Source: Armatimonadota bacterium
GTDB taxonomy: Bacteria; Armatimonadota; Chthonomonadetes; Chthonomonadales; CAJBBX01
Direction: 5' to 3'
Length of the DNA stretch: 64,000 bases
NCBI GenBank assembly: GCA_026392115.1
Contig: JAPLCQ010000076.1
Location: 1 to 64,000 of the forward strand
Shown here: positions 1 to 64,000 of the stretch, in pieces
Numbering within the stretch: the stretch's first letter is position 1
How the letters are laid out: each line of letters starts with the position of its first letter
Translations under genes and position numbers: made by a program
The notes under the pieces: model-generated
Told to the model about the DNA's origin: nothing
Databases searched by the model: none
The model's input: the letters and a program-made list of their open reading frames with translations, nothing else

Positions 1-54
1 GGCGGCGGCGGCAACCGCGGTGGCGGCGGCGGCGGCGGCGGCAAGCGCTGGTAG
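1..54 (+). CDS. C-terminal tail of a glycine-rich protein (5' end outside window)
   Basis: The frame starting at base 1 is open to TAG at 52-54. It encodes a run of glycines broken by Asn-Arg and ends in Lys-Arg-Trp. Such Gly-rich basic tails close RRM-type RNA-binding proteins in many GC-rich bacteria, which is the likeliest identity. No domain is inside the window, so this rests on composition alone. A perfect hairpin follows 30 bp downstream, consistent with a gene end here. Confidence 0.5.
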   Translation, partial: GGGGNRGGGGGGGGKRW

Positions 55-84
55 GCCCCGGCCTCGGCGCCGGCTAAGACGCAC

Positions 85-113
85 CGAGGGCCACGCCACG
101 CGCGTGGCCCTCG
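85..113 (+). terminator. Perfect 12-bp hairpin after the glycine-rich gene
   Basis: Arms 85-96 and 102-113 are exact complements around a 5-nt loop (97-101). No T-run follows, so it would work as a GC-rich stem-loop or a transcript 3'-end stabiliser. It separates the glycine-rich gene from the DUF58 operon. Confidence 0.65.
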
Positions 114-279
114 CCCATTGATGGGCCGGACAGGAATCCGCGCGGCTCGGGGCGAACACTCCCCCATGTCACCGCCTCCACCCGGGCCGGGCAGCGGCTC
201 CATGCCCGACGAGCGCCCCGCCGTATGGGCCGGCTTCCCGGTCTCCCGGACCAAGAACTACGCATGCCTGCCGCTCCGC

Positions 280-1509
280 ATGAGCGAGGCGCACATCTCG
301 CCCTTCGTCTGGCGCTTCTGGACCCAACGGATCACCCCTGCCGGCCGGTGGCTCGTGGCCTCGCTGGGCATCTTTCTCGTGGTGGCCCAGAGCTCGCTGG
401 ACGTCCAGTTCTACGTCACCTTCATCTACCTCCTCGGCATCTGGGTCGCCGCCGTGGCGGCCACCTGGTTCGTCCGCCCCAGGATGGCCCTGCGCACGCG
501 GCATCCGCACCGCATCGGCGTGGGGCAGCTGCTGGCTGTCGACATCGAGGTGACCCAGCAACGGCGAGGCGCCTTCGTGCCCGTGGGCATCGTTCCCTAC
601 GGGCTGCCGTGGGCGCTGGAGCTGTGGCCCCGCGAAGGCGTTTCGGCGCCCGAGCTCAGCCCCGGCGAGAAGGCCGTCGTCCGCATCACGCTCCGCTGCC
701 CCCGGCGCGGCGTGCAGGAGTGGCGGGGCTTCCGGCTCGAGACGGACTACCCGTTCGGCCTTCTCCGCGCCTACCGCAACGTGGCCGAGGATCACAGGGT
801 CCTGGTCTATCCCAGCTTCACGCCCCTCGTGCGGCTGGCGATACCCGCCGGCACGCGGTACCACCCCGGCGGCGTGGCGATGGCGTCCAACATCGGCAAT
901 GCCTTCGAGTACGTGGGGAACCGGGAGTACCGCGACGGCGACAACGTCCGCACCATCGACTGGCGCGCCACCGCGCGCCTCCAGAAGCCCATCGTGCGCG
1001 AGTACCGCGAGGAGTACTTCCTCCGCGTGGGCGTCGTGCTCGATACCTTCGTGCCCCGCAAGGCGCCGGCGGAGGCGAGTGAAAACTTCGAGCGAGCCAT
1101 CTCGGTCTGCGCCTCCGTGTGCGACTACATGGCGCGGTCGGACTACATCGTCGACCTCTTCGCCGCCGGCCCGAACCTCTACCACCTCACCGCCGGACGA
1201 AGCCTGGCCTATCTCGACCAGATCCTGGACATCCTGGCCTGCGTGGACGCCTCGCACCAGGAGCCGTTCGAGGCCCTTGAGCCGGAGGTGATCCAGAACC
1301 TGTCCCGGATCACCACGATCGTCTGCGTCTTCATGGATTGGGACGAGGCGCGGCGGGCGTTCGTCGATCGGCTCCGGCGCGAAGGGGCGGGCGTAAAGGT
1401 GATCTGCGTCCGCGACACCGATTGCGCCATGGACCCCGCCGCGGCGGCCGACGGCCACACCGTGCTGATCGACGCGGCGACGTTCGCCTCGAGCGTGAGG
1501 GAGCTCTAG
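280..1509 (+). CDS. DUF58 domain membrane protein
   Basis: DUF58 protein of the kind encoded beside MoxR AAA+ ATPases; these clusters are thought to act in envelope or metal-centre protein maturation, but the biochemical role is unknown. Two hydrophobic segments lie near the N-terminus (about residues 20-42 and 43-64 from this start). The DUF58 signature REYRDGDNVRTIDWRATAR lies near residues 215-235, followed by a vWA-like C-terminal half. The start at 280 is chosen because the membrane segments begin soon after it. In-frame ATGs at 118, 166, 202 and 265 would add a Pro/Gly-rich extension that starts only 5 bp after the upstream hairpin. The stop TAG abuts the ATG of the next gene, so the three genes 280-4418 form one operon. 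Confidence 0.85.
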   Translation: MSEAHISPFVWRFWTQRITPAGRWLVASLGIFLVVAQSSLDVQFYVTFIYLLGIWVAAVAATWFVRPRMALRTRHPHRIGVGQLLAVDIEVTQQRRGAFVPVGIVPYGLPWALELWPREGVSAPELSPGEKAVVRITLRCPRRGVQEWRGFRLETDYPFGLLRAYRNVAEDHRVLVYPSFTPLVRLAIPAGTRYHPGGVAMASNIGNAFEYVGNREYRDGDNVRTIDWRATARLQKPIVREYREEYFLRVGVVLDTFVPRKAPAEASENFERAISVCASVCDYMARSDYIVDLFAAGPNLYHLTAGRSLAYLDQILDILACVDASHQEPFEALEPEVIQNLSRITTIVCVFMDWDEARRAFVDRLRREGAGVKVICVRDTDCAMDPAAAADGHTVLIDAATFASSVREL

Positions 1510-3486
1510 ATGCCCCCGCCGCCGTCGCGTCCCGCGGTTCAGGGCGCCATGCCCTGGTCCATCCTGCTCATGTCCGTGGCGGCGGTGGCGGCCATGATGC
1601 TGACGGAAGGGCCCACGGTCTCGGCGGCCGTCCTGCTCCTGCTTCTCGTGGCGGGCCGGTTCGCGCCCGTGCGCGTGGGCGACGCCGTCACGCAGGCCGG
1701 GCCGGTCTTCCTCGCCCTGGTGATCGGCGCCACGCTGCTGCGCGGGACCTTCCCCGCGACGCGGTCCGACTCGATGCTGGACCCGGACCGCCTGGCGCTG
1801 GTGGCCGACACGGGCCTGGCCCTCGTCGTGCTGCAGGCCTGGCGCCGCAACCGCGCCTCCGGCTCGCGCGGCGCGTTGCTCGTCTTCATCAGCGGCATCC
1901 TGATGCTGGCGGCGTCCAACACTTTCGAGACCGCCTTCGCGCCCTGGTTCGTGCCGGCATACGCGCTCCTGCTGCTCCGCGCGGTGCGGGACATGCGTCC
2001 GCATGACGACCCGCCGGAGGGCCTGTCCAGCCGCCGACGCGTGGTGGTGCGCGGCGCGGCGTGGGCCGCCGCCGTGCTCCTCGGGGCCGCCGGGTCGGGC
2101 GCCCTGACGGTCTACAAGACGCCCATCACCGAGTGGGGCATGCGGCTGCTGCGCGAGATTCCGCGCACTCCCGACGCCGTGGGCCTCTCCGGCAACCCTC
2201 GGCTCGGCCCGTCGTGGAGCCGCGCCCTCTCGTTGGAGCGCATCCTCCAGATACGCGGCGCGATGCCGTCGCCGCATCTGCGCGGCCTCTCCTTCACCGA
2301 CTATGAACGCGGCGCGTGGCTGCCGGGCATCGATCAGCGGCAGCTGCGCCCGGCCTCGCCCGCCGAACTCGCCCCCGAGGTCCGCGGCAGGCTTGGCGAA
2401 GCCGTCGTCACGCGCTCGCGGCCCCTGGACGGCCTGGTCTGCGCGCCGCTGAACATGGCGGGGCTGGTCCCGGCGGACCTCGGCGTCGAGGCGCTCTGGG
2501 CGCCGGAGCTGGGCGGCCCGGTGCGACTGGGCGGCGGCGCGCCGGTCTCCTACACGCTGCGCCTGCCGGAGAACGAACGGAGCCAGGGGCCCCTCTGCGT
2601 GCCGCCCACTCCCGCGGACCGGGCGAGGATGCTGGAGGCGCCCGGCTCGCTCGATCCCCGGGTGCGGGCGCTGGCGATCCAGATCGTGGGCCGCGAGAAG
2701 CGCCCGGAGCGCAAGGCGCTGGCCATCGCCCAGCGGCTCATGGCCGACCACGCCTACAGCCTGGAGTACCGGCTCGGCGGCGGCGACCCCGTGTCCGATT
2801 TTGTCCTGAGCCGCAAGCCCTCGTACTGCGAGTACTTCGCCTCCGCCGCCACGCTGATGCTCCGTTGCGTCGGCGTGCCGTCGCGGTACGTGGTCGGGTA
2901 CTACGCCCACGAGCCGGACGGTCCCGACGGCCTGGTGGTGCGGCAGCGCGACGCCCACGCCTGGTGCGAGGCGTGGATCGACGGCGTCGGATGGGTGACC
3001 GTGGAGGCCACACCCGCCTCGGGCCTGCCGGATCAGGCGGCCGAGGCCATACCCTGGTGCATGCGCCTGCAGGAGTGGCTCCAGCGGCAGTGGGAGGCCG
3101 CGTCGGCGGCCCTGGCCGGCCCGTCGGGGATGCGCCTGGCGGCGTGCCTGGGCGCCTTGCTGCTGGGCCTGTTGGGCGTGCGGCTTGCCCGCAAGAGGCG
3201 CGGGCGAGCGGCGGAGAGCATGGGGCGTCTCTACACCGAGCCGTCGCCGCGCCTCCGCGCCATCGCCCGGAGGTTCCGCGAGGCATGCGCGCCGAACGTG
3301 GCCGACTGCCCCGACACCGTGCCCTGGCTGGCGCACGTCCGGCAGCACCCGGGCGCGCCGGCATCCGAGGCCGCTGCCCGGTTCGTGAGCCTCTACAACG
3401 AGCAGCGGTTCGGCGGCGAGACGCCGGGCGGCCTGGCCGATCTCGAAGCGATGCTGGATCAACTGGAGCATGAAGGAGGCGCATGA
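1510..3486 (+). CDS. Transglutaminase-like membrane protein (DUF3488/TgpA type)
   Basis: This 658-aa protein has hydrophobic helices in its first ~170 residues, a long extracytoplasmic part with a papain-like transglutaminase core, one further membrane helix near residues 540-560, and a cytoplasmic DUF4129-like tail. The catalytic set is visible: Cys440 in a YCEYFASAA context, His483 in DAHAWCEAW, and an acidic residue at 499. The last is Glu in VEATP where Asp is more usual. The gene starts directly after the DUF58 stop and overlaps the MoxR gene by the ATGA junction. DUF58, transglutaminase and MoxR form a widely conserved trio. The substrate is unknown; TgpA homologues are periplasmic transglutaminases important for viability in Pseudomonas. 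Confidence 0.85.
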   Translation: MPPPPSRPAVQGAMPWSILLMSVAAVAAMMLTEGPTVSAAVLLLLLVAGRFAPVRVGDAVTQAGPVFLALVIGATLLRGTFPATRSDSMLDPDRLALVADTGLALVVLQAWRRNRASGSRGALLVFISGILMLAASNTFETAFAPWFVPAYALLLLRAVRDMRPHDDPPEGLSSRRRVVVRGAAWAAAVLLGAAGSGALTVYKTPITEWGMRLLREIPRTPDAVGLSGNPRLGPSWSRALSLERILQIRGAMPSPHLRGLSFTDYERGAWLPGIDQRQLRPASPAELAPEVRGRLGEAVVTRSRPLDGLVCAPLNMAGLVPADLGVEALWAPELGGPVRLGGGAPVSYTLRLPENERSQGPLCVPPTPADRARMLEAPGSLDPRVRALAIQIVGREKRPERKALAIAQRLMADHAYSLEYRLGGGDPVSDFVLSRKPSYCEYFASAATLMLRCVGVPSRYVVGYYAHEPDGPDGLVVRQRDAHAWCEAWIDGVGWVTVEATPASGLPDQAAEAIPWCMRLQEWLQRQWEAASAALAGPSGMRLAACLGALLLGLLGVRLARKRRGRAAESMGRLYTEPSPRLRAIARRFREACAPNVADCPDTVPWLAHVRQHPGAPASEAAARFVSLYNEQRFGGETPGGLADLEAMLDQLEHEGGA

Positions 3487-4418
3487 TGAAGACCCTGAGC
3501 ACGGCCCGGCGGATCGAGGAGAACCTTGCGACCGTTATTCGCGGCAAGGCCGGTACGGTGCGGCAACTGCTCGTGGCGCTGGCGGCCGGCGGTCACGTCC
3601 TGCTGGAGGACGTGCCCGGCACCGGCAAAACGACGCTGGCGAAGTCGCTGGCGCGCTCCATCGACGGAGACTTCAAGCGCATCCAGTTCACTCCCGACCT
3701 GCTGCCCGCGGACATCACCGGGAGCAGCTACTACAACTCGAAGGAGGCGAACTTCGAGTTCCATGAGGGGCCGGTCTTCGCCAACGTGCTGTTGGGCGAC
3801 GAGATCAACCGAACCTCGCCGCGCACGCAGTCCGCCCTGCTGGAGGTGATGAGCGAGAACCAGATCACCATCGACGGCCGCCGCAGGACGCTGCCCGCGA
3901 CCTTCTTCGTCATCGCCACGCAGAACCCCATCGAGTTCCACGGCACCTACCCGCTTCCCGAGGCGCAGTTGGACCGCTTCACCATGCGCCTGGCGCTGGG
4001 CTACCCGGCCCCGGCCGACGAGATCGAAATCCTCTACAGCCAGAACGACTCCCACCCATTCGACAGCCTGGCGCCGGTGGCCACGTGCGCCGACGTGCTG
4101 GCGCTGCAGGAGGCCGTGAAGCGCATTCGTGTGGACCGCGCCGTGGCCGAGTACATCCTCCGGCTGGTGGAGGGCACCCGCACCGATCCGCGCCTGGCCC
4201 TCAGCGTGTCGCCCCGCGGCTCGTTGGCGCTCTACCGTACGGCGCAGGCGGCGGCGCTGCTCAGCAGCCGGCCGTACGCGCTGCCGGAGGATATCCGCGA
4301 CCTCGCGGGCCCGGTCCTGGCCCACCGCATCATGCTGGACACGAAGGCTAGGTACGCGGGCGCCGACGCCCAGAGCGTCATCGCCGAGATCGTGGACCGA
4401 ACGCCCGTGCCCAGATAG
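3486..4418 (+). CDS. MoxR-family AAA+ ATPase
   Basis: A MoxR-type AAA+ ATPase, a chaperone-like partner of the DUF58 and transglutaminase proteins encoded just upstream. Visible motifs are Walker A GTGKTTLAKSLA near residue 46, Walker B LLGDEINR near residue 105, sensor 1 ATQNPIE near residue 140, and the arginine-finger region PEAQLDRF. Length (about 311 aa) is normal. Tandem ATGs occur at 3483 and 3486. The AAGGAGG at 3473-3479 gives a 6-nt spacing to 3486 and only 3 nt to 3483, so 3486 is preferred. It is translationally coupled to the preceding gene. Confidence 0.9.
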   Translation: MKTLSTARRIEENLATVIRGKAGTVRQLLVALAAGGHVLLEDVPGTGKTTLAKSLARSIDGDFKRIQFTPDLLPADITGSSYYNSKEANFEFHEGPVFANVLLGDEINRTSPRTQSALLEVMSENQITIDGRRRTLPATFFVIATQNPIEFHGTYPLPEAQLDRFTMRLALGYPAPADEIEILYSQNDSHPFDSLAPVATCADVLALQEAVKRIRVDRAVAEYILRLVEGTRTDPRLALSVSPRGSLALYRTAQAAALLSSRPYALPEDIRDLAGPVLAHRIMLDTKARYAGADAQSVIAEIVDRTPVPR

Positions 4419-4427
4419 GGAAGCGGC

Positions 4428-4445
4428 CTAATGACCCGCTAATGG
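4428..4445 (+). promoter_or_regulatory. Tandem CTAATG(A/G) direct repeat, copy A
   Basis: Two 7-mers, CTAATGA (4428-4434) and CTAATGG (4439-4445), are separated by 4 bp, giving an 11-bp period. The same layout precedes the two paralogous genes downstream. Head-to-tail 7-bp repeats on an 11-bp period are the usual binding layout of OmpR/PhoB-family response regulators. The regulator itself is not identified in this window. Confidence 0.5.
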
Positions 4446-4529
4446 CGATGCCTCAGGCTGAAAGTGTCATCGCGCCTGCGTCCGGTATGAATCCGACGGC
4501 GTTCAGAGCGCGACAGGAGCCCGACGGCC

Positions 4530-6179
4530 ATGAATCAGCCACGAGCGTACCGATGGAACCTCTGCCGGGTTGCCGGCTTCGCACTCCTCACCGCGGCCCT
4601 CTCGGGCGCCGCGTCCGCCGATTGGATTGACTACACCAAGGGTTTCACCAGCGCCGCGGGCCTGAGCGTCACTCAGGCGGCCCGCTACCCGCTGGTCTGG
4701 GATTCCGTGCAGAAGGGCGCACTGATCCTCACCGACACGCAGCGCGGCCCCAACAGCGCGGGGCCGGAGGAGCGCTCGTCGGCGTTCTACGCGACGCCGG
4801 TGAGCATCCAGCGGTTTGTGACCTCCTTCGGCTTCCAGATCACCGCCAACAACCGGGAAATGGCCGACGGCATCACCTTCACCATCCAGAACGCCGGCCC
4901 CAACGCGCTGGGCGGTCCGGGCGGCGGCATGGGGTACGGCCCCGCGCCGGGCGGCGCCACGTCGCCGAGCATCGGTCACAGCGTGGCCGTGAAGTTCGAC
5001 ACCTATATGAACGGCGGCGACCCGTCGACCGGCTGCACCGGCATCGCGGTCAACGGCGCCACCCCCATCGGCGGCACGGACCTGGCGAAGTCGGGCATCG
5101 ACCTGCTCAGCGGCCATCCGTTCCGCGCCGACATCAGCTACACCCTCTTCACGCTGACCGTGAAGCTCACCGACCTCGCCACATCGGCCACCGACCTGCA
5201 GAACTACACCGTGAACATCCCGTCCGTCGTGGGCGGCACGACGGCCTACGTGGGCTTCACCGCATCGACCGGCGGCTGGGTCTCCCGCCATGCGATCACG
5301 TCGTGGGGCTTCCAGAGCGGGGCCCTCGTTCCCGCGGTGCGCTCGTTCACGGTCTCCCCGAACCCGGCGTGCGGCGGCATTCCCTCCACCGGCCTGGTCA
5401 CGCTGCAGGAGGCCATGGCCACCGACACCATCTTCCAGATCACCAGCGCCAACGCGGCCGCGACTACCCCGGCCACCGTCGTCATCCCGGCTGGCAGCCT
5501 CTCGGCGAGTTTCCCGATCACCACGAAGGTCGTGGCCGCCGCGACGCCGGGCTCCATCTCGGTGGCCCGCGACAAGGCCATGGCTCGGGCCACGCTGACG
5601 GTGGCGCCTATCGGCGTCGATGTCGTCTCGGTCGCGGCGGACTACGTTGCCGAAGGCGCGAGCACGGTCGGCACGATCAACCTGCAACTGCCGGCCGCTC
5701 CCGGCGCCGTCACGGTGAACCTGGTCAGCGCGGTCCCCGGCGTGGCCTCGGTCCCCGTCAGCGTTACGATCCCGCAGGGCTCGAAGACGGCGCAGTTCAA
5801 GATCGACACGTTCGGCGTCGGCGCGAACACGCCCTGCCTGATCACGGCCGCCGCCAACGGCTCGCGCCGCACCACGACGCTGACCGTCCGTCCGCTCCGC
5901 GTGAGCGCGGTATCCCTCGGCGTCCTCTCCGTGAAGTCCGGCTGGTCCGGTACGGGCACCCTCTCGCTGGAGGCCCCGGCCCCGGCCGGCGGCGTGACGA
6001 TGAACCTGAGCTCGAACTATGCCGCCGTCGAGGTCCCCGCCACGGTCTTCTTCGCGGCTGGCTCCACCAGCGCCACCTTCCCGGTGATGGCCGGAACGGT
6101 CGGCGCCAAGACGCTGGTGACGGTTGCCGCCTCCTCCCGCGTCAACAACGTCTACTCCAAGGTCACAGTTGAGCCGTAA
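4530..6179 (+). CDS. Secreted L-type-lectin-like / Ig-like repeat protein A
   Basis: This 549-aa protein begins with a signal peptide (basic start, hydrophobic core, cut near Ala-Ser-Ala at residue 30). Residues ~31-265 resemble legume-type (L-type) lectin sandwiches: a DGITFTIQNAGPNALGG segment, a buried 'VAVKFDT' strand and 'TAYVGFTAS'. The remainder is a series of about three Ig-like beta-sandwich repeats of ~85-95 residues, each with an 'A/S-SFPI' type strand. It is probably an exported or cell-surface glycan-binding protein; ligand unknown. It is the first of three tandem paralogues. Its 3' third is nearly identical to that of paralogue B. Start ATG 4530 directly precedes the signal peptide; 'acaggag' lies upstream. 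A strong hairpin follows. Confidence 0.75.
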   Translation: MNQPRAYRWNLCRVAGFALLTAALSGAASADWIDYTKGFTSAAGLSVTQAARYPLVWDSVQKGALILTDTQRGPNSAGPEERSSAFYATPVSIQRFVTSFGFQITANNREMADGITFTIQNAGPNALGGPGGGMGYGPAPGGATSPSIGHSVAVKFDTYMNGGDPSTGCTGIAVNGATPIGGTDLAKSGIDLLSGHPFRADISYTLFTLTVKLTDLATSATDLQNYTVNIPSVVGGTTAYVGFTASTGGWVSRHAITSWGFQSGALVPAVRSFTVSPNPACGGIPSTGLVTLQEAMATDTIFQITSANAAATTPATVVIPAGSLSASFPITTKVVAAATPGSISVARDKAMARATLTVAPIGVDVVSVAADYVAEGASTVGTINLQLPAAPGAVTVNLVSAVPGVASVPVSVTIPQGSKTAQFKIDTFGVGANTPCLITAAANGSRRTTTLTVRPLRVSAVSLGVLSVKSGWSGTGTLSLEAPAPAGGVTMNLSSNYAAVEVPATVFFAAGSTSATFPVMAGTVGAKTLVTVAASSRVNNVYSKVTVEP

Positions 6180-6209
6180 ACCGCAGGCCTGCATGCCGTT
6201 GCCGCACCA

Positions 6210-6246
6210 GCCAGGGCCCGGGGGGATCGTTCCCCCGGGCCCTGGC
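6210..6246 (+). terminator. 15-bp terminator-like hairpin after lectin-like gene A
   Basis: Arms 6210-6224 and 6232-6246 are fully complementary around a 7-nt loop. All three paralogues end in a hairpin of similar sequence (CGGGG ... CCCCG core), so each appears to be its own transcription unit. Confidence 0.75.
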
Positions 6247-6263
6247 GCCGTCTCTGGTCAACG

Positions 6264-6281
6264 CTAATGGAAGCCTAATGG
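6264..6281 (+). promoter_or_regulatory. Tandem CTAATGG direct repeat, copy B
   Basis: CTAATGG at 6264-6270 and again at 6275-6281, with a 4-bp spacer AAGC. The start codon lies 68 bp downstream, the same distance as in copy C. A TATCAT hexamer at 6290-6295 could be a -10 box, placing the repeat over the -35 position as in PhoB-type activation; that last point is inference. Confidence 0.55.
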
Positions 6282-6349
6282 GCGGGTCTTATCATGTCTA
6301 CATCGCGCAGGGCGCAATCGTGCGCCGCGCATTGGATGTGAGGACTGCC

Positions 6350-8002
6350 ATGAACACCAAGACCTTCGCAAATAGCCTGCACCGGACCGTCGGCGTCGCA
6401 CTTGCCACGGCGTTCCTGGCGGGCGTCTCCAACGCCGACCTGATCGACTACAGCAACGGCTTCCCCAACGCGAGCGGCATCACCGCCACCCACGGCTCCA
6501 ACGGCAACATCCAGTGGCAGCCGGTGCAGAACGGCGTGCTTGTGATCACCGACGAGCAGCGCGCCCCGGGCAACGGCAGCCCCATGGAGCGGTCGGCCAA
6601 CTTCGCCTCCACTCCGGTCAACGTGCAGAAGTTCACCAACGCGTTCACGTTCCGCATGACCTCGACCACCATGTCCACCCTGGCCGACGGCTTCACCTTC
6701 ACCTTCCAGAACGCCGGCCCCAACGCCCTGGGCGGCCCCGGCGGCGGCCTCGGCTACGGTCCCGACCCCTCGGTCGGCACCGGTCCCAACATCGGCCACA
6801 GCGTCGCCATCAAGTTCGACGTCTGGCGCAACGGGATCGACCCCTCCCGCAGCTGCACCGGCATCTACGCCAACGGCGCCATTCCCGTGGGTGGCAAGGA
6901 CCTGAACCCGCTGGGCATCAACCTCCTCAGCGGCCACACCTTCCGAGCCGACATGGCCTACACGAACCCGACGCTCACGGTCCAGCTGACCGACCTCGTG
7001 ACCAGCGCCACCAACACCCAGACCTACACCGTCGACATCCCCACCGTGGTGGGCGGCCCCACGGCCTACGTCGGCTTCACCGGCGGCACCGGGTCCTGCA
7101 CCGCCCTGCAGGTGGTTTCCGCCTGGCGCTACCAGTCGATCCCGCTGGTCCCCACCGTCAAGAGCTTCACCGTCAGCCCGGTTGCGGTGCCCGGCGGCAA
7201 GACGACCACCGGAACGATCACCCTGCTTGAGGCCATGCCGCAGGCCACCGTCTACAGTCTGACCAGCCTGAACTCGGCCGCCGCCGCCCCGTCCACCGTC
7301 ACCGTCCCGGCCGGAGCGACCAGCGCGAGCTTCTCGGTCAACACCGCGGTCGTCACCACCAACGTCACCGGTTCCATCGTCGCCTCCCGCGGCTCCACCA
7401 GCAGCAGGGCGCCGGTCACCGTGGCCCCCGTAGGCATCGACGTGGTCACCGTCTCCGTCGACTATCTGCCCGAGGGTCAGGGCGCCACCGGAACCATCAC
7501 GCTGCAGGCTCCCGCCGCTCCCGGCGCCGTAACGGTGAACCTGGTCAGCGCGGTTCCCGGCGTGGCCTCGGTCCCCGCCGCCGTCACCATCCCGGCCGGC
7601 CAGACCACCGCGCAGTTCGCCATCGGCACCAGCCACGTCGACGTGAACACGCCCTGCCTGATCACCGCCACCGCCAACAGCACCCGCCGCACCACGACGT
7701 TGACGGTTCGCCCGCTCCGCGTCAATGTGGTGACGCTCGGCGGCGTGGCCACCGCCAAGTCCGGCTGGTCCGGTACCGGCACCCTCTCGCTCGAGGCCCC
7801 GGCCCCGGCCGGCGGCGTGACGATGAACCTGAGCTCGAACTATGCCGCCGTCGAGGTCCCCGCCACGGTCTTCTTCGCGGCTGGCTCCACCAGCGCCACC
7901 TTCCCGGTGAAGGCCGGAACGGTCGGCGCCAAGACGCTGGTGACGGTCGCCGCCTCCTCCCGCGTCAACAACGTCTACGCCAAGGTCACCGTAGAGCCGT
8001 AA
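6350..8002 (+). CDS. Secreted L-type-lectin-like / Ig-like repeat protein B
   Basis: Paralogue of the preceding protein with the same plan: signal peptide ending near Ser-Asn-Ala, lectin-like sandwich with GFTFTFQNAGPNALGG, then about three Ig-like repeats; 550 aa. The ATG at 6350 is chosen over 6278 because the signal peptide starts there, a GAGGA motif precedes it, and the 72-nt upstream stretch matches the untranslated leader of paralogue C. The last ~230 bp match gene A almost exactly (5970-6087 equals 7793-7910), whereas the lectin halves have diverged, suggesting recent gene conversion. It has its own tandem CTAATGG site and terminator. Confidence 0.75.
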   Translation: MNTKTFANSLHRTVGVALATAFLAGVSNADLIDYSNGFPNASGITATHGSNGNIQWQPVQNGVLVITDEQRAPGNGSPMERSANFASTPVNVQKFTNAFTFRMTSTTMSTLADGFTFTFQNAGPNALGGPGGGLGYGPDPSVGTGPNIGHSVAIKFDVWRNGIDPSRSCTGIYANGAIPVGGKDLNPLGINLLSGHTFRADMAYTNPTLTVQLTDLVTSATNTQTYTVDIPTVVGGPTAYVGFTGGTGSCTALQVVSAWRYQSIPLVPTVKSFTVSPVAVPGGKTTTGTITLLEAMPQATVYSLTSLNSAAAAPSTVTVPAGATSASFSVNTAVVTTNVTGSIVASRGSTSSRAPVTVAPVGIDVVTVSVDYLPEGQGATGTITLQAPAAPGAVTVNLVSAVPGVASVPAAVTIPAGQTTAQFAIGTSHVDVNTPCLITATANSTRRTTTLTVRPLRVNVVTLGGVATAKSGWSGTGTLSLEAPAPAGGVTMNLSSNYAAVEVPATVFFAAGSTSATFPVKAGTVGAKTLVTVAASSRVNNVYAKVTVEP

Positions 8003-8030
8003 TCCGCAGTTCTGCAGGCCGCAGTCGGAC

Positions 8031-8069
8031 GCGCCGGGGCTCGGGGAGATCATCCCCGGGCCCCGGCGT
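8031..8069 (+). terminator. 17-bp terminator-like hairpin after lectin-like gene B
   Basis: Arms 8031-8047 and 8053-8069 pair with only G-T wobbles, around the loop GATCA. The sequence is related to the hairpin after gene A. Confidence 0.75.
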
Positions 8070-8085
8070 CGTTGTGGGCGGCGTG

Positions 8086-8103
8086 CTAATGGAAACCTAA
8101 TGG
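8086..8103 (+). promoter_or_regulatory. Tandem CTAATGG direct repeat, copy C
   Basis: CTAATGG at 8086-8092 and 8097-8103, spacer AAAC, 68 bp before the chosen start codon. The leader between repeat and ATG is conserved with copy B, including CATCGCGC (8123-8130; also 6301-6308 and 4468-4475). Confidence 0.55.
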
Positions 8104-8171
8104 GCGGGCCGCATCATGTCTCCATCGCGCAGGGCGCAACCAAGCGCACCGCATCGGATCTGAGGACTACC

Positions 8172-9836
8172 ATGAACTTCAAGACCTCCACATACAGCAT
8201 CAGCCGGGCAGCCGGACTGGCCGCGGCCCTCGTCGGCCTGGCGGGCATCGCGCGGGCCGACAAGCTCGACTACAGCAACGGGTTCGCCGGCCAGAACAGC
8301 CTGACCCTCACCCAGGCGAGCCCCAGCGGCTACACCTGGCAGCCGGTGCAGAGCGGCGCCCTGGTCCTGACCGAGGATCCCGCCCTTCGCCGCAACGCGC
8401 TCCCGCACCTCCGCTCCTCGGCCTTCTCCACCAAGCAGCTGGCCATCGGCAAGTTCTCCACCATGTTCCGCTTCCGGATGAGCACCACCGCCACCCACAA
8501 CCTGGCCTACGGCATCACCTTCTGCCTGCAGACCTCCGGGCCCAACGCCCTGGGCGGACCGGGCTCCGGCCTGGGCTACGGTCCCGACAACAACGGCGGC
8601 GGCCTGCAGAGCATCTCCAAGAGCGTCGCGGTCCGCTTCGCCGTGGACAACGTGGCGAGCAGCAAGGGTGTGAGCCTGACGGGCCTGCTGGTGAACGGCG
8701 CCTCGGTCGACGGCGGCATCAGCCTGGCCTCCAGCGGCATCGACTTCAACTCGGGCAACATCTACGAAGCCTCCATCGACTACGACGCAGTCACCCTCCG
8801 CGTGAAGGTCACCGACCTGAAGACCAGCGCCTCCTCCACCCGGAGCTACACCGTGGACGTGGCCAAGGTCGTCGGCGGCCAGACCGCCCATGTCGGGTTC
8901 ACCGGCGGCGCCGGCGCCTTCACCGCGCAGCAGCTGATCGGCGCTTGGAAGTTCGACTCCAGCCTGGTAACGCCCGCCGTCACGCAGGTCGCGGTGAGCC
9001 CCAGCGTTGTGCTCGGCGGCGATAGCGCCGAAGGCACCGTCCGCCTGAAGGAGCCGGTCTCCACGGATACCGAGGTGAAGCTCACCACCACGACCACCAC
9101 GGCCACCGTGCCGACCACGGTCGTGGTCCCCGCCGGCTCCACCACGCAGACCTTCCCCGTGACCACGACGCCCGTTGCCACCACCACCACCGACTCGGTG
9201 ACCGCGTCGGTGGCCGGCACCAGCACCAAGGGCTCCGTGACCCTGAGCCCGGTGGGCGTGGGCAGCGTGCAGATCGACCATGCCAACGTCTCCATCAACT
9301 ACCTGCCCGAGGGCAAGAGCGCCGTGGGCACGATCACGCTGCAGGCCATCGCCAAGGCGGGTCCGGTGACCGTCACGCTCACCAGCGCCGTGCCCGGCGT
9401 CGCCACCGTGCCGTCCACCGTCACCGTGCCGCAGGGAGCGCAGACGGTCGACTTCCCGATCCTGACCTACCACGTGGACATCAACACACCCAGCCTCATC
9501 ACGGCGGTGGCCAACGGATCGCGCCGCACCACCACGCTGACGGTCCGCCCGCTCCGCGTGAACTCGGTGGATGTGACCACGACGACCCTGAAGGGCGGCG
9601 CGGGCTCCGCGGCGAGCATCACGCTGGAGGCCCCGGCCCCCACCGCGGGCGTCACCATCAACCTCAGCTCCAACTACGCCTGCCTGCAGCTCCCGGCCAG
9701 CGTCTTCGTACCGGCCGGAGCCACGACCGCCCAGTTCCGGATCACCACCAGCGCAGTGACCAAGTCGACCCTGGTGCTGGTAACCGCCTCCTCCCGAACG
9801 AACAACGTCTACTCCAAGATCACCGTCACGCCGTAA
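8172..9836 (+). CDS. Secreted L-type-lectin-like / Ig-like repeat protein C
   Basis: Third and most divergent paralogue, 554 aa from the ATG at 8172 (the 8100 ATG lies in the conserved leader). It has a signal peptide ending near Ala-Arg-Ala and a lectin-like domain with TSGPNALGGPGSGLGYG. Three or so Ig-like repeats follow, with a marked Thr-rich tract (residues ~300-360) that could be a flexible or glycosylated stalk. Likely exported and surface-associated like its neighbours; ligand unknown. Confidence 0.75.
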   Translation: MNFKTSTYSISRAAGLAAALVGLAGIARADKLDYSNGFAGQNSLTLTQASPSGYTWQPVQSGALVLTEDPALRRNALPHLRSSAFSTKQLAIGKFSTMFRFRMSTTATHNLAYGITFCLQTSGPNALGGPGSGLGYGPDNNGGGLQSISKSVAVRFAVDNVASSKGVSLTGLLVNGASVDGGISLASSGIDFNSGNIYEASIDYDAVTLRVKVTDLKTSASSTRSYTVDVAKVVGGQTAHVGFTGGAGAFTAQQLIGAWKFDSSLVTPAVTQVAVSPSVVLGGDSAEGTVRLKEPVSTDTEVKLTTTTTTATVPTTVVVPAGSTTQTFPVTTTPVATTTTDSVTASVAGTSTKGSVTLSPVGVGSVQIDHANVSINYLPEGKSAVGTITLQAIAKAGPVTVTLTSAVPGVATVPSTVTVPQGAQTVDFPILTYHVDINTPSLITAVANGSRRTTTLTVRPLRVNSVDVTTTTLKGGAGSAASITLEAPAPTAGVTINLSSNYACLQLPASVFVPAGATTAQFRITTSAVTKSTLVLVTASSRTNNVYSKITVTP

Positions 9837-9866
9837 CCGCAGTCCGACAACCGAACAGAGGCCGCA

Positions 9867-9898
9867 GGGGGCTCGGGGCGCATACCCCGGGCCCTTTT
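9867..9898 (+). terminator. Intrinsic terminator after lectin-like gene C
   Basis: Stem 9867-9878 / 9885-9896 around a 6-nt loop, followed by TTTT (9895-9898). It is the only one of the three lectin-gene hairpins with a clear T-run. The rest of 9899-10144 shows no gene or repeat I can name. Confidence 0.75.
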
Positions 9899-10144
9899 GG
9901 GCGTGTGGAGGGGAGCGCGGGCGACCGGGGCCATGTTCCTCACGGCCCGTCGGCAGTGGGGCGGCAGGCAGTGATGCGGCTTGTGCCATAACAACCTGTA
10001 CCGGCGAGCGGATTGCCGAGGGGCTCAGGGCGTTCGTCGGCGCGGGTCTGTCCGCGCGACTCGGTCGGCGCCGGTCGTGTGAGGCATGGGTATATGGGAG
10101 TGTCCGTGTGGTGTCGCGGCAACGTGCGAGCGAGGTGTAGAACC

Positions 10145-10375
10145 ATGATGGTTGTTACCATAGGCGAAGCCGGCGCCCGTCTGGCCGGGCTCATCGACCT
10201 GGCCAAACGCGGTGAGGACGTCGTAATCACGCGCGATGATGTGCCGGTCGCGCGCCTCGTGTGCGAGGTTCCCCGCCGCCCAAGCCCGAGGCGGGGAACG
10301 GCGCGCGGCCTCGTGCTGCGCATGGCCGACGACTTCGACGCACCTCTTGCCGACTTCAAAGAGTATATGCAGTGA
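10145..10375 (+). CDS. Phd/YefM-type antitoxin
   Basis: A 76-aa protein in the Phd/YefM fold: N-terminal beta strand then ARLAGLIDLAKRGEDVVITR and 'PVARLV', with an acidic C-terminal tail (FDAPLADFKEYM) that would bind a PIN toxin. The ATG at 10145 (or 10148) gives the family length; the longer frame to 10013 adds unrelated Arg-rich sequence. Its stop overlaps the GTG of the following VapC-type reading frame, the usual TA coupling, but that toxin is broken, so the antitoxin is an orphan. Confidence 0.75.
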   Translation: MMVVTIGEAGARLAGLIDLAKRGEDVVITRDDVPVARLVCEVPRRPSPRRGTARGLVLRMADDFDAPLADFKEYMQ

Positions 10376-10520
10376 GGCTGCTGCTGGATACGCATAGCTT
10401 TCTCTGGTTGGGCGATCCGGCCTCGACCGTCTCCTGATCGCGCAAGCGCTTCACGAGGGCATGGCGCTGGTGAGCGCCGATGCAGCCGCCGACGCCTACG
10501 GTGTTGCGCGCCTCTGGTAG
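10372..10520 (+). pseudogene. VapC/PIN toxin with large internal deletion
   Basis: From GTG 10372 the frame reads VRLLLDTHSFLWLGDP, the standard N-terminus of this VapC group including the first catalytic Asp. It then hits TGA at 10435. In another frame from 10422, LDRLLIAQALHEGMALVSAD and a closing YGVARLW run to TAG 10518-10520, the standard C-terminus. The central ~80 residues, with the remaining catalytic acids, are missing. The junction lies between about 10414 and 10424 and also shifts frame. The toxin is therefore dead. Confidence 0.8.
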
Positions 10521-10612
10521 CGCCCGCGCCGTCCCGTCGTCAGTGGCGTCAGTCCGGTCAGCAGGGCCCTCCGCGCTTGCATGGGTGGCTCGGGCCTCCG
10601 TGCCCGAGTCCG
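10521..10612 (+). repeat. 92-bp dispersed intergenic repeat block, copy 1
   Basis: The block matches 15904-15995 with only 3 visible mismatches. It begins immediately after the broken vapC and ends with the palindromic core CTCGGGCCTCCGTGCCCGAG at 10589-10608. A second palindrome core follows at 10650-10669. Neither block contains a plausible gene. Confidence 0.8.
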
Positions 10613-10644
10613 GGCTGGCGGCGGCTTGCCCGGGGGTCCGCCCG

Positions 10645-10673
10645 GGTGGCTCGGGCCTCCGTGCCCGAGTCCG
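10645..10673 (+). repeat. Dispersed palindrome (REP-like), second local copy
   Basis: Core CTCGGGC-CTCCGT-GCCCGAG at 10650-10669 within the same GGTGG...TCCG context as the other copies at 10589, 15972, 45382 (variant), 45490 (inverted) and 50049 (inverted). Confidence 0.7.
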
Positions 10674-10733
10674 CCTCCGGGCCAAACCTGCCACACTGAC
10701 GGGTGAGCCCGACCCGTCCGTGGAGGTACCGCC

Positions 10734-13700
10734 ATGCCCACCGTCCTGCTGATCGCAGCTTGCGCCGTTGCCGCTCTTGCCGGCCTGTCGACGCCCGCCC
10801 TGGCCGCGCCCGTCGTGCGCGATGGGCCCGATGAGTTGGCCGTCCGCGGCGCGGGATATGAGCTGCGCCTCTCGCGGAGGGAGGGCGTCTTCGATCTCCT
10901 CACCGCCGACGGCAGGGGTGGCCTGGCCTCCGTCATGCGGCCCGGCGGCGAGATGGGCTGGTACGGCTACAACACCGACGACGGCGGCGGCCGCAGCACG
11001 CGGACCGTGAAGCCCACGGTGACGCTCCGCAAGCACGCCCGGGGCGTGACGGTCACGGTGCGATGCGTCCTGGACGGCCCCGGCGGCGTGACGCACACCG
11101 CGCAGTACGACTGCCTGGACCGGTGCGTCGTCGTCTGCAGCCGCTACGCCGCCAAGGCGCCGCCTGCCGGCCTGGCCCTGCTGCGCTGCGGGCCGAAGCT
11201 GGATGTGGACATCGAGCGCATGGACCAGATCGCCTTCGCCGACGCCTCCGGCAGCCTCCGCACTCGCTCGCTGCGGGGACGGCAACGCGAGTTCTACGCG
11301 GGCCCATGCGCCTGGGCCGGCGACGACATGGGCGTCGAACTCGCCTCGGCCAACCCCGCCGTGGCGCTGAGCGGCCCCTCCGGCGGCAGGCTGGCCGTGG
11401 TCTACCCGTTCCTGCGGCAGCTCTGGGAGCGCGTGCCCCGCTTCCTGCAGCTCTACACCGACGGCGGCAACTACTGGTACACCGGCGCCGGCAAGGCCTC
11501 CGCCTTCAACCGCGACTTCGTGCTCTGCCTCGCCGGGGCTCCCGACGTCGACGCTCGGCAGTGCGTGGCCGACGCCGAGGCGGCCGTGGCGAGTCGCGAG
11601 ATCACGGCGACCATCAAGCCGCTCCCCGGCCCGGCCGACGGCCCGCTCTACCTGGTCAACTACGACCACGCGGTGGGCTTTCCGCGGATCCAGGAGGAGG
11701 CGCGCAGGTCGGCCTCGTTCCTCAAGGATTGGCCCGAGCTGCGGGTGGGCCTGCAGGCCGAGGGCTTCACCTGGGACTGGCTGGCAAAGAACGACCCGGC
11801 CTTCGTCCGCGAGGCGAGGGGCTGGATGTCCGAGTACAAGGGGCGCTGGCTCCCCGGCGGCGGCTCCTACGCCCAGCCCTACTTCACCTTCATTTCCGAG
11901 GAGTCGGGCTTCCGGCAGATGCTCTACGGCACGCGCGCGCTGAAGCAGCACCTGGGCTGGGACAACCGCATCTACATCCACAGCGAGCACGAGACCATGC
12001 CGCAGCTGCCGCAGGTGCTGGCGGGCATGGGCTACCGGGGCGCCTTCTTACGCACGCATATGGACTACGGCGGCGACGGCCCGGCCATGGACGCCGACTG
12101 GGTGCGCTGGACCGGCCCCGACGGCTCGACCGTCCGCGCCGTGCCGGCCTACACGGGCCGCGAACACGCACTGGGCAACGAGTGGTTGCTGATCAACTAC
12201 AAGCCGGGCATCGAGTGGTACAAGGGCGCGCCCTGCGCATGGCCCGACATGGAGGCCTTCCGCACCGAGATGCTGGCGCGCGGCGTCGGCAAGCCCATCG
12301 TCTCGCGGTGCGAGGACTGGTACACCCGGCCCGGCAAGCCCCTGCTGGAGGATGCGCGGGCGCACAAAGCCGACAACGTTCACTGGGCCACCGCCGAGGA
12401 GGTGTTCACCCTCCTTGAGAAGTACGGCAAGCCCGCGCCCATCATGCGGAGCGGGCCCAACGACTTCCGGCCGCGCCAGCCCTGGGGCTACACCGGCAAC
12501 CGAACCTGGACCGCCCCGCGCATGGCCTCCGCACGGGCCCTGACGGCCGAGGCGCTGGCCTCCGCGGCCATCCTGAAGGGCTTCCGCTGGACCACCGGCC
12601 ACCAGCGGCGGCTGGACCAGGCGTGGAAGGACCTGATGGTCGCCGAGCACCACGACGCCCTGATCTGCGCGCTCTTCAACGAGGGCCGCGACTACACCGA
12701 GCCCTCGGCGCGCGCCTCCGACGCCCTGGCCGCCGAGGCGGCAGGCTACCTGGCGGGCAGGCTGAAGGTGGCCGGCCCGGCGGTCTTCGTCTTCAACCCC
12801 ACCGGCCACGCCCGCACGGAGGCCGTCTTCGTGAGGGATGCGGCGGGTTTCGGCGCCGTCATCGGGCCGGACGGCAAGCAGGCGCCCCTGCAGCGCGACG
12901 GCGCGGGCGGCTGGTTCACGGCTCGAGCCGTGCCTGCGCTGGGCTACGCCGCCTACCGGCTCGCGCCCGTCGAGGCGCGGGTAGCGCCCTTGGCATCGGC
13001 GCCGACGCTGAACGGCGACAGCTTCGCGCTGGAGTTCGGCCGCGAAGGAGGCATCGTGCGTCTGCGCGATCGGTCCACGGGTCGCGACCTGGTGGCTCCG
13101 GGCGGGGCCTCCGGCAGGCTCCGGGGGCTCATCAACAGCGCATCGGCCGAGTCGCGGGGCGCCGTGGCCGTCACCGCCGACGGCCCCTGCGTCTGGCGCG
13201 CCGTGGAGACCGGGCGCATCGCCGAGGTGGGCTACGAGATCATCTACACGCTGGCGGCGGGTTGCCCGAGGGTGGACATCAAGGTGCGGCTGCAGGTACC
13301 GAAGGGCACGCGCATCGCCTGCCCGGCCGACACCGGCACGCCGGACTCGCGCCGCAACGCCGGCATGAGCCACCAGAACGCCGGCAAGCTGCGGCTGGTG
13401 ATCGAGACCGCGCTGCCCGAGAGCGCCGCGGCCGTGCGGCACCAGCCGCTCATCATCGCGGAGATGCCGGGCAAGGCTGAGACCATCGACGCCAACCTCT
13501 GGGCGGGCCTGGAGGCCGGCGGCGCGGGACTGGCCATCGCCAACCGCGGCTCCATGGGCCTCCGGCGCGCGGGCCGCAGCCTGGAGCCGATCCTGGCCTA
13601 CAGCGGCGAGTACGTCTGGGGCGACAACCTCCTGCAGGGCGACTACGAGTTCGACCTCTCGCTGACGCCCTACGGGGGTCCGGCTGGCCGCGCCGACGCG

Positions 13701-14018
13701 CATACGCAGGCGCTGGCCTTCGACCGTCCGCTCTACGCCCTGCCCTTCGCGGGCCGGAGCGGCCAGGAGCCGCCCGCCGGTTCGGCCCTGTCGCTGCCCA
13801 ACCTGCCGGCCCAGGCGGCGGTGCAGGCCCTCTTCCCGCAGGACGGCGCGCTCTTCCTGCGGCTCTGCAACATGGGCCCCACGCCGCTACGCGCCAGGCT
13901 GCCCCCCTGCCGCGCGGCCGACGCGGCCCTGCGGATCGGCAAGCCGGTCGCCGCGCCAGTCACCCTGGCGCCATGGAGGGCGCAAACCTACGCGGTGGGA
14001 AGCGCCGCGCGGCCGTAG
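10734..14018 (+). CDS. Secreted GH38-like glycoside hydrolase
   Basis: A 1094-aa protein with a signal peptide (cut after Ala-Leu-Ala-Ala near residue 24). An N-terminal beta-sandwich is followed by a catalytic half (residues ~300-640) with the (beta/alpha)7-type pattern of alpha-mannosidases. The alpha-helical middle-domain hallmark WKDLMVAEHHDALIC lies near residue 630. C-terminal beta-sandwich domains close the protein. The family-38 assignment is made by pattern, not by alignment; substrate specificity is unknown and could differ from mannose. A GGAGGT precedes the ATG. It may stand alone: repeats lie upstream and an unrelated gene downstream. Confidence 0.65.
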   Translation: MPTVLLIAACAVAALAGLSTPALAAPVVRDGPDELAVRGAGYELRLSRREGVFDLLTADGRGGLASVMRPGGEMGWYGYNTDDGGGRSTRTVKPTVTLRKHARGVTVTVRCVLDGPGGVTHTAQYDCLDRCVVVCSRYAAKAPPAGLALLRCGPKLDVDIERMDQIAFADASGSLRTRSLRGRQREFYAGPCAWAGDDMGVELASANPAVALSGPSGGRLAVVYPFLRQLWERVPRFLQLYTDGGNYWYTGAGKASAFNRDFVLCLAGAPDVDARQCVADAEAAVASREITATIKPLPGPADGPLYLVNYDHAVGFPRIQEEARRSASFLKDWPELRVGLQAEGFTWDWLAKNDPAFVREARGWMSEYKGRWLPGGGSYAQPYFTFISEESGFRQMLYGTRALKQHLGWDNRIYIHSEHETMPQLPQVLAGMGYRGAFLRTHMDYGGDGPAMDADWVRWTGPDGSTVRAVPAYTGREHALGNEWLLINYKPGIEWYKGAPCAWPDMEAFRTEMLARGVGKPIVSRCEDWYTRPGKPLLEDARAHKADNVHWATAEEVFTLLEKYGKPAPIMRSGPNDFRPRQPWGYTGNRTWTAPRMASARALTAEALASAAILKGFRWTTGHQRRLDQAWKDLMVAEHHDALICALFNEGRDYTEPSARASDALAAEAAGYLAGRLKVAGPAVFVFNPTGHARTEAVFVRDAAGFGAVIGPDGKQAPLQRDGAGGWFTARAVPALGYAAYRLAPVEARVAPLASAPTLNGDSFALEFGREGGIVRLRDRSTGRDLVAPGGASGRLRGLINSASAESRGAVAVTADGPCVWRAVETGRIAEVGYEIIYTLAAGCPRVDIKVRLQVPKGTRIACPADTGTPDSRRNAGMSHQNAGKLRLVIETALPESAAAVRHQPLIIAEMPGKAETIDANLWAGLEAGGAGLAIANRGSMGLRRAGRSLEPILAYSGEYVWGDNLLQGDYEFDLSLTPYGGPAGRADAHTQALAFDRPLYALPFAGRSGQEPPAGSALSLPNLPAQAAVQALFPQDGALFLRLCNMGPTPLRARLPPCRAADAALRIGKPVAAPVTLAPWRAQTYAVGSAARP

Positions 14019-14175
14019 GGATCGGCCAAGGCGCGAAGGATGATCTGGCGCAAGCGGAGCAGGGCGCGCCACGGCGACACGCTTCTGTGGCGTACTATGT
14101 TGTGTATCCGCGGAGCTGGCCCCGATCGGCAGTCATTGGGTCGCCGCCGAACTGCCGCCGGATGAGGAGGGCGCC

Positions 14176-15888
14176 ATGCGATCTAAGTATCTCTGGCACT
14201 GGCCAGCGGCGGTTGCCGCTTGCATCGTCATCGCCCTGCTGGTCCGGCCGTCCACGCGATGGGTGCTGGTGGAGCATCTCCGGCTGCAGACCGGCAGGTC
14301 GAGCTATATGCAGTCGCTACTGGCACATCTGGGCGTCAGCCAACTGCCCGACGGCTCCACACCGCGCTCCGGCCGGTCCTACTCAGACGCCCTACGGCGG
14401 GCTGCCATGCGGCATCCGGCGGACCCGGGTTCGCGCATCGTCCTGGCCACCCTCAATGCCGGGTCGGAGGGAGCGGGGCTCGGCTCCCGCACTTCCCGCG
14501 GCCTGCGCGGGGCCGCCCGCGCAATGCCCGACGGCGCCGAGATCTGGGCGGCGATCCTCCGCTATGACGCGATGGGCGCCGTGCGGCTGGGGCGCGACAA
14601 GGAGGTCAGCACGCTCTCGCCGCCGTCGGCCAACTACTGGAACGCCGGCGACCGCTCAAGCCCCGAGCAACTCGCGGCCTTCGTGGCGGCGGCGGAGGCC
14701 GGCTGCCGGGCGGACCCGGGCAACGGCTACCTGCACGCCATGCGCGCGGTCGGCCTCTTCGCGCAGAGGAAGGACGCTGGCGCGCTCGCCGCCATGAAGG
14801 CCTCGGCGAAGTCGCGAACGTGGGCGGACTTCACCTGGGTCGAGACCGATGCGCGCCTCCGGCTCGACCGCGAGGCGTTCGGACGGCACGGCGCCTTCTC
14901 CGAGATGACCCTCACCGCGGCCTCGCTCTATCCCCATCTGGTCCTGTTGCGCGGCATGGCGCGGATCGCGGTGTACAAGGCGGTTCAGGCCGAGGAGGGA
15001 GGGCGGCGATCCGAGGGACTGGCGATCCGGCACGACCTGATGAGCCTGGCCGCCCTGATGCGCGCCGAGGCCCGAACCGGGCTCGACGCGATGGTCTCGG
15101 CCGCCATGGCTCGAATGGCCGGCGTGCGGCCAGGCGGCGCCGCTGCGCCGGACGCGGGGGCCAACGGAGCCAGGCCCAACGCTCGGCAGCTCGAGGCCGA
15201 GTACCTGCGGTACCTGGGCTCGATCGGCCGGAGCGACGAGGCCGAGTGGGCGCGTCGCCAGTTCAGTGCGGCTCGCGACGCGGTCTCGATCTTCTCAGAG
15301 GGCCTGCCGAGGTCGCCTCTGCTCAGCCCGCCGTCGCGGCTGCTGCTCGCAAGGTGGCAGCTCGGCCTGGCGCTCATGGCCATCGGGCTATGGTGCATCG
15401 CCATGGCGGCCGCCTCGTCGCTCTTGGCGCGCACCCGCGGACGGGTGTGGCCCGTGGCGGTCGTCGTCACGCTCGGCCTGCTCCTTGGAGCGTGGATGAC
15501 CCTTACGCAGGCGGCCAATGCACGGCTCTTTCCGGTCTATGCGATGGTCCTGAGCGACCTGAGCGGCTCGGGCTCCGCCACAGGGCCTGAGACGGCGGGC
15601 ATCGTCCTCATGCAGGCCGTCGTTCCCGGAGCGATCGGGGCGACCGTGGTCATCGTCGGCCTGGCCGCGCTGACGGTCGGCCTTGTGGCACGGAAGCCGT
15701 TCGTGCAGGCGCTGTCCGGCATCACGCGCTGGGCGGCGGTCGTGTGCGTTGTGGCCATGGCGCCGCTCGTCGTCGACACGGCTCGACGCGAGGCCGCCCT
15801 GTCGGCCACGCTAGCCGACTGCCGCCCGAACGAGTGCGCGTTCTTCGCAAGAGCGGTCGGACGCGCCTGGCCCGTGCGCGAGCCATAG
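14176..15888 (+). CDS. Unknown membrane protein with N-terminal anchor and four C-terminal helices
   Basis: Function not recognised. The 570-aa protein begins with one hydrophobic helix (residues ~9-24). A long soluble alpha-helical region follows (about 40-390) whose Ala/Arg-rich helical pairs look TPR-like. It ends with about four membrane helices (roughly 395-415, 425-445, 470-505, 515-540). The start at 14176 is supported by GAGGAGG about 6 nt upstream. A 158-bp gap after the GH38-like gene suggests its own promoter. A dispersed repeat block starts 15 bp after the stop. Confidence 0.6.
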   Translation: MRSKYLWHWPAAVAACIVIALLVRPSTRWVLVEHLRLQTGRSSYMQSLLAHLGVSQLPDGSTPRSGRSYSDALRRAAMRHPADPGSRIVLATLNAGSEGAGLGSRTSRGLRGAARAMPDGAEIWAAILRYDAMGAVRLGRDKEVSTLSPPSANYWNAGDRSSPEQLAAFVAAAEAGCRADPGNGYLHAMRAVGLFAQRKDAGALAAMKASAKSRTWADFTWVETDARLRLDREAFGRHGAFSEMTLTAASLYPHLVLLRGMARIAVYKAVQAEEGGRRSEGLAIRHDLMSLAALMRAEARTGLDAMVSAAMARMAGVRPGGAAAPDAGANGARPNARQLEAEYLRYLGSIGRSDEAEWARRQFSAARDAVSIFSEGLPRSPLLSPPSRLLLARWQLGLALMAIGLWCIAMAAASSLLARTRGRVWPVAVVVTLGLLLGAWMTLTQAANARLFPVYAMVLSDLSGSGSATGPETAGIVLMQAVVPGAIGATVVIVGLAALTVGLVARKPFVQALSGITRWAAVVCVVAMAPLVVDTARREAALSATLADCRPNECAFFARAVGRAWPVREP

Positions 15889-15903
15889 GAGGCGGCGCGT
15901 GAA

Positions 15904-15995
15904 CGCCCGCGCCGTCCCGTCGTCAGTGGCGTCAGTCCGGTCAGCAGGGCCCTTCGCGCTTGCCTTGGTGGCTCGGGCCTCCGTGCCCGAGTCCG
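15904..15995 (+). repeat. 92-bp dispersed intergenic repeat block, copy 2
   Basis: Nearly identical to 10521-10612 and in the same orientation, again placed directly after a rightward gene. The palindrome core is at 15972-15991. Confidence 0.8.
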
Positions 15996-16270
15996 CAGGC
16001 GCGGCGGCTCACGCCGGGGGGCCTTCCTCTTCGCGTCAGGATGACGGCAAAGGCTTGACCGTGTTGACCCTGTTGACCGGACTGACCAGTCGTCCAGAAC
16101 GCAGTGAAGGACCCCGGCTCCAGCGCCGCAGTGGCTTGCGTGGGCGGCTCGGCGGCATGTGAAGGCCCGCGCTCCGCGCCGGGGTACGAAGGTGCTGTGC
16201 CGGGGTCGGGGCCCTTCGTTTCACTCAGGGCGACGTCAAGGGCAACAGCGGCGCGGGTCAAGACCGCCAC
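15996..16270. other. Intergenic repeat debris, no gene seen
   Basis: Contains phrases that recur at 49758-50330: 'cgtcaggatgacggcaa', 'ttgaccgtgttgacc', and an inverted partner of 'gcgctccttcgctgcgttc'. Reading frames here are short and Arg/Ser/Pro-rich with no coding character. It separates a rightward and a leftward gene. Confidence 0.5.
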
Positions 16271-16318
16271 TTTCCTATGGCTGAGAAGTGGCGGGCTTGG
16301 TTTGGGCCGCTGCCCGCC

Positions 16319-17695
16319 TCAGACCAGCCACTTCTTCCGATGCGGCGGGCGGATGAAGCGGTCGGCGTCCGGCGCGTTCCTGGCTCGCATCTTCTCGCCG
16401 TCCCATTCCAGCGTCTCGCGGGCGCGGAGGGCGACGACGGCCGACAGCCCGATCTCCGTGAGGTGGCCGCCGGTGTCGAAGTCGGAATAGACCCGCCCTT
16501 CGCCGCGGCAGGCGGCCAGCCACTCCTGGTCATGTCCCCGCACCCGCGGCAGGCTCTGGGGGATGGGCTTGGTGGCCTCGTGGCTCCAGACGCGGTGCAG
16601 GTCGGGCTCGCCGTTCAGCCGGATCAGGCCGTCGGTGTTCCAGTGGCTGGTGTGGATGAAGCCCTTCTCGCCGATGAGCATCACGCCGTCGGGCGCGTTG
16701 CCGCCGTTGAGCTCGGCCAGCGGCCGGGTGAGTTCGGCCGGCGGCTTCTGGTCGCCCATCCAGTGGAGGACCACCGGGCTCAGCGCGCCTCGGGCGGCGA
16801 AGTGCATCTCGACCGCCGCCTGGCCGGGCTCCTGGCTGCCGTCCGGCCCGAGGTGCGGCACGAGCCGGACCGGGTAGCTCAGGTCCAGCGCGCGCATGGG
16901 CAGGTTGATGCCGTGGCAGGCAAAGTCGGCGAGCCCGCCGTTGCCGAAATCGAACCAGCCGCGCCAGGTGGCGGGATGGTAGACGTCCTTCTTGAACGGG
17001 CGCATGGCGGACGGGCCGACCCAGAGGTCCCAGTTGAAGCCCGCCGGGATCGGGTCAACGCCCTCTGCGCTGCCTTCGCGGGCGCCGACGCCGATGCCCC
17101 AGAGGTAGACGTCGCGAACCTGACCCAGCGCCCCGGCCTTGATGATCTCCACGCAGCGGCGCAGGGAGTCGCTGGCGCTGCCCTGGTTGCCCATCTGCGT
17201 CACGACCTTGCTCTTGCGGGCCAGCAGGCGCAGTTCGCGAGCCTCGGCGATGCTGTGCGTCAGCGGCTTTTCGCAGTAGATGTGCTTGCCCGCCTGCATG
17301 AAGGCCTTGCAGAGCGGCGCGTGCCAGTGGTCCGGCGTGGCGATGAGGACGGCGTCGTAGCTCGAGGCGTCGTCGAGGAGCCTGCGGTAGTCCTCGTAGC
17401 CCTTGGCGGAGGCTCCGCCGCGGTTGCCTGCGACGGCGCGGGCCTTGTCGATCTGCGCCGCGTCGGGGTCGCAGAGGGCGACCAGGTTCACCTGCCCCGT
17501 CGACAACATGCCGTTCATGTCGCCGCGTCCCTGCCCGCCGCAGCCGACGACCGCCAGGTTCAGCTTGCTGTTCTGCGCCGTGGATGCGGCTCCAGCCTTG
17601 AGCGCGAGCGGCCCGCCGATGGCCGCCGCTGTGACGCCCAGCGCCGACGTCTTAATGAACCCCCGGCGCGAAACGCGCGGTTCGGTCTGCTTCAT
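16319..17695 (-). CDS. Tat-exported Gfo/Idh/MocA oxidoreductase
   Basis: NAD(P)-dependent sugar oxidoreductase family. It opens with a twin-arginine signal (SRRGFIK, residues 9-15, then a hydrophobic stretch), so it acts outside the cytoplasm, as many such proteins do in Planctomycetota and Armatimonadota. The Rossmann fingerprint VVGCGGQGRGD is near residue 50. The catalytic-lysine motif CEKPLTHS is near residue 137. The C-terminal oxidoreductase domain with FGNGGLADFACHG follows. Length is 458 aa. The start at 17695 is chosen because the Tat motif follows directly; the longer frame to 17755 adds Arg-rich non-homologous residues. Substrate unknown. Confidence 0.85.
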   Translation of the reverse strand: MKQTEPRVSRRGFIKTSALGVTAAAIGGPLALKAGAASTAQNSKLNLAVVGCGGQGRGDMNGMLSTGQVNLVALCDPDAAQIDKARAVAGNRGGASAKGYEDYRRLLDDASSYDAVLIATPDHWHAPLCKAFMQAGKHIYCEKPLTHSIAEARELRLLARKSKVVTQMGNQGSASDSLRRCVEIIKAGALGQVRDVYLWGIGVGAREGSAEGVDPIPAGFNWDLWVGPSAMRPFKKDVYHPATWRGWFDFGNGGLADFACHGINLPMRALDLSYPVRLVPHLGPDGSQEPGQAAVEMHFAARGALSPVVLHWMGDQKPPAELTRPLAELNGGNAPDGVMLIGEKGFIHTSHWNTDGLIRLNGEPDLHRVWSHEATKPIPQSLPRVRGHDQEWLAACRGEGRVYSDFDTGGHLTEIGLSAVVALRARETLEWDGEKMRARNAPDADRFIRPPHRKKWLV

Positions 17696-17782
17696 GGTAT
17701 CGCCCCCCGTTCTGTCGCGGCCATGCACTCGTCGCCGGCGGCACAGGTGGATCATACCTCGCGCGACGGGATGCGCGGTGGA

Positions 17783-18178
17783 CTAGCTCAGAGGCTCCCT
17801 GGCGTACGGACGCTCGAGGCCCGGGATCATCGGGAAGTGGCGGGTGTTCAGGGTCGCCAGCGACAAGCCGTGCTCAAGCGCCGTCGCGGCCACCATGGCG
17901 TCTGCAAGCCCGACGCCGTGCGATGGGCCGTAGCGCGCCTTGAGGAGGCCTGCCGAGCGCGCGATTTCGACCGTGACCGGCAGGACCACGAGCGCCTCGG
18001 TCAGCGCCTGCAAGGTCGCGATCTCAGCCGCGCCACGGGCGCCGGCGTAGAGCTCGGTTACCACGATGGCGGGAATGGCGGCGTAGCCTGCGTGGTCGAC
18101 GACAAACGCCACGGCCGCGGGAGTCCCGCGCAGGTAGTCGATCAGCACATCGCTGTCGAGCAGGAGTGACGGGTTCAC
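17783..18178 (-). CDS. vapC: VapC-type PIN-domain ribonuclease toxin
   Basis: A 131-aa type II toxin. The PIN acids are visible: Asp8 in LLLDSDVLIDYL, Glu43 in TELYAGA, the Asp of GLADAMVAATALEHG near residue 92, and a closing 'LATLNTRHF' strand near residue 108. It cleaves RNA (tRNA or rRNA in characterised VapCs) unless held by VapB. It overlaps the antitoxin gene by 4 nt (ATGA), so the two are co-translated. The last codons lie inside the 20-bp repeat shared with 18547-18566. Confidence 0.85.
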   Translation of the reverse strand: MNPSLLLDSDVLIDYLRGTPAAVAFVVDHAGYAAIPAIVVTELYAGARGAAEIATLQALTEALVVLPVTVEIARSAGLLKARYGPSHGVGLADAMVAATALEHGLSLATLNTRHFPMIPGLERPYAREPLS

Positions 18179-18417
18179 GGCCTGCGGTCCCGGTCAAACT
18201 CACGACGTAGCGCGTCGAAGTCGGGCAGGTCTGTTCGGTGCCGCCACAGACCGGCTGCGGCAAGCAGCGCGTCCCGGCTCTTGTCACGATCTCGGGTATC
18301 CAGGTAGAGGTCCACCGCCTCCCGGATCAGGGCGCTCTGGTTGGTCCCGGTCCGGCGAGCCTCTGCGGCCAACCGGTCCCGCTCACCCTCAGTCAAGTAC
18401 ACCTGTGTGCGCGTCAT
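18175..18417 (-). CDS. vapB: VapB-type ribbon-helix-helix antitoxin
   Basis: An 80-aa protein. The first ~45 residues form a ribbon-helix-helix DNA-binding domain (MTRTQVYLTEGERDRLAAEA, then 'TNQSALIREAVDLYL'). The acidic/aromatic C-terminus (WRHRTDLPDFDALRREFD) would wrap the toxin. The start at 18417 is the RHH start; the longer frame upstream runs through the operator. Likely autoregulated through the perfect inverted repeat 12 bp upstream. Confidence 0.88.
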   Translation of the reverse strand: MTRTQVYLTEGERDRLAAEARRTGTNQSALIREAVDLYLDTRDRDKSRDALLAAAGLWRHRTDLPDFDALRREFDRDRRP

Positions 18418-18428
18418 GGGCTTCTCCT

Positions 18429-18451
18429 GTGTATACTCTGGGAGTATACAC
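18429..18451 (-). promoter_or_regulatory. Perfect inverted-repeat operator of vapBC
   Basis: GTGTATACTC (18429-18438) and GAGTATACAC (18442-18451) are exact inverted arms with a 3-bp centre, 12 bp upstream of the antitoxin start. Its AT-rich TATAC cores stand out in this GC-rich DNA. RHH antitoxins bind such palindromes to repress their own operon, so this is the likely operator/promoter. Confidence 0.8.
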
Positions 18452-18468
18452 CGCCAACGCGGTGTCAC

Positions 18469-18495
18469 TGGCCCCGGGGTCCCTTCATGGCCGCA
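18469..18495 (+). repeat. 27-bp imperfect repeat upstream of the HEPN/MNT pair
   Basis: Matches 19303-19329, the coding sequence for the MNT C-terminus, at 25 of 27 positions. In the equivalent frame it reads LAPGSLHGR against LAPGPLHDR in the MNT protein. It is either the scar of an older MNT gene or one end of an imperfect duplication around the HEPN/MNT module. Confidence 0.5.
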
Positions 18496-18546
18496 GGACT
18501 CGACCTGGAACCCCGCACTCAAACCGAGTGTCCGGGCGGGGTCCTG

Positions 18547-18566
18547 GCTCAGAGGCTCCCTGGCGT
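18547..18566 (+). repeat. 20-bp direct repeat, right copy (VapBC cassette)
   Basis: Exact copy of 17786-17805; see the cassette entry. Confidence 0.75.
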
Positions 18567-18630
18567 GCCTGTCCGGGGCGGTTCGGTCTACAATGCTTGA
18601 GCGGCATGGGGCGCGCATGGAGGCGGGTTT

Positions 18631-19050
18631 ATGTCGGACACGAGCTACGACCAGTTCCAGTTGCGTAGAGACGAGGCGTTGCGCGCGTCGGCTCGGCTGC
18701 TGGAGGCCGTGGAACGGTGCGCCGACGGCGGCGACGACATGCTGCGCGATGCGCTGATCCAACGGTTCGAGTTCACCTTTGAGGCCACATGGAAGGCCAT
18801 CAAGTCCTACGTCGAGCACCTCGGCCTCGAGGCCGGTAGCCCGCGCCAGGCGATCCGCGCGCTCATCCCCGCCCGCCTTGCGGACGATGAGGACGAGTTG
18901 GACGCATGGTTCAACATGCTCGAGGACAGGAACCTGACCAGCCACACCTACATCGAGGCGCTGTCGGTGAGCGTGTCGGAGCGCGTGGCTCGGTCGCACG
19001 CGCCGCGGCTGTCTGCAATGGCCGAGCGCCTCGGCGCACTGGCATGGTGA
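18631..19050 (+). CDS. HEPN-like nucleotidyltransferase partner (HI0074 family)
   Basis: A 139-aa all-alpha protein of the 'nucleotidyltransferase substrate-binding' type. Recognisable stretches are RDALIQRFEFTFEATWKAIK and EDRNLTSHTY, the latter carrying the R-N-x-x-x-H-like HEPN signature. Such proteins pair with minimal nucleotidyltransferases as HEPN/MNT toxin-antitoxin modules. The start has GGAGGCGG at good spacing. Its stop overlaps the MNT start by 7 nt, so the two are coupled. Confidence 0.8.
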   Translation: MSDTSYDQFQLRRDEALRASARLLEAVERCADGGDDMLRDALIQRFEFTFEATWKAIKSYVEHLGLEAGSPRQAIRALIPARLADDEDELDAWFNMLEDRNLTSHTYIEALSVSVSERVARSHAPRLSAMAERLGALAW

Positions 19051-19373
19051 CCTGCGGTTCGGCAGACTTGGACCTGCGGCCCAAGGACCTCGACATCCTC
19101 CTGACGATCCTGGCGCGGTTCGGCGAGGTGGATGCCGCCATCCTCTTCGGCTCACGGGCCCAGGGCACGGCGCAGCGTGGATCTGACATCGACCTCGCCA
19201 TCAGTGCGCCCGGCATGAGCGCCACTCGCTGGTCGGAGCTGGTCGAGACGTTCGAGGAGTCATGTCTCCCCTGGCGGACCGACACCGTGCGGCTGGACCA
19301 CTTGGCCCCGGGGCCCCTTCATGACCGCATCACCGCCACCGGCGTCGCGTTGCCGCTGCACGGCTCGACGTAG
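19044..19373 (+). CDS. Minimal nucleotidyltransferase (MNT) antitoxin-type protein
   Basis: A 109-aa protein with the pol-beta nucleotidyltransferase signature ILFGSRAQGTAQRGSDIDLA (residues ~32-51), giving the G-S motif and both catalytic Asp residues. It is the partner of the overlapping HEPN-like protein; in studied pairs the MNT modifies or restrains the HEPN RNase toxin. The ATG at 19044 is the first in frame near the HEPN stop. The C-terminal codons 19303-19329 resemble the repeat at 18469-18495. Confidence 0.85.
   Translation: MVTCGSADLDLRPKDLDILLTILARFGEVDAAILFGSRAQGTAQRGSDIDLAISAPGMSATRWSELVETFEESCLPWRTDTVRLDHLAPGPLHDRITATGVALPLHGST
19303..19329 (+). repeat. 27-bp imperfect repeat inside the MNT gene
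   Basis: Partner of 18469-18495 (25/27 match). It lies in the MNT C-terminal coding region. Confidence 0.5.
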
Positions 19374-19501
19374 GAGACGACTGCCGTTGGGGAAGGGCTT
19401 GCGGGTAAGCTAGTCCCTCAGGCCCGGATTCACAGGGCCTCTGTGGTCTCGCCGCAATATCGCGTAGCGCTCAGCTGGTGCGAGCGGGAGTTGCCCAACC
19501 C

Positions 19502-20326
19502 ATGGGATTACGGTACACGCTGATAACTGCCGTGAGGCGGCTTGTGCCCCGCAAGCTGCTGGGCGATCTGACGCTCGCGTCCGCCACGGCGTTCGACATC
19601 GACCTGCTGCGGTTGGCCTACCGACAGCACGGGATCGATCCGGGCGCCAAGACCGTCGACGCCGCGGAAGACAGGTTCATCGAGCAGGAGCTGCCTCGCC
19701 TGCTCCCGCCGAACCCGGTGATCTTCGATGTCGGGGCCAATGTCGGCGAGTACTCTGCCCGCCTCCGGCGCGCGGTCCCGGCAGCCACGATCTACGCCAT
19801 CGAGCCCAACCCCCTGACGTTTGCCGCGCTTCAGGAGAAGGCCGAGCGGCTCGACGTGCGCGCCTTCTGTGTCGGCGTCGGCAGCGCGCCGGGCTCGGCC
19901 ACGCTCTACTCGCCATCGGATGAGCCGACGTCGGGACGTTCGACCGTTCTGCCGGGCGTCCTGATCGCCGCGGATCCGAAGTGCGTTACAAACAGCGTCA
20001 CCATACAACTGACGACGCTGGATGCATTATGCGCCGAGATCAACATCGACCGAATCGATTTCCTCAAGATGGATATCGAAGGCTTTGAGCTCGACGCCCT
20101 CAAGGGCGCGTCAAGGCTGCTGGCCGATGGACGCATCGGCGTCATCCAGTTTGAGTTCAACGTGATGAACATAGACAGCAAGGCCTTCCTCAGGGATTTC
20201 TATACGATCCTCGATGGATGGTCGTTCTATCGGCTCCGGCGCGGCGGGATGATGCGTCTCGGGAACTACACCACCCGAAACGAGATCTTCGCCTACCAGA
20301 ACATCGTCGCGGTCAGGCGGCGGTAG
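19502..20326 (+). CDS. FkbM-family SAM-dependent methyltransferase
   Basis: A 274-aa protein. SAM-binding motif I DVGANVGEYSARLRRAVP lies near residue 75, 'YAIEPNP' near 97, and the family-typical 'DFLKMDIEGFELDALKGA' near residue 185. FkbM proteins O-methylate sugars or other small acceptors, often in polysaccharide or natural-product pathways; the acceptor here is unknown. ATG 19502 is preferred to GTG 19478, which adds only eight weak residues. Not obviously in an operon. Confidence 0.85.
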   Translation: MGLRYTLITAVRRLVPRKLLGDLTLASATAFDIDLLRLAYRQHGIDPGAKTVDAAEDRFIEQELPRLLPPNPVIFDVGANVGEYSARLRRAVPAATIYAIEPNPLTFAALQEKAERLDVRAFCVGVGSAPGSATLYSPSDEPTSGRSTVLPGVLIAADPKCVTNSVTIQLTTLDALCAEINIDRIDFLKMDIEGFELDALKGASRLLADGRIGVIQFEFNVMNIDSKAFLRDFYTILDGWSFYRLRRGGMMRLGNYTTRNEIFAYQNIVAVRRR

Positions 20327-20421
20327 TCCGCGCCGCCGACGCGGAGCTGCTATATCCTATTGCGGCGGCCGTGGCGCGCATCGGACGGCGCACCGGCGCC
20401 GACAGCTTGCGGAGGTAGGGG

Positions 20422-22248
20422 ATGGTCCATGACGCGGTCGCCGTTGTCGATTTCGGCGGGCAGTACGCCCATCTGATCGCCACGAAGGTGCGCAAGCACC
20501 GGGTCCTGGCCGAGATCAGGCAGCCCGAGGACCCGATCGAAGCGTTCGCGCCATACAAGGGGATCATCCTCTCGGGCAGCCCGTCGCTGTCGGCCTTCGG
20601 CGAGGATTCGGCCTACAACAAGGGTATCTACGACCTCGACGTTCCCATCCTGGGCTTCTGCTTCGGGCACCAGGAGATCGCCAAGCGCTACGGCGGCAAG
20701 GTGAGCCACGGCCGGCAGGAGTGGGGCCGGGCCGATCTGCACATCACCCGCGAGCACGCGCTCTTCGCGGGCCTCGAGCCCGTCGAGCAGGTCTGGATGA
20801 GCCACTTCGACTCGGTAGACGAGATCGGCCCCGAGTTCGTCGAGCTTGCCTCCTCGGTTCTCGGCGCGAACGGCGTCCCGCACCGGTACGCCGCCATCGC
20901 CTCCGATTCGCTCAGGCGGTACGGCTTCCAGTACCACCCCGAGGTGGACGACACGGTGCACGGCGACGAGATGATCGGCAACTTCGTGCTGGGCATCTGC
21001 GGGTGCCGGCCTTCGTGGACCATGGAGCGCTACCTCGACGAGCAGGTCGACCGCGTTCGCAGGCAGGTGGACGGCCGGTCCGTCTTCCTTCTGGCCTCCG
21101 GCGGCGTCGACTCGACGGTGGCCGCCTACCTCTTCCGCCGCGCCCTCGCCCCAGAGCAGCTCCACCTGCTGCACATCGACAACGGGCTCATGCGCAAGGA
21201 CGAGAGCGCCGAGGTCGTCCGGATGCTGGCCGGACTGGGGATCGGCGAGAACCTGCACTTCGTGGACGCCGGCGACGACTTCCTGGCCGCGCTGGAGGGG
21301 CTCGTGGAGCCGGAGCGGAAGCGCAAGGCCATCGGCAACACCTTCATCCAGGTCTTCGACCGAGAGGCGCGCCGCCTGCACCTGGAGAGCCACCTCCTGG
21401 GCCAGGGCACCATCTACCCAGATACCATCGAGACCGGCGGCACCAAGCGGGCCGACACCATCAAGACCCACCACAACCGCGTGCCGATCATCGAGGCGAT
21501 GATCGCGGCGGGCAAGGTGGTCGAACCCCTGGTCGACCTCTACAAGGTCGAGGTCCGCGACCTGGGCGAGAAGCTGGGCGTCCCGGCCGACCTGATCGGG
21601 CGGCATCCCTTCCCCGGTCCGGGCCTCGGCGTGCGCCTCCTCTGCTCCGACGGGGCGCCGGCCCTCGATGGCGAGGCGCTGGGTGCGGTGCAGTCCCAGA
21701 TCGATCCGTTGCTGGAGCAGTACCGGCTCAAGGGCCGTGTGCTGCCGCTGAAGTCGGTGGGCGTCAAGGCCGACCTGCGCTCCTACGAAAGCCCGGTCCT
21801 GCTGCACGGCGAGGCGGACTGGGACACGCTGGAGGAGGCCGCGGGGACGCTCTTCAAGTCGGTGTCCGGCATCAACCGGTGCATATGGAGCCTGGCGGGC
21901 CCGCTTCCGGAGCGCTACGAGGTGGTGGCCGCATCGGTGTCGCGCAGCCGTCTGGACCTCCTCCGCGAGGTCGACGCCATCGTGACCGAGGGCCTCCTCC
22001 GGCATGGCCTCTACGGCGAGGTCTGGCAGTGCCCCGTGGTGCTGGCGCCGCTGAAGGTGGATGGCCGGGGCGTCGAGTGCTGCATCCTGCGGCCCATCCG
22101 CACCGAACGGGGCATGACCGCCTCCCCCGCCCGCCTGCCGAAGGCGATGCTCGCCGAGGCCGCCGAGGCCATCCTGGCGTTCCCGGCCATCGGGCTCGTG
22201 GCCTATGACGTGACCAGCAAGCCGCCGGGCACCATCGAATGGGAGTAG
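20422..22248 (+). CDS. guaA: GMP synthase (glutamine-hydrolysing), long form
   Basis: Converts XMP to GMP using glutamine and ATP. The class-I amidotransferase domain has its triad Cys80 (GFCFGHQ, where GxCYGxQ is usual), His172 and Glu174 (YHPEVDD). The PP-loop SGGVDST is at residues 226-232. A TGGTKRADTIKTHHN segment, the HPFPGPGLGVRLL motif and the C-terminal dimerisation domain ending TSKPPGTIEWE follow. At 608 aa it is ~85-90 residues longer than the common 510-525-aa bacterial enzyme. The extra length lies between the PP-ATPase and the C-terminus, recalling the long eukaryotic-type arrangement. GGAGGT lies 5-10 nt before the ATG. Confidence 0.93.
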   Translation: MVHDAVAVVDFGGQYAHLIATKVRKHRVLAEIRQPEDPIEAFAPYKGIILSGSPSLSAFGEDSAYNKGIYDLDVPILGFCFGHQEIAKRYGGKVSHGRQEWGRADLHITREHALFAGLEPVEQVWMSHFDSVDEIGPEFVELASSVLGANGVPHRYAAIASDSLRRYGFQYHPEVDDTVHGDEMIGNFVLGICGCRPSWTMERYLDEQVDRVRRQVDGRSVFLLASGGVDSTVAAYLFRRALAPEQLHLLHIDNGLMRKDESAEVVRMLAGLGIGENLHFVDAGDDFLAALEGLVEPERKRKAIGNTFIQVFDREARRLHLESHLLGQGTIYPDTIETGGTKRADTIKTHHNRVPIIEAMIAAGKVVEPLVDLYKVEVRDLGEKLGVPADLIGRHPFPGPGLGVRLLCSDGAPALDGEALGAVQSQIDPLLEQYRLKGRVLPLKSVGVKADLRSYESPVLLHGEADWDTLEEAAGTLFKSVSGINRCIWSLAGPLPERYEVVAASVSRSRLDLLREVDAIVTEGLLRHGLYGEVWQCPVVLAPLKVDGRGVECCILRPIRTERGMTASPARLPKAMLAEAAEAILAFPAIGLVAYDVTSKPPGTIEWE

Positions 22249-22342
22249 CGCCTGCCCATTCGGCGCCCGATGCGGTCATTGCCCGGCATATGACGTACCA
22301 TTGAATGGCGCCGATCAGAGCCGAGAGGAAGGGAGACGCACC

Positions 22343-22465
22343 ATGGGAGACAAGGGCGGGAAGAAAGATAAGGACAAGAGCGAGAAGCAGAAGGCGACGA
22401 AGCAGGTCGCCGACAACAAGGCCAAAGAGGACAGGAAGCCGAAGCCGGCGCCGCCCGGCAAGTAG
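22343..22465 (+). CDS. 40-residue Lys-rich small protein
   Basis: The frame starts [20 protein letters not shown], continues Lys/Ala-rich and ends PAPPGK. It is strongly basic, lacks hydrophobic residues and is probably disordered. AAGGGAG lies about 7 nt before the ATG. Similar tiny MGDKG...KKDK proteins occur widely in bacteria without known function. It lies between guaA and mgsA on the same strand. Confidence 0.65.
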
Positions 22466-22497
22466 CAGGCCGTACGCAGGGCGCCGCGAGGCCGTGG

Positions 22498-23004
22498 GTG
22501 GCGGCGCCCGCGCCAAAGGAGCCCGACATACCGACGCCAGACGCGAGCACCGTGGCGGCGAGCAAGCGCATCGCGCTGATCGCCCACGACAACATGAAGC
22601 CGGAGCTCATCGAGTGGGTGCGCACCCACCGCTCGGCGTTGGCGCAGCACGACCTCACCGCCACGGGCACCACCGGCAGGCTGCTTGAGGAGGCGCTGGG
22701 CCTCCCCGTGACCAGGCTCCAGAGCGGCCCGCTCGGCGGCGACCTGCAGATCGGCGCGCGCATCGCCGAGGGCGCCATAGACCTGGTGATCTTCTTCTGG
22801 GACCCGCTGGAAGCGCAACCCCACGACCCCGACGTGAAGGCCCTCCTGCGCATCGCGGCGGTCTGGAACGTCCCCGTGGCCTGCAACCTCGCAACCGCCG
22901 ACTACCTCGTCTCGTCGCCGCTCATGGCCTCGGCCCATCCGCGCATCTTGCCGGACTACGAGGCGCACCGGAACCGGCTGGTCGGCTCCCCGATCGCGCC
23001 GTAG
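22498..23004 (+). CDS. mgsA: Methylglyoxal synthase
   Basis: Converts dihydroxyacetone phosphate to methylglyoxal plus phosphate, a bypass of lower glycolysis. Recognisable are '[13 protein letters not shown]', the phosphate-binding [22 protein letters not shown], and [20 protein letters not shown] with the catalytic Asp. Length is 168 aa with a GTG start at 22498; an alternative GTG at 22552 would trim a variable N-terminal stretch. The following direct-repeat copy begins 27 bp after the stop. Confidence 0.93.
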
Positions 23005-23031
23005 CGGCAGTGCCGCCCCCCGCCCCTATCA

Positions 23032-23073
23032 GCAGGTATCCCCGCCCCCGCCGCCGAACCTGAGGGGTGAACC
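23032..23073 (+). repeat. 42-bp direct repeat, left copy
   Basis: Identical to 23900-23941; begins GCAGGTATCCCC and ends GAGGGGTGAACC. Confidence 0.9.
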
Positions 23074-23084
23074 GCACAAACAGA

Positions 23085-23112
23085 AGCGCCCCCACCCGAA
23101 GGTGGGGGCGCT
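23085..23112 (+). terminator. Perfect 12-bp hairpin with CGAA tetraloop
   Basis: Arms 23085-23096 and 23101-23112 pair exactly around CGAA. It lies just inside the left end of the NYN cassette and would end transcripts from mgsA. A weaker 8-bp hairpin follows at 23117-23135. Confidence 0.7.
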
Positions 23113-23116
23113 GGGT

Positions 23117-23135
23117 CCGAAGATGCTATCTTCGG
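23117..23135 (+). other. 8-bp perfect hairpin
   Basis: CCGAAGAT (23117-23124) pairs with ATCTTCGG (23128-23135) around GCT, directly after the larger hairpin. It may be part of the terminator or of the NYN promoter region. Confidence 0.4.
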
Positions 23136-23207
23136 CGGTGTTGCTCGCATTATAGCGCACAGTCCACGAGGCGTCAACAGGGCGGCGGTCCGGAGCGAGG
23201 TGATCTA

Positions 23208-23843
23208 GTGGCGCAGGCTAGTCGCGGCATGGCAGTAGAGCGGGTGGCAGCATATATTGACGGTTTCAACTTGTACTTCGGCATGAGATCGTGCGGCTGG
23301 CGCCGCTACTACTGGCTCGACCCAACCAAGCTGGTCAGCCATATAGCACGTGCGGGAAGTCAGATTGTGCGCACGGTCTACTGCACGGCACGCATCAGCC
23401 GGCCTGAGGACAAACGTAGACGGCAACTGACCTACCTCGAGGCCCTCGAGTCATTGCCTGCCTGTGAGGTGCTCTATGGAAAGTACCAGGAGGAGCCGGC
23501 TCGATGCCGGACCTGCGGCGCGGAATGGACGGTGCCTAAGGAGAAGATGACCGACGCGCAACTCGTGGCATGCATTGTCAGTGATGCATTCCTTAATATC
23601 TACGATACAGCACTGGTTATATCGGCCGATGCTGACCTGGTGCCGGCCGTTCGCGCAGTGCAGGCCAACTTCGCGGCCAAGCAGATCGTGGCTGTCATGC
23701 CTCCAGGCCGAAAGTGCCAAGAGCTTCAGAACATTTGCTCGCAAACCAAACAGATCTGGGAAGACGCCTTGAAGACGAGTCAGCTCCCAGATGTGGTCCA
23801 CGGCTCTACCCATAGGTGGCAGCGGCCTCCTGAGTGGTCATAG
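23208..23843 (+). CDS. NYN-domain (PIN-like) RNase family protein
   Basis: A ~211-aa protein. The NYN fold is recognised from AAYIDGFNLYFG (first acidic site), then 'KEKMTDAQLVACIVSDAF' and 'TALVISADADLVPAVRAV' with the further catalytic Asp residues. A CRTCG pair in the middle may help bind a metal. NYN proteins are predicted RNases; some act in RNA processing and some in defence. GTG 23208 is chosen because AGGTGA precedes it; ATG 23229 is the alternative. The gene is clearly less GC-rich than its neighbours and lies alone between exact 42-bp repeats, so it looks acquired. Confidence 0.8.
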   Translation: MAQASRGMAVERVAAYIDGFNLYFGMRSCGWRRYYWLDPTKLVSHIARAGSQIVRTVYCTARISRPEDKRRRQLTYLEALESLPACEVLYGKYQEEPARCRTCGAEWTVPKEKMTDAQLVACIVSDAFLNIYDTALVISADADLVPAVRAVQANFAAKQIVAVMPPGRKCQELQNICSQTKQIWEDALKTSQLPDVVHGSTHRWQRPPEWS

Positions 23844-23899
23844 GCACGGCATCGTCGACGCCCGGTGGCAGAGCTACGTAGCCGCTGCGCTGACCCGTG

Positions 23900-23941
23900 G
23901 CAGGTATCCCCGCCCCCGCCGCCGAACCTGAGGGGTGAACC
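23900..23941 (+). repeat. 42-bp direct repeat, right copy
   Basis: Identical to 23032-23073. It directly precedes the URO-D-like gene, ending 22 bp before its ATG. Confidence 0.9.
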
Positions 23942-23963
23942 CGACCGAACCAGGAGCGCCGCC

Positions 23964-25232
23964 ATGGCATCGCCCAACGTAACCGTGAACCCCGAGGACC
24001 TCCGCATCCTCCGTGAGCTGGCCCGCCGCAAGCTGGACGCCGCGGCGCACCCCGACAACGCGGCCCGGCGCGCGCTCTGGCTGGCCCACGACGCCGGCCG
24101 GGGCGAGCGTCCGCTGGTGCTCGCCGAGTCGCATGTCTCCTTCGCCGACCTGCCCGCGTCGCAGACCCAGTGCACCGAGCAGTGGGCTCGCGACCTGGAG
24201 TCGGGGCTCCGGTTCGACCTCTGGCAGTTCGAGGTGATGAAGGACGACCACGTGCTGGAGCCGTGGGTCAATACCGGCTGGCGCGTCTCGACCACGGACT
24301 ACGGCGTGCAGACCAAGACGACGTGGGCCGACCGGGTGAGCGGCAACGTGAGCAGCCGCCACTGGGACCCGCCTCTCACCGACCTGCCCCGCGACCTGGA
24401 CCTGCTCAAGCCCCGCAGCTTCAGCGTCGACCGCGAGGCCTCGCTGGCCTGGTGCGACCATCTGGCCGAGGTCTTCGACGGCACGCTGGGCGTGCGCATC
24501 CGCGGCGGTTTCTGGTGGACCACGGGCCTCACGTGGAGCGCCATCGACCTGATCGGCCTGGAGCCGTTCATGCTCGCCATGGCCATCGACGGCGAGAGCA
24601 TCCACCGGCTCATGGCCTTCCTCAGCGAGGACCTGATGGAGTACACGAGCTGGCTCGAGGCCGAGGGGCTCTTCACGCTTAACAACGAGAACGACTACAT
24701 CGGCTCCGGCAGCATGGGCTATACGGCGTCGCTGCCCACCGAGGGATACACGGCCGACGCGCCCGCCCGCCCGTGCGACCTCTGGACGCTCTGCGAGTCG
24801 CAGGAGACCGTCTCCGTGAGCCCGTCCATGTTCGAGGAGTTCGTCTTCCAGTACCAGAGGCCCGTTGCCGAGCGGTTCGGCGCCTGCTACTACGGATGCT
24901 GCGAGCCGGTGAACAACCGCTGGCACGTCATCAAGAAGCTGAAGAACCTGCGCCGCGTCTCAGTCTCGCCATGGTGCCACGAGACGTTCATGGCCGAGGC
25001 GCTGGGTCGGGGGATCGCCTTCTCGCGGAAGCCCAACCCGGCCCTGGTCAGCACCGAGCGCTGGGACGAGGAGGCCATCGTGGAGGACCTGCGCGCCACG
25101 CTTCATGCGGCGGCGGGGTGCAGCCTGGAGGTCATCATGAAGGACGTCCACACGCTGGCCGGCGAGCCCATGCGCCTGGCCCGATGGGTCGAGCTGGCCA
25201 AGCAGGGCATCGACCGCTGGTGGGCTCGATGA
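23964..25232 (+). CDS. Uroporphyrinogen-decarboxylase-superfamily protein (methyltransferase-like)
   Basis: A 422-aa protein of the URO-D superfamily, which includes MtaA/CmuA-type corrinoid methyltransferases. In genomes rich in sugar catabolism these are common and mostly uncharacterised. Recognisable parts are the N-terminal 'LDLLKPRSFSVDREASLAW' stretch, the barrel segment 'YYGCCEPVNNRW' near residue 310 (likely metal-binding Cys/His region) and 'VSVSPWCHETFMAEALG'. ATG 23964 has AGGAG upstream and replaces a longer frame that runs through the 42-bp repeat. Its stop overlaps the next gene (ATGA), so the two are co-translated. Confidence 0.7.
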   Translation: MASPNVTVNPEDLRILRELARRKLDAAAHPDNAARRALWLAHDAGRGERPLVLAESHVSFADLPASQTQCTEQWARDLESGLRFDLWQFEVMKDDHVLEPWVNTGWRVSTTDYGVQTKTTWADRVSGNVSSRHWDPPLTDLPRDLDLLKPRSFSVDREASLAWCDHLAEVFDGTLGVRIRGGFWWTTGLTWSAIDLIGLEPFMLAMAIDGESIHRLMAFLSEDLMEYTSWLEAEGLFTLNNENDYIGSGSMGYTASLPTEGYTADAPARPCDLWTLCESQETVSVSPSMFEEFVFQYQRPVAERFGACYYGCCEPVNNRWHVIKKLKNLRRVSVSPWCHETFMAEALGRGIAFSRKPNPALVSTERWDEEAIVEDLRATLHAAAGCSLEVIMKDVHTLAGEPMRLARWVELAKQGIDRWWAR

Positions 25233-27400
25233 GGGTGCCGGCCATGGCCGCCGCGATCCTGCTGGCCGCCGCCGCCCACGCGGCCCCGCTGGAGGTGAGG
25301 ATCGAGGCCGCGCAAGCCCGCGTCGGCATGGGCCTGCCGGTCGCGGTCCGCGCCCAGGCCACGCTGGGAGGCAAGCCCGCGGCCGGAGCGCTCCTGCTCC
25401 CCTACGTCAACGGCAAGCGGTGGGGCAGCCATGAGGTCGCCGACGCCCAGGGCCGCGCCACCTTCCTCATGCCGATGCCCAACCCCGGCCCGCAGGAGGT
25501 TCTGGTCGAGGGCCGCGCGGCGCCGCTGCATCCGGTCGAGCGATGGATTTGGGCGCCCACCACGTCGGACGCGCAGCCGGTCTGGCTCCAGTGCGCCTTC
25601 ACGCTGAAGAGGTCCGAGCCCGGCGCGAACCTGTGGGTGGCTGTGGACGACGGCGGCGATGTCTTCGTCAACGGCAAGCGCCTCTACCAGGGCGGCGGCT
25701 GGACCGACTGCCGGCCGGTGGCCGTGCCGCCTGGACTGCTCAGGGCGGGCCGGAACGTGCTCTCGGCGGCCTGCCGCAACGGCGCGGGACCGGCGGGCTT
25801 CGCGGCGCTCCTGCTGGCCGCCGACGGCCGCACCGTGCTGGCTCGCTCCGGTCCGGGCTGGCGCAGCTTCGTCTCGGAGCCCGCCGGCTGGCCCGGCGCC
25901 GCGTCGGGCGGCGTGCCCGCGCGGTTGCTGGACCGCATCGACCAGGGCCTCTGGGCGGCGGGCATCACCCGCTGGCCCACCGTGCTGGACAAGTCCGGCC
26001 TCATCGCCGGGACGCTGCTGCCGAAGCGCGCCTCGGTCTCGAACACGCTGCAGGTTCAGGTCGATCGCCGCGCCCTGCGGCCCATCCCAAGCGACCCCAA
26101 ACACCTCGTGGGCATGCAGTGGGAGCCCTGGTTCACCCCGAAGAACGCCAACTGGACCACCGCGCAGGTGGCGCCGCTCATGGGCTTCTACTGGTCGTGG
26201 AACGCCGACGTCACGCGGCAGCATATGCTCTGGTTCGCCGAGAGCGGCGTCGACTTCCTGGTGGTCGACTGGACCAACCACATCTGGGACAAGAAGCACT
26301 GGTCCGAGCGGCCCGAGGGTACCAACGAGATCATCCACAGCACGCAGTTGGGCCTGGAGTCCGCCGCCATGCTCCGCGACGAGGGCATCCAGCCGCCGAA
26401 GTTCGTGCTGCTCGTGGGGCTGAACAACGGACCCTACACCACCGTGGAGGCCGTGAACGAGGAGATGGCCTGGGCCTACGACGCCTACGTCCGCAACCCG
26501 CGCTTCAAGGACCTCTTCGTCATGGTGGAGGGCAAGCCGCTGATCCTGGTCTTCAACGGCGGCGGGCCGGGCTGGCTGGAGGGCCGCGCCGAGCACCCCA
26601 TCGACGAGAGCCAGTGGACCGTGCGCTGGTGCTCCTCGCAGCACCAGGGGAGCAGGGACAACGAGAAGGGCTTCTGGTCCTGGATGGACGGCACGCTGGA
26701 GCAGCCCGTGACCCGGCGCGACGGCAAGGCAGAGGCGCTCACGGTCTCGGCGGGCTTCTTCGCCGGCGGGGGCTGGCTGGCGAAGGACGCCTACGGCCAC
26801 CGCAACGGCTGGACCTACGTCGAGTCGTTCCGCGGAGCGCTGAAACACCGGCCGAGCTTCATCCAGCTCCACCAGTTCCAGGAGTACGCCGGCCAGCCCG
26901 AGGGGCAGGGCTACGGTTCCAACCACGATATCTATGTGGATAGCTACAGCGCCGAGCTGAGCGACGACATCGAGCCCGTCTCGCTCACCACGCCCGCCTA
27001 CCGGGGCGACGGCGGCTGGGGCTACCTCATGCTGAACCTGACCAAGGCGCTGGTCGACCTCTACCGGCAGCCGAAGCCCGTCACCACGGTGGTGGCCATC
27101 GGCGCGCCGCTTCGTGGCGACACGGTTCGCGGCGATTGGCTCGACGTGATGTGGACGTCGCTGGGCAAGGAGCCCGCCTCCTACACCGTGCTGCTCAACG
27201 GCAAGCCGGTGGCGAAGGGCCTCAAGGCCACCCGCGCCCGGCTGGACCTGCGCGGCGTACCCGCCGGCCCGGTGGCCCTGCGCGTGCGGGCCGAGGGCGC
27301 CGTCATGCGCTACCTGCCCGCGTACACCGACGACAGCCTGCGCCTGCCCCGGCCCGTGCCCGCGTGGGCCGAACTCACCTTCCAGCGCGCGCGCCCGTAG
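25229..27400 (+). CDS. Secreted GH99/GH71-like glycoside hydrolase with N-terminal beta-sandwich
   Basis: A 723-aa protein. Signal peptide (residues 1-17), a beta-sandwich resembling sugar-binding domains of GH2-type enzymes ('LWVAVDDGGDVFVNGKRLY' near residue 140), then a TIM barrel. The barrel starts 'HLVGMQWEPWF' near residue 292 and has 'MLWFAESGVDFLVVDWTN' near 332, as in GH99 endo-mannosidase-like and GH71-like barrels. A small C-terminal beta domain follows. Family assignment is by pattern only. The gene overlaps the URO-D-like stop by 4 nt. A nucleoside hydrolase follows after 22 bp, so 23964-28364 is one likely transcript. Confidence 0.6.
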   Translation: MRVPAMAAAILLAAAAHAAPLEVRIEAAQARVGMGLPVAVRAQATLGGKPAAGALLLPYVNGKRWGSHEVADAQGRATFLMPMPNPGPQEVLVEGRAAPLHPVERWIWAPTTSDAQPVWLQCAFTLKRSEPGANLWVAVDDGGDVFVNGKRLYQGGGWTDCRPVAVPPGLLRAGRNVLSAACRNGAGPAGFAALLLAADGRTVLARSGPGWRSFVSEPAGWPGAASGGVPARLLDRIDQGLWAAGITRWPTVLDKSGLIAGTLLPKRASVSNTLQVQVDRRALRPIPSDPKHLVGMQWEPWFTPKNANWTTAQVAPLMGFYWSWNADVTRQHMLWFAESGVDFLVVDWTNHIWDKKHWSERPEGTNEIIHSTQLGLESAAMLRDEGIQPPKFVLLVGLNNGPYTTVEAVNEEMAWAYDAYVRNPRFKDLFVMVEGKPLILVFNGGGPGWLEGRAEHPIDESQWTVRWCSSQHQGSRDNEKGFWSWMDGTLEQPVTRRDGKAEALTVSAGFFAGGGWLAKDAYGHRNGWTYVESFRGALKHRPSFIQLHQFQEYAGQPEGQGYGSNHDIYVDSYSAELSDDIEPVSLTTPAYRGDGGWGYLMLNLTKALVDLYRQPKPVTTVVAIGAPLRGDTVRGDWLDVMWTSLGKEPASYTVLLNGKPVAKGLKATRARLDLRGVPAGPVALRVRAEGAVMRYLPAYTDDSLRLPRPVPAWAELTFQRARP

Positions 27401-27422
27401 ACCCGTCCAAGGAGAGAGACCC

Positions 27423-28364
27423 ATGAGCCTCACCGCCCTGCTCGCCCTCAGCGGCTTGGCCGCACTGGCAGCCGGATCTGCGTGCCCGGTCGCCGCCGCG
27501 CCGGTGCAGAAGATCATCCTCGACACCGACATCGGCGGCGACGTGGATGACGCCTACGCCCTGGCCCTCTTCGCGGCGCTGCCCAACGTGAAGCTCATGG
27601 CCGTCACCACGGCCTACGGCGAGACCCCGAAGCGCGTGCCTCTGGCCGCCAAGCTGCTGAAGGTCATGGGCCTGCCCGGCGTACCGGTGGCCGCGGGCCG
27701 CGCGGGCGAGGCCAGGGTCGGCCCGCAGTGCGACTGGGCGGCGGGCTTCCGGTCGCGCTCCATGGTGAAGAAGAGCGCCGTGGAGCTGATGCGGGAGATC
27801 ATCAAGGTCAACCCGGGCGAGGTGACCATCGTGGCCATAGGCGCGCTCACCAACGTGGCGGACCTGATCACCAAGTACCCCGACGTGAAGCCCCAGATCA
27901 AGAGCCTGGTCATCATGGGCGGCGCGGCTCGGGTGGGATACAACAACCAGCCGCCCGCCGTGCCCGAGTGCAACATCGTCTGCGACCCCGCCGCCGCGCG
28001 TATCGTTTTCGCCGCGGGTCTCCCGCTCCGCGTGGCCGCGCTGGACGCCACCACAATGATGCAGCTCGACCTCGACCGCCAGAAGCGCCTCTTCGCCTAC
28101 GGCACTCCGGTCACCGACGCACTGGCAGCCCTCACCGTGATCTGGGGCAACACCATCCCCACCCTCTTCGACCCGGTGGCCGTAGCCGATGCAGCCGGCG
28201 TCACGTTCTGGCAGACCGAGCCCCTGCGCCTGGACATCCGCGACGACGCCGTCACCACCATCGAGCCGGGCGCCCCCAACTGCACCTTCCTGGTGAACCC
28301 GGACAAGGCGGGCTTCCTGGACTGGTACGTGGAGACGGTCGGCAAGGGCACGGCGGGGAGGTAG
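27423..28364 (+). CDS. Exported nucleoside hydrolase (IUNH family)
   Basis: Hydrolyses the N-glycosidic bond of ribonucleosides, releasing base and ribose. The Ca2+/ribose site DTDIGGDVDDAYAL is near residue 37, 'IVAIGALTNVA' near 140, and 'ECNIVCDPAAARIVF' and 'TLFDPVAVADA' follow. 313 aa in total. A signal peptide precedes the domain, so it acts outside the cytoplasm, unlike most family members. AAGGAGAGAG precedes the ATG. It closes the 23964-28364 cluster. Confidence 0.88.
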   Translation: MSLTALLALSGLAALAAGSACPVAAAPVQKIILDTDIGGDVDDAYALALFAALPNVKLMAVTTAYGETPKRVPLAAKLLKVMGLPGVPVAAGRAGEARVGPQCDWAAGFRSRSMVKKSAVELMREIIKVNPGEVTIVAIGALTNVADLITKYPDVKPQIKSLVIMGGAARVGYNNQPPAVPECNIVCDPAAARIVFAAGLPLRVAALDATTMMQLDLDRQKRLFAYGTPVTDALAALTVIWGNTIPTLFDPVAVADAAGVTFWQTEPLRLDIRDDAVTTIEPGAPNCTFLVNPDKAGFLDWYVETVGKGTAGR

Positions 28365-28377
28365 CGTCGTGGCCGCC

Positions 28378-28422
28378 GTTGACAGCACGGTCGACACGGT
28401 CAACGAGGTCAGCACGGTCAGG
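28378..28422 (+). repeat. Short imperfect tandem repeat of the GACACGGTCAA type
   Basis: Four imperfect copies of a 'gacacggtcaacgaggtcag' motif. Related phrases recur at 16056-16085, 49740-49760 and 49961-49982, always just after a rightward gene. Confidence 0.45.
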
Positions 28423-28504
28423 CGCTTTGGACTGACCCCCATCTCTGGGACAGTGGCCGATGGGGCGACGGTTGGCCCTGCCTCGACGGCATAGGGAGGT
28501 ACTC

Positions 28505-29536
28505 ATGCTTCGTCTTGCGCTGATCGGGTGCGGGGGCATCTCGCAGATGCACCGCGAGCGCTTCTCGGCTCTGGCCGACCGGATGCGCGTCTCGGTGACC
28601 GCCGATATCGACGCCGACCGCGCCCGCCAGGCCGCCGAGGACGTGGGCGCCGACCTCTGGGTCACGGACTATGAAGAGGCGATCCAGCACTGCGACGCCG
28701 CCCTTATCGCCCTGCCGCATCACCTGCACCACCCGGCCGGCATGGCCTTCCTGGAGGGCGGCAAGCACGTCCTCATGGAGAAGCCGCTTGCCAACACGGA
28801 TGCGCAGTGCCTGGAGCTGATCGGCGCGGCGCGGCGGGCCCGGCGCACGCTCATGGTGGCCTACTGCATGCGCTACCACCCGCTCGTGCAGGCGCTGAAG
28901 GAGGCCATGGAGAGCGGGCAGTACGGCCAGGCCTTCCGCGTCTCCATCTGGACCGAGCAGCTCACCGAGGTCGCGCCGGATTCGTGGGTGGCCGACCCCG
29001 AGAAGCTGGGCGGCGGGCAGCTCTTCAGCCACGGTTGCCACTACGTGGACCTGCTGCTCTACTACCTGGGCCGTCCGGTCATCGGCTCGCACCTGGGCAC
29101 CAACCTCGGCACTCCCTGGATGGCCCGCGAAGGCACCAGCGACCTGTTGCTGAAGTTCGAAGGCGGCGCCGTCGGCTACCACGGGGCCACCTGGGGCGCC
29201 CGCGGCTCCCGGCTCGGCTACTCCATCCACGCGCATACCGACCAGGGAATGCTCGAGGCCGACATCTCGCACGGTCGGCTCTCCTTCATCAAGGCCGGCG
29301 AGGAGACGCCGCTGCTCGACTGCGGCCCGCTCAGCAAGTACGGCGACCGCGAGATGGCCCACTTCCTCGACTGCATAGAAACCGGGGCGACGCCCATCAC
29401 CGACGGACCGGACAGCGTGCAGGGGCTGCGGGTGATCTGGCGCGTCTACGAGGCCGAGAAGCAGGGCAAGGTGGCCGACCTGCACGGGCTGTACCTGAAA
29501 CAGGCCGCGCGCCGGCCCGCCAACAGCGAGCCGTGA
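28505..29536 (+). CDS. Gfo/Idh/MocA oxidoreductase (cytoplasmic)
   Basis: A 343-aa sugar or polyol dehydrogenase. The Rossmann motif LALIGCGGISQMH is at the very N-terminus, 'MEKPLANT' carries the catalytic Lys (near residue 95), and 'GGGQLFSHGCHYVDLLLYY' is in the C-terminal domain. No signal peptide. ATG 28505 has GGGAGG 8 nt upstream; the longer frame to 28460 lacks a site. The stop overlaps the GTG of the GH36-like gene (GTGA), so the enzyme probably processes sugars released by it. Confidence 0.88.
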   Translation: MLRLALIGCGGISQMHRERFSALADRMRVSVTADIDADRARQAAEDVGADLWVTDYEEAIQHCDAALIALPHHLHHPAGMAFLEGGKHVLMEKPLANTDAQCLELIGAARRARRTLMVAYCMRYHPLVQALKEAMESGQYGQAFRVSIWTEQLTEVAPDSWVADPEKLGGGQLFSHGCHYVDLLLYYLGRPVIGSHLGTNLGTPWMAREGTSDLLLKFEGGAVGYHGATWGARGSRLGYSIHAHTDQGMLEADISHGRLSFIKAGEETPLLDCGPLSKYGDREMAHFLDCIETGATPITDGPDSVQGLRVIWRVYEAEKQGKVADLHGLYLKQAARRPANSEP

Positions 29537-31974
29537 GGCGCCTGGCCGCGCTCCTGATGTGTGGCCTCGGGCTCCCGGCCCTGGGCGCGCCCATGGCGAC
29601 CTACCGCACTCCCGGCTACGCGGCCCACTGGACCGACGACGCCCTTGCGATCACCACGCCCGCCGGCCGCCTCCTGACCGGCTGGCCGGTGGGCGCGGCC
29701 TGCGAGGCCGCCGATCCCGAGCAGCCGGCCCAGCCGCAGCCCGCGTTGCGGGGAGCGCCGACCGTGTCCCGCGTCGACGGCGTGACGACCCTGACGTGGC
29801 GGCTGCGCCTGGCTCCGCCGTGGCCCTTCGCCGAGCAGGAGGAGAGCTACCAGCTCCTGCCCGACCGCGTGGAGGTCCGTGTCCGCGCACGTTGGCGGAC
29901 CGGCGCCAGGCCGTCGAGGCTGGTCAGGATGGTCTACGGCGCTCGCCTTGCGCCGGGTTGCATCGACCTGGAGGGCCTCTGGGAGCAGCGCGACGTCGAC
30001 GGCGCATGGCTTCCCGCGCCCGTGCCCGGCGTGGTCGGCCGGACGGGCATGGTCCAGTTCCGCCGCCCCGTGCGGGCCACGTCGGCTGAGCCGCACCTGC
30101 TGACCCTGGGCGGCGTGGACGAGGGAGACGTGGCCCGGCTGGACGGATCCGAGGTCGGACGCACCGATGCCGTCGCGGGCGTCGACACATGGACGAAGGT
30201 GCGCCGGTATCCCGCGCCCGCCGGCTCCGGCGAGCGGATGCTCACCGTGGACGTGACCAACAGCGCCGGCAACGGCGGCCTCTGGCGCGGCCCGTGCGTC
30301 CTCGGCCCCGCGTCGGCGCTGCGGGTTGGCGACGGCTGGCGGCGCGCCTGGGCCGTGGGCAAGGCGCTCCACCACTGGTGCCCGGACGCCTACCGGCAGC
30401 CGCTGGAGGGCCGCTTCACCGTCTCGCTCACCTCCATGGACCGCACCCGTGAGGCCGTGCCGGAGAACGTGACCACCGGCGGTCGGTTCCAACTCCCGCC
30501 CTACGTGGCCGCCATCGAGGGCGCCGGCGGCTGGTGGGGTCTGGGCACGCTGGACGTTCCTCGCGCCGAGGACGGACTGCGGATCGAGTGGCGCGACGGC
30601 TCGCTCGCCTGCCCGTTCCTCCTCGCGCCCGGGCCCGGCCCATGGGTGGAGGGCCCGCGCATGGCCATCCTGACGGGCTCCTCCAAGCGCGACATCCTCC
30701 GCCGGTACCTCGCTGCGCTTCCCCCGCGCCCGGCGAGGACGCGGCAGCCCTGGTGGAGCGGGCCGGAGTACTGCACCTGGGGCGACCAGTGCTATGCGTC
30801 GCAGGAGGGCGGCAGCGACGTGGGCGGGCTCACCGACCAGCGCGTCCGCTCGTGGCTGGGCGCGCTGGATGCGGCCCGCATCGCCGCGCCGCTGGTCGTG
30901 CTCGACGCGGGCTGGTGGCAGCTCTCCAAGCCCCTGGTGGCGGAGCTGCACGCGCAGGGGCGCAAGGTCGTCCTCTGGACTCAGCCCCACTGGCAGCCCG
31001 ACCCGGCCCACAACGCCCACCTGGCCATGCGCGACGCCGCAGGCCGACCCTGGGCCTACGATCCCGCCAACTGGCTCCTCGACTACACGCTACCGCAGGT
31101 GCGCCAGAAGGTGGCCCGGGACATCCGATCTTACATCGGCGCCGAGGGCTGGAACGCCGACGGACTGAAGCTCGACTTCCCCTATACCGCCGCACCCGTC
31201 TGGGCGGTCCATGCCGACCCGGCCTGGGGCGCCGGCGAGCAGTACCGCGCCCGGGTGCTTCGCTGGTGGTACGCGCAGGTGAAGGCCGCCAAGCCCGGCG
31301 CGCTGGTGACGCTGGGTTGCGCCAACCCGCTCTTTGGCGACGTGCAGGACGTTTGCCGCCTCAACGAGGATTGGGTGGGCGACCCCCGGCTCTTCCGGCG
31401 CCGCGCCGAGGCCGTGACCGCGCTCGGCGAGATCGCCAACTGCGACGACTGGAACGCCTACGCCGCCTACCTGCCCGGTCAGGCCTGCGAGCGCGTGGTC
31501 TGGGGCACGTTCACGCTCATGAGCGCCCTCTGGAGGGGCGACGCCGCCAACCGCCGCACGCCCATTCCGACCGAGTGGTTGCGCCGCCTCGGCGCCCTCA
31601 CCCGGCTTGCGGCGAAGGCGCCGGTCCGCACCGGCGAGCGCATCGTCTACGACCCGGCCCGTGCCATCTGCCGCCGCGTGGACAGCCGGGGGCGCGCCAC
31701 CGTCGAGGCCCTGCGGCTGCGAGGCGGCTCCGTTGCCGAGGCGCTCGTGGCCGTCGTCGGCACAGTGCGCATCGTCGCCTCCATCGCCGACGGTCGGCTC
31801 ATCCTGCCCGGCCTCGCCCCGCCCGTCAAGGTCACCGAGGTAAGCCACGACGGCCGGCGCCGCCCCGCGCCCTGGCGAACCGCGCCCGGCGGCATCGAGC
31901 TGACCGTACAGGACGCCGCCGGCGGGGCGAAGTGGTACGAGGTGGCGGCGGGAGGGGCGTCAGGCCACCGCTGA
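29533..31974 (+). CDS. Secreted GH36/GH31-like alpha-glycosidase
   Basis: An 813-aa protein from GTG 29533, overlapping the oxidoreductase stop. Signal peptide MRRLAALLMCGLGLPALGAP, a large N-terminal beta region, then a TIM barrel near residues 400-700. The barrel has 'APLVVLDAGWWQ', 'RKVVLWTQPHW' and 'GWNADGLKLDFPY', where the Asp of KLDF is the likely nucleophile as in clan GH-D alpha-galactosidases. A small C-terminal beta domain follows. Specificity is not determinable by eye. The 3' end overlaps the converging deacetylase gene by 15 bp. Confidence 0.65.
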   Translation: MRRLAALLMCGLGLPALGAPMATYRTPGYAAHWTDDALAITTPAGRLLTGWPVGAACEAADPEQPAQPQPALRGAPTVSRVDGVTTLTWRLRLAPPWPFAEQEESYQLLPDRVEVRVRARWRTGARPSRLVRMVYGARLAPGCIDLEGLWEQRDVDGAWLPAPVPGVVGRTGMVQFRRPVRATSAEPHLLTLGGVDEGDVARLDGSEVGRTDAVAGVDTWTKVRRYPAPAGSGERMLTVDVTNSAGNGGLWRGPCVLGPASALRVGDGWRRAWAVGKALHHWCPDAYRQPLEGRFTVSLTSMDRTREAVPENVTTGGRFQLPPYVAAIEGAGGWWGLGTLDVPRAEDGLRIEWRDGSLACPFLLAPGPGPWVEGPRMAILTGSSKRDILRRYLAALPPRPARTRQPWWSGPEYCTWGDQCYASQEGGSDVGGLTDQRVRSWLGALDAARIAAPLVVLDAGWWQLSKPLVAELHAQGRKVVLWTQPHWQPDPAHNAHLAMRDAAGRPWAYDPANWLLDYTLPQVRQKVARDIRSYIGAEGWNADGLKLDFPYTAAPVWAVHADPAWGAGEQYRARVLRWWYAQVKAAKPGALVTLGCANPLFGDVQDVCRLNEDWVGDPRLFRRRAEAVTALGEIANCDDWNAYAAYLPGQACERVVWGTFTLMSALWRGDAANRRTPIPTEWLRRLGALTRLAAKAPVRTGERIVYDPARAICRRVDSRGRATVEALRLRGGSVAEALVAVVGTVRIVASIADGRLILPGLAPPVKVTEVSHDGRRRPAPWRTAPGGIELTVQDAAGGAKWYEVAAGGASGHR

Positions 31975-32685
31975 CGCCACCCGCTCCGCAGCCTCGGCCA
32001 TCGTGGCGCACCAGACGCGGTTGGCCGGGTCGGCTGCGTAGGCGCAGAGGTTGTCGAGGACCTCGGGGCGCATGGCCTGGGTTGGATGGTCGCCCACGTC
32101 GTGCGACGCGAAGACGACCCAGCCGCGCTCTTGCCGGGCGCGGTCGATCAGTGATATGAGGGCGGGCAGGTCGGCGCCGTCGGCGTCGTAGGCCATGGTG
32201 CGCGCCGGGTCGAACCAGCCGGGCGTGTTGTGGCTTTCGTCGCGGAAGCCCCGGCCCGCGGCGAAGCGCTGGGCGATGAGCGGGACGTAGCTCGCGGCCT
32301 CGACGCCACGGCCGACGTACTTCTGGCCGCAGGGGTAGGCGAAGGTGCGGGGCGGCGCGGCGAAGAGCTCGGCGATGCGCCCGGAGGCCCGGTCGACGTC
32401 GTCGGCCATGCGGGCCAGGTCGTACGCCTCCAGCGGGTTGCCGCGGGCGAAGCCGAAGTTGCCCGCGCAGGGATGCGTCCAACTGTGGTTGCCGATCTCG
32501 TGCCCCCGCCGGGCGGCCCCGCGCCACTCCCCGAGTCGCTGTTCCACGGTCGGGAAGGAGACGAAGAAGGTGGCGCGGACGCCGTGGCGGTCTAGGATGG
32601 GCATGGCCGCCTCAAGCTGGCTGGGGCGGGCGTCGTCGAAAGTGAGGGTGAGCGCCGCCTCCGCGGCGCCGGGCCAGGGGTTCAT
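31960..32685 (-). CDS. Polysaccharide deacetylase (NodB/CE4 family)
   Basis: A 241-aa metal-dependent deacetylase of N- or O-acetylated sugars. CE4 motifs: TFDDARPSQ (first Asp pair, residue ~16), 'GHEIGNHSWTHP' (metal-binding His pair, ~62-72), 'FAYPCGQKY', and a closing 'VVFASHDVGDHP'. No signal peptide seen. Start overlaps the upstream GH95 gene stop (ATGA), so it is translated with it. The stop overlaps the converging GH36-like gene. Confidence 0.85.
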   Translation of the reverse strand: MNPWPGAAEAALTLTFDDARPSQLEAAMPILDRHGVRATFFVSFPTVEQRLGEWRGAARRGHEIGNHSWTHPCAGNFGFARGNPLEAYDLARMADDVDRASGRIAELFAAPPRTFAYPCGQKYVGRGVEAASYVPLIAQRFAAGRGFRDESHNTPGWFDPARTMAYDADGADLPALISLIDRARQERGWVVFASHDVGDHPTQAMRPEVLDNLCAYAADPANRVWCATMAEAAERVASAVA

Positions 32686-35645
32686 GGCTTCACCTCCAGG
32701 GCGTAGCCGGCGCCGGGGCTCGTCTCGAAGCGGATCAGGCCCGGCGCGGGCCGCGTGACCGCTACGGCGCGACCGTCCCGGCGAATGCTCAGGATGCCTT
32801 CGCCCCGGATGGTGCAGGGCCCGCCCCGATGCGACTGGATGGCGCCGGCGCGCAGCTTGCCGCCCGACCAGCTCATGGCGACCTCGAAGCCGCCGCGCGC
32901 CCGCAGGCCTCGGACCGACCCCCGCGGCCAGGCCGCCGGCAGCGCGGGGAGGAGGTGGAGGCTCCCGGCGTGGCTCTGCAGCAGCATCTCGCCGATGGCG
33001 GCCGCCTGGCCCATGTTCCCGTCGATCTCCCAGTCGGCCATGCCCGCGAACCGCGCCGAGAGGTTCGGGTTCACGGAAGAGCGGAGGTGCTTGCCGAGGA
33101 TGTCCAGCGCCCGGTCGCCCTGCCAGAGCCGCGCGAAGGCGTTGGACATGAAGGCGCCGGTCCAGCTGCCCACGCCGGAGAGCCAGGGCTTGCGGTCGTC
33201 GATCTCCTTGAGGAGCGCCGCCGCCAGGACCGGGTCGCGGTCGGCCGTCACCTGGTCGCCGCAGATGAGGCCCCAGGTGGTGAGCATCTGCCCGTTGCCG
33301 GCGTGGGCGTAGTCCCAGTCGCGCATCCACGCCTGGATCTGGCCCGTGCGCGGACTGACGGTGTCGACGGCCACGCGGGGCAGGATGGCCCGGATTTGGG
33401 CCGTCAGCTCGGCCTCGCCGCCCATGACCTCGGCGGCGCGCAGCGTGTCCGTGAAGAGCTGCCGCACCATCTGCATGTCCGCGGTCGGTCCGATGCAGAC
33501 GCAGCCGGTCTCGCCGTTGGGCTTGCGGTAGTAGCTCTCGAAGTTGGTGGCGGGAGCGGTGCCCAGGCGGCCCGTGACCGGGTCCTCCAGCATGGTATCG
33601 AGGTAGTAGCGGCAGGCGCCCTTCATCAGCGGGAAGACCGAGGCGAGGTAGGCGCGGTCGCGCGTGAAATCGTAGTGCTCCCAGAGGTGGCGGCAGAGCC
33701 ACGCGCTTCCGGTCTGGAAGACGGCCCAGAGCGGGCTCCCGGCGACGGGCGTGGCGCGCATCCAGACGTCGGCGTTGTGGTGCGTCATCCAGCCGCCGGC
33801 GCCGTAGAGCTCGCGGGCGACGCGGACGCCGTCCACCGAAATGCCGCGCGCCAGTTCGGTGAGCGGCAGGTGGCACTCGGCAAGGTTGGCCGTCTCGGCG
33901 GGCCAGTAGTTGATCTGCGCGTTGCAGTTGAGGGTCCAGTTGCTGGCCCAGGGCGGGGGAAGCTGGGCGCACCAGAGGCCTTGCAGGTTCATGGGCAGGC
34001 CGCCGGGCCGGGAGGACGAGACCAGCAGGTAACGGCCGAACTGGTAGTAGAGGGCGGCCATGCCGGGCTCGCGGGCGGAGGCGGGACGGCGCAGGCGCTC
34101 GTCCGTGGGCAGGGCGGCGCCGGGGCCGCGGCCCAGGTTCAGCGCCACTCGCCCCATGAGGCCCCCGAAGTCGGCACGATGCTCGGCCAGGAGCGCGGCA
34201 TAGCCCTTGCCCTTGAGCCGTGCCAGCGCGGCCTCGTTCAGCGCCTTGGGGTCGCGCCCCTCGGCGCTGGGGCTCTTCTGTGGCCCGTTGTAGCTCGTGG
34301 CGGCCACGAGGATGAAGACGACCGACCGGGCTCCGGTGACCCGTACGCCCTCATCGGTGCAAGTGACGCGGCCGCCTTCGGCCAGCGTGCGGAGGCGCAT
34401 CTCGAAGCGCATACCGCGCTCGTCGTAGCGGGCCGGCGCGCCGTTGTAGGCGTCCATGAACGAGGGCGCCCGCCCGATGAAAACCAGGTCGGCTCCACGC
34501 GCCGCCTGCGTCCCGCGGAGCGGCGAGGTGAGCGACGCCTGCAGGTCGATGCCCTTGCCGCCCGTGGCCGCCACCCGGTAGACGAGGGCGCGGGCCGGGT
34601 GCGACACGAAGGCCTCGCGGGTCCATCGTGCGCCGCCGGAGCCATAGGTAACGCCCGCCACGCCGTGGGCCAGGTCCAGCTCGCGGCGATACCTCTCGGC
34701 TCGGTTGGCCTGTCCGAAGTCGATGGCCAGGTCGCCCATGGGCAGGTAGGAGGCGAAGTAGGGCCCCAGCAGCTTGGCGGACGTGAGGGCCTCGGCCTCG
34801 GCCTCCTTGCCCTCGCGGAGCAGGCGCCGCACCTCGGGCACGGCGGCGGGGCCGCCCGGGGGCATGGTGTCGACCGGCTCACCAGACCAGAGGGTCTGCT
34901 CGTTCAGCGCCAACCGCTCCTGCCGCACGCCGCCGTAGAGCATGGCGCCCATCCGGCCGTTGCCCAGCGGCATCGCCTGAATCCAGGCCGACGCGGGTCG
35001 CCGGTACCAGAGCGTCAGGTCGCCGGTCGGCGGCGGGGCCTCGCCCACGAAGGCGACGCCGGGCTCGCCCGCAGGCGGGGGCCCGTCCACCGGGCGACCG
35101 TTGACGAAGACCGCGGCCTCGCCGTCGGACGTGAGCGTCGCGGCCACGTGCGTCCAGGTCTCGGCTGGAACGGTCGCGGCGGTCTGCAGCGTGGCCCCGC
35201 CCACGATGACGCGCAGGGCGCTGCCGGGCCAGGTGTCGAGAAGCCAGCCGTCGGAGCCGCCCGGGGTGATGCGGTCCACGATGCGGCCGCCGCCCGACCC
35301 GCCCGGCCCCGGCTGCACCCAGGCCTCCACGGTTGCGGCCTCGCTCAGCGCGGGGCAGGCGCCGACGCCCGGATGCAGGGGCAGCGGGGCGCTCCGGCCA
35401 TCCCACTCCGCGACGGGCGAACCCGCTTCGCCGGCGGGCAGGTTGGGCGAGGCGGCAAGCCGGCGAAGCTGCGCCTCGGTGAGAGCCCGGTTCCATAGCC
35501 GCACCAGGCCGATGCGGCCGCGGAAGGGCGACCCGCCGCGCTGGTCCGCTCCGATGACGATGGGCAGGTCATTCCCAGGCAGAGGCTCCCCGGCGGCGCC
35601 TCCCGGAAGTGCGAAGCAGACAAGCAGAGCAAGCAGTGGGTTCAT
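32682..35645 (-). CDS. GH95-like alpha-L-fucosidase with N-terminal LamG-like domain
   Basis: A 987-aa secreted protein. Signal peptide (MNPLLALLVCFALPGGAAG), a concanavalin/LamG-like domain (residues ~25-200; 'ATVEAWVQPG', 'ETWTHVAATL', 'AAVFVNGRPVDG'), then the GH95 core starting 'WYRRPASAWIQAMPLGNGR'. GH95 landmarks are ALNEQTLWSGEP, NLQGLWCAQLPPPWASNW, 'LNCNAQINYWPAETANL' and 'LWEHYDFTRDRAYL'. It would cleave alpha-L-fucose (or galactose in some members) from plant or mucin-type glycans. ATG 35645 has GGAGGGG just upstream; the longer frame to 35738 lies in the terminator region. Operon with the deacetylase. Confidence 0.88.
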   Translation of the reverse strand: MNPLLALLVCFALPGGAAGEPLPGNDLPIVIGADQRGGSPFRGRIGLVRLWNRALTEAQLRRLAASPNLPAGEAGSPVAEWDGRSAPLPLHPGVGACPALSEAATVEAWVQPGPGGSGGGRIVDRITPGGSDGWLLDTWPGSALRVIVGGATLQTAATVPAETWTHVAATLTSDGEAAVFVNGRPVDGPPPAGEPGVAFVGEAPPPTGDLTLWYRRPASAWIQAMPLGNGRMGAMLYGGVRQERLALNEQTLWSGEPVDTMPPGGPAAVPEVRRLLREGKEAEAEALTSAKLLGPYFASYLPMGDLAIDFGQANRAERYRRELDLAHGVAGVTYGSGGARWTREAFVSHPARALVYRVAATGGKGIDLQASLTSPLRGTQAARGADLVFIGRAPSFMDAYNGAPARYDERGMRFEMRLRTLAEGGRVTCTDEGVRVTGARSVVFILVAATSYNGPQKSPSAEGRDPKALNEAALARLKGKGYAALLAEHRADFGGLMGRVALNLGRGPGAALPTDERLRRPASAREPGMAALYYQFGRYLLVSSSRPGGLPMNLQGLWCAQLPPPWASNWTLNCNAQINYWPAETANLAECHLPLTELARGISVDGVRVARELYGAGGWMTHHNADVWMRATPVAGSPLWAVFQTGSAWLCRHLWEHYDFTRDRAYLASVFPLMKGACRYYLDTMLEDPVTGRLGTAPATNFESYYRKPNGETGCVCIGPTADMQMVRQLFTDTLRAAEVMGGEAELTAQIRAILPRVAVDTVSPRTGQIQAWMRDWDYAHAGNGQMLTTWGLICGDQVTADRDPVLAAALLKEIDDRKPWLSGVGSWTGAFMSNAFARLWQGDRALDILGKHLRSSVNPNLSARFAGMADWEIDGNMGQAAAIGEMLLQSHAGSLHLLPALPAAWPRGSVRGLRARGGFEVAMSWSGGKLRAGAIQSHRGGPCTIRGEGILSIRRDGRAVAVTRPAPGLIRFETSPGAGYALEVKP

Positions 35646-35724
35646 CACCCCTCCCCGGCGAACGAAGGTAGCGTAATGTACCCACTCCGGCGACGAGGCG
35701 GGCGCAGCCAGAAGCCGAAAGACC

Positions 35725-35781
35725 AAAGGATGGGTCAACGTCGTCGGCTACCCGAACGCGGCGACCGCCGACCCACCCTTT
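35725..35781 (-). terminator. Stem-loop downstream of the DUF2961 gene
   Basis: Arms 35725-35736 and 35770-35781 pair over 12 bp with one mismatch, with a 33-nt loop. On the minus strand the stem is followed by a T-rich 'tttggtctttcgg'. It probably ends the DUF2961 transcript ahead of the GH95 gene. Confidence 0.45.
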
Positions 35782-35816
35782 CCGATTTGCCCTTTTGGCT
35801 CGACCGGCGTCCCGTC

Positions 35817-37052
35817 CTACTTCATCCTGTCGCCCGCCGAGGGAAGCCCGGGGAATGCGGCGTGGGGCTCCCGCTGGTACCAGTAGGCCACCGAGGAGAT
35901 GTCGTCTGCCATCTTCTTGTACTTGCCATCCTTGCCCCAGCCGAGGGCCTGGATGGTGACGCGCAGGTCGCTCGCGAACTGGATCGGATCGGCGATGTGC
36001 CAGCGGTAGAGGCTCCAGGGCGTGGGCGGCTCGGCGGCGTAGCTGGAGGGAAGCACCGTGCCGGAGTAGGCCGTGCTGTAGGGCTCCGGGAAGCCGTAGC
36101 TGCCCAGGAAGTAGTCCTCGGTGCCGGTGCCGCAGATGGTTGGGAACTCCCTGTCGCCGTCGAGGTAGAACTTGATCTCGCCCTCGCCGAACCAGCCCTT
36201 CTCCTTCTGAATCCAGGAGAGGAAGGTGCCCACATATCGACCGGCGCCGCGCACGCCGTCGAGGATGACGTAGGGGTTCACCTTCTCCGTCGTGGCCCGC
36301 CGGTACTGGGCGTGCAGCATTCCCGCGTTGGCCGGAACCGGGGTCTCGGCGTAGGTGATCTGGTAGGCCACCAGCTCCACGTCCTTGCCGCCCTCGTTCG
36401 TCAACGTCACGCGGGCGCGCTTGTGGAAGGGCATGGGCCAGAAGCAGCTCAGGGCGTTGGCGGGGTTCACGGTGACGGCCAGCGAGTTGACGCGGGCGAA
36501 GCGGCCGTTGCCCACGGCGAAGAAGTCCGGCGCCGGCGCCTCGATGGAGGGGGTCTCCTCGCCGTCCCAGTAGAAACGGAGCACCAGCTCGCGGTTGAGC
36601 CCCTCGACGAGCCAGATGTGCTGGATGACGCCGGGGCCCTTCACGTCCATCAGCATGGCGGTCTGGCCCGCGTTGACGCGGATGAAGGGTCGGACCTTCC
36701 AGCCCTGGCCCAGGTTGTCGGCGGCGCGGCCGGAGGCGGGCCACTGCTTCTCGGTGGGGTCGGGGACGGCCATGCCGCCCTTGCCCTTCTCGCCGGTGGG
36801 GTTCTCGGCGCAGACCGACCGGGTCCGCGCACCGGTGATGAGGGGCAGCGAGGCCATGCCCGGGAAGAGGCCGACGTCGGTGTTCATGGTGGTTCCCTTC
36901 CCGGCCGGGGGCGCGGGCGCCATCCTCGGCGCGGCGGACGTGCCCGGCCGCCGGGCGGCGGGGCCCCTGGACGGCGGAGCGGCGACGGCACAGGCGGCAG
37001 CGGCCAGTGCGGCGGCGGCGAGCATGGCGGAGCGGCGAGTGGCTGGGTGCAT
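35817..37052 (-). CDS. DUF2961 protein, likely secreted glycosidase-like
   Basis: DUF2961 proteins are beta-sandwich enzymes found in polysaccharide-use loci; some relatives act on fructofuranose- or arabinofuranose-containing glycans. The specific role here is unknown. Landmarks are 'ARTRSVCAENPTGEKGKGG' (residue ~77), 'LRFYWDGEETPSIEAPAPDFF' region, and 'ICGTGTEDYFLGSYGF'. The ATG at 37052 (GGGAGG upstream) adds an Ala-rich signal peptide and a Pro-rich linker. An internal ATG at 36886 with GGGAAGGG upstream gives the cytosolic-length form common in the family, so two starts are plausible. 411 aa as called. Confidence 0.8.
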   Translation of the reverse strand: MHPATRRSAMLAAAALAAAACAVAAPPSRGPAARRPGTSAAPRMAPAPPAGKGTTMNTDVGLFPGMASLPLITGARTRSVCAENPTGEKGKGGMAVPDPTEKQWPASGRAADNLGQGWKVRPFIRVNAGQTAMLMDVKGPGVIQHIWLVEGLNRELVLRFYWDGEETPSIEAPAPDFFAVGNGRFARVNSLAVTVNPANALSCFWPMPFHKRARVTLTNEGGKDVELVAYQITYAETPVPANAGMLHAQYRRATTEKVNPYVILDGVRGAGRYVGTFLSWIQKEKGWFGEGEIKFYLDGDREFPTICGTGTEDYFLGSYGFPEPYSTAYSGTVLPSSYAAEPPTPWSLYRWHIADPIQFASDLRVTIQALGWGKDGKYKKMADDISSVAYWYQREPHAAFPGLPSAGDRMK

Positions 37053-37252
37053 GGCGGCCCTCCCTGGCGGCAAGCGGACGGTACGGAATGGCTACGTTGT
37101 ACCCGCCGCCCATGGCCGTTCGGCCCCGTATCATGAGTAGTTCTACACGCTCATGAAGGTTGAGCCGGGCCCGGAATGTCGGCCCGCGAGGGGGCGCGGC
37201 CCCCGCAGCGGGTAACCTACGCGCGATCTGAACCCACGAACCGGAGGCCCCC
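37053..37252. promoter_or_regulatory. Divergent promoter region with paired TCATGA palindromes
   Basis: 200 bp between the leftward DUF2961 and rightward beta-helix genes. TCATGA occurs at 37131-37136 and 37151-37156, two helical turns apart, in an AT-richer patch. It could be an operator for both genes; evidence is only the spacing. Confidence 0.25.
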
Positions 37253-40200
37253 ATGCGCGAGACTGCGACCCTGTTGTTCACTTTCATATGCCTCGCCTGG
37301 CTCTCGGCGGCTTCGGGGGCCGCGGTGGAGCTCTATGTGGCGCCGAACGGCAACGACGCCTGGAGCGGACGCAAGCCCGCGCCGATCCGCAATGGCTCTG
37401 ACGGCCCCTTCGCCACGCTGGAGCGCGCCCGCGATGCCCTGCGCGCCCTTCGCGCCTCGGGCAAAGCCAGGGGGCCGGCCACCGTATGGCTCCGCGGGGG
37501 CCTCTACGAGCGTGCCTCGAGCTTCGCGCTGGAGGCGGAGGACGGCGGCGCGCCCGGCGCGCCCGTGGAATACCGCGCCGTCCGCGGCGAGGAGGTGCGC
37601 CTCTCCGGCGGGCGGACCGTGGGCGGCTGGAAGCCCGTCACCGATGCGGCCGTGCTGGCCCGCATACCAGAGGAGGCGCGCCCGCTGGTGCGCGTGGCCG
37701 ATTTGCGGGCCCAGGGCATCACGGACACCGGCGCCATGGCCCGGCGCGGCTTCGCCGCCGGCGGCGCGGCGTGCCTGGAGCTGGTCTATGCCGATACTCC
37801 CATGACGCCCGCCCGCTGGCCCAACGAGGGCTGGGCGACCATCGCGGCGGCGCCGGCCGGGCCCGACGGCGGCAGGTTCGCCTACACCGGCGACCGGCCC
37901 AGCCGCTGGACATCCGCCGAGGAGGCATGGGTCCACGGCTACTGGATGTATGACTGGGCCGACACCTACGAGAAGGTGGCCTCCATCGACCCGGCCAAAC
38001 GCGAGATCGCCACCGTGCCGCCCCACGGCGTCTACGGCTACGGACCCGGTCGCCGCTGGTACGTCCTGAACCTCATCGAGGAACTGGACGCGCCGGGCGA
38101 GTATTGGCTCGACCGCGCGGCGGGCCTCCTCTACTGCATCCCGCCTGCCGGCAAGTCCGGCCCCGCCGTGGTCACCATGGCCGCCGAGCCGCTCGTCACC
38201 CTCAAGGGCGCGCGCAACGTCACGCTGGCGGGGCTCATCCTGGAGAATGGCCGGGGCGACGGCCTGCACATGAAGGACTGCACCGACTGCGTCGTGGCCG
38301 GCTGCACGCTGCGCAACATGGGCGGCTCCGGCATGAGCGTCGAGGGCGGCAGCCGCTGTGGCGCTCGCTCCTGCGACATCTATGGCGTGGGCGAGACCGG
38401 CGTGCAGCTCTCCGGCGGCGACCGCATGACGCTGACACCGTCGGGCCACTTCGCCGAGAACTGCCACATCCACCACCACAGCCGCTGGTGCCGCACCTAC
38501 CGCCCGGCCATCGGCATGCAGGGCGTGGGCGTGCGCGCTTCGCACAACCTGATCGAAGACGGGCCGCACAACGCCATCCTGCTGGGCGGCAACGACCACG
38601 TCATCGAGTTCAACGATATCTCGCGGGTCTGCACCCAGACCGGCGACGCCGGCGCCGTCTACATGGGCCGCGACTGGGCCATGCGGGGCGTCGTGGTGCG
38701 CCACAACCGCTTCCACGACATCGGCCCCACCATCTCGGCCGGCCAGGAGGGGCGCTACACCGAGGTGATGGCCGTCTACCTCGACGACTGCTTCAGCGGC
38801 GGGACCATCGCGGGCAACCTCTTTCTGCGGGCCGGGCGCGCCATCATGCTGGGCGGCGGGCGCGACAACACGGTGGAGAACAACGTCTTCATCGACTGCA
38901 ACCCCTCGGTCCACATCGACCAGCGCGCCAAGGGCTGGGCCGCGGAGTACATGAAGCCCAACGGCGGCTGGTCCATCTTCGAGAACCTGAAGGCCGTGCC
39001 CTACAACCGCCCGCCCTACGACAAGTACCCGCACCTGGCGGCGATCCTCGAGGACGATCCGCCGGCCGCCAAGTACAACCGCATCGTCCGCAACATCCAT
39101 GTGGGCAAGGGGAAGTGGATCGACTGGCTCGACGGCCTGAATGATAAGGTGGTTGAGGCGACCGGTAACGCGACGGAGGGTGACCCCGGCTTCCTCAACG
39201 CCGCCGCCGGCGACTATCGCCTGAAGCCCGGCTCCCCGGCCCTCAAAGCCGGGTTCCAGCCCACGCTCTTCCACAAGGCCGGCCTCTACCGCGACGCCTA
39301 CCGGAAGACGCCGGCGGTGCGATACGGGTCCAGCGCCCGGAGTAACATAAAGGCGTCGGTACGAACTCGTCATCAGGAGGAGCCGCGAGTGGCTGATGTG
39401 CAGTCGGTCTGCAAGGCGTTTGAGCAGTGGTACGCGACGCTGCCGGTCCTGGGGGACGGCCTGGTCGCAAAGGGCAACATCGCGGGGTGCCTTGGCCTGA
39501 TCCAGAACATCCGGGATGGCGCCTCGCTGTCGCTGGACGACCACCTGACACCGAACAAGGGGCAGGTTCGTGGCGTCGGCGGTCCCAATGTCCGCCGCAT
39601 CTTGGCCCACTACGGCGAAGCTCGCCCGTTCGTGGCCGAGGGCGGCCGCACAAACCGGGGCCTGATCGCCACGGCTCAGGCGCTTCTCGGCACGTTGGAG
39701 GAGGCCGGGCTCGACGGCCTGAGCGCGGATGGGCGTGATGCCGCGCTGGTCGCCATGCAGGAGTTCCTGGTGGCCCGCGTCCGTGAGTACTTCGGGCTGC
39801 AACGCCTGAGGGTGACCTATGACGGGGGCAAGTCGACGGCCGAGTGCATCCGTGATCTGCTATCAGCCGCGAGGGAGCATGGCAAGGAAGGGCAGGTCGC
39901 CGAGTACCTCGTGGGGGCCAAGCTCCAACTCCGTTTCCCGGGTCTGACCGTCCGTAACACCAGCTACAGCACATCGGATGCCCAGACCCAGGCGCGCGGT
40001 GACTTCGAGGTGGGCACTACCGCGTTCCACGTCACCGTAGCACCCAACAGCGGGCACTACGCCAAGTGCCGGGCCAATGTGCGTGACGGCCTCCGGGTCT
40101 ACCTGCTGGTCCCGGAGCGAATGGTGGAGGGCGCCCGGCAGAACGCTGCCATTGAGATACCAGGCGTCATCGCGGCCGTGGCGCTTGAGGCCTTCATCGG

Positions 40201-40345
40201 ATGCAATGTGGACGAACTGGCCGAGTTCTCGGGCCCGGCCACTGCCCGCCAACTGGGCAAGATGCTCCGCCTCTACAACGAGAGGGTAGCCGCTGTGGAG
40301 ACCGACACGTCGGTCCTGCTGGATATCCCGGCAACGCTGGAGTAG
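37253..40345 (+). CDS. Secreted right-handed beta-helix protein whose frame runs into DUF4928
   Basis: Residues 1-23 are a signal peptide. The body to about residue 688 is a parallel beta-helix protein of the polysaccharide-lyase/epimerase-like type: 'ELYVAPNGNDAWSGRKPAP' at the start, repeated 'GNDHVIEFNDIS', 'VVVRHNRFHDIG' and 'NTVENNVFIDCNPSVHID' coils, then 'DPGFLNAAAGDYRLKPGSPA'. The native end has been displaced by an insertion at 39319. The original tail (PQPTGKE, stop 42225-42227) now lies 2.9 kb away. Without any stop the frame continues through 24 junction residues into DUF4928, giving a possible 1030-aa fusion. Because DUF4928 has its own start, the helix protein may be made only with this extension. 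Confidence 0.75.
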   Translation: MRETATLLFTFICLAWLSAASGAAVELYVAPNGNDAWSGRKPAPIRNGSDGPFATLERARDALRALRASGKARGPATVWLRGGLYERASSFALEAEDGGAPGAPVEYRAVRGEEVRLSGGRTVGGWKPVTDAAVLARIPEEARPLVRVADLRAQGITDTGAMARRGFAAGGAACLELVYADTPMTPARWPNEGWATIAAAPAGPDGGRFAYTGDRPSRWTSAEEAWVHGYWMYDWADTYEKVASIDPAKREIATVPPHGVYGYGPGRRWYVLNLIEELDAPGEYWLDRAAGLLYCIPPAGKSGPAVVTMAAEPLVTLKGARNVTLAGLILENGRGDGLHMKDCTDCVVAGCTLRNMGGSGMSVEGGSRCGARSCDIYGVGETGVQLSGGDRMTLTPSGHFAENCHIHHHSRWCRTYRPAIGMQGVGVRASHNLIEDGPHNAILLGGNDHVIEFNDISRVCTQTGDAGAVYMGRDWAMRGVVVRHNRFHDIGPTISAGQEGRYTEVMAVYLDDCFSGGTIAGNLFLRAGRAIMLGGGRDNTVENNVFIDCNPSVHIDQRAKGWAAEYMKPNGGWSIFENLKAVPYNRPPYDKYPHLAAILEDDPPAAKYNRIVRNIHVGKGKWIDWLDGLNDKVVEATGNATEGDPGFLNAAAGDYRLKPGSPALKAGFQPTLFHKAGLYRDAYRKTPAVRYGSSARSNIKASVRTRHQEEPRVADVQSVCKAFEQWYATLPVLGDGLVAKGNIAGCLGLIQNIRDGASLSLDDHLTPNKGQVRGVGGPNVRRILAHYGEARPFVAEGGRTNRGLIATAQALLGTLEEAGLDGLSADGRDAALVAMQEFLVARVREYFGLQRLRVTYDGGKSTAECIRDLLSAAREHGKEGQVAEYLVGAKLQLRFPGLTVRNTSYSTSDAQTQARGDFEVGTTAFHVTVAPNSGHYAKCRANVRDGLRVYLLVPERMVEGARQNAAIEIPGVIAAVALEAFIGCNVDELAEFSGPATARQLGKMLRLYNERVAAVETDTSVLLDIPATLE
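39289..39318 (+). repeat. 30-bp target duplication, left copy
   Basis: Encodes RDAYRKTPAV of the beta-helix C-terminus; exact match to 42173-42202. Confidence 0.9.
39389..40345 (+). CDS. DUF4928 protein, probable restriction component
   Basis: A 318-aa protein of a family found beside C5-methyltransferases. Landmarks are 'KGNIAGCLGLIQN' near the N-terminus, 'GGKSTAECIRDLL', and 'RGDFEVGTTAFHVTVAP', the conserved GDF...HVT stretch that may be part of a divergent nuclease site. No known catalytic function is proven; its position with Dcm and Vsr suggests the restriction endonuclease. GTG 39389 is preceded by AGGAGG at 39375-39380 with 8-nt spacing, a much better start than reading through from the beta-helix gene. 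It converges on the methyltransferase gene 95 bp away. Confidence 0.72.
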   Translation: MADVQSVCKAFEQWYATLPVLGDGLVAKGNIAGCLGLIQNIRDGASLSLDDHLTPNKGQVRGVGGPNVRRILAHYGEARPFVAEGGRTNRGLIATAQALLGTLEEAGLDGLSADGRDAALVAMQEFLVARVREYFGLQRLRVTYDGGKSTAECIRDLLSAAREHGKEGQVAEYLVGAKLQLRFPGLTVRNTSYSTSDAQTQARGDFEVGTTAFHVTVAPNSGHYAKCRANVRDGLRVYLLVPERMVEGARQNAAIEIPGVIAAVALEAFIGCNVDELAEFSGPATARQLGKMLRLYNERVAAVETDTSVLLDIPATLE

Positions 40346-40440
40346 CGTAACCCAGCCAGTGGCGATACGCCTGCCGGCAGCGCCCGGATGCGTTTGGGCG
40401 CTCCCAAACCGACGCGGAACCGGCCTCGGCTCCGGCGCCG

Positions 40441-41658
40441 CTAGACGCGATAGGCGTGCGTCGGCGCGTCGATGAGGTCACGGTATCTGGGTTCAAGGCA
40501 GTGCGTGGCGACCCATTCCACAACCGGAACACACACGGCATCACCGAACCCGAAGAGGGCCTGATTCAGTGGCACGTCGACGACGTAATCGTCGGCGCCC
40601 ATCAGCCTTGCGCACTCGCGCGGCGTCAGCAGACGCGTACGGTACCGGCCGTGTCCAGCCCGAAACAGAATCTGGCGGCCACTACCGCCGCGAGGCGTGC
40701 GCAAGCACCCTGCGACGCCGTCGGTCCGTAGCTCGGCCATACACTGGCCCTGTCGAACCCGGCGAAACACCGTCCCGTAAGTAACCATCGGGGCCTCAAT
40801 CATTGCTGAAGCAAGCGCCCGGTGCCGCTCGCTCATCTGACCAAGCAGGTAGGCGGCCCGGTCATCGCTCCACCACTCGGGAGCCGTTGCCGGCAGGTCC
40901 TCAAGTATGTCAGCCAGGTTCAGGCGGCGTGTCGGAGGGTCAGGCACATCCCGGATATCCCAATGAAGATCGCCATTGCGGAATATGAAGTCCATGAGCG
41001 CGGGCGGCCTGACAGCCGAGCCGCCGAACAGGTCCCGGTCTGCGACGCGGTCTGCCGAGCGGCGCTGCACGTTGGCGCCCACGATGAACATCCGTTGCCG
41101 GCTCTGTGGCACGAAGTGCGCCGCATCAACGACGAGCGCGTCAACGGCATACCCGAGCGCGTTCAGGCATTGGATCGCCTCACGCAGATCGGCGCCTCCC
41201 TTTGATGTCAGGAACCCGACGACATTCTCAAGCAGGACGAGCGGAGGCCGTCTGGCCTCCATCAGTTCCAGCATCCGCGCAAAGCCCCAGAAGGCGGCTG
41301 AGCCGCCGCTGTGCAGCCCTCCGCGCGCACCGGCGAGCGAGAGGTCCGTGCAAGGAAACGAGGCGGTCGCGAGGCTGGTCGTCGGCACCTGGTCAGGCGC
41401 CAACGCATGCACATCGCCAAGGACGAACAGACCACTGCTGTCACCGTAGTGGCCCGTGTAGAGTTCCAGTTTCTTGGCGTCGATATCGTTCGCGAAGACG
41501 GTGCGCCAGCCTGCGCGTTCCAGCCCCATGCGCATCAGGCCCATCCCGGCGAAATACTCGGCGACCGACTTCCCATCGTCGACTTCGCCACGGAGATCAC
41601 ATGGTGGAACAGCCGCGGCGGTGGCGGATCGCGCATACTCATGCGGGGTTGTGTGCAT
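40441..41658 (-). CDS. DNA (cytosine-5) methyltransferase
   Basis: A 405-aa C5-methyltransferase. Motif I EYFAGMGLMRMGLERAGW, motif IV FPCTDLSLAG with the catalytic Cys, motif VI LLENVVGF, motif VIII QSRQRMFIVG, and motif X FGFGDAVCVPVVEW (GDAV in place of GNAV). A target-recognition region lies between about residues 240 and 340. The recognition site cannot be read from sequence. It protects self DNA from the presumed DUF4928 nuclease. ATG 41658 is proposed, 66 bp from the divergent Vsr start; the longer frame to 41757 overlaps Vsr. Confidence 0.88.
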   Translation of the reverse strand: MHTTPHEYARSATAAAVPPCDLRGEVDDGKSVAEYFAGMGLMRMGLERAGWRTVFANDIDAKKLELYTGHYGDSSGLFVLGDVHALAPDQVPTTSLATASFPCTDLSLAGARGGLHSGGSAAFWGFARMLELMEARRPPLVLLENVVGFLTSKGGADLREAIQCLNALGYAVDALVVDAAHFVPQSRQRMFIVGANVQRRSADRVADRDLFGGSAVRPPALMDFIFRNGDLHWDIRDVPDPPTRRLNLADILEDLPATAPEWWSDDRAAYLLGQMSERHRALASAMIEAPMVTYGTVFRRVRQGQCMAELRTDGVAGCLRTPRGGSGRQILFRAGHGRYRTRLLTPRECARLMGADDYVVDVPLNQALFGFGDAVCVPVVEWVATHCLEPRYRDLIDAPTHAYRV

Positions 41659-41724
41659 TGGGCTACGGGCTCCCACTGGACATGCCTGACGGCTCACGAG
41701 CGAGCAGCACTGGAGGAGCACGTC

Positions 41725-42159
41725 GTGGATACGTACGGCGCCGATACCAGAAGCCACGTCATGCGGGCAGTCAGGTCAAAGGATACCACCCCGGAACTCC
41801 GCGTGAGGCGGTTGCTTCACGGAGCGGGTTACCGGTTCCGGGTTCATGTCGGTGGGCTTCCCGCCAAGCCTGACCTGGCATTCACACGAAGGCGCAAGGC
41901 GGTCTTGGTTCACGGGTGCTTCTGGCATCAACACCCGGGCTGTCGCGCCGCGGGCAGGCCGTCGAGCAACCGTGAGTACTGGGACAAGAAGCTCGACGGT
42001 AACGTTGGGCGCGACCGGTCGACCTTGTCGGCTCTCAATGACCTCGGCTGGGACGTACTCGTTGTGTGGGAGTGCGAGACACAGCGACACGAGATTCTGC
42101 GCGATCGCCTTGTAGCATTCCTGGGTCCGCCACGTTGGCCGGCAAGGCGACCTCAGTGA
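41725..42159 (+). CDS. vsr: Very short patch repair (Vsr) T:G mismatch endonuclease
   Basis: Nicks 5' of T in T:G mismatches made when 5-methylcytosine deaminates, countering mutation at Dcm sites. 144 aa from GTG 41725, which has GGAGGA 7 nt upstream. Family motifs are 'HVMRAVRSKDTTPELRVRR', 'GLPAKPDLAFTRRRKAVLVH' (catalytic Asp), 'GCFWHQHPGC' (His pair and zinc ligands), 'NREYWDKKLDGN' and 'WDVLVVWECE'. Pairing with the cytosine methyltransferase is typical. The stop lies 13 bp before the right repeat copy, so it marks the island end. Confidence 0.92.
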   Translation: MDTYGADTRSHVMRAVRSKDTTPELRVRRLLHGAGYRFRVHVGGLPAKPDLAFTRRRKAVLVHGCFWHQHPGCRAAGRPSSNREYWDKKLDGNVGRDRSTLSALNDLGWDVLVVWECETQRHEILRDRLVAFLGPPRWPARRPQ

Positions 42160-42172
42160 GGCCACGACCCAT

Positions 42173-42227
42173 CCGCGACGCCTACCGGAAGACGCCGGCG
42201 GTCCCGCAGCCGACCGGCAAGGAGTAG
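42173..42227 (+). pseudogene. Displaced C-terminal tail of the beta-helix gene
   Basis: Right copy of the 30-bp repeat followed by 25 bp of original sequence. In frame it reads DAYRKTPAVPQPTGKE then TAG (42225-42227). The AAGGAG that serves the next gene lies within these last codons, showing the ancestral operon structure. Confidence 0.85.
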
Positions 42228-42231
42228 CGAC

Positions 42232-45200
42232 ATGACCCGTGCCCCGTGGCTGGCCCTGGCAGCCGCGATCATCTTGCCGGCGCCGCCCTCGGTGGCCCAG
42301 ACCTGGAGCGCGCCCCTGCGCGGCTCCGCGTGGGTGGGCCAACCCTCGTGGGTGGGCAATCCCGCTCCTGCCGGCGGCTTCGGCGCCGAGGCGACCGAGC
42401 GGGGCGTCCGGCTTCGCGTGGCCGCGCCGGGCACGGGCATGAAGTTCCACTGGCGCCTGGCCGCCGAGGTCGACCCCGCCGCGGGGAGAGTCGTGACCCT
42501 CCGCTATCGCGCCAAGGGCATTTCGCGGCAGGCGCACTACGCGCTCTGCTTCCTCGGCGCGCCAAGGGTCGGCACAGATGACTACCTGCCGGCAATCGCG
42601 CCCGGCGAGCTCATTGCCGACACACGTTGGCACACCGCATGGGCCGACATGGCGCCGGTCGCCCGGAAGCTGAAGACGATCACCGGAGCGGCGTCGGACG
42701 TGCAGGCGGCAGGCGCCGGCGCCTGGCTGGAGATCGAGGCCATCGAGCTGACGGATGCGCCGCCCGCCGCCGGCCCGTGGGACGCCTGCACCCAACGGCC
42801 CGGCGCGGCCTTCGGCGAGGTGCAGCCGCTGCGGCTGGGCCCACAGGCCGCGCAGGCGCCCTTCGACCCGGCCATCCGCGCGGCGGCCGACGGCGGCATC
42901 ACGGTGGAGGGCGTTCCCTTCCGGCTGGGGCAGGCCCGGGCGCTGGTGACCGGCATGGCGGAGAAACAGACGGTGACCGTGGCCACCGACCGATGCGCCT
43001 CGGAGGTCTACCTGCTGCTGGAGGCCGACCTCACGGGCAGGGACGACGCCATCCACGGCGGCGGCGCGCTGCGGGCCATCCGCGACGTGGACCGCTTCCG
43101 CGTGCGCCTGTCCTACGCCGACGGCACGATCGACGAGCATCTGCCCGTGGGCCTCCCGGGCGGGCTTCCGGGCCTGGCCCAGGGCGCGCAGGCGCTGGCC
43201 GTGCCGGCGGACCCGCGGCGGCGGCTGGTCTCCGTGGGCGTGGTCGATGCCTGCGCCCAGGCATCGCTTCGGTTACTCGCAGTATCCGTGCGCGGGTCCG
43301 GCGCCCGCCTGGCCCGCCCCGACCTGCCGCCGGCAGGCTTGCCCGCGCATCGCGCCCCCGGGGCCGCGCCGGGCGGCTCCCGCCTCGCCCTCGCCGGCCG
43401 CCTGGTCCGGGTCACCGCGGGGCACTGCTCGGCGGAAATCGACTTCTCGGGCGTTCCAACGCTGCGGGGTCTCAAGGCGAGGCCCTCGGGCCGCACGCTC
43501 ATCGCCGCGCCGCGCCCTCTGCTACAGGTTGAGCTGGACGGCAAGCCGGCGCGCCTCGTGCCGGCCGCCGAGCCCGCCATGCACAGGGGCCATGCCGAGG
43601 CGACCTACCGCACCGAGGCCGACCCCGGCGTGTGTGTGCGCCTCGTCATCGCCCCTGTGCCCAATGGCTTCATGGCCTACGGCGACGTCTGGGGCGCCAC
43701 GGCGTCCCATCGGCTCGTCGTGCGCCTGTGCGTGGGGCCGTACACGCTGCCCGGCGGCGCGGCCGGGAGCTGGTACCTCTACCCCAAGCGCGGAGCGGCG
43801 CTGGACCATCGCGACTGCGCCTACTCCGAGCGCTACTCCGGGCTCTTCCCGCTGCAGTTCGTCGATACCTTCGCTCCGGCATCCGGCGTGGGCGTCAGCC
43901 TGCGCAGCGAGGACCGGGACTGCCTGCAGAAGCGCTACCTGTTGACCAAATCGGGCAGCGCCCTCACCGCCGCCGTCGAGCTTCGTGCCGACCTGCGGCC
44001 CGGCGGGACCTGCGAGCTGGCGCCCGTAGTGCTGGAGATCACGGACGGCCGCGCCTCCGCCGGGCTGGAGGCCTACCGCTCCTGGGTGGCCTCCTGGTAC
44101 CGGCCCATCGCCCCGCGCAAGCCCTGGTTCCGGCAGGTCTTCAACTTCCGGCAGCGCTTCCTCCATTGGCTCGACCCGCTGGACGACGGCAAGCGGATCG
44201 ACCTGCAGCGGGCCGTCACCGAGGCGAAGGCCGAGTTCGGCGGCATCGACTACCTCCACCTGTTCGACTGGGGCAACGCCGGTCCGCTGGGCCGCAGCTA
44301 CGCCAGGCCCGGAGACACCGAACCGTGGCCCTACCTGAGCGGCGGCAAGGAGGGTCTCGCCCGTGCCATGGCCGGCGTGAAGGCGCAGGGCATCCGCACG
44401 GGGCTTTACATCGAGGGCTACCTGCTGGAGAGCAACGGGAAGCTGGGCAAGACGCCCGAGGCGAGCCGGTGGCAGATCCTGAGCCGGCAGGGCGCGCCCG
44501 CCTTCTATCCCGAAAGCACCGAACGCTTCATCTGCCCCGCCGTGGAGCCGTGGCGCGGCATCCAGGCGAAGACCTACGCCGACGCTCTGGCTAACCTGAG
44601 CCCCAATGGAATGTACGTCGACGAGTTCGGTTTCGGCGACGAGGGCAAGGACTGCTGGGCGCCCAACCACGGCCACGGCGTGCCGAGCTACTCGGTGACG
44701 GCCGAGAGCGGCATGCTGGCGCGCATCCGCCGGGCGGTGGGTCCAGAGGTCGCCATCTACTCCGAGGAGACGCCCGTCGATGTGAACTCGGAGATGCAGG
44801 ACGGCTCCTTCACCTACGCCATGAACCAGGCGTACGGCGCCGCGACCCGCGCCCCGCTGAACGCCGCGCGCTTCTGCCTGCCCGGCTTCAAGACCATCGA
44901 GATCCTCTACTGCGACCAGCCCACCGCCTCCTGGGCAACGGGCGTCAAGCAGGCCTTCTTCAACGGCGAGGCGCTCTGGCTGGAAGGCCCCGCCACCGAG
45001 TGGTTCGCGCCGGAGACCCGGGCGGCCATCCGCCGTTGCTACGCCATCCTGCACGGCCACAGCCGCACCTTCGGCCTGGGCCAAGCCGACCCGCTGGTCG
45101 CGACGCTGAAGCCGGGCCTCTACGCCAACCGCTTCCGCCTGGGCGGCGAGACGATCTACACCCTCTACAACGCCACGCCCGCCACCCTCCGCGGCGACCT

Positions 45201-45345
45201 GCTGGCCGTAACCGCAAGCCCCGCCGCCCGCGTCGACAACCTATGGCAAGGCGCCCCGGCGCGGAGGCGGCGGCAAGGCGGCAAAGCCGTCATAGCAGGC
45301 GAGATCGGCCCGTACGACGTGGGGTGCGTGCGGGTGCGGCAGTGA
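42232..45345 (+). CDS. Secreted TIM-barrel glycoside-hydrolase-like protein (DUF6259 type)
   Basis: A 1037-aa protein with a signal peptide (cut near Val-Ala-Gln, residue 22). A carbohydrate-binding-like beta domain (~25-180) is followed by further beta domains and a barrel near residues 640-930. The barrel shows 'IDYLHLFDWGNAGPLG', 'GIRTGLYIEGYLLES', 'NGMYVDEFGFGDEGKDC' (candidate nucleophile Asp) and 'AIYSEETPVD' (candidate acid/base Glu). The pattern recalls clan GH-D-like hydrolases and DUF6259 proteins; specificity unknown. AAGGAG lies 7 nt before the ATG, inside the old beta-helix tail. The RM island has cut it off from its original operon partner. Confidence 0.62.
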   Translation: MTRAPWLALAAAIILPAPPSVAQTWSAPLRGSAWVGQPSWVGNPAPAGGFGAEATERGVRLRVAAPGTGMKFHWRLAAEVDPAAGRVVTLRYRAKGISRQAHYALCFLGAPRVGTDDYLPAIAPGELIADTRWHTAWADMAPVARKLKTITGAASDVQAAGAGAWLEIEAIELTDAPPAAGPWDACTQRPGAAFGEVQPLRLGPQAAQAPFDPAIRAAADGGITVEGVPFRLGQARALVTGMAEKQTVTVATDRCASEVYLLLEADLTGRDDAIHGGGALRAIRDVDRFRVRLSYADGTIDEHLPVGLPGGLPGLAQGAQALAVPADPRRRLVSVGVVDACAQASLRLLAVSVRGSGARLARPDLPPAGLPAHRAPGAAPGGSRLALAGRLVRVTAGHCSAEIDFSGVPTLRGLKARPSGRTLIAAPRPLLQVELDGKPARLVPAAEPAMHRGHAEATYRTEADPGVCVRLVIAPVPNGFMAYGDVWGATASHRLVVRLCVGPYTLPGGAAGSWYLYPKRGAALDHRDCAYSERYSGLFPLQFVDTFAPASGVGVSLRSEDRDCLQKRYLLTKSGSALTAAVELRADLRPGGTCELAPVVLEITDGRASAGLEAYRSWVASWYRPIAPRKPWFRQVFNFRQRFLHWLDPLDDGKRIDLQRAVTEAKAEFGGIDYLHLFDWGNAGPLGRSYARPGDTEPWPYLSGGKEGLARAMAGVKAQGIRTGLYIEGYLLESNGKLGKTPEASRWQILSRQGAPAFYPESTERFICPAVEPWRGIQAKTYADALANLSPNGMYVDEFGFGDEGKDCWAPNHGHGVPSYSVTAESGMLARIRRAVGPEVAIYSEETPVDVNSEMQDGSFTYAMNQAYGAATRAPLNAARFCLPGFKTIEILYCDQPTASWATGVKQAFFNGEALWLEGPATEWFAPETRAAIRRCYAILHGHSRTFGLGQADPLVATLKPGLYANRFRLGGETIYTLYNATPATLRGDLLAVTASPAARVDNLWQGAPARRRRQGGKAVIAGEIGPYDVGCVRVRQ

Positions 45346-45381
45346 GGAGATGAGGAGGGGCCGTCGCCGCTGACCCGGTGG

Positions 45382-45401
45382 ATCGGGCCTCCGTGCCCGA
45401 T
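45382..45401 (+). repeat. Dispersed palindrome, compensatory variant
   Basis: ATCGGGC-CTCCGT-GCCCGAT: relative to the common core both outer bases have changed (C-G to A-T), keeping the stem intact. Confidence 0.7.
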
Positions 45402-45416
45402 TCCGAAGGGCTGTGG

Positions 45417-45475
45417 TCCGTGCCCGTCCGTGCGGGTCCGTGTCCGTCCGTGTCCGTCGGTGCCCGTCCGTGTCG
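45417..45475 (+). repeat. Tandem GTCCGTG-type short repeat
   Basis: About nine imperfect copies of a 6-8 bp TCCGTG/CCCG unit. An inverted counterpart (CACGGAC units) lies at 46496-46537, across the PIN cassette. Non-coding in appearance. Confidence 0.6.
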
Positions 45476-45489
45476 GCGGGCCTGGAGGA

Positions 45490-45509
45490 CTCGGGCACGG
45501 AGGCCCGAG
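45490..45509 (-). repeat. Dispersed palindrome, inverted copy
   Basis: Same core as 10589-10608 but inverted (loop ACGGAG). With 45382-45401 it brackets the tandem repeat. Confidence 0.7.
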
Positions 45510-45519
45510 CCACCGAATG

Positions 45520-45685
45520 AGGGGCGCGCGCCGTCGTCAGAGCCAACGGGGTAACGCCGCGCCGGTTCGGCGCCCGGGTAGACGACGAAACGCCGCTCCG
45601 TCGCCACGTCGTCGCGCGCGATGTGGAAGCCCTTCTCCGGCCTTGGCGAGAGGCTGCGCTTCACCTCCGCCGCCCGCTGCGCGCT
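45520..45685 (-). pseudogene. C-terminal scrap of an AAA ATPase (DUF4143 type)
   Basis: On the minus strand the frame reads EVKRSLSPRPEKGFHIARDD then RRFVVYPG, the standard C-terminal end of archaeal-type AAA/DUF4143 ATPases. A TAG at 45686-45688 and the PIN cassette repeat cut it off upstream. It dissolves into the dispersed palindrome downstream. Only ~55 residues survive. Identity is by memory of the family's C-terminal motif. Confidence 0.55.
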
Positions 45686-45695
45686 CTACAGGGGA

Positions 45696-45716
45696 TGAAG
45701 GGGCAGGGCGGGGCCT
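45696..45716 (+). repeat. 21-bp direct repeat, left copy (PIN cassette)
   Basis: Exact match to 46475-46495; overlaps the PIN gene stop codon (45715-45717). Confidence 0.7.
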
Positions 45717-46161
45717 ACCCCTCGTGCAGGAAACGGTCCAGCAGGATGACGGGCAGGCCCGGGACGCGTCGAAAGCCGGGGTCATTGGTGATGAAGCCTG
45801 CGCACCCGCAACCAATGGCAGTCGCCGCATGCAGGGCGTCCGGCGTGCGCAGGGCCGGAATGGCGGCTCGGAGGCCGGCAGCCCGGCAGAGCACCTCACG
45901 CGTGAGAGGGAGTAGCCGCAGGTCCGTGTCGAGCAGCGCGTGCTCATAGGCCTGCTGAAGGGCCGCGTCGCGGAGCCGCATCGGCACAACCAGCGTCTCG
46001 AGGAGGGTCAGTTCGCTGCTCACCAGGTCCAGCCGCTCACCGGTGCATGCCCATAAATCCCTGAGTAGCGGCTCATAGAGCGCGTGCCGTTCCACGGAGT
46101 AGATCACTACGGCGGTGTCGACATAGACCGTGCCGGACTTCGGGAGCGCTAACGATCCCAA
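45715..46161 (-). CDS. PIN-domain toxin
   Basis: A 148-aa PIN protein. First acidic site VYVDTAVVIYSVERH (Asp near residue 15), Glu of 'LTLLETLVVP', 'RTPDALHAATAIGCGCAGFI' with the third Asp, and 'TNDPGFRRVPGLPVILLD' closing the fold. Likely an RNase toxin. Its start overlaps the antitoxin 3' end by 13 nt, giving translational coupling. The stop coincides with the 21-bp repeat. Confidence 0.82.
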   Translation of the reverse strand: MGSLALPKSGTVYVDTAVVIYSVERHALYEPLLRDLWACTGERLDLVSSELTLLETLVVPMRLRDAALQQAYEHALLDTDLRLLPLTREVLCRAAGLRAAIPALRTPDALHAATAIGCGCAGFITNDPGFRRVPGLPVILLDRFLHEG

Positions 46162-46406
46162 GCGTCACGCTCCGCCCGTAGGCCCCGCTCAACGGCCTCC
46201 CAGGTGGGCGCCGAGCGCGGGCCTTGAGGCAGGCTGTCGATGAGGTCCAGCATCGACATGCGGCCCTTGCCCCCGGGTTCGGCAACCTCAGCCGATGGCA
46301 GCATGACGATCAGCCTCACCAGAGCGCCCTCAGGGAGCTCCGGTGCGGTGACCTCCAGCCGGTGGCCGGGGAGCACGGTGGCATCGAGTCGCAAGGCGGT
46401 AGGCAT
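46149..46406 (-). CDS. Probable antitoxin of the PIN toxin (DUF104/VapB-like)
   Basis: An 85-aa acidic protein. The N-terminal 'LRLDATVLPGHRLEVTAPEL' then 'GALVRLIVML' resembles the AbrB/DUF104-like beta-rich antitoxin start. The C-terminus (LDLIDSLPQGPRSAPTWEAV then ERGLRAERDAWD) is the typical toxin-wrapping tail of antitoxins encoded with PIN toxins. ATG 46406 is preferred; 46430 is an in-frame alternative. No clear operator palindrome seen. Confidence 0.7.
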   Translation of the reverse strand: MPTALRLDATVLPGHRLEVTAPELPEGALVRLIVMLPSAEVAEPGGKGRMSMLDLIDSLPQGPRSAPTWEAVERGLRAERDAWDR

Positions 46407-46474
46407 CGTGGGTTCTCCGTAACCCATTGTGGCACACGCCCGCCGTGGCGCGCTGGACCTCGGTGAGGCGGGGG

Positions 46475-46495
46475 TGAAGGGGCAGGGCGGGGCCT
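46475..46495 (+). repeat. 21-bp direct repeat, right copy (PIN cassette)
   Basis: Exact match to 45696-45716; lies upstream of the antitoxin promoter. Confidence 0.7.
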
Positions 46496-46537
46496 GCACG
46501 GACGGACACGGACGGGCACGGACCCACACGGACGGCG
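46496..46537 (+). repeat. Tandem CACGGAC-type short repeat
   Basis: Imperfect CACGGACGG units, the inverted counterpart of 45417-45475. Confidence 0.55.
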
Positions 46538-46594
46538 CGGAGGCGCGGCGGGGCGGCGGCGGAGCGTGCCGATGGCCTTGGCGGGGCGGTAGCC

Positions 46595-46617
46595 TCAAAA
46601 TACCGTCGCTATTTTGA
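46595..46617 (+). promoter_or_regulatory. AT-rich inverted repeat upstream of the small ORF/HNH cluster
   Basis: TCAAAATA (46595-46602) and TATTTTGA (46610-46617) are perfect arms around CCGTCGC, a striking AT island in GC-rich DNA. It lies 65 bp before the 71-aa gene and could be an operator or promoter element. Confidence 0.45.
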
Positions 46618-46681
46618 CGTAGAAGGCGTCGGACCGCCACGCTTGTGGTACTCTACCCGCACAACTGTGAAGGAGAAGCCA

Positions 46682-46897
46682 GTGAGCACCAAGCGGGAGG
46701 CGTTCCTGCGGCTCGCGGAGAAGCGCACGAACACGGTGATCGACAAGATCCGCATCCTCAGCAACTGCGCGAACCCGTACGCCTACGAGTACACTGAAGA
46801 GGATGTGAAGCGCATCATGAGCGCCATCGAGGCCGAGCTGAGGACCGCCAAGTCCCGGTTCGCGGTGGCGCATCGTAGAGAGTTCAGGTTGGATTAG
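46682..46897 (+). CDS. 71-aa small alpha-helical protein of unknown function
   Basis: The product starts MSTKREAFLRLAEKRTNTVI, has 'YEYTEEDVKRIMSAIEAELR' and a Lys/Arg-rich end. Two amphipathic helices are likely. Similar small proteins appear in accessory islands beside restriction or HNH genes; no function is known. GTG 46682 has AAGGAG at good spacing; codon use is less GC-biased than neighbours. It precedes the HNH gene by 49 bp on the same strand. Confidence 0.7.
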   Translation: MSTKREAFLRLAEKRTNTVIDKIRILSNCANPYAYEYTEEDVKRIMSAIEAELRTAKSRFAVAHRREFRLD

Positions 46898-46946
46898 GAT
46901 GCGAGGGATCGCGAGGAAGGGGCTGCGATGCCGCACACGATGATGC

Positions 46947-47711
46947 ATGGCTAGTCCGGACTGGACGTTGGCTGAAGTGGCGCCTGTTTTCGCCTACTAC
47001 TGCCGCACGCCCTACGGCAAGCTGCATCAGCGCAACCCCGACATCATCGCTCTGGCCGAGCGGCTGGGCCGCACGCCGGGGGCCGTGGCGCGGAAGCTGA
47101 CCAACATCGCCTCGTGCGACCCCGACCTCCGCGCCAGCGGACGGACGGGTAGCGCCAATGCGGCCCAGGTGGAGAAGGACCTGTTCCGCCGGTTCCTGAG
47201 CGAGCACGACAGCGTGATCCTTGAGGCGAACGACGCCCTTGAGCGGTTGATGACGGACGGGGCGGAGCCCGTGCCCGTTGAGCCGGCCTTCACGCCGCCC
47301 GTGGGGCCGACCACCAACCTGACTGAGGTGGCCGTGCGCCGTGTCCAGGGCATCTTCCGGCGCGTGGTGCTGTCCAGCTACGTGAACGGATGCGCCATGT
47401 GCGACGTGGACGCGCCGCAGTACCTAACCGCCGCGCACATCATCCCGTGGTCGTCCTGCGAGTCGCGCCGATGCGATCCGCGCAACGGCATGGCCCTCTG
47501 CGGCATCCACGACCGGGCCTTCGAGCACGGCTTCGTGGCAGTGGACGACGACCTGCGGATCGTAGTCGCCGCTCCGGCCATGCGGACCCACAGCAGGGTG
47601 CTGACCGAGATGGTGACCAACTTGGGCGGCATCCCCCTGCGCCTTCCGGAGCGGTTCGCGCCGGACCCAACGGCGTTGGAGTGGCACCGGGAGCATACGT
47701 TCGTCGGGTAG
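46947..47711 (+). CDS. HNH endonuclease
   Basis: A 254-aa protein. The N-terminus 'YYCRTPYGKLHQRNPDIIALAERLGRTPGAVARKL' looks like a small helix-turn-helix DNA-binding module. The C-terminal HNH domain has CAMCDVDAPQYLTAAHIIPW, 'CDPRNGMALCGIHDRAFEHGF', giving the zinc Cys residues and the H-N-H catalytic set. Proteins of this plan occur as restriction or stand-alone defence nucleases; target unknown. No methyltransferase is adjacent, so the protection mechanism is unclear. Confidence 0.85.
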   Translation: MASPDWTLAEVAPVFAYYCRTPYGKLHQRNPDIIALAERLGRTPGAVARKLTNIASCDPDLRASGRTGSANAAQVEKDLFRRFLSEHDSVILEANDALERLMTDGAEPVPVEPAFTPPVGPTTNLTEVAVRRVQGIFRRVVLSSYVNGCAMCDVDAPQYLTAAHIIPWSSCESRRCDPRNGMALCGIHDRAFEHGFVAVDDDLRIVVAAPAMRTHSRVLTEMVTNLGGIPLRLPERFAPDPTALEWHREHTFVG

Positions 47712-47871
47712 GGTGACGCCGACGATGGAGCGCCTTCGTTCGGCGCAGTGCGGTTGGCCCCTCCACCTCGCGGCGTAGACGAAGCTCCACGGTACGCAGG
47801 AGACCGGCTCCGATGTGGTGAACGTCTGCCGGACCCCGGCGCGAGCCCGGCGGCACGGGAGTGTGCAAGAT

Positions 47872-48564
47872 ATGCATGTGGTGCGGTACCGGTCTTTGAC
47901 GCAGTTGATGGCCGTTGGGACGCTGGTTGTGCTCGGTGTCGGCGTTTTGGTGTTCGTACTGACCCGAGGACTGATTGCCGGTACTGGCTGGAGCTGGTTG
48001 CTTCCCATCGGTGCGCTGATCGTGGGCCTAAAGGCGCTCGACTGGCACTGGTCCTGGGTAAAGGGCTGGGTTGGGGAACGGGCGCTATTGCATAGCCTTC
48101 GAACGCTTGGCGATGGGTGGACCGCCGTCACCAACTTCGTGCCCCGCGACGAGCAGCGGGGAGACGTGGACCTCATACTCGTCGGTCCTCCCGGCGTGCT
48201 GGTCGTAGAGGCCAAGACCTACTCGGGCGTGATCGTACACGACCGTGGCGCGTGGCACCGGGTGCAGTCCAACGGCTGGCGAACGCGCATCCCAAAGGGC
48301 ATCTCTGGTCAGGCTCTCGGCAACCGTGATGCGGTCGACCGTTATATCCGATCATCTCTCGGACCGGACTGCCCTATATCACTTACCGTCATGCCGCTCC
48401 TCGTCTTCATCGGGGCTGATGAGGTGAACCCAGGGCGGACGCGCGTTACGGCACTGCAGTCCGGGCGCGTGACGGAGCACATCAGCGGCTTGCCTCCGGT
48501 CTTGCGGGCCGATGAGGTGGCGAGGGTAGCTGCGGTGTTCGGCTCGGGTTCCTCCGCCGAATGA
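47872..48564 (+). CDS. NERD-domain membrane protein (nuclease-related)
   Basis: A 230-aa protein. Two membrane helices (about residues 10-32 and 38-57) are followed by a NERD domain: 'KGWVGERALLHSLRTLGDGW', 'RGDVDLILVGPPGVLVVEAKTYSG', the D-L-I and E-A-K forming the PD-(D/E)XK-like site. NERD proteins are predicted DNA/RNA-processing nucleases; biological role unknown. ATG 47872 chosen at the start of the hydrophobic region. It lies after the HNH gene on the same strand with a 160-bp gap, so they may or may not be linked. Confidence 0.75.
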   Translation: MHVVRYRSLTQLMAVGTLVVLGVGVLVFVLTRGLIAGTGWSWLLPIGALIVGLKALDWHWSWVKGWVGERALLHSLRTLGDGWTAVTNFVPRDEQRGDVDLILVGPPGVLVVEAKTYSGVIVHDRGAWHRVQSNGWRTRIPKGISGQALGNRDAVDRYIRSSLGPDCPISLTVMPLLVFIGADEVNPGRTRVTALQSGRVTEHISGLPPVLRADEVARVAAVFGSGSSAE

Positions 48565-48769
48565 CGCTCCCCTTCCCCTCCGCACCACAGGCAGGTAGGA
48601 TGCGGGCGGCGCGGGGCCGGGCCTTGGTGTTCTCCTGCGGCGGCAACTGCAACGCGAATGGCGTGCAGTGCGACCGTCGCTCTCAGAGAGCCGCCCACAT
48701 CCTCTTCGACGGGCCATACGCGGCCTCTGGGCGCGCAACCGGCGGGGCGGGCGGTGCGTAGTGGGCTGT

Positions 48770-49777
48770 ATGGGCCTAATCGGTAGGATCAGGGAGCGCC
48801 TGGCGCAGCGACGCGCGTTGCCGGATGCGGTGCGCCCGCTGGGTAGGCGCGTGCCCGTGCGGCAGGTGTACGACCGCTGGGCGCGGGATGCCGCCTTCGC
48901 CGGGGCCGACCTCGCCATCCTCGGCGAGCGCCTGCGCGGCACGCCTTTCCGGTGGCGCGAGCGGGCCGCCGCCGCCTGGATGCTGGGCCTCGTGCGCGAC
49001 CCCGAGCAGAGGGCCGGGGCCGAGGCCGCGCTCATCGAGGCGCTGCACCCCAAGGCGCGCAACGGCTGGATCAAGGCGAGCCGATGGTCGTTCGTCGGAT
49101 GCTGCGTGGGCTTCAGTCCCTTCGTGCTGCCCGCGGTGCTGTCGCTTGCGGCGGCGGCCCGGTTCGAGGACCGCGTCCGCCTGATGGCCGCGAGGTCGCT
49201 GGCGATGGTCGGCGGACCCGCCTCGGCGCCCGTGCTCTGCGCGGCCGCATGCGACAGCAACGCGACCCTGGCGGAGGCCGCGCGGCTGGCGTTGCCCGTG
49301 GCGCTGGACGGCCTGACCGCCGACCACTATGGGCTCATGCCGCCGGAGATGACCGACCAGCTGGCGGGGCTGCTCAAAGCCGCGCCGGACTCGGCCTGGC
49401 AGATGAAGTGGGCGACCGATCCGGCGGGCACGGGCAGCTCGGTCCTGCACATCTCGGTGCTGCGCGCGCTGCGGGCCGTGGGCGCCGGGCGGGCGCTGGA
49501 GCCCGTGCGGGCCTTCGCGCTGAAGTGCGCCGACCCCGAGGAGCAGCAGGCGGCGGCCCAGGCCATCGCAGTGCTGCAGCAGCGCGCCACGCTGGAGGCC
49601 CAGTCCGCCACGCTGCTCCGCCCGGCGAGCAACCCCCACAGCCCCGGGGACATCCTGGTGCGCCCCGCGGCGCCCGGCGCGTGGGGGGACGCGGCGCTCC
49701 TGGTGCGGCCGTCGGCCGCGCCGGAGGGCGAGGGCGACAACGAGGTCAACACGGTCAAGAACGTGCCGTCATCCTGA
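48770..49777 (+). CDS. HEAT-like helical repeat protein of unknown function
   Basis: A 335-aa protein made mostly of helical pairs ('RWRERAAAAWMLGLV', 'DRVRLMAARSLAMVGGPASAPVL', 'ATLAEAARLALPVAL', 'ALEPVRAFALKCADPEEQQAAAQAI'), as in HEAT/PBS-type scaffolds. Function unknown. ATG 48770 (or GTG 48761). The final residues EVNTVKNVPSS are encoded by a dispersed-repeat phrase, so the natural C-terminus may have been replaced. Upstream 48565-48769 shows no gene. Confidence 0.6.
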   Translation: MGLIGRIRERLAQRRALPDAVRPLGRRVPVRQVYDRWARDAAFAGADLAILGERLRGTPFRWRERAAAAWMLGLVRDPEQRAGAEAALIEALHPKARNGWIKASRWSFVGCCVGFSPFVLPAVLSLAAAARFEDRVRLMAARSLAMVGGPASAPVLCAAACDSNATLAEAARLALPVALDGLTADHYGLMPPEMTDQLAGLLKAAPDSAWQMKWATDPAGTGSSVLHISVLRALRAVGAGRALEPVRAFALKCADPEEQQAAAQAIAVLQQRATLEAQSATLLRPASNPHSPGDILVRPAAPGAWGDAALLVRPSAAPEGEGDNEVNTVKNVPSS

Positions 49778-50387
49778 CGCGAAGCGGAAGGACCCCCCGG
49801 CCTGAGCCGCCGTACCCGCGGGACCACCCCGCCCCGCCGTGCAGCGCGACGCCAACGGAAGCGCCGTGCAGCGCGGAAGCGCGGCGGGCGGACTACGGGG
49901 GGTCCTTCGGCCATACGGCGGCCTCAGGATGACGGCAAGGGCGGTCGTCAGTGGCGTCAGTCCGGTCAACACGGTCAAGCCGTGCCCTTGACGTCATCCT
50001 GACTCGAAGCGGAAGGCCCCCCCGGCGCGAGCCGCCGCACCCGGGGGACTCGGGCACGGAGGCCCGAGCCACCAGGGCAGGCCCCCGAGCAAGCCACCGC
50101 AGCGCTGGAGTCGCGCTCCTTCGCTGCGTTCAGGACGACCAGCGAGGGCCCGCCGCCGACGCCCAGTCGCCGAAGGGCGACTTCCCGCCGTTCGTTGCAG
50201 CGGTTTCAACCGCCCGCACCCCGTCAAGCCACCTTGCCGACGGTTTCGCGCTCCTTCGCCGCGTTCAGCACGACGGCAAGGGCGACGTCGTGCGCCCCGG
50301 ACAGGCGTACAGGCGTATCGAGACCGCGGTCGGCGCGCCTCTGCTATACTCAGGCCGCACGGCGCGGCGGGCGCAAGGAGGACGGCT
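49758..50387. other. 610-bp intergenic cluster of dispersed repeats, no convincing gene
   Basis: Contains 'gtcatcctgacgcgaagcgg' phrases (49769, 49991), 'cagtggcgtcagtccggtcaa' (49947), the palindrome core inverted (50049-50068), and two related 'cgcgctccttcgc' units (50123, 50248). These are shared with 10521-10690, 15904-16270 and 28378-28422. Apparent frames are Arg/Pro/Ser-rich shadows. 50331-50387 should hold the lactonase promoter; AAGGAGG is at 50376-50382. Confidence 0.5.
50049..50068 (-). repeat. Dispersed palindrome, inverted copy
   Basis: CTCGGGC-ACGGAG-GCCCGAG, inverted relative to the copies at 10589, 10650 and 15972. Confidence 0.7.
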
Positions 50388-51515
50388 ATGCGTTCGATTG
50401 GGGTCTGTTTGGCGCTTCTGACGGCACTGGCCGCATGGGCGCCGGCGTCCACTTCCACGGGAGCGAGGGGCAGGCGAATGGTTGCTGTGGGTACCTACAC
50501 CAACGGGCGGGAGCAGGGCATCTTCCTCTTCCGATGGGACGACAAGACCGGCGCGCTGGAGGCCGCTGGCGCTTTCAGCGGGGTGGAGAACCCTTCGTTC
50601 CTGGCGTCGTCGCCGGACGGCAAGCGGCTGTACGCCGTCTCGGAGACCGGCACGGGCTCTGTGGCCGCACTGGCCTGGCAGCCCGACGGCGGCCTCAAGC
50701 TGCTCAACAAGCAGGATTCCGCGGGCTCGTACCCCTGCCACCTCTGCATCGACAGGGGCGGCAGGCTCGTCATGGCGGCGAACTACGGCTCGGGCACGCT
50801 GGCGGCGCTTCCGGTGAGCGCCGAGGGGCTGGCAACGGCATCCTGCACCGTGCAGCACAAGGGCACGGGTCCCAACGCCCAGCGCCAAGAGGGGCCGCAC
50901 GCCCACTCCATCAACGTGGACCCCACGGGCCGGTACGCCGCGGCCTGCGACCTGGGGACCGACCAGATCATCGTCTACAAGCTCGACGCGGCAGCCGGCC
51001 GGATCACGCGGCACTCCGCGGCCCAGGCCGCACCCGGCGCCGGACCGCGCCACCTCGCCTGGCATCCCGGCGGCAAGATGGCCTTCGTCATCAACGAACT
51101 GGGCAACACGATCTGCTCGTACCGGTGGGACGCCGACGCGGGCACGCTCACGCTACTCGGCTCCGCGCCGACACTGGCCGCGGACTTCAAGGGCGCCAGC
51201 ACCACCGCCGAAGTGGTCGTGCATCCCAACGGTCGCTTCGTCTACGGCTCCAACCGGGGCGAAGACAGCGTAGTGGCCATGCGGGTGGACCCGGCCTCGG
51301 GCAAGCTGACGGTGGCGGGGCGCGTGGCGACGGGCGGCAAGACGCCTCGCAACTTCGTCATCGACCCGACCGGCAAGTGGATGCTGGCGGCCAACCAGGA
51401 CTCGAGCAGCCTGGTCGTCTTCAAGCTGGACCCGCAGACCGGGCTGCCGGCGCCCACGGGCGTCACGGTGGCCGTGCCGATGCCCGTCTGCGTCAGGTTC
51501 GTCACCGCGCCGTAA
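50388..51515 (+). CDS. Exported lactonase family protein (beta-propeller, 6-phosphogluconolactonase-like)
   Basis: A 375-aa seven-bladed propeller (PF10282 type) with a signal peptide (residues 1-26). Landmarks are 'VGTYTNGREQGIFLFRWD', 'VENPSFLASSPDGKRLYAVS', 'EGPHAHSINVDPTGRYAAACDLG', 'GAGPRHLAWHPGGKMAFV', 'TTAEVVVHPNGRFVYGSNRGEDSV' and 'GKTPRNFVIDPTGKWMLAANQ'. Cytoplasmic homologues hydrolyse 6-phosphogluconolactone; the exported form probably acts on another sugar lactone. AAGGAGG precedes the ATG. Confidence 0.85.
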   Translation: MRSIGVCLALLTALAAWAPASTSTGARGRRMVAVGTYTNGREQGIFLFRWDDKTGALEAAGAFSGVENPSFLASSPDGKRLYAVSETGTGSVAALAWQPDGGLKLLNKQDSAGSYPCHLCIDRGGRLVMAANYGSGTLAALPVSAEGLATASCTVQHKGTGPNAQRQEGPHAHSINVDPTGRYAAACDLGTDQIIVYKLDAAAGRITRHSAAQAAPGAGPRHLAWHPGGKMAFVINELGNTICSYRWDADAGTLTLLGSAPTLAADFKGASTTAEVVVHPNGRFVYGSNRGEDSVVAMRVDPASGKLTVAGRVATGGKTPRNFVIDPTGKWMLAANQDSSSLVVFKLDPQTGLPAPTGVTVAVPMPVCVRFVTAP

Positions 51516-51542
51516 GCGACGGGCGCGGCGGGGAGGCCTCCG

Positions 51543-52577
51543 ATGCGCTTTACACTCCTGGTCGTCGGGCTGCTGGTCGGCTTCGCGGGCGCCGCGGCGG
51601 GCGGACCGGAGGGCCTGAGCGCCTTCAGCGGCAAGGTTCGCGGCGTGCCGGTCCACATGGTCACGGCGTCGTCGGAGCGCTACGCCCTGAAGGCGACCGC
51701 CGCGTCGGGCAAGGTGGGCGCCACCGCCGAGCTCGCCTCCATCGCCCGGCGCCGCGCCGCCGCGGCCGCCGTAAACGGCTGCTACTTCGATGCGTACAGC
51801 TCCTCGCCGGTGAAGCCGCCCTGGCACCACCTGATCCTCGACGGCCTGCTGGAGCACATCGGCGACGTGGGCACCGTGCTGGGCTTCGGGCCGGACGGCT
51901 CCTACCGGATGGAGCGGCTGCGCGTCCGCATCTGGGGCTCCGTCTCGCAGATCCGCGGCCGACCGGCCCGCTGGTGGGCCTACCGGATGAACACGCCGCC
52001 CGGCGGCAGCGGCGCCTATGTCTACACGAGGCGCTACGCACGGCCCAGCACGCCGGCGGCAGGATCGCAGGTGGTGGTGGACCACGGCGTCGTGGCGCGC
52101 GTCTCCACCGGGCCGGAGCCGATACCGGACGACGGCTACGTGATCGTCTTCACCGGCGGCGAGACGCAGCAGTGGCGCAAGTTCGGCGAAGGCGCGCGCG
52201 TGGAGATGGAGATCGACCACGGCTCCCCGAACGAGGACTTCTGGGCTTCGGCCACCGACGCCATCGGCTGCGGGCCGCGCCTGGTGGCCGGCGGCCGGGC
52301 GGCCTGCGATCCCGGCGCCGAGGGCTTCACCGAGGCGAAGGTGGTGAACGGCGCGGGCATGCGCGGCTTCGCGGGCGTGAAGGGCGACGGTTCGCTCATG
52401 CTGGGGGTGATCGGCGGCACGCTGCAGGCTGCTGCGGCGGCCGTGGCGTCGCTGGGGGCGGTGGACGCCTACAGCACCGACGGCGGGGCCTCGCGGGGCT
52501 TCTGGCTGCGGGGCCGCTACGTGGGCGGCAAACCGGGGCGGCCGATCAGCAACGCCTGGGTGCTGGTTCCGCGCTGA
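51543..52577 (+). CDS. Secreted phosphodiester glycosidase (NAGPA/DUF2233 family)
   Basis: A 344-aa protein. Signal peptide (1-20), then the NAGPA domain with 'AAVNGCYFDAYSSSP' (residue ~75), 'QVVVDHGVVARVS', 'DAIGCGPRLVAGGRAA' (~240) and 'VDAYSTDGGASRGFWLRG' (~305). The NGxYF and DGGxS motifs are those of N-acetylglucosamine-1-phosphodiester alpha-N-acetylglucosaminidase relatives. Bacterial members cut sugar phosphodiesters; the exact substrate is unknown. It lies 27 bp after the lactonase gene with a GGGGAGG site, so the two form an operon. The 3' end overlaps the converging nucleotidyltransferase gene by 32 bp. Confidence 0.85.
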   Translation: MRFTLLVVGLLVGFAGAAAGGPEGLSAFSGKVRGVPVHMVTASSERYALKATAASGKVGATAELASIARRRAAAAAVNGCYFDAYSSSPVKPPWHHLILDGLLEHIGDVGTVLGFGPDGSYRMERLRVRIWGSVSQIRGRPARWWAYRMNTPPGGSGAYVYTRRYARPSTPAAGSQVVVDHGVVARVSTGPEPIPDDGYVIVFTGGETQQWRKFGEGARVEMEIDHGSPNEDFWASATDAIGCGPRLVAGGRAACDPGAEGFTEAKVVNGAGMRGFAGVKGDGSLMLGVIGGTLQAAAAAVASLGAVDAYSTDGGASRGFWLRGRYVGGKPGRPISNAWVLVPR

Positions 52578-53406
52578 GGCCCAGCCGCTCGGCGACGGCC
52601 TGCCGCACGCGGTCGCCGGCCTCCTCGTCGTCCAGCGCGGCCACGGCCGCGGCGGGAAGGTAGCTCTCCCAGCGACCGATGTCGAGCCTCCGCTCGGCAC
52701 CGGCCAGCGGCGTCCCGCGCAGGGGCAGGCCGTCGGCGGCCATGGCGGCGATGGCGTCCGTGAGGCAGCACTCGCCGTTGGCCTTGGGCTGGATGCGGCG
52801 CAGGTAGGGTATGGCTTCGGCGCCCAGGACCCAGCGAGCCGCCACGGCCCAGCGGCTGGGCGCGCGGTTGGGGTCGGGCTTCTCCACCATATCCACCACG
52901 CGGAAGCTGCCGTCGTCGTCGAAGCCGTCGGGTCCGGGCGCGAGAATGCCGTAGTGGCGTACGCGCTCGGGCGGCACGTCCTCGCAGAGGGCCGTGGCCA
53001 TGGAGCCGTGGGCCGTGTGGGCGGCGGACAGGCGGGCCGCCGGACCGCAACCGGGCCCCACGATGCAGTCGCCGAAGGCCGTCAGGAAGGGCTCGCCCCC
53101 GGCCCGCTCCCCGCCGCAGAGCACCGCGTCGCCCAATCCGCGCATGACGGGCTGGATGACGTACTCCACCTCTACGCGCCACTCGGAGCCGTCGCCGAAG
53201 TAGCGGCGGATCATCTCCTTGTCCGGCGAGACGACGAGGAGGATGCGCTCCATGCCCGCGCCGCGCATCTCCTCAACGACGTACTCCAAGAGCGGCTTGC
53301 GGCCGATGGGCAGCATCTCCTTGGGGATCGCCCGGGTGATGGGCCGGAGGCGGCTCCCGTGGCCCGCCGCCACGATCACCGCCTGCCGGACGCGCTTGCC
53401 GGACAT
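52546..53406 (-). CDS. Sugar-1-phosphate nucleotidyltransferase (GalU-like)
   Basis: A 286-aa protein. N-terminal pyrophosphorylase motif VIVAAGHGSRLRPITRAIPK, 'EMLPIGRKPLLEYVVEEM', and the UTP-glucose-type stretch 'EYVIQPVMRGLGDAVLCGGE', then 'DDGSFRVVDMVEKPDPNRAP'. Most like UTP-glucose-1-phosphate uridylyltransferase, making UDP-glucose for envelope or exopolysaccharide sugars. Length fits. It starts 3 bp after the SGNH hydrolase stop region on the same strand, so likely co-transcribed. The C-terminus overlaps the NAGPA gene tail-to-tail. Confidence 0.85.
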   Translation of the reverse strand: MSGKRVRQAVIVAAGHGSRLRPITRAIPKEMLPIGRKPLLEYVVEEMRGAGMERILLVVSPDKEMIRRYFGDGSEWRVEVEYVIQPVMRGLGDAVLCGGERAGGEPFLTAFGDCIVGPGCGPAARLSAAHTAHGSMATALCEDVPPERVRHYGILAPGPDGFDDDGSFRVVDMVEKPDPNRAPSRWAVAARWVLGAEAIPYLRRIQPKANGECCLTDAIAAMAADGLPLRGTPLAGAERRLDIGRWESYLPAAAVAALDDEEAGDRVRQAVAERLGLSAEPAPRRC

Positions 53407-53409
53407 GGG

Positions 53410-54726
53410 CTAGAAGTTTTCCATCAGCGCCTTGGCGAACATGGCGTGGCCGCGGTCGTCGGGATGGTTCAGCGAGTTGACCTCGAGGGTGATGTAGGGG
53501 ATGCCCTCCTTCACCAGGTGGCCCCAGCGGAGCGACGTGTCGGCGATGGCCACCTTGTGCTTGGCGCAGAAGGCGCGGACGCCGGCGACGTAGGGCCGGG
53601 GGTCTTCCTCGATGCGGATCGTCTTGGAGCCCATCCAGTCCTGCCACACATAGTGCGGCGTGATGATGATCCAGTCGGCGCCGATCTCCTTGAAGCGCTT
53701 CTCGAGGTAGGTGTACTTCTCCTCGACCTGCTGCGGGTTCATCCAGCCGTCGTTGACGAACTCCATGACGATCAGGTCGGGCCTCCGCTGGATGACGGCC
53801 TTCTCGAAGTTGAACTCGCTGTCGGCGGGCGCCTGCAGGAAGCTGTCGCTGTTGCGGCCGCCCCAGCCGGCCGTGGTGAGGGTGATCCGGCTCTTGGGGT
53901 ACTTGCGGCCGAGCATCTGCACGAAGACGTTCTGGTAGCGCGTCTCCACGCTGCTGGCCTCGCCGCCCGCGGTGACGCTGTCGCCCCAGGCCAGCACGCT
54001 GACCGGTTCGCCGGCGCGGAGCCTGGCCCATGTGCGCGGCAGGAGGGCGGCGGCCGGCGGCGCGCCCTTGCGGACGGGTTCGGGGTAGGCGGCCTCGACG
54101 ACCGGGTAGAGGTTCTCGGCGGCGAGGGCCTCGCATCCGCCGGGCACCCAGATGTTGGCCACGACCGCCTCGTCCGCGCCCACGACGGGCGGCTTGGGCG
54201 TGGCGTTGTGCGGCTGTCCCTTGAGCACCGAGACTGCGCCCTTGCCGTCGACCACGATGGAGTCGATCCGGAGCAGGCCCACCTCGTAGTCCGCCCAGAC
54301 CGGCGTGCCCGCGGGCAGGGCCTCCAAGCGACCGAAGGTACCCCAACGGGGCTCCAGTCCGATCTCGGTCCCCACGCGGAGCCGTTTGCCCGCGCTTCCG
54401 GGGCCGTTCTTGAAAACGAGCGTGTCGGCCTTGAGCAGGTCGGGCCCGGTGGTTTCGCTGGTGATGACGGCCTTGAGCCGCGCGCCACGCGTCCACGGCG
54501 CCGCCGTGGCGTCGTAGGGCGGCAGTGAGTCGAACTTCTCGTCGGCGATGACGAGGCGCGACGCCGGGCTGATCGTCAGCGTCACCGGCTGGGCGATGCG
54601 CACCACCGCCTTGCCGATCTTGACGCTGCCGGGGCTCAGGCGCACCCGCCAGGCTCCTGCCAGAGCGAGGGTGGGGGCCGCGACCTCGGACGAGGGCGGC
54701 AGGGCGGCGATCATGGGCACCAGCAT
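53410..54726 (-). CDS. SGNH/GDSL-type hydrolase with N-terminal beta domain
   Basis: A 438-aa protein. Residues ~1-200 are beta-rich of unknown type. The SGNH esterase domain follows, with block I 'VLAWGDSVTAGG' (Ser near 245), block II Gly in 'TTAGWGGRNSDSF', block III 'EFVNDGWMNP' (Asn) and block V 'SLNHPDDRGHAMFA' (catalytic His, with Asp nearby). Likely a carbohydrate esterase acting on acetylated or acylated glycans. No clear signal peptide from ATG 54726. It precedes the GalU-like gene with a 3-bp gap. Confidence 0.8.
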   Translation of the reverse strand: MLVPMIAALPPSSEVAAPTLALAGAWRVRLSPGSVKIGKAVVRIAQPVTLTISPASRLVIADEKFDSLPPYDATAAPWTRGARLKAVITSETTGPDLLKADTLVFKNGPGSAGKRLRVGTEIGLEPRWGTFGRLEALPAGTPVWADYEVGLLRIDSIVVDGKGAVSVLKGQPHNATPKPPVVGADEAVVANIWVPGGCEALAAENLYPVVEAAYPEPVRKGAPPAAALLPRTWARLRAGEPVSVLAWGDSVTAGGEASSVETRYQNVFVQMLGRKYPKSRITLTTAGWGGRNSDSFLQAPADSEFNFEKAVIQRRPDLIVMEFVNDGWMNPQQVEEKYTYLEKRFKEIGADWIIITPHYVWQDWMGSKTIRIEEDPRPYVAGVRAFCAKHKVAIADTSLRWGHLVKEGIPYITLEVNSLNHPDDRGHAMFAKALMENF

Positions 54727-54753
54727 CGTGTTTCTCCTGTCCCTGGCCCGAAC

Positions 54754-56040
54754 CTACTTCAGGTCCAGGCAGACCAGCTCTTTCTTGTTGCGGACCAGCA
54801 GCCGTCCCTGCGCGACGATGGGCGCCGTCCAGGCCTGGCCGCCCAGCGGCGCGACGCGGCCCAGCTCCTTGTACCCCGCGGGGCTCATGGCCACCTGCAC
54901 CACGTCGCCGTTGGAGCCGTTCAGCACGATCAGCGTACCGTCGACACCCACCAGGCCGCCCCACTCGAAGCCGCTCCGGCTCCAGACCACGCGGCCGTTG
55001 CCTGCGTCGATACAGGCCAGTTCGCCGCGCTCGCCGGTGCAGTAGAGGAAGCCGCCCGCCACGATGGGCGTGGTGAAGCGCGACTGCAGATCGGTGTTCT
55101 GCCACCGGACGCTCGCCGAGCCGCCGGAGATATCGAGCCGTGCGCCGCCCGTGCCGTAGCCGCTGGTGACGATGACGGTGTTGTCCAGCACGCGGGGGGT
55201 GGCGGCGTTCACGTCATACGACGTCTGCCACGGGTGGCTCCAGATGGCGCGGCCCGTATCGGGCGCGATGCCCATCACCTGCTTGGCCGAGAAGATGATG
55301 ATCTGCTTCCGACCGTTCAGGGTCGCCACGATGGGCGTGGAATAGCCCGGCCCGTCATCGTTGCCGCCGCGCCAGAGGATATTGCCGGAGTTCTTGTCCA
55401 GGGCCACCAGGCAGGCGCCGGTCGCGCCCACGGCAGCCAGCACGCGGTCGCCGTCGATCACGGGCGAGGTGGCGAACTCCCAGGTCGGCTTGCGCGCTCC
55501 GGCCTCGGCCATCAGGTCCTTGCTCCAGACCAGCGAGCCGCCGGCGGCGTCGAGGCAGACGACGAGCGCGTTGCGGGTGATGGCATAGACCTTGCCGCCC
55601 GAGACGGCCGGCGTCGACTTGCCGAAACCGTAGTTGGAGCCGCCGGAGTCGGGCACGTTGGTGGCCCACTTCTGCTTGCCGGTGGCCAGGTTCAGAGCCC
55701 TCACGCAGCTCTGGCCGTTCTGCACATCCAGGATGTAGACGAGGCCGCCGGCCACTGCGGGCCCGGCGTACCCGTCGTCACCCATGGGTGCGCGCCAAAG
55801 CGCCTTCGGGGGCCGGGAAGCCCACGCCTTGTTGATGCCCTTCTCGCCCGACAACCCCGTGGCGGCGGGCCCGAGGAACTGCGGCCAATCAGAGCCGCCC
55901 GACGTGGGCCGCGCGGCGGCCTGCGATTCGCTTGCGGCAGGCGGCTGCGGCGCATTGGAAGTGGACTCGGCGGGACGACTGCAACCAGCTGCGAGCGCTA
56001 CGGTGATGAGCGCGATGTTGACAGACCACGGACGGCGCAT
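54754..56040 (-). CDS. Lipoprotein with PQQ-type beta-propeller
   Basis: A 428-aa lipoprotein: signal with lipobox LAAGC (Cys20), a Ser/Ala/Pro-rich linker, 'DWPQFLGPAATGLSGEKGI', then repeated propeller blades such as 'KALWRAPMGDDGYAGPAVAGG' and 'GNGRVVWSRSGFEWGGLVGVDGTLIVL'. PQQ-like WD40 propellers of this kind are abundant in Planctomycetota/Armatimonadota. They usually lack dehydrogenase activity and may scaffold or sense. Divergent from the DUF47 gene, with 188 bp between the starts. Confidence 0.85.
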   Translation of the reverse strand: MRRPWSVNIALITVALAAGCSRPAESTSNAPQPPAASESQAAARPTSGGSDWPQFLGPAATGLSGEKGINKAWASRPPKALWRAPMGDDGYAGPAVAGGLVYILDVQNGQSCVRALNLATGKQKWATNVPDSGGSNYGFGKSTPAVSGGKVYAITRNALVVCLDAAGGSLVWSKDLMAEAGARKPTWEFATSPVIDGDRVLAAVGATGACLVALDKNSGNILWRGGNDDGPGYSTPIVATLNGRKQIIIFSAKQVMGIAPDTGRAIWSHPWQTSYDVNAATPRVLDNTVIVTSGYGTGGARLDISGGSASVRWQNTDLQSRFTTPIVAGGFLYCTGERGELACIDAGNGRVVWSRSGFEWGGLVGVDGTLIVLNGSNGDVVQVAMSPAGYKELGRVAPLGGQAWTAPIVAQGRLLVRNKKELVCLDLK

Positions 56041-56228
56041 ACGGCACCTCCTGAGGCGGGTTTGGGACTCGGCGAAGTTTACCAGACCCGGCCGAGCGGA
56101 GGCTCACGGGCAAACCGGCTTCGTTACCGTCTTGGCATATTGCCGCTCACGGGGTAGACTCCTAGCTGGTCGGGTGCGCGGGGACGGTTCAGCGAACGCC
56201 GGAATCTGAGGTACAGGAGCGGCAGCCA

Positions 56229-56888
56229 ATGGCACGCGGTGCGGCAGGTGGCATTCAGCGCCTCATGCAGTTCTTTCTTCCCAAGGAAGAGGAGTTCTTC
56301 GGCCTATTCGAGCACATGGCCGAACGGGCCTATCAGGGCGCCCTCTTGTTGCAGGAGCTGTTCCACGGCGGCCGGTCGGCCGAGGTGCTGCAAGGGCCCA
56401 TCATGGACCTCGAGCACGAGGTCGACGACCTGAAGCACGAGTGCATCAACCGTCTCAACAACACCTTCGTCACACCCATCATGTTCGACCGCCAGGACAT
56501 CCTTGACCTGGCCGACGAGTTGGACAGCGTGGTGGACTTCACCCGGGCCGCCGTGGACCGCACCGCCCTGTACAAGGTGACGACCGTCCCGCCGGCCGTG
56601 GTCGAGATGTCGGATATCCTGGTGGCGGCTACGTCGGCCATGCACGCCGCCGCCGGCAGCCTGGCCAAGCTGCGGTCCGCTGAGACGACCTTCGTCGCCG
56701 AGGTGAACGCCCTTGAGAACCGCGCCGACAGCGTGCTGAAGCAGGGGCTGGCCGATCTCTTCGCCAACGAGAAGGACGCAATCACGATCCTGAAGTGGAA
56801 GGAGATTCTCGACTACGTCGAGGAGGCCATCGACCACTGCGAGGACACCGTCAACACCATCGAAGCCGCCCTGGTGAAGAACTCCTAA
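56229..56888 (+). CDS. DUF47/PhoU-like phosphate transport regulator
   Basis: A 219-aa all-helical protein of the DUF47 (PhoU-related) family: 'FFGLFEHMAERAYQGALLLQ', 'IMDLEHEVDDLKHECINRLN', the metal-binding 'DRQDILDLADELDSVVDFT', and 'WKEILDYVEEAIDHCEDTVN'. It regulates or assembles with the adjacent low-affinity phosphate transporter. AGGAG lies upstream of the ATG. Spaced 49 bp from pit on the same strand. Confidence 0.9.
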   Translation: MARGAAGGIQRLMQFFLPKEEEFFGLFEHMAERAYQGALLLQELFHGGRSAEVLQGPIMDLEHEVDDLKHECINRLNNTFVTPIMFDRQDILDLADELDSVVDFTRAAVDRTALYKVTTVPPAVVEMSDILVAATSAMHAAAGSLAKLRSAETTFVAEVNALENRADSVLKQGLADLFANEKDAITILKWKEILDYVEEAIDHCEDTVNTIEAALVKNS

Positions 56889-56937
56889 CATGGCCGGCAG
56901 CACCACACAAGCTAGAGGGGGCCACGGCTAGCCGCCT

Positions 56938-57942
56938 ATGGATACCTGGGTCTGGGTCGTCGTCGTCCTGGCGCTCGCGTTCGAATATGTCAACGGCTTC
57001 CATGATGCGGCCAACGCCATCGCCACCTCGGTTCTCACCCGCGCGCTCAGCATCCGCAACGCCGTCCTGCTCTGCGCCCTGCTGAACTTCCTGGGGGCCC
57101 TCTGCGGGCTCAAGGTGGCGACCACCATGGGCAAGGGCCTGGTGGACCCCGCGAACATCACGCACCACGTGGTGGTTGCGGCGCTCATCGGGGCCATCAT
57201 CTGGGACCTCATCACGTGGCACTTCGGACTGCCGACCAGTTCCACGCACGCCATCGTGGGCGGCATCATCGGCGCGGTGGCGGGCAGTTGCGGCATCCAG
57301 CATCTACAGTGGGCGGGCACACAGAAGGTCTTCACGGGGCTGATCCTCTCCCCGATCGTGGGCATCATCGGCGCCACCATCCTGATGATCGTGTTCCTGT
57401 GGCTGTTCGGCAGGGTCTCCCCAACCAAGGTGAACAGGCGCTTCCGCCTGATCCAGATCGCCTCGGCCGGCCTGATGGCCTTCAGCCACGGCAGCAACGA
57501 CGGGCAGAAGTCCATGGGCGTCATCGCCATGGCGCTCTTCAGCAGCAGCATGCTGAGCAAGGGCGTCCACGGCGCCGAGTTCCACATTCCGCTCTGGGTC
57601 ATGATCTCCTGCGCCACGGCCATGGGCATGGGCAGCGGCGCGGGCGGATGGAAGATCATCAAGACCGTGGGCCGCAAGGTGATGGAACTCCAGCCGATCC
57701 ACGGTTGCGTGGCCGAGCTGAGCGCCGCCACGATCATCCTGACGGCCTCGCACCTGGGAGCGCCCATCTCCACGACGCATACCATCTCCTCGACCATCAT
57801 GGGCGTCGGCATGTCGCGGCGGCTCAGCGCGGTGCGGTGGAAGGTGGTGGGCAATGTGGTCGGCGCCTGGCTGCTCACGCTGCCCGCCTCGGCCGGCATC
57901 GCCTACGGTTGCGTAAAGGGCCTGCAGTACTTCTTCCCCTAG
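56938..57942 (+). CDS. pit: Pit-family inorganic phosphate transporter
   Basis: A 334-aa membrane protein with ~10 helices taking up (metal) phosphate with H+ or Na+. The internal duplication is visible: 'EYVNGFHDAANAIATSVLT' near residue 15 and 'AFSHGSNDGQKSMGVIAMAL' near residue 180, each followed by a P-loop-like 'GLPTSSTHAIVGG' or 'GAPISTTHTISS' motif. Operon with the DUF47 gene. Length is in the normal range for bacterial Pit. Confidence 0.93.
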   Translation: MDTWVWVVVVLALAFEYVNGFHDAANAIATSVLTRALSIRNAVLLCALLNFLGALCGLKVATTMGKGLVDPANITHHVVVAALIGAIIWDLITWHFGLPTSSTHAIVGGIIGAVAGSCGIQHLQWAGTQKVFTGLILSPIVGIIGATILMIVFLWLFGRVSPTKVNRRFRLIQIASAGLMAFSHGSNDGQKSMGVIAMALFSSSMLSKGVHGAEFHIPLWVMISCATAMGMGSGAGGWKIIKTVGRKVMELQPIHGCVAELSAATIILTASHLGAPISTTHTISSTIMGVGMSRRLSAVRWKVVGNVVGAWLLTLPASAGIAYGCVKGLQYFFP

Positions 57943-57984
57943 GCGCGGCGCCCTTCATACGCCGCGCCTGATCGGAGCGTCCGC

Positions 57985-59793
57985 ATGAAGGGTCTCCTCG
58001 CCGGGCTCGCCGGCCTCGTTGCCATGCTGCTGGGCCAGCCGTCGGCCTCGCCGGCCCTGGGTCCGGAGAACGTGGCGGTGATCGTCAACACCGCGTCGCC
58101 GGACTCCGCGGCCGTCGCCCGGGAGTACGTCCGGCTGCGGGGCGTCCCCGCCTGCAACGTCATCGAGTTGCGCGACCTGCCCACTGGCGGCGCCGTGCCC
58201 GTGGCGCTCTTCCGCGACCAGATACTGCGGCCGATCCTGAAGCAGATCGAGGAGCGGAAGCTGGCCTCGCAGATCGAGGTCATCGCCTACTCCGCGGGCT
58301 TCCCCTACGCGATCGATACCTCGGCCGACATGGCAGGGAAGCCCTTCCCGCGTTACATCACGCAGCCCGCCTCCATCACCGGGCTGACATACCTGTACCA
58401 GCCCGTGCTTGCAGCGGACATCGACTATCTCTCGCTCCAGTCCAACCGCTACTTCCGCAGGCCGGGCAGGGGCGAGACCGACGCGGCCTGGAGCGCCGGC
58501 GACAAGGAGCGGCAGCGGGAGACCTCCGAACTGCTCACCCGCGTGCAAGCCGTCCTGGGCGACCGCGCCAAGGCGCCTTCAGCGGAGGCGCTGGCGATGC
58601 TGCGGGAGGCGGAAACCGTTCTGAAGTCCCTCCGCCAGGGCCATCCCGGCCACCCGGAGACGCTCTACGACCTCGCTTGCGTTCTCTCGGTGCAGGGCAA
58701 GCAGGAGGAGGCCATGGCCGCCCTCCACGCCGCCCACACTTCCGGCTGGCGCAACGCCACGCTCACCGAGGCGGACAGCGACCTGACGGCCCTGAAGCAG
58801 CGCGATGACTTCAAGCAGCTGATGACGGCCATGCGCACGGAGCCCGTGGCGATCCGCGAGCCGCTGGCGTTCAACCATGCCGACCGCTTCGCTGCCGGCG
58901 GCGCCGTCACCGAGGCCGCGGACGGCCGCGCCTACTATCTCAGCGCCATGCTCGCCTGCACGGGCGGACCCGCCAACACGCTGGACGAGGCGCTGGCCTC
59001 GCTGCGACGGTCGGCGGCGGCCGACGGCACGCGCCCGGCGGGCACCGTCTACTTCATGGAGTCGACCGACTGGGCTCGCACCGGCCCGAGGCAGTGGGCC
59101 TTCGCCTCGGCCGCTTCGGCTCTGAAGAAGCTGGGCGTCAACGCCGAGGTCATCAAGGGCGTCCTGCCCGAGGGCAAGGCCGACGTGGCGGGGGCGGTCA
59201 TCGGCATCGCGACCTTCGACTGGAAGGCCTCCGGCAGCGTCATCCTCCCCGGCGCCTTCCTGGACCACCTGACGAGTTGCGGGGGTATCATGGCCGGCGG
59301 CGGCGGGCAGACGCTCCTGAGCGAGTTCATCCGCAACGGCGCCGCCGGGTCGTGCGGCACCGTGACCGAGCCCTACAACCTGCAGGCCAAGTTCCCCAAT
59401 CCCTTCCTGCACGTGTACTACGCGAAGGGCTGCACGCTGGCCGAGGCCTTCTACCAGTCGATCGGAGGGCCGTACCAGCAGCTCCTCGTGGCAGACCCGC
59501 TCTGCCGGCCCTGGGGCGTCACCCCGAGCGTGAGCGTGACCGGGGTTAAGGATGGCCAAACGCTCGCCACGCGCCGCGGCGTCGCGGTCAGGGCGGCGGG
59601 CATGGGGCCGTTCAGCTATCGCCTCTACGTGGACGGCGTGGCCCGAGGCCCGGCCAACCTCACCGGCCGCTTCCTGCTGGACCCGAAGGCCCTGTCGCCC
59701 GGCGCGCACGAGCTGCGCTTCGTGGCGGCCGCCGGCGACCTGGAGGTGACCGGCCGAAAGACGCTGAGCGTTCGGGCGCCGCGGCCCAGATAG
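57985..59793 (+). CDS. TIGR03790-family secreted protein with internal TPR-like segment
   Basis: A 602-aa protein. Signal peptide (1-26), the family start 'NVAVIVNTASPDSAAVAREYVRLRGVP' near residue 30, 'EVIAYSAGFPYAID' near 95, and the later 'YLSAMLACTGGPANTLDEA', 'SCGGIMAGGGGQTLLSEFIRNG' and 'FLHVYYAKGCTLAEAFYQSI'. TIGR03790 proteins are uncharacterised exported proteins. An insert of ~110 residues (about 170-285) looks like TPR pairs and splits the domain, unusual for the family. A C-terminal Ig-like domain follows. A perfect terminator lies downstream. Confidence 0.75.
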   Translation: MKGLLAGLAGLVAMLLGQPSASPALGPENVAVIVNTASPDSAAVAREYVRLRGVPACNVIELRDLPTGGAVPVALFRDQILRPILKQIEERKLASQIEVIAYSAGFPYAIDTSADMAGKPFPRYITQPASITGLTYLYQPVLAADIDYLSLQSNRYFRRPGRGETDAAWSAGDKERQRETSELLTRVQAVLGDRAKAPSAEALAMLREAETVLKSLRQGHPGHPETLYDLACVLSVQGKQEEAMAALHAAHTSGWRNATLTEADSDLTALKQRDDFKQLMTAMRTEPVAIREPLAFNHADRFAAGGAVTEAADGRAYYLSAMLACTGGPANTLDEALASLRRSAAADGTRPAGTVYFMESTDWARTGPRQWAFASAASALKKLGVNAEVIKGVLPEGKADVAGAVIGIATFDWKASGSVILPGAFLDHLTSCGGIMAGGGGQTLLSEFIRNGAAGSCGTVTEPYNLQAKFPNPFLHVYYAKGCTLAEAFYQSIGGPYQQLLVADPLCRPWGVTPSVSVTGVKDGQTLATRRGVAVRAAGMGPFSYRLYVDGVARGPANLTGRFLLDPKALSPGAHELRFVAAAGDLEVTGRKTLSVRAPRPR

Positions 59794-59819
59794 ACCCGGC
59801 GCATGGGGCTCACGCAAAC

Positions 59820-59856
59820 AGAGCGGCGCCTCGCCTTGGTGGCGAGGCGCCGCTCT
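59820..59856. terminator. Bidirectional 16-bp perfect terminator hairpin
   Basis: Arms 59820-59835 and 59841-59856 pair exactly around TTGGT, followed by TTCG. It lies between a rightward and a leftward gene and would serve both. Confidence 0.8.
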
Positions 59857-59876
59857 TCGCTTGTTCGGCGGACGGC

Positions 59877-60020
59877 CTACTCGGCGGCGGCGGCGGCCTT
59901 GCGGCGGCTCTTGCCCTTGGTCGCGCCGGCCGCGGCGGCCTTGGCGTCGCGAATACGGGACTTGATTCGCTCTTCCAGCCGCTTGCGGGCGTTGCGGATT
60001 TCCTTGTTGCGAACGCGCAT
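59877..60020 (-). CDS. 47-aa basic small protein
   Basis: Begins MRVRNKEIRNARKRLEERIK and ends in an Ala-rich, Lys/Arg-rich tail. It is highly basic and probably one long helix plus a disordered tail, suggesting nucleic-acid or ribosome binding; no function is known. The start at 60020 is the natural one (the longer frame adds Pro/Gly-rich sequence). The shared terminator follows it. Confidence 0.6.
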   Translation of the reverse strand: MRVRNKEIRNARKRLEERIKSRIRDAKAAAAGATKGKSRRKAAAAAE

Positions 60021-60158
60021 TCGATGGCTCCTGATTGTTGGGCCTGCCCTTAGGCCCGGTTCCGGCGGCTGCATGCCACCAAGGGCTCGCACGACGGTTC
60101 CGCCTGCGACGGGCCACAAGTATAACCTGTACGGCGCCGCTTCGTCAAACCGGGCGGG

Positions 60159-60582
60159 CTACGACCGCTTGTCCCCGATCCAGCGGCGCGTTGCTTCGAC
60201 GAACTCGCGGGCGGTGGCCAGCGCCTGCGCGGCATCGGCCTCGAAGTAGGATTCCGACGGCGTGAGGTCCGGCAGGCCGTACGGGTATCGCGTGGCGATG
60301 TAGAACCGGTCGAGGAGCGCCGCCCGGGCCTGCCACCGGCTCCAGTCGGGGGCCTGCGGTGCGGCCGGGAAGTCGCGGACCAGCGACTGGATCGAATGGC
60401 CCCATGGCGCTTCGCCGAGCAGCACCCACGCCGCCTTTACGGCCTTCTCAGCCGCCTGCTGGGCCTGGAAGCAGGCATGCCGCATAGAGGGCGCCCTGGG
60501 CAAGTGCCTCGGCCGCGCGCAGGTCATCGCTCGCCGTATCGAGCCACCGCGTGGCCTGGTACGAATCGCTACTCTGGCTCAT
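60159..60582 (-). pseudogene. HEPN-domain gene with a frameshift
   Basis: From ATG 60582 the frame reads MSQSSDSYQATRWLDTASDD, then LRAAEALAQGALYAAC, as in HEPN proteins. Near 60471-60480 a TGCCTGC duplication (about 4 nt extra) shifts it. The other frame continues ACFQAQQAAEKAVKAAWVLL, 'HSIQSLVRDFP', 'LLDRFYIATRYPYGLPDLTP' to the stop at 60159. Together they make one full-length HEPN protein of ~140 aa, so the gene is disrupted or the base call is wrong. It follows an MNT fragment on the same strand. Confidence 0.7.
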
Positions 60583-60730
60583 AGATCACCTCGCCCTCTG
60601 TTAGGGCCTGGGCGATGAACCTCCGGCTTCGCATCCGCTCCAGCTCGGCAGGAGTGTAGATGAGCGCGTCGGGGCCCGGCCGCTCCCTGGCTGGAGTGGC
60701 GCGGGCCCCGTGCGCGTCGGCGATGCCGCG
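60569..60730 (-). pseudogene. C-terminal remnant of an MNT nucleotidyltransferase
   Basis: The minus-strand frame encodes GPDALIYTPAELERMRSRRF then IAQALTEGEVIYEPE and TAG (60569-60571), the usual C-terminus of HEPN-paired minimal nucleotidyltransferases. The catalytic N-terminal half is absent: the Gfo/Idh gene ends at 60731. Its stop overlaps the HEPN start at 60582, preserving the ancestral operon join. Confidence 0.65.
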
Positions 60731-61891
60731 TCAGGCTTCGGGGGTGACCCAGCCCCTGGCGGCGGAGGACTTTTCGACCGCCTCGAGGACGGCCTGGTTC
60801 TTCACGCCGTCGACCCAGTTTGGCGTGGCGGCCTTGCCCTCGGCGATGGCCTTGAGCAGGTCGGCGAGCAGGTTGATGAAAGTGTGCTCGTAGCCGATGA
60901 TATGCGCCGCGGGCCAGTAGTTGCCGGCGTAGGGGTGGCAACCGTCGGTGGCGGTGATGGTGCGGAAGCCCTGCGCGTGGGCCGGGTCCGTGCGGTCAAA
61001 GAACTCCAGCTCGTTCATCCGCTCAAGGTCGAAGGCCAGCGAGCCGTTGCTGCCGTTGATCTCGAACCGCTGGTAGTTCTTCCGTCCGGCGCAGAAGCGC
61101 GACGCCTCGAAGGTGCCGACGCCGCCCTGCGCGAAGCGGGCCATGAAGATGGAGCTGTCGTCCACCGTCACCTCGCCCATCTGGTCCGATGCCTTGCCGC
61201 CCAGCCGGTCGTCGAAGTCGGCCAGGAGCGGACGCTGCTTGATGAAGGTGTCCATCATGCCGCAGACGCCGGTGATCTCGCCCACGAGGTAGCGCGCCGC
61301 GTCGATCAGGTGCGCGGCCAGGTCGCCGTGCGAACCGGAGCCCGCCACGCTCTTGTCGAGCCGCCAGACGATGGGGAAGCTCGGGTCGAGGATCCAATCC
61401 TGCAGGTAGACGCCGCGGAAGTGGTAGACGTGGCCGATGCGGCCTTCGTCGATGAGCTGCTTGGCCAGCGCGATGGCCGGGGCCTTGCGGTAGTTGTGGC
61501 AGATGGCGTGGACGATGCCGGCCTTCTCGGCGGCGGCCAGCATCCCCTTGGCCTCGGCCACGTTCATGGCCAGCGGCTTCTCGCAGAGGACGTGCTTGCC
61601 CGCTTCGGCCGCCGCGGTGGCGATGGCGGCGTGCTGGTTGTTCGCCACGGTGACGTCGACCAGGTCGATGTCCGGCCGGTTGATGACGTCGCGGTAGTCG
61701 GTGGCGTACTCTTCCCAGCCGTACTTGTCGCGCATGGCCTGGACCTTGGACTCGGTCCGACCGCAGATGACCTTCATGACCGGCTCGACGTCGAGGTCGA
61801 AGTACCGGGCCACCTGCCTGTACGCGTTGCTGTGGGCCTTGCCCATGAAGCTGTAGCCGATGAGGGCCACGTTGAGCTTGCGCTTCGCCAT
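60731..61891 (-). CDS. Gfo/Idh/MocA oxidoreductase (cytoplasmic)
   Basis: A 386-aa NAD(P)-dependent oxidoreductase. Rossmann start 'LNVALIGYSFMGKAHSNAYRQ', catalytic-Lys motif LCEKPLAMNVAEA near residue 102, 'GSGSHGDLAAHLIDAARYLVG' in the C-terminal domain, and 'GYEHTFINLLADLLKAIAEG' near the end. No signal peptide. The family acts on sugars, inositols or their derivatives; substrate not inferable. It stands 127 bp downstream of the M60-like gene on the same strand. Confidence 0.88.
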   Translation of the reverse strand: MAKRKLNVALIGYSFMGKAHSNAYRQVARYFDLDVEPVMKVICGRTESKVQAMRDKYGWEEYATDYRDVINRPDIDLVDVTVANNQHAAIATAAAEAGKHVLCEKPLAMNVAEAKGMLAAAEKAGIVHAICHNYRKAPAIALAKQLIDEGRIGHVYHFRGVYLQDWILDPSFPIVWRLDKSVAGSGSHGDLAAHLIDAARYLVGEITGVCGMMDTFIKQRPLLADFDDRLGGKASDQMGEVTVDDSSIFMARFAQGGVGTFEASRFCAGRKNYQRFEINGSNGSLAFDLERMNELEFFDRTDPAHAQGFRTITATDGCHPYAGNYWPAAHIIGYEHTFINLLADLLKAIAEGKAATPNWVDGVKNQAVLEAVEKSSAARGWVTPEA

Positions 61892-62018
61892 TGTGCTCTC
61901 CTGGTCTATGTCCGATGCTGCCCGAAGGCCCTGGGGCCCCGGAGGTTCGTTGCGTTAGGCGCAGATTCGCCGGAACGCGCGCCCATTCCTGCCCCGCCGC
62001 GCGAGAGGGCCCCGGCCG

Positions 62019-64000
62019 CTACTTCACCGGCCACGGTGCGGGGAGCCATGCCGGCAGGTCGGCCACCTGCTTGCGGGCCGCCTCGCCGTTCTTCACGCCC
62101 CACTGGGCGAAGTAGCCCGACAGGTCCCGACCCAGGATGCGCGAGAGGCGCGTGAGGAACTGGTCCTGCTTCTGTGCCTCGGTGCGCGGGCGGGCGCTCT
62201 GCGGAAGGCCCCCGAACTCGGCGAAGAGCTTGCGGTAGGGCTCCCAGCCGAACTCCTGCCGGATCAGGTCGAGCATCGTCAGCGGGTACCAGGGGTCCCT
62301 TGCGTAGTAGGCCGAAGCGCCGGGCGCGGCCGACACGACCTTCACCCGCTCCTCGATGGCGTCGGGCCCCATGGCCGGGTGTGCGCCGATGGGCGTGGCG
62401 TTGATCCGGTCGGCGCCGTACATGGAGAAGAGGTTGTTCGTGGTCTCGCCCCAGGCCTCCCAGGTCCACTCGGGCCGCTGGAAGTTGTGTCCCATCTCGT
62501 GGTAGTAGCCCCAGATCGGCGCGTTCCGGGCGCGGAGCAGCTTTACGTCGCAGAAGGCCTTCGCCACATCGTCGCCGGTCATCATGGGGTAGCCCGAGTG
62601 CATGTAGCCCGCGCTGATCTGGCGGTCGACGCAGTAGCGCTCGGGGCGGCTGCGGCGCGGCGCGGCGTAGAGCTCGTAGCAACGCTCCATCACTTCGTCC
62701 CAGTAGGCCATGAGCGCCTCTGGGTCGTCCAAATCGCGGACCGACGCGCTGGGCACGGTGAGGATGACGAGGCGGCCCTCCATCTCCGCCCAGGGGCCCG
62801 GCGCGCCGCGGATGCGGTTGCGCCACTCGGCCGGGTCGGTCTCTCCGCGGACATACCGCGGAGAGGCCACGGCGCCGGCCACGGTCACGCTCACGCTCCC
62901 CAGCTTGCAGCGCTCGGGGACGACGATGAAGAGCGTGCCGCCGAAGGCGCTCGCCACCCTGGTGACCGGCGCGTCCAGCGGGCGGCTGGTGGTGACTTCC
63001 GGGAAGCGCTGCCACCTGGCCAGATGCCAGAGCGTGTCGGTATGGGCGCCGATGCGGATGGCCAGCCCCTTGCCGGCGGCGGCGGCCGGAAGCGTGACCG
63101 TGATGATCTCGCCGGGCGCGGCGTAGAGGCCCAGCCCGTGCCACTCGGGACGCTGGGTGTCGATCGCCACGGTACGGGTCTCGCGGCGCGCCCCGGCCGG
63201 AACGGGGCCGGGGAACGAAGCGGCCGAAGGGTGGGCGCGGACCTGCTCGGCGGGCAGGCGGCGGAGCTTCTGCAGGTCCAGCACGGCCTTCAGGCGGGCG
63301 AAGACCTGGTCGGCGGTGATGGGAGCGGCGCGTGTCGGCACGGCGTCGCCGCCCTTGTCGGCGCAGAGGGCCTCCACCTTGCGGGTGAAGTCCGGGCGCG
63401 TGCCGCCCAGCGCGCCCACGGCCTGACCGAGCGTCGTGGTCACCTGCTCCAGCGCCTGCCCGGTGAGCGCGGCGCGGCCGTCGGCGTGGGCCCGCAGGGC
63501 CTCGAGGGCGCGTCCGGCGTGGGCCGCGTCGGGCGTGTCGCCGGCCACCGCATAGCCGGTGGGGCTGGTGGCGTCGAGCATGGCGTTGGAGAAGGCGATG
63601 CCCATGGGCGCCACGATGCGGTTCCCCGTATGGTCGCGGGTCAGGTCCAGCGAGGGGTTGATCATCTGCCAGCCCCAGGCGGGGCCGGAGACGACCAGGC
63701 CGCCGCCCCGCTGCACCCACTGCCGCACGGCGTCGGTGCGGGGCAGGTTGGCGCCGTCGAGGCCCGCCTGGTTCAGCCAGAGCAGATCGACGCCGCCCAG
63801 CGCCCCGGGCAGGTCGTTCGGCCGCACCGTGCTGACCGCGCAGCCGGCGGCCTCCAGCACGGGCCGCACCGGCGCGACGTCGCCGTTCAGCAGTCCCACG
63901 CGCAGGGCGCCCGAGGCCTTGCCCGCGGCCCAGCGAGCGGCGTTGGCGGCGAGTCGGGCGTTGCCGGGGTTTTGCAGGCTCTGCCCGCCGAAGAAGCCCT
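62019..64000 (-). CDS. M60-like peptidase with N-terminal receptor/glutaminase-like region (5' end beyond window)
   Basis: The frame is open to the window edge, so the N-terminus and any signal peptide are outside; at least 660 aa are present. The C-terminal M60/enhancin-like domain has the zinc site GYYHEMGHNFQRPEWTW with HExxH, preceded by 'RQISAGYMHSGYPMMTGDD'. Upstream lie a jelly-roll 'AIRIGAHTDTLW' domain typical of M60 proteins and a GATase/ThuA-like segment ('VDLLWLNQAGLD', 'QRGGGLVVSGPAWGW'). M60-like enzymes cut mucin-type glycoproteins, which fits the fucosidase and other glycan enzymes here. Confidence 0.85.
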   Translation of the reverse strand, partial: GFFGGQSLQNPGNARLAANAARWAAGKASGALRVGLLNGDVAPVRPVLEAAGCAVSTVRPNDLPGALGGVDLLWLNQAGLDGANLPRTDAVRQWVQRGGGLVVSGPAWGWQMINPSLDLTRDHTGNRIVAPMGIAFSNAMLDATSPTGYAVAGDTPDAAHAGRALEALRAHADGRAALTGQALEQVTTTLGQAVGALGGTRPDFTRKVEALCADKGGDAVPTRAAPITADQVFARLKAVLDLQKLRRLPAEQVRAHPSAASFPGPVPAGARRETRTVAIDTQRPEWHGLGLYAAPGEIITVTLPAAAAGKGLAIRIGAHTDTLWHLARWQRFPEVTTSRPLDAPVTRVASAFGGTLFIVVPERCKLGSVSVTVAGAVASPRYVRGETDPAEWRNRIRGAPGPWAEMEGRLVILTVPSASVRDLDDPEALMAYWDEVMERCYELYAAPRRSRPERYCVDRQISAGYMHSGYPMMTGDDVAKAFCDVKLLRARNAPIWGYYHEMGHNFQRPEWTWEAWGETTNNLFSMYGADRINATPIGAHPAMGPDAIEERVKVVSAAPGASAYYARDPWYPLTMLDLIRQEFGWEPYRKLFAEFGGLPQSARPRTEAQKQDQFLTRLSRILGRDLSGYFAQWGVKNGEAARKQVADLPAWLPAPWPVK

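Follow-up and report, generated by a model that had tools for sequence, protein, structure and literature searches.

Within the window, by which we mean the whole stretch of 64,000 nucleotides that was analysed, the gene at 22498-23004 encodes a methylglyoxal synthase (mgsA, identified by two NCBIfam equivalog models) and is separated from the next gene (23964-25232) by an exact 42-bp direct repeat (42/42 identical, spacing 868) that encloses a putative nuclease gene and a set of hairpins. The downstream gene, which the earlier note had called URO-D-like, matches no profile in Pfam or NCBIfam; its family is encoded at four places in each of two same-genus genomes (G001 and G002). The features between the two genes are the following.

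23032-23073, plus strand: target duplication, left copy (42 bp), from repeat comparison and the empty site in G001 and G002
23074-23899, no strand: inserted DNA of 826 bp, transposase gene and terminal inverted repeats absent, from the repeats, the empty sites and a check of ORFs and composition
23077-23142, minus strand: predicted small RNA with two hairpins, ends approximate (covariance model 57.4 bits, E 3.7e-12; fold z -5.8; covariation)
23085-23112, minus strand: predicted terminator hairpin of the small RNA, a 12-bp stem with U-rich tail, from folding and terminator analysis
23117-23135, minus strand: hairpin A of the small RNA with its conserved GAUAGCAUC apex, from alignment, folding and covariation
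23149-23177, minus strand: predicted sigma-70-type promoter of the small RNA, TTGACG-17-TATAAT, from promoter analysis across loci
23208-23843, plus strand: putative NYN nuclease gene of the HEC-09 family, GTG start with ATG at 23229 also possible (Pfam PF01936, PADLOC HEC-09, structure)
23900-23941, plus strand: target duplication, right copy, in its original position ahead of the downstream gene, from the repeats and the empty sites in G001 and G002

Comparison with the two same-genus genomes reveals how this arrangement arose. In both of them the site is empty, mgsA being followed by a single copy of the repeat and then by the downstream gene. In G001, whose flanks are about 96% identical to the window, the order is mgsA, then ...CTCTCAGCAGGTATCCCCGCCCTCGCCGCCGAACCTGAGGGGTGAACCCGAC..., then the downstream gene, and the single 42-bp leader differs by one base; the single leader of G002 is more diverged than that of G001. 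These empty sites exclude a chance origin of the repeats and, as each holds only one copy, they mean that the window gained 826 bp (23074-23899) together with one 42-bp target duplication by insertion. The insertion is recent. The proposal of a unit inserted with target duplication is therefore borne out, as is the view that the right copy is the downstream gene's natural leader, but the unit size of about 868 bp put forward earlier is in fact the sum of the 826-bp insert and one 42-bp repeat. Allowing up to three mismatches, a check of the whole 5.72-Mb assembly retrieved no further copy of the 42-bp sequence. The insertion left the downstream gene's leader intact, with the right copy staying ahead of the gene. 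This short leader, the duplicated 42 bp, is kept in outline across three species; a conserved fold is unsupported, the leader folding worse than its shuffles.

The insert also differs from its surroundings in composition. Its GC content is 60%, that of the NYN ORF 58.6%, and the lower GC noticed earlier is evident at third codon positions, where the NYN ORF has a GC3 of 0.68 versus 0.94-0.95 in three nearby genes checked and a window median of 0.82; a few other ORFs of the window have values just as low. Elsewhere in the window, the ORF at 53273-55105 has a GC3 of only 0.49, the lowest among the window's long ORFs. The homologue search returned no NYN relative in G001 and only a weak one in G002. 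Neither of the outcomes that the earlier note named as refuting, vertical conservation of the NYN gene here or the leader standing ahead of many genes genome-wide, was observed. One could nevertheless suppose that the leader was duplicated first, or that an ancestral NYN gene was lost on two occasions, the empty sites being deletions, given that recombination between the 42-bp repeats would leave exactly one copy. Such a history would need a loss in both relatives, each of which has one leader, and it fits poorly with the foreign composition of the insert, with a nearest homologue in this clade that is only 46% identical and belongs to another genus, and with the two window copies still being identical while the G001 copy differs by a base. 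We consider it highly improbable, and the older leader duplication for which the earlier note had left room is disfavoured with it.

The protein encoded by the insert contains an NYN domain (PF01936, E 6.7e-12, 46.6 bits against a cut-off of 24.2) and matches the PADLOC HEC-09 profile over its full length (residues 11-211 to profile positions 2-203 of 203, E 3.2e-67), a profile that is also matched by 52 of 52 aligned homologues. The NYN catalytic aspartates D18, D116, D141 and D143 as well as C100/C103 (CxxC) are invariant in the homologue alignment, and the C-terminal tail of the window protein carries an invariant Trp. The AlphaFold2 model (pLDDT 94) is most similar to 2qip (VPA0982, Z 17.7) and to the NYN domain of MARF1 (Z 15.9), far above the next matches listed. 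We regard the protein as a probable RNA-cutting enzyme (RNase), and by its profile match we file it as HEC-09, a candidate anti-phage family. HEC genes are Hma-embedded single-gene candidates, several of which are active, HEC-06 among them (PMC12988326); in the literature looked at, we came across no assay of HEC-09 for anti-phage activity. Some homologues have Hma and type I restriction genes as neighbours, others housekeeping genes. A distant form in E. coli occurs on small plasmids only, chromosomes being negative. Distant NYN homologues on 3.5-4.3 kb Escherichia and Klebsiella plasmids (L132, L133 and L134) adjoin a helix-turn-helix gene and have strong hairpins just before the NYN gene.

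The second component of the insert is a predicted small RNA of about 65 nt, divergent from the NYN gene. Along the minus strand, the order is promoter, AACANCNCC, a hairpin with apex GAUAGYAUC, a short linker, a hairpin ACGCC...GGCGU and a U-rich tail. The same element lies upstream of homologues in Bacteroidota, Chlorobiota, Planctomycetota, Pseudomonadota, Thermus and others, and it stands beside 83 of 85 homologue loci (81 recognised by pattern and a further 2 by covariance model); as for the remaining two, L131 is truncated where its contig stops, and the hairpins of L094 are of another kind. Across 40 diverse sequences, standard pairs fill 95.1% of pair cells and two-sided compensatory changes occur at 15 of 17 base pairs, and the covariation score is 0.482, where shuffles reach 0.179 and slid partners no more than 0.14. 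The structure of the element is conserved and its association with HEC-09 is tight. Its promoter follows the lineage: TTGACA-17-TATAAT-like promoters occur in the window (score 11/12), in G005, in Thermus and in others outside Bacteroidota, and in 52 loci TAnnTTTG, the Bacteroidota promoter consensus, precedes the apex at a near-fixed distance of 16-21 nt. We thus predict from sequence that the hairpin element is very likely a small-RNA gene served by a promoter and a terminator of its own. The minus strand is presumably the transcribed one, a choice that rests on promoter and terminator logic, the strand counts of GU versus AC being 21 to 16 only. As a consequence, the description of the insert as a one-gene cassette has to be given up: what had been seen as hairpins would be a conserved, divergently oriented RNA gene travelling with the NYN gene.

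Compared with Rfam, the RNA has no counterpart at gathering scores (17 loci) and none at E<=1 (5 loci), the window giving a chance hairpin match only (E 3.4), and a literature search found no description of an NYN protein paired with a small RNA. Two other roles for the RNA were considered. A reading as guide RNA was rejected, since compensatory variation in the stems goes with a fixed apex and the flanking repeats share no sequence. Transcription of the RNA would lead away from the NYN gene, which speaks against an antisense (type I) role. On a faecal phage contig (L137, 2907-2987) RNA and NYN gene share one strand, the RNA being turned round relative to the gene, which implies that the strand of the RNA is independent of that of the gene. 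L137 belongs with L191 and L192 to a second group of NYN homologues, in which a two-hairpin element lies ahead of the gene on the same strand.

RNA and nuclease also keep company at the level of genomes. Among 396 genomes of one order, the nuclease is found in 16, the RNA in 18 and both in 11, where 0.7 would be expected; in the window's clade, the RNA occurs in 2 of 41 genomes, each with a close HEC-09 homologue. RNA copies that lack an intact nuclease mostly have broken stems, as expected if the RNA decays after nuclease loss, and at L196 the RNA adjoins a deleted NYN gene. For five RNA matches in the 396 genomes, neither an NYN gene nor a relic was seen, one of these (L200) being at a contig edge, and the RNA can therefore exist without the NYN gene. 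Two covariance matches, L210 and L211 (the latter a second match in one genome), were judged to be plain terminators. Lone RNA copies, with the NYN gene absent, lie in type I restriction operons at L199 and L205 (1501-1580), between a restriction-subunit gene and a conserved 277-aa gene, and a damaged lone copy at L208 (1501-1579) lies just upstream of an apparent cas9 gene.

These observations bear on a rival explanation, namely that the hairpins are a mere terminator plus a regulatory element, or DNA end structures serving mobility, and that the NYN gene forms a genuine defence system by itself. HEC-09 is, after all, a single-gene candidate in PADLOC, its class being described in PMC12988326; the hairpin at 23085-23112, read on the minus strand, is an ordinary intrinsic terminator; and a few RNAs have no NYN neighbour. 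Such an explanation does not account, however, for the invariant apex and compensatory stem changes of the other hairpin, for a promoter that is conserved ahead of hairpin A and matched to its lineage, or for the RNA at L137, which is turned around as a whole; moreover, the insertion ends keep no fixed distance to the hairpins. We think it unlikely.

To see the same family between repeats elsewhere, we compared the upstream with the downstream flank of each unit at 77 loci with a threshold of at least 35 bits. Unit-flanking direct repeats were present at 9 of the 77, window included, against 0.03 expected from mismatched loci, while the controls, pairs of non-flanking segments from one and the same locus, gave none in 96. 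L065 has a 97-bp repeat (97% identical) of the coaD 5' end, the right-hand coaD being intact; L056 a 196-bp repeat (86%) of the 3' end of a CHAP gene, with the intact copy on the left and the fragment on the right; L077 and L052 have flanking repeats of 95 bp (83%) and 88 bp (80%), respectively. At L183, found later, a 102-bp repeat (91%; near 1050) starts in the 3' end of a tRNA-Cys gene and the NYN unit has two stop codons. Less weight falls on L097 and L088, which are situated in repeat-like DNA and may reflect dispersed repeats. The duplications differ from locus to locus in sequence and length (42, 95, 97, 196 bp and others), and the distances from repeat to gene vary as well, which together imply that the unit has no fixed ends. 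One intact copy of the target remains in the window and at L065, L056 and L183, and a long duplication thus permits insertion at the end of a gene while leaving that gene whole. No clear flanking repeat was seen at the other 68 of the 77 loci, meaning that the insertions there are mostly old or repeat-free. The comparison of filled with empty sites covers the window locus, relatives of L065 and L056 being too distant or not syntenic.

The insert bears no hallmarks of a transposon or insertion sequence: it has no transposase gene, the NYN gene being its sole evident gene, and no inverted repeat joins its ends. Instead of a target duplication, the 42-bp repeats might be the attachment sites of a site-specific recombinase, as in an integrase-type satellite. 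Direct repeats of about 42 bp are a usual length for tyrosine-integrase sites, and L183, with its repeat at the tRNA-Cys gene 3' end, sits at a typical integrase site where an integrase could have acted. Against this, the repeats across loci are unrelated in sequence, range from 42 to 196 bp and in several cases lie in gene ends, the distance from repeat to gene is not constant, and the 826-bp insert has no recombinase gene among its ORFs. Attachment sites are hence a very unlikely account of the window's repeats, and target duplication remains our reading of them.

Taken together, we favour with moderate confidence a mobile two-component module, similar in kind to a defence or toxin-antitoxin system, in which an inserted, putative NYN RNase is accompanied by a two-hairpin RNA that probably restrains or licenses it. 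The module came in between mgsA and the downstream gene with a long target duplication, the copied 42 bp allowing that gene to keep an intact leader. The insert encodes no transposase, and the enzymology of insertion would be driven by host functions. Elsewhere in bacteria the RNA-nuclease pair occurs at unrelated sites, some with long duplications of their own. In this scheme, the NYN protein is most probably an RNase, either defending against phage or serving as an addiction toxin; the small RNA would bind it, holding it inactive or licensing it, until infection or loss of the module releases the nuclease activity. A wider claim, which we put forward tentatively, is that these units form a new class of RNA-controlled defence or toxin-antitoxin systems with a wide bacterial distribution, in which a free-standing two-hairpin RNA, expressed from its own promoter, binds and gates an NYN RNase, and in which the pair moves as a selfish unit of about 0.8 kb by transposase-free insertion with long target duplication.

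Should HEC-09 need its RNA partner, constructs made with the gene by itself could turn out toxic or inactive, with false negatives as a result. The pair offers a compact and testable RNA-nuclease system in many phyla. With it, transposase-free insertion with long target duplication, described for restriction-modification genes, takes in a further defence-type module; the small size of the units and the clean empty site make this unexplained insertion mechanism easier to study.

How does the unit compare with known systems? The closest is HEC-09 itself, the Hma-embedded candidate of PADLOC, given the full-length profile match shared by all 52 aligned homologues, some of which adjoin Hma or type I restriction genes. 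HEC-09 is, however, listed as one gene, whereas here a conserved, predicted small-RNA gene accompanies it and the unit inserts on its own. With respect to mobility, the relevant precedent are restriction-modification genes, for which insertion with long target duplications, variable and of the order of 100 bp, is described in three articles (PMC3874152, PMC1643837 and PMC3031569, citing Nobusato et al. 2000 and Furuta et al. 2010). Those insertions likewise involve no transposase, carry long direct repeats variable in length and sequence, and were recognised against an empty genome; the cargo differs, being here an NYN nuclease with a small RNA, in many phyla. In its mode of insertion the unit is thus a case of long target duplication, carrying a new cargo. 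What the earlier note called a "new kind of mobile unit" is new in its cargo and RNA partner but not in how it inserts. Type III toxin-antitoxin systems (ToxIN, CptIN, TenpIN) may resemble the pair in possible logic only, an RNase controlled by an adjoining structured RNA. In type III systems the RNA consists of tandem repeats upstream of the toxin and on its strand, and the toxin probably has a fold unlike NYN. Here, by contrast, the RNA is a single two-hairpin unit, divergent from the gene in the main group, and the protein has an NYN/PIN-like fold; its model matches NYN structures best, and ToxN is not among the matches listed. The LabA-like, VPA0982 and MARF1 NYN RNases share the fold (Z 15-18) and the acidic active site at no more than 18% identity, and the window protein adds to them the CxxC motif, the C-terminal tail with its invariant Trp and the attached RNA gene. 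We would provisionally file the pair, pending tests, among RNA-nuclease modules.

Follow-up and report, generated by a model that had tools for sequence, protein, structure and literature searches.

The locus raises the question of how a restriction-modification (RM) island came to lie in the last codons of a beta-helix gene, and whether its two bracketing repeats record a recent insertion or an old one. The window, by which we mean the whole stretch of 64,000 nucleotides analysed from the genome of an Armatimonadota bacterium, was compared with two congeners, G003 (L026, CAJBBX010000149) and G002 (L027, CAISJD010000138), whose DNA identity to the window is 93% and 87%, respectively; the window's own genome is G000, which its nearest named relatives mark as Chthonomonas-like, and, to judge from the record titles, all three genus genomes are metagenome-assembled. 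With a probability of about 0.85, the best explanation is an old insertion of the RM island at the end of the gene, in which about 44 bp of the target were duplicated and the two copies were later partly homogenised. The coordinates of the features are given in Table 1.

Table 1. Features of the window at the RM island and at the HEC-09 cassette (positions are those of the window).
Feature	Position	Strand	Evidence or remark
Left copy of the HEC-09 target duplication, 42 bp, exact	23032..23073	+	Single in G003:C171 13878-13919
Insert of 826 bp with one NYN-domain gene (ORF 23067-23843, +), PADLOC HEC-09	23074..23899		PF01936 1e-11; PDLC04163 6e-67
Right copy of the HEC-09 42-bp duplication	23900..23941	+	
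Interrupted beta-helix gene, up to and including the first repeat	37253..39318	+	PF13229 2e-18
Left copy of the putative ancestral ~44-bp target duplication, the 3' end of the beta-helix gene	39275..39318	+	39289-39318 exact
Inserted RM island, 2.84 kb	39319..42158		GC 0.65 vs 0.69 in the flank; same boundaries in G003
DUF4928, predicted cognate type II restriction endonuclease	39389..40345	+	PF16280 4e-76; PADLOC REase_II PDLC03543 1.7e-46
Dcm-type C5-cytosine methyltransferase	40441..41757	-	PF00145 4e-41; PADLOC MTase_II 2e-114
Vsr mismatch endonuclease	41725..42159	+	PF03852 2e-26; TIGR00632 2e-39
Right copy of the putative target duplication	42159..42202	+	5' part decayed, 3' 30 bp exact
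Orphaned beta-helix tail (PQPTGKE, TAG), which includes the AAGGAG for the downstream gene	42203..42227	+	
DUF6259 gene, once next in the beta-helix operon	42232..45345	+	PF19773 2e-11

The sequence-only reading had described an exact 30-bp direct repeat on either side of the island and a pre-insertion gene that could be recovered in full, and our analysis bears out both descriptions. The repeat (39289-39318 and 42173-42202) is identical at 30/30 positions, and its sequence is absent elsewhere in the genome (5.72 Mb searched). Deletion of 39319-42202 yields 696 codons followed by TAG at 42225-42227, four bases 5' of the ATG at 42232, with AAGGAG at 42219-42224. As it stands, no stop codon ends the beta-helix ORF, which reads through in frame to the end of DUF4928 (ORF 37253-40345, 1030 aa), unlike in G003, where a TAG immediately 3' of the repeat closes the frame. 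The reconstructed C-terminus is about as long as the tails of several homologues of the family (GLYKSPDRATWPVVSEVRAK and GLYKDAYRTALPKRDPLP, each ending at the stop).

The gene content of the insert also proved to be as first described, namely DUF4928, the Dcm-type methyltransferase and Vsr, with no other recognisable gene, and the stop codon of Vsr is located at the right edge of the insert. DUF4928 probably starts at the GTG at 39389, judging from the AGGAGGA upstream. In Nocardia, Burkholderiaceae and other Armatimonadota, DUF4928 adjoins a Dcm-type methyltransferase, nearly always together with Vsr; on this neighbourhood and the PADLOC match, the most likely prediction for DUF4928 is a role as the cognate endonuclease. 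The fold modelled for the protein (pLDDT 86) gave no confident PDB match by fold or by sequence. In the genome of another Armatimonadota bacterium (L181 7325-8965), Vsr and the Dcm-type methyltransferase are fused in one ORF beside DUF4928.

Comparison within the genus shows that the island is present in 3/3 genomes, beside the same neighbouring gene. In G003, it is bounded by its own 42-bp repeat (41/42 identical); in G002, the right junction, next to the DUF6259 gene on a short contig, is as in the window, and the left junction lies beyond the contig end. DUF4928 was not found in the 28 other genomes of the class that were searched. Our search returned no uninterrupted beta-helix/DUF6259 operon and no syntenic operon in other genera, in which the beta-helix homologues (about 43-56%) have different gene neighbours.

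The dS values against G003 were 0.18-0.27 for the island and 0.16-0.19 for the flanks, and those against G002 were 0.51-0.55 and 0.27-0.29, respectively. Since the dS of the island equals or exceeds that of the flanking genes, the island dates back at least to the species split. Of the original claim, insertion with target duplication is therefore supported, whereas a recent event is contradicted by the presence of the island in both sister species and by these dS values.

It should be noted that a conserved island with no empty-site relative, which the sequence-only reading had counted against insertion, is what we found at this locus (3/3 genomes). The insertion itself is not refuted by this pattern, because the duplicated segment is the coding 3' end of a gene on one side and non-coding on the other, and because three further loci of this genome, for which sister species have the empty site, show the same kind of event.

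The 8.4-kb block that comprises the beta-helix gene, the RM island and the DUF6259 gene (window 37196-45573) is colinear with G003:C149 41031-49397, and the sequence outside it is unmatched. The upstream flank of the G003 block matches contig C116 of the window's genome, and the block thus stands in different contexts among the congeners. Elsewhere in the window, synteny with G003:C171 and G002:C84 ends at about 28375-28429, suggesting a breakpoint or a large island in the window genome.

The five available copies of the repeat align gap-free over about 44 bp, and their comparison suggests an ancestral target duplication of about that length. The right-copy-specific state CATCC is common to the window and G002, as would be expected from one old insertion; other states unite the two copies of a single genome, namely GCCGGCGGT for the window and CTATACC for G003, as would be expected from later conversion between the copies. 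Assuming a divergence of ~12% between copies and a rough rate, in a test that turns on three or four sites, we estimate the chance of 0/30 or at most 1/42 differences between the copies at 0.02-0.03 in each genome, which is suggestive of partial homogenisation by recombination after insertion. The exact 30 bp are best read as the homogenised remnant of the 44-bp duplication and not as the original scar, so the notion of a fresh scar was mistaken, and an exact repeat need not signal a recent insertion.

At least seven defence or toxin-antitoxin cassettes of the window's genome, the RM island of the window included, are bounded by long direct repeats, and no recognised transposase or integrase is present in any of these seven. 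At three of the other loci, which carry an RM island on C29, HEC-09 and HicBA, the target is single in a sister species. The C29 cassette is a Vsr RM island whose repeat (93/93 bp) is the 3' end of a fumarylacetoacetate-hydrolase gene; both G003 and G002 have this target once, with the flanks joined. The reconstructed empty site of HEC-09 can be aligned with G003 along 1132 bp, interrupted by a single gap, and the HEC-09 insert is also absent from G002.

The HicBA cassette on C134 has a repeat of 77/77 bp; in G002, its target occurs once and the upstream flank is 1.4 kb more distant, and the G003 locus is rearranged and also contains HicBA. HicA has a Pfam match (1.3e-9), and its putative partner is read as HicB from a sequence with no Pfam match. 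At these three loci, the two copies of each pair match perfectly, yet they depart from the targets in the sister species (by 4/89 and 8/92 at the C29 RM island, by 1/42 and 4/40 at HEC-09 and by 7 at HicBA), and for this reason both copies would derive from the host's own target.

Candidate cassettes of the same kind are a PIN pair (C7), PDC-M26 (C24) and a Panacea pair (C1), with repeats of 53/55, 71/72 and 67/70, respectively, all of which cover the 3' end of the adjoining gene. Besides the island of the window, the genome contains two Vsr islands, the one on C29 and an Eco29kI-type island on C153 (L124 5104-7787), where ~35-46 bp of intergenic DNA were replaced and no duplication occurred.

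About 1.3 Mb of the window genome was scanned for repeat pairs, which were sorted by eye into insertions, coding repeats and REP-like palindromes. In the scanned part, two-copy repeats of the target-duplication kind that enclose genes lie mostly around defence or toxin-antitoxin cargo. The cargo is not exclusively defensive, since in a weaker case (L251) a 27/28 repeat surrounds an SGNH-hydrolase-like ORF. The repeats of L053 were rejected as a duplication because they are dispersed palindromic intergenic repeats, and the other pairs that we set aside are coding repeats, REP-like palindromes and a tRNA-Gly island. The latter (L252 2165-8076, G000:C8) measures ~5.8 kb, lies at a tRNA-Gly gene, has a repeat of 57 bp (56 identical) and serves as a contrast case. 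In the window, a purine-rich 26-bp repeat (45691-45716 and 46470-46495, 25 identical) tightly encloses a PIN toxin/antitoxin-like pair just downstream of the DUF6259 gene; it is possibly another target duplication.

Among Vsr-bearing loci, bracketing repeats were observed at 3/127, which is near the rate of 1.4% for random positions, so a rule that Vsr islands always carry such repeats was rejected. In 1.27 Mb of Vsr neighbourhoods from outside the genus, there are two clean candidates that enclose genes, both toxin-antitoxin-like. In a Hydrogenedentes MAG (L040), a perfect 100-bp repeat brackets a Panacea gene, and in Sedimenticola hydrogenitrophicus (L098), a 66/68 repeat brackets an XRE-containing pair.

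Several other explanations of the junctions have to be weighed against an old insertion with target duplication. It is scarcely credible that the repeat is a product of chance or of metagenome assembly: the genus genomes are indeed metagenome-assembled, but an exact 30-mer pair at such spacing is unexpected, and each sister species, assembled separately, has the island with a distinct version of the repeat. If the island had entered this site separately in each species, in place of one ancestral insertion followed by homogenisation, the lineage-specific bases common to both copies within a genome would be accounted for; however, the boundaries in the window and in G003 are identical, island and flanks diverge alike from G003, and the right-copy-specific state is common to the window and G002, which makes repeated insertion unlikely.

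Site-specific or Campbell-type integration of a circular element, which carried the RM genes together with a copy of the gene's 3' end so that one copy of the repeat is donor DNA, agrees with the position of the island, as such elements typically enter at the 3' end of a gene and are flanked by a direct repeat, and the tRNA-Gly island offers a look-alike in the same genome. Yet no insert examined contains an integrase domain, the targets of the different cases are unrelated, and the identity of the copies at the three other loci, together with their difference from the sister targets, indicates that host DNA was duplicated; we consider integration improbable. Still harder to sustain is a composite or non-autonomous transposon mobilised by a transposase from elsewhere. 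Transposases can act in trans, and a 9-bp inverted word lies close to the ends of the HicBA insert, but the duplications measure 42 to 93 bp, a terminal motif is not common to the inserts, and the inverted repeats are unconvincing.

An old insertion that duplicated its target therefore remains our preferred reading, and the mechanism has to account for duplications of variable length (42-93 bp where the target is single in the sisters) and for insert ends that, among the inserts compared, have no shared terminal motif and no convincing inverted repeats. Variable lengths, motif-free ends and the likeness of the copies argue that the host's own target was duplicated, with neither imported repeats nor a standard transposase. 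Two routes for the joining step seem most likely. In one, a fragment would be captured at a break with nicks tens of bases apart, and the overhangs would be filled in; in the other, a replication fork would switch template onto the cassette and then back to a point upstream, as in repair replication. A search of 13 genomes (the window genome and relatives) found no Ku, which disfavours classical end joining, and Ku-dependent end joining was accordingly set aside. The location at the 3' ends of genes probably reflects a filter, as a gene survives where the duplication spans its end.

Whether these insertions represent a general, transposase-free route for small addictive or defensive cassettes (RM, toxin-antitoxin, and single-gene and multi-gene phage defence), driven by repair or replication and unusually active in this Armatimonadota genus, is a proposal to which we give even odds. 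The set of defined junctions (at least seven cassettes, three with empty sites in sister species) can be used for testing mechanisms of recombinase-free cassette entry.

Passages in PMC3874152, citing Nobusato 2000 and Furuta 2010, state that some RM systems insert with long, variable target duplications (of the order of 100 bp), and passages in PMC3031569, PMC3154945 and PMC1643837 agree on long target duplications for RM systems; the original reports cited are Nobusato et al. 2000, Gene 259:99, and Furuta et al. 2010, NAR 38:2428. A partial search of the literature found no account of long target duplications around toxin-antitoxin or other defence cassettes.

Compared with known systems, the island shares with integrase-type islands at tRNA genes or gene 3' ends a direct repeat that corresponds to a gene 3' end, but it has no tyrosine or serine recombinase, there is no common target, and at the loci tested the host's own allele was duplicated. 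Target duplication is likewise a feature of IS elements and DNA transposons; here, however, there is no transposase, inverted ends are lacking, and the duplications are far longer and variable. With type II RM systems that include Vsr, the locus has in common the same three-gene set of adjacent C5 methyltransferase, endonuclease and Vsr, with the difference that the endonuclease role of DUF4928 is predicted from its match to a PADLOC REase model.

Taken together, the closest likeness is to RM insertion with long target duplication, in which only RM genes lie within a long direct duplication of the target and no transposase or integrase is linked. Relative to the published RM insertions as those passages describe them, the present case comes from a genus of Armatimonadota, is an old event and has repeats that look homogenised; in addition, a single genome has this scar around toxin-antitoxin, HEC-09 and PDC-M26 cassettes as well. 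Long target duplication, known for RM systems, is thus extended here to toxin-antitoxin and other defence cassettes, which widens the published pattern to other defence cargo.
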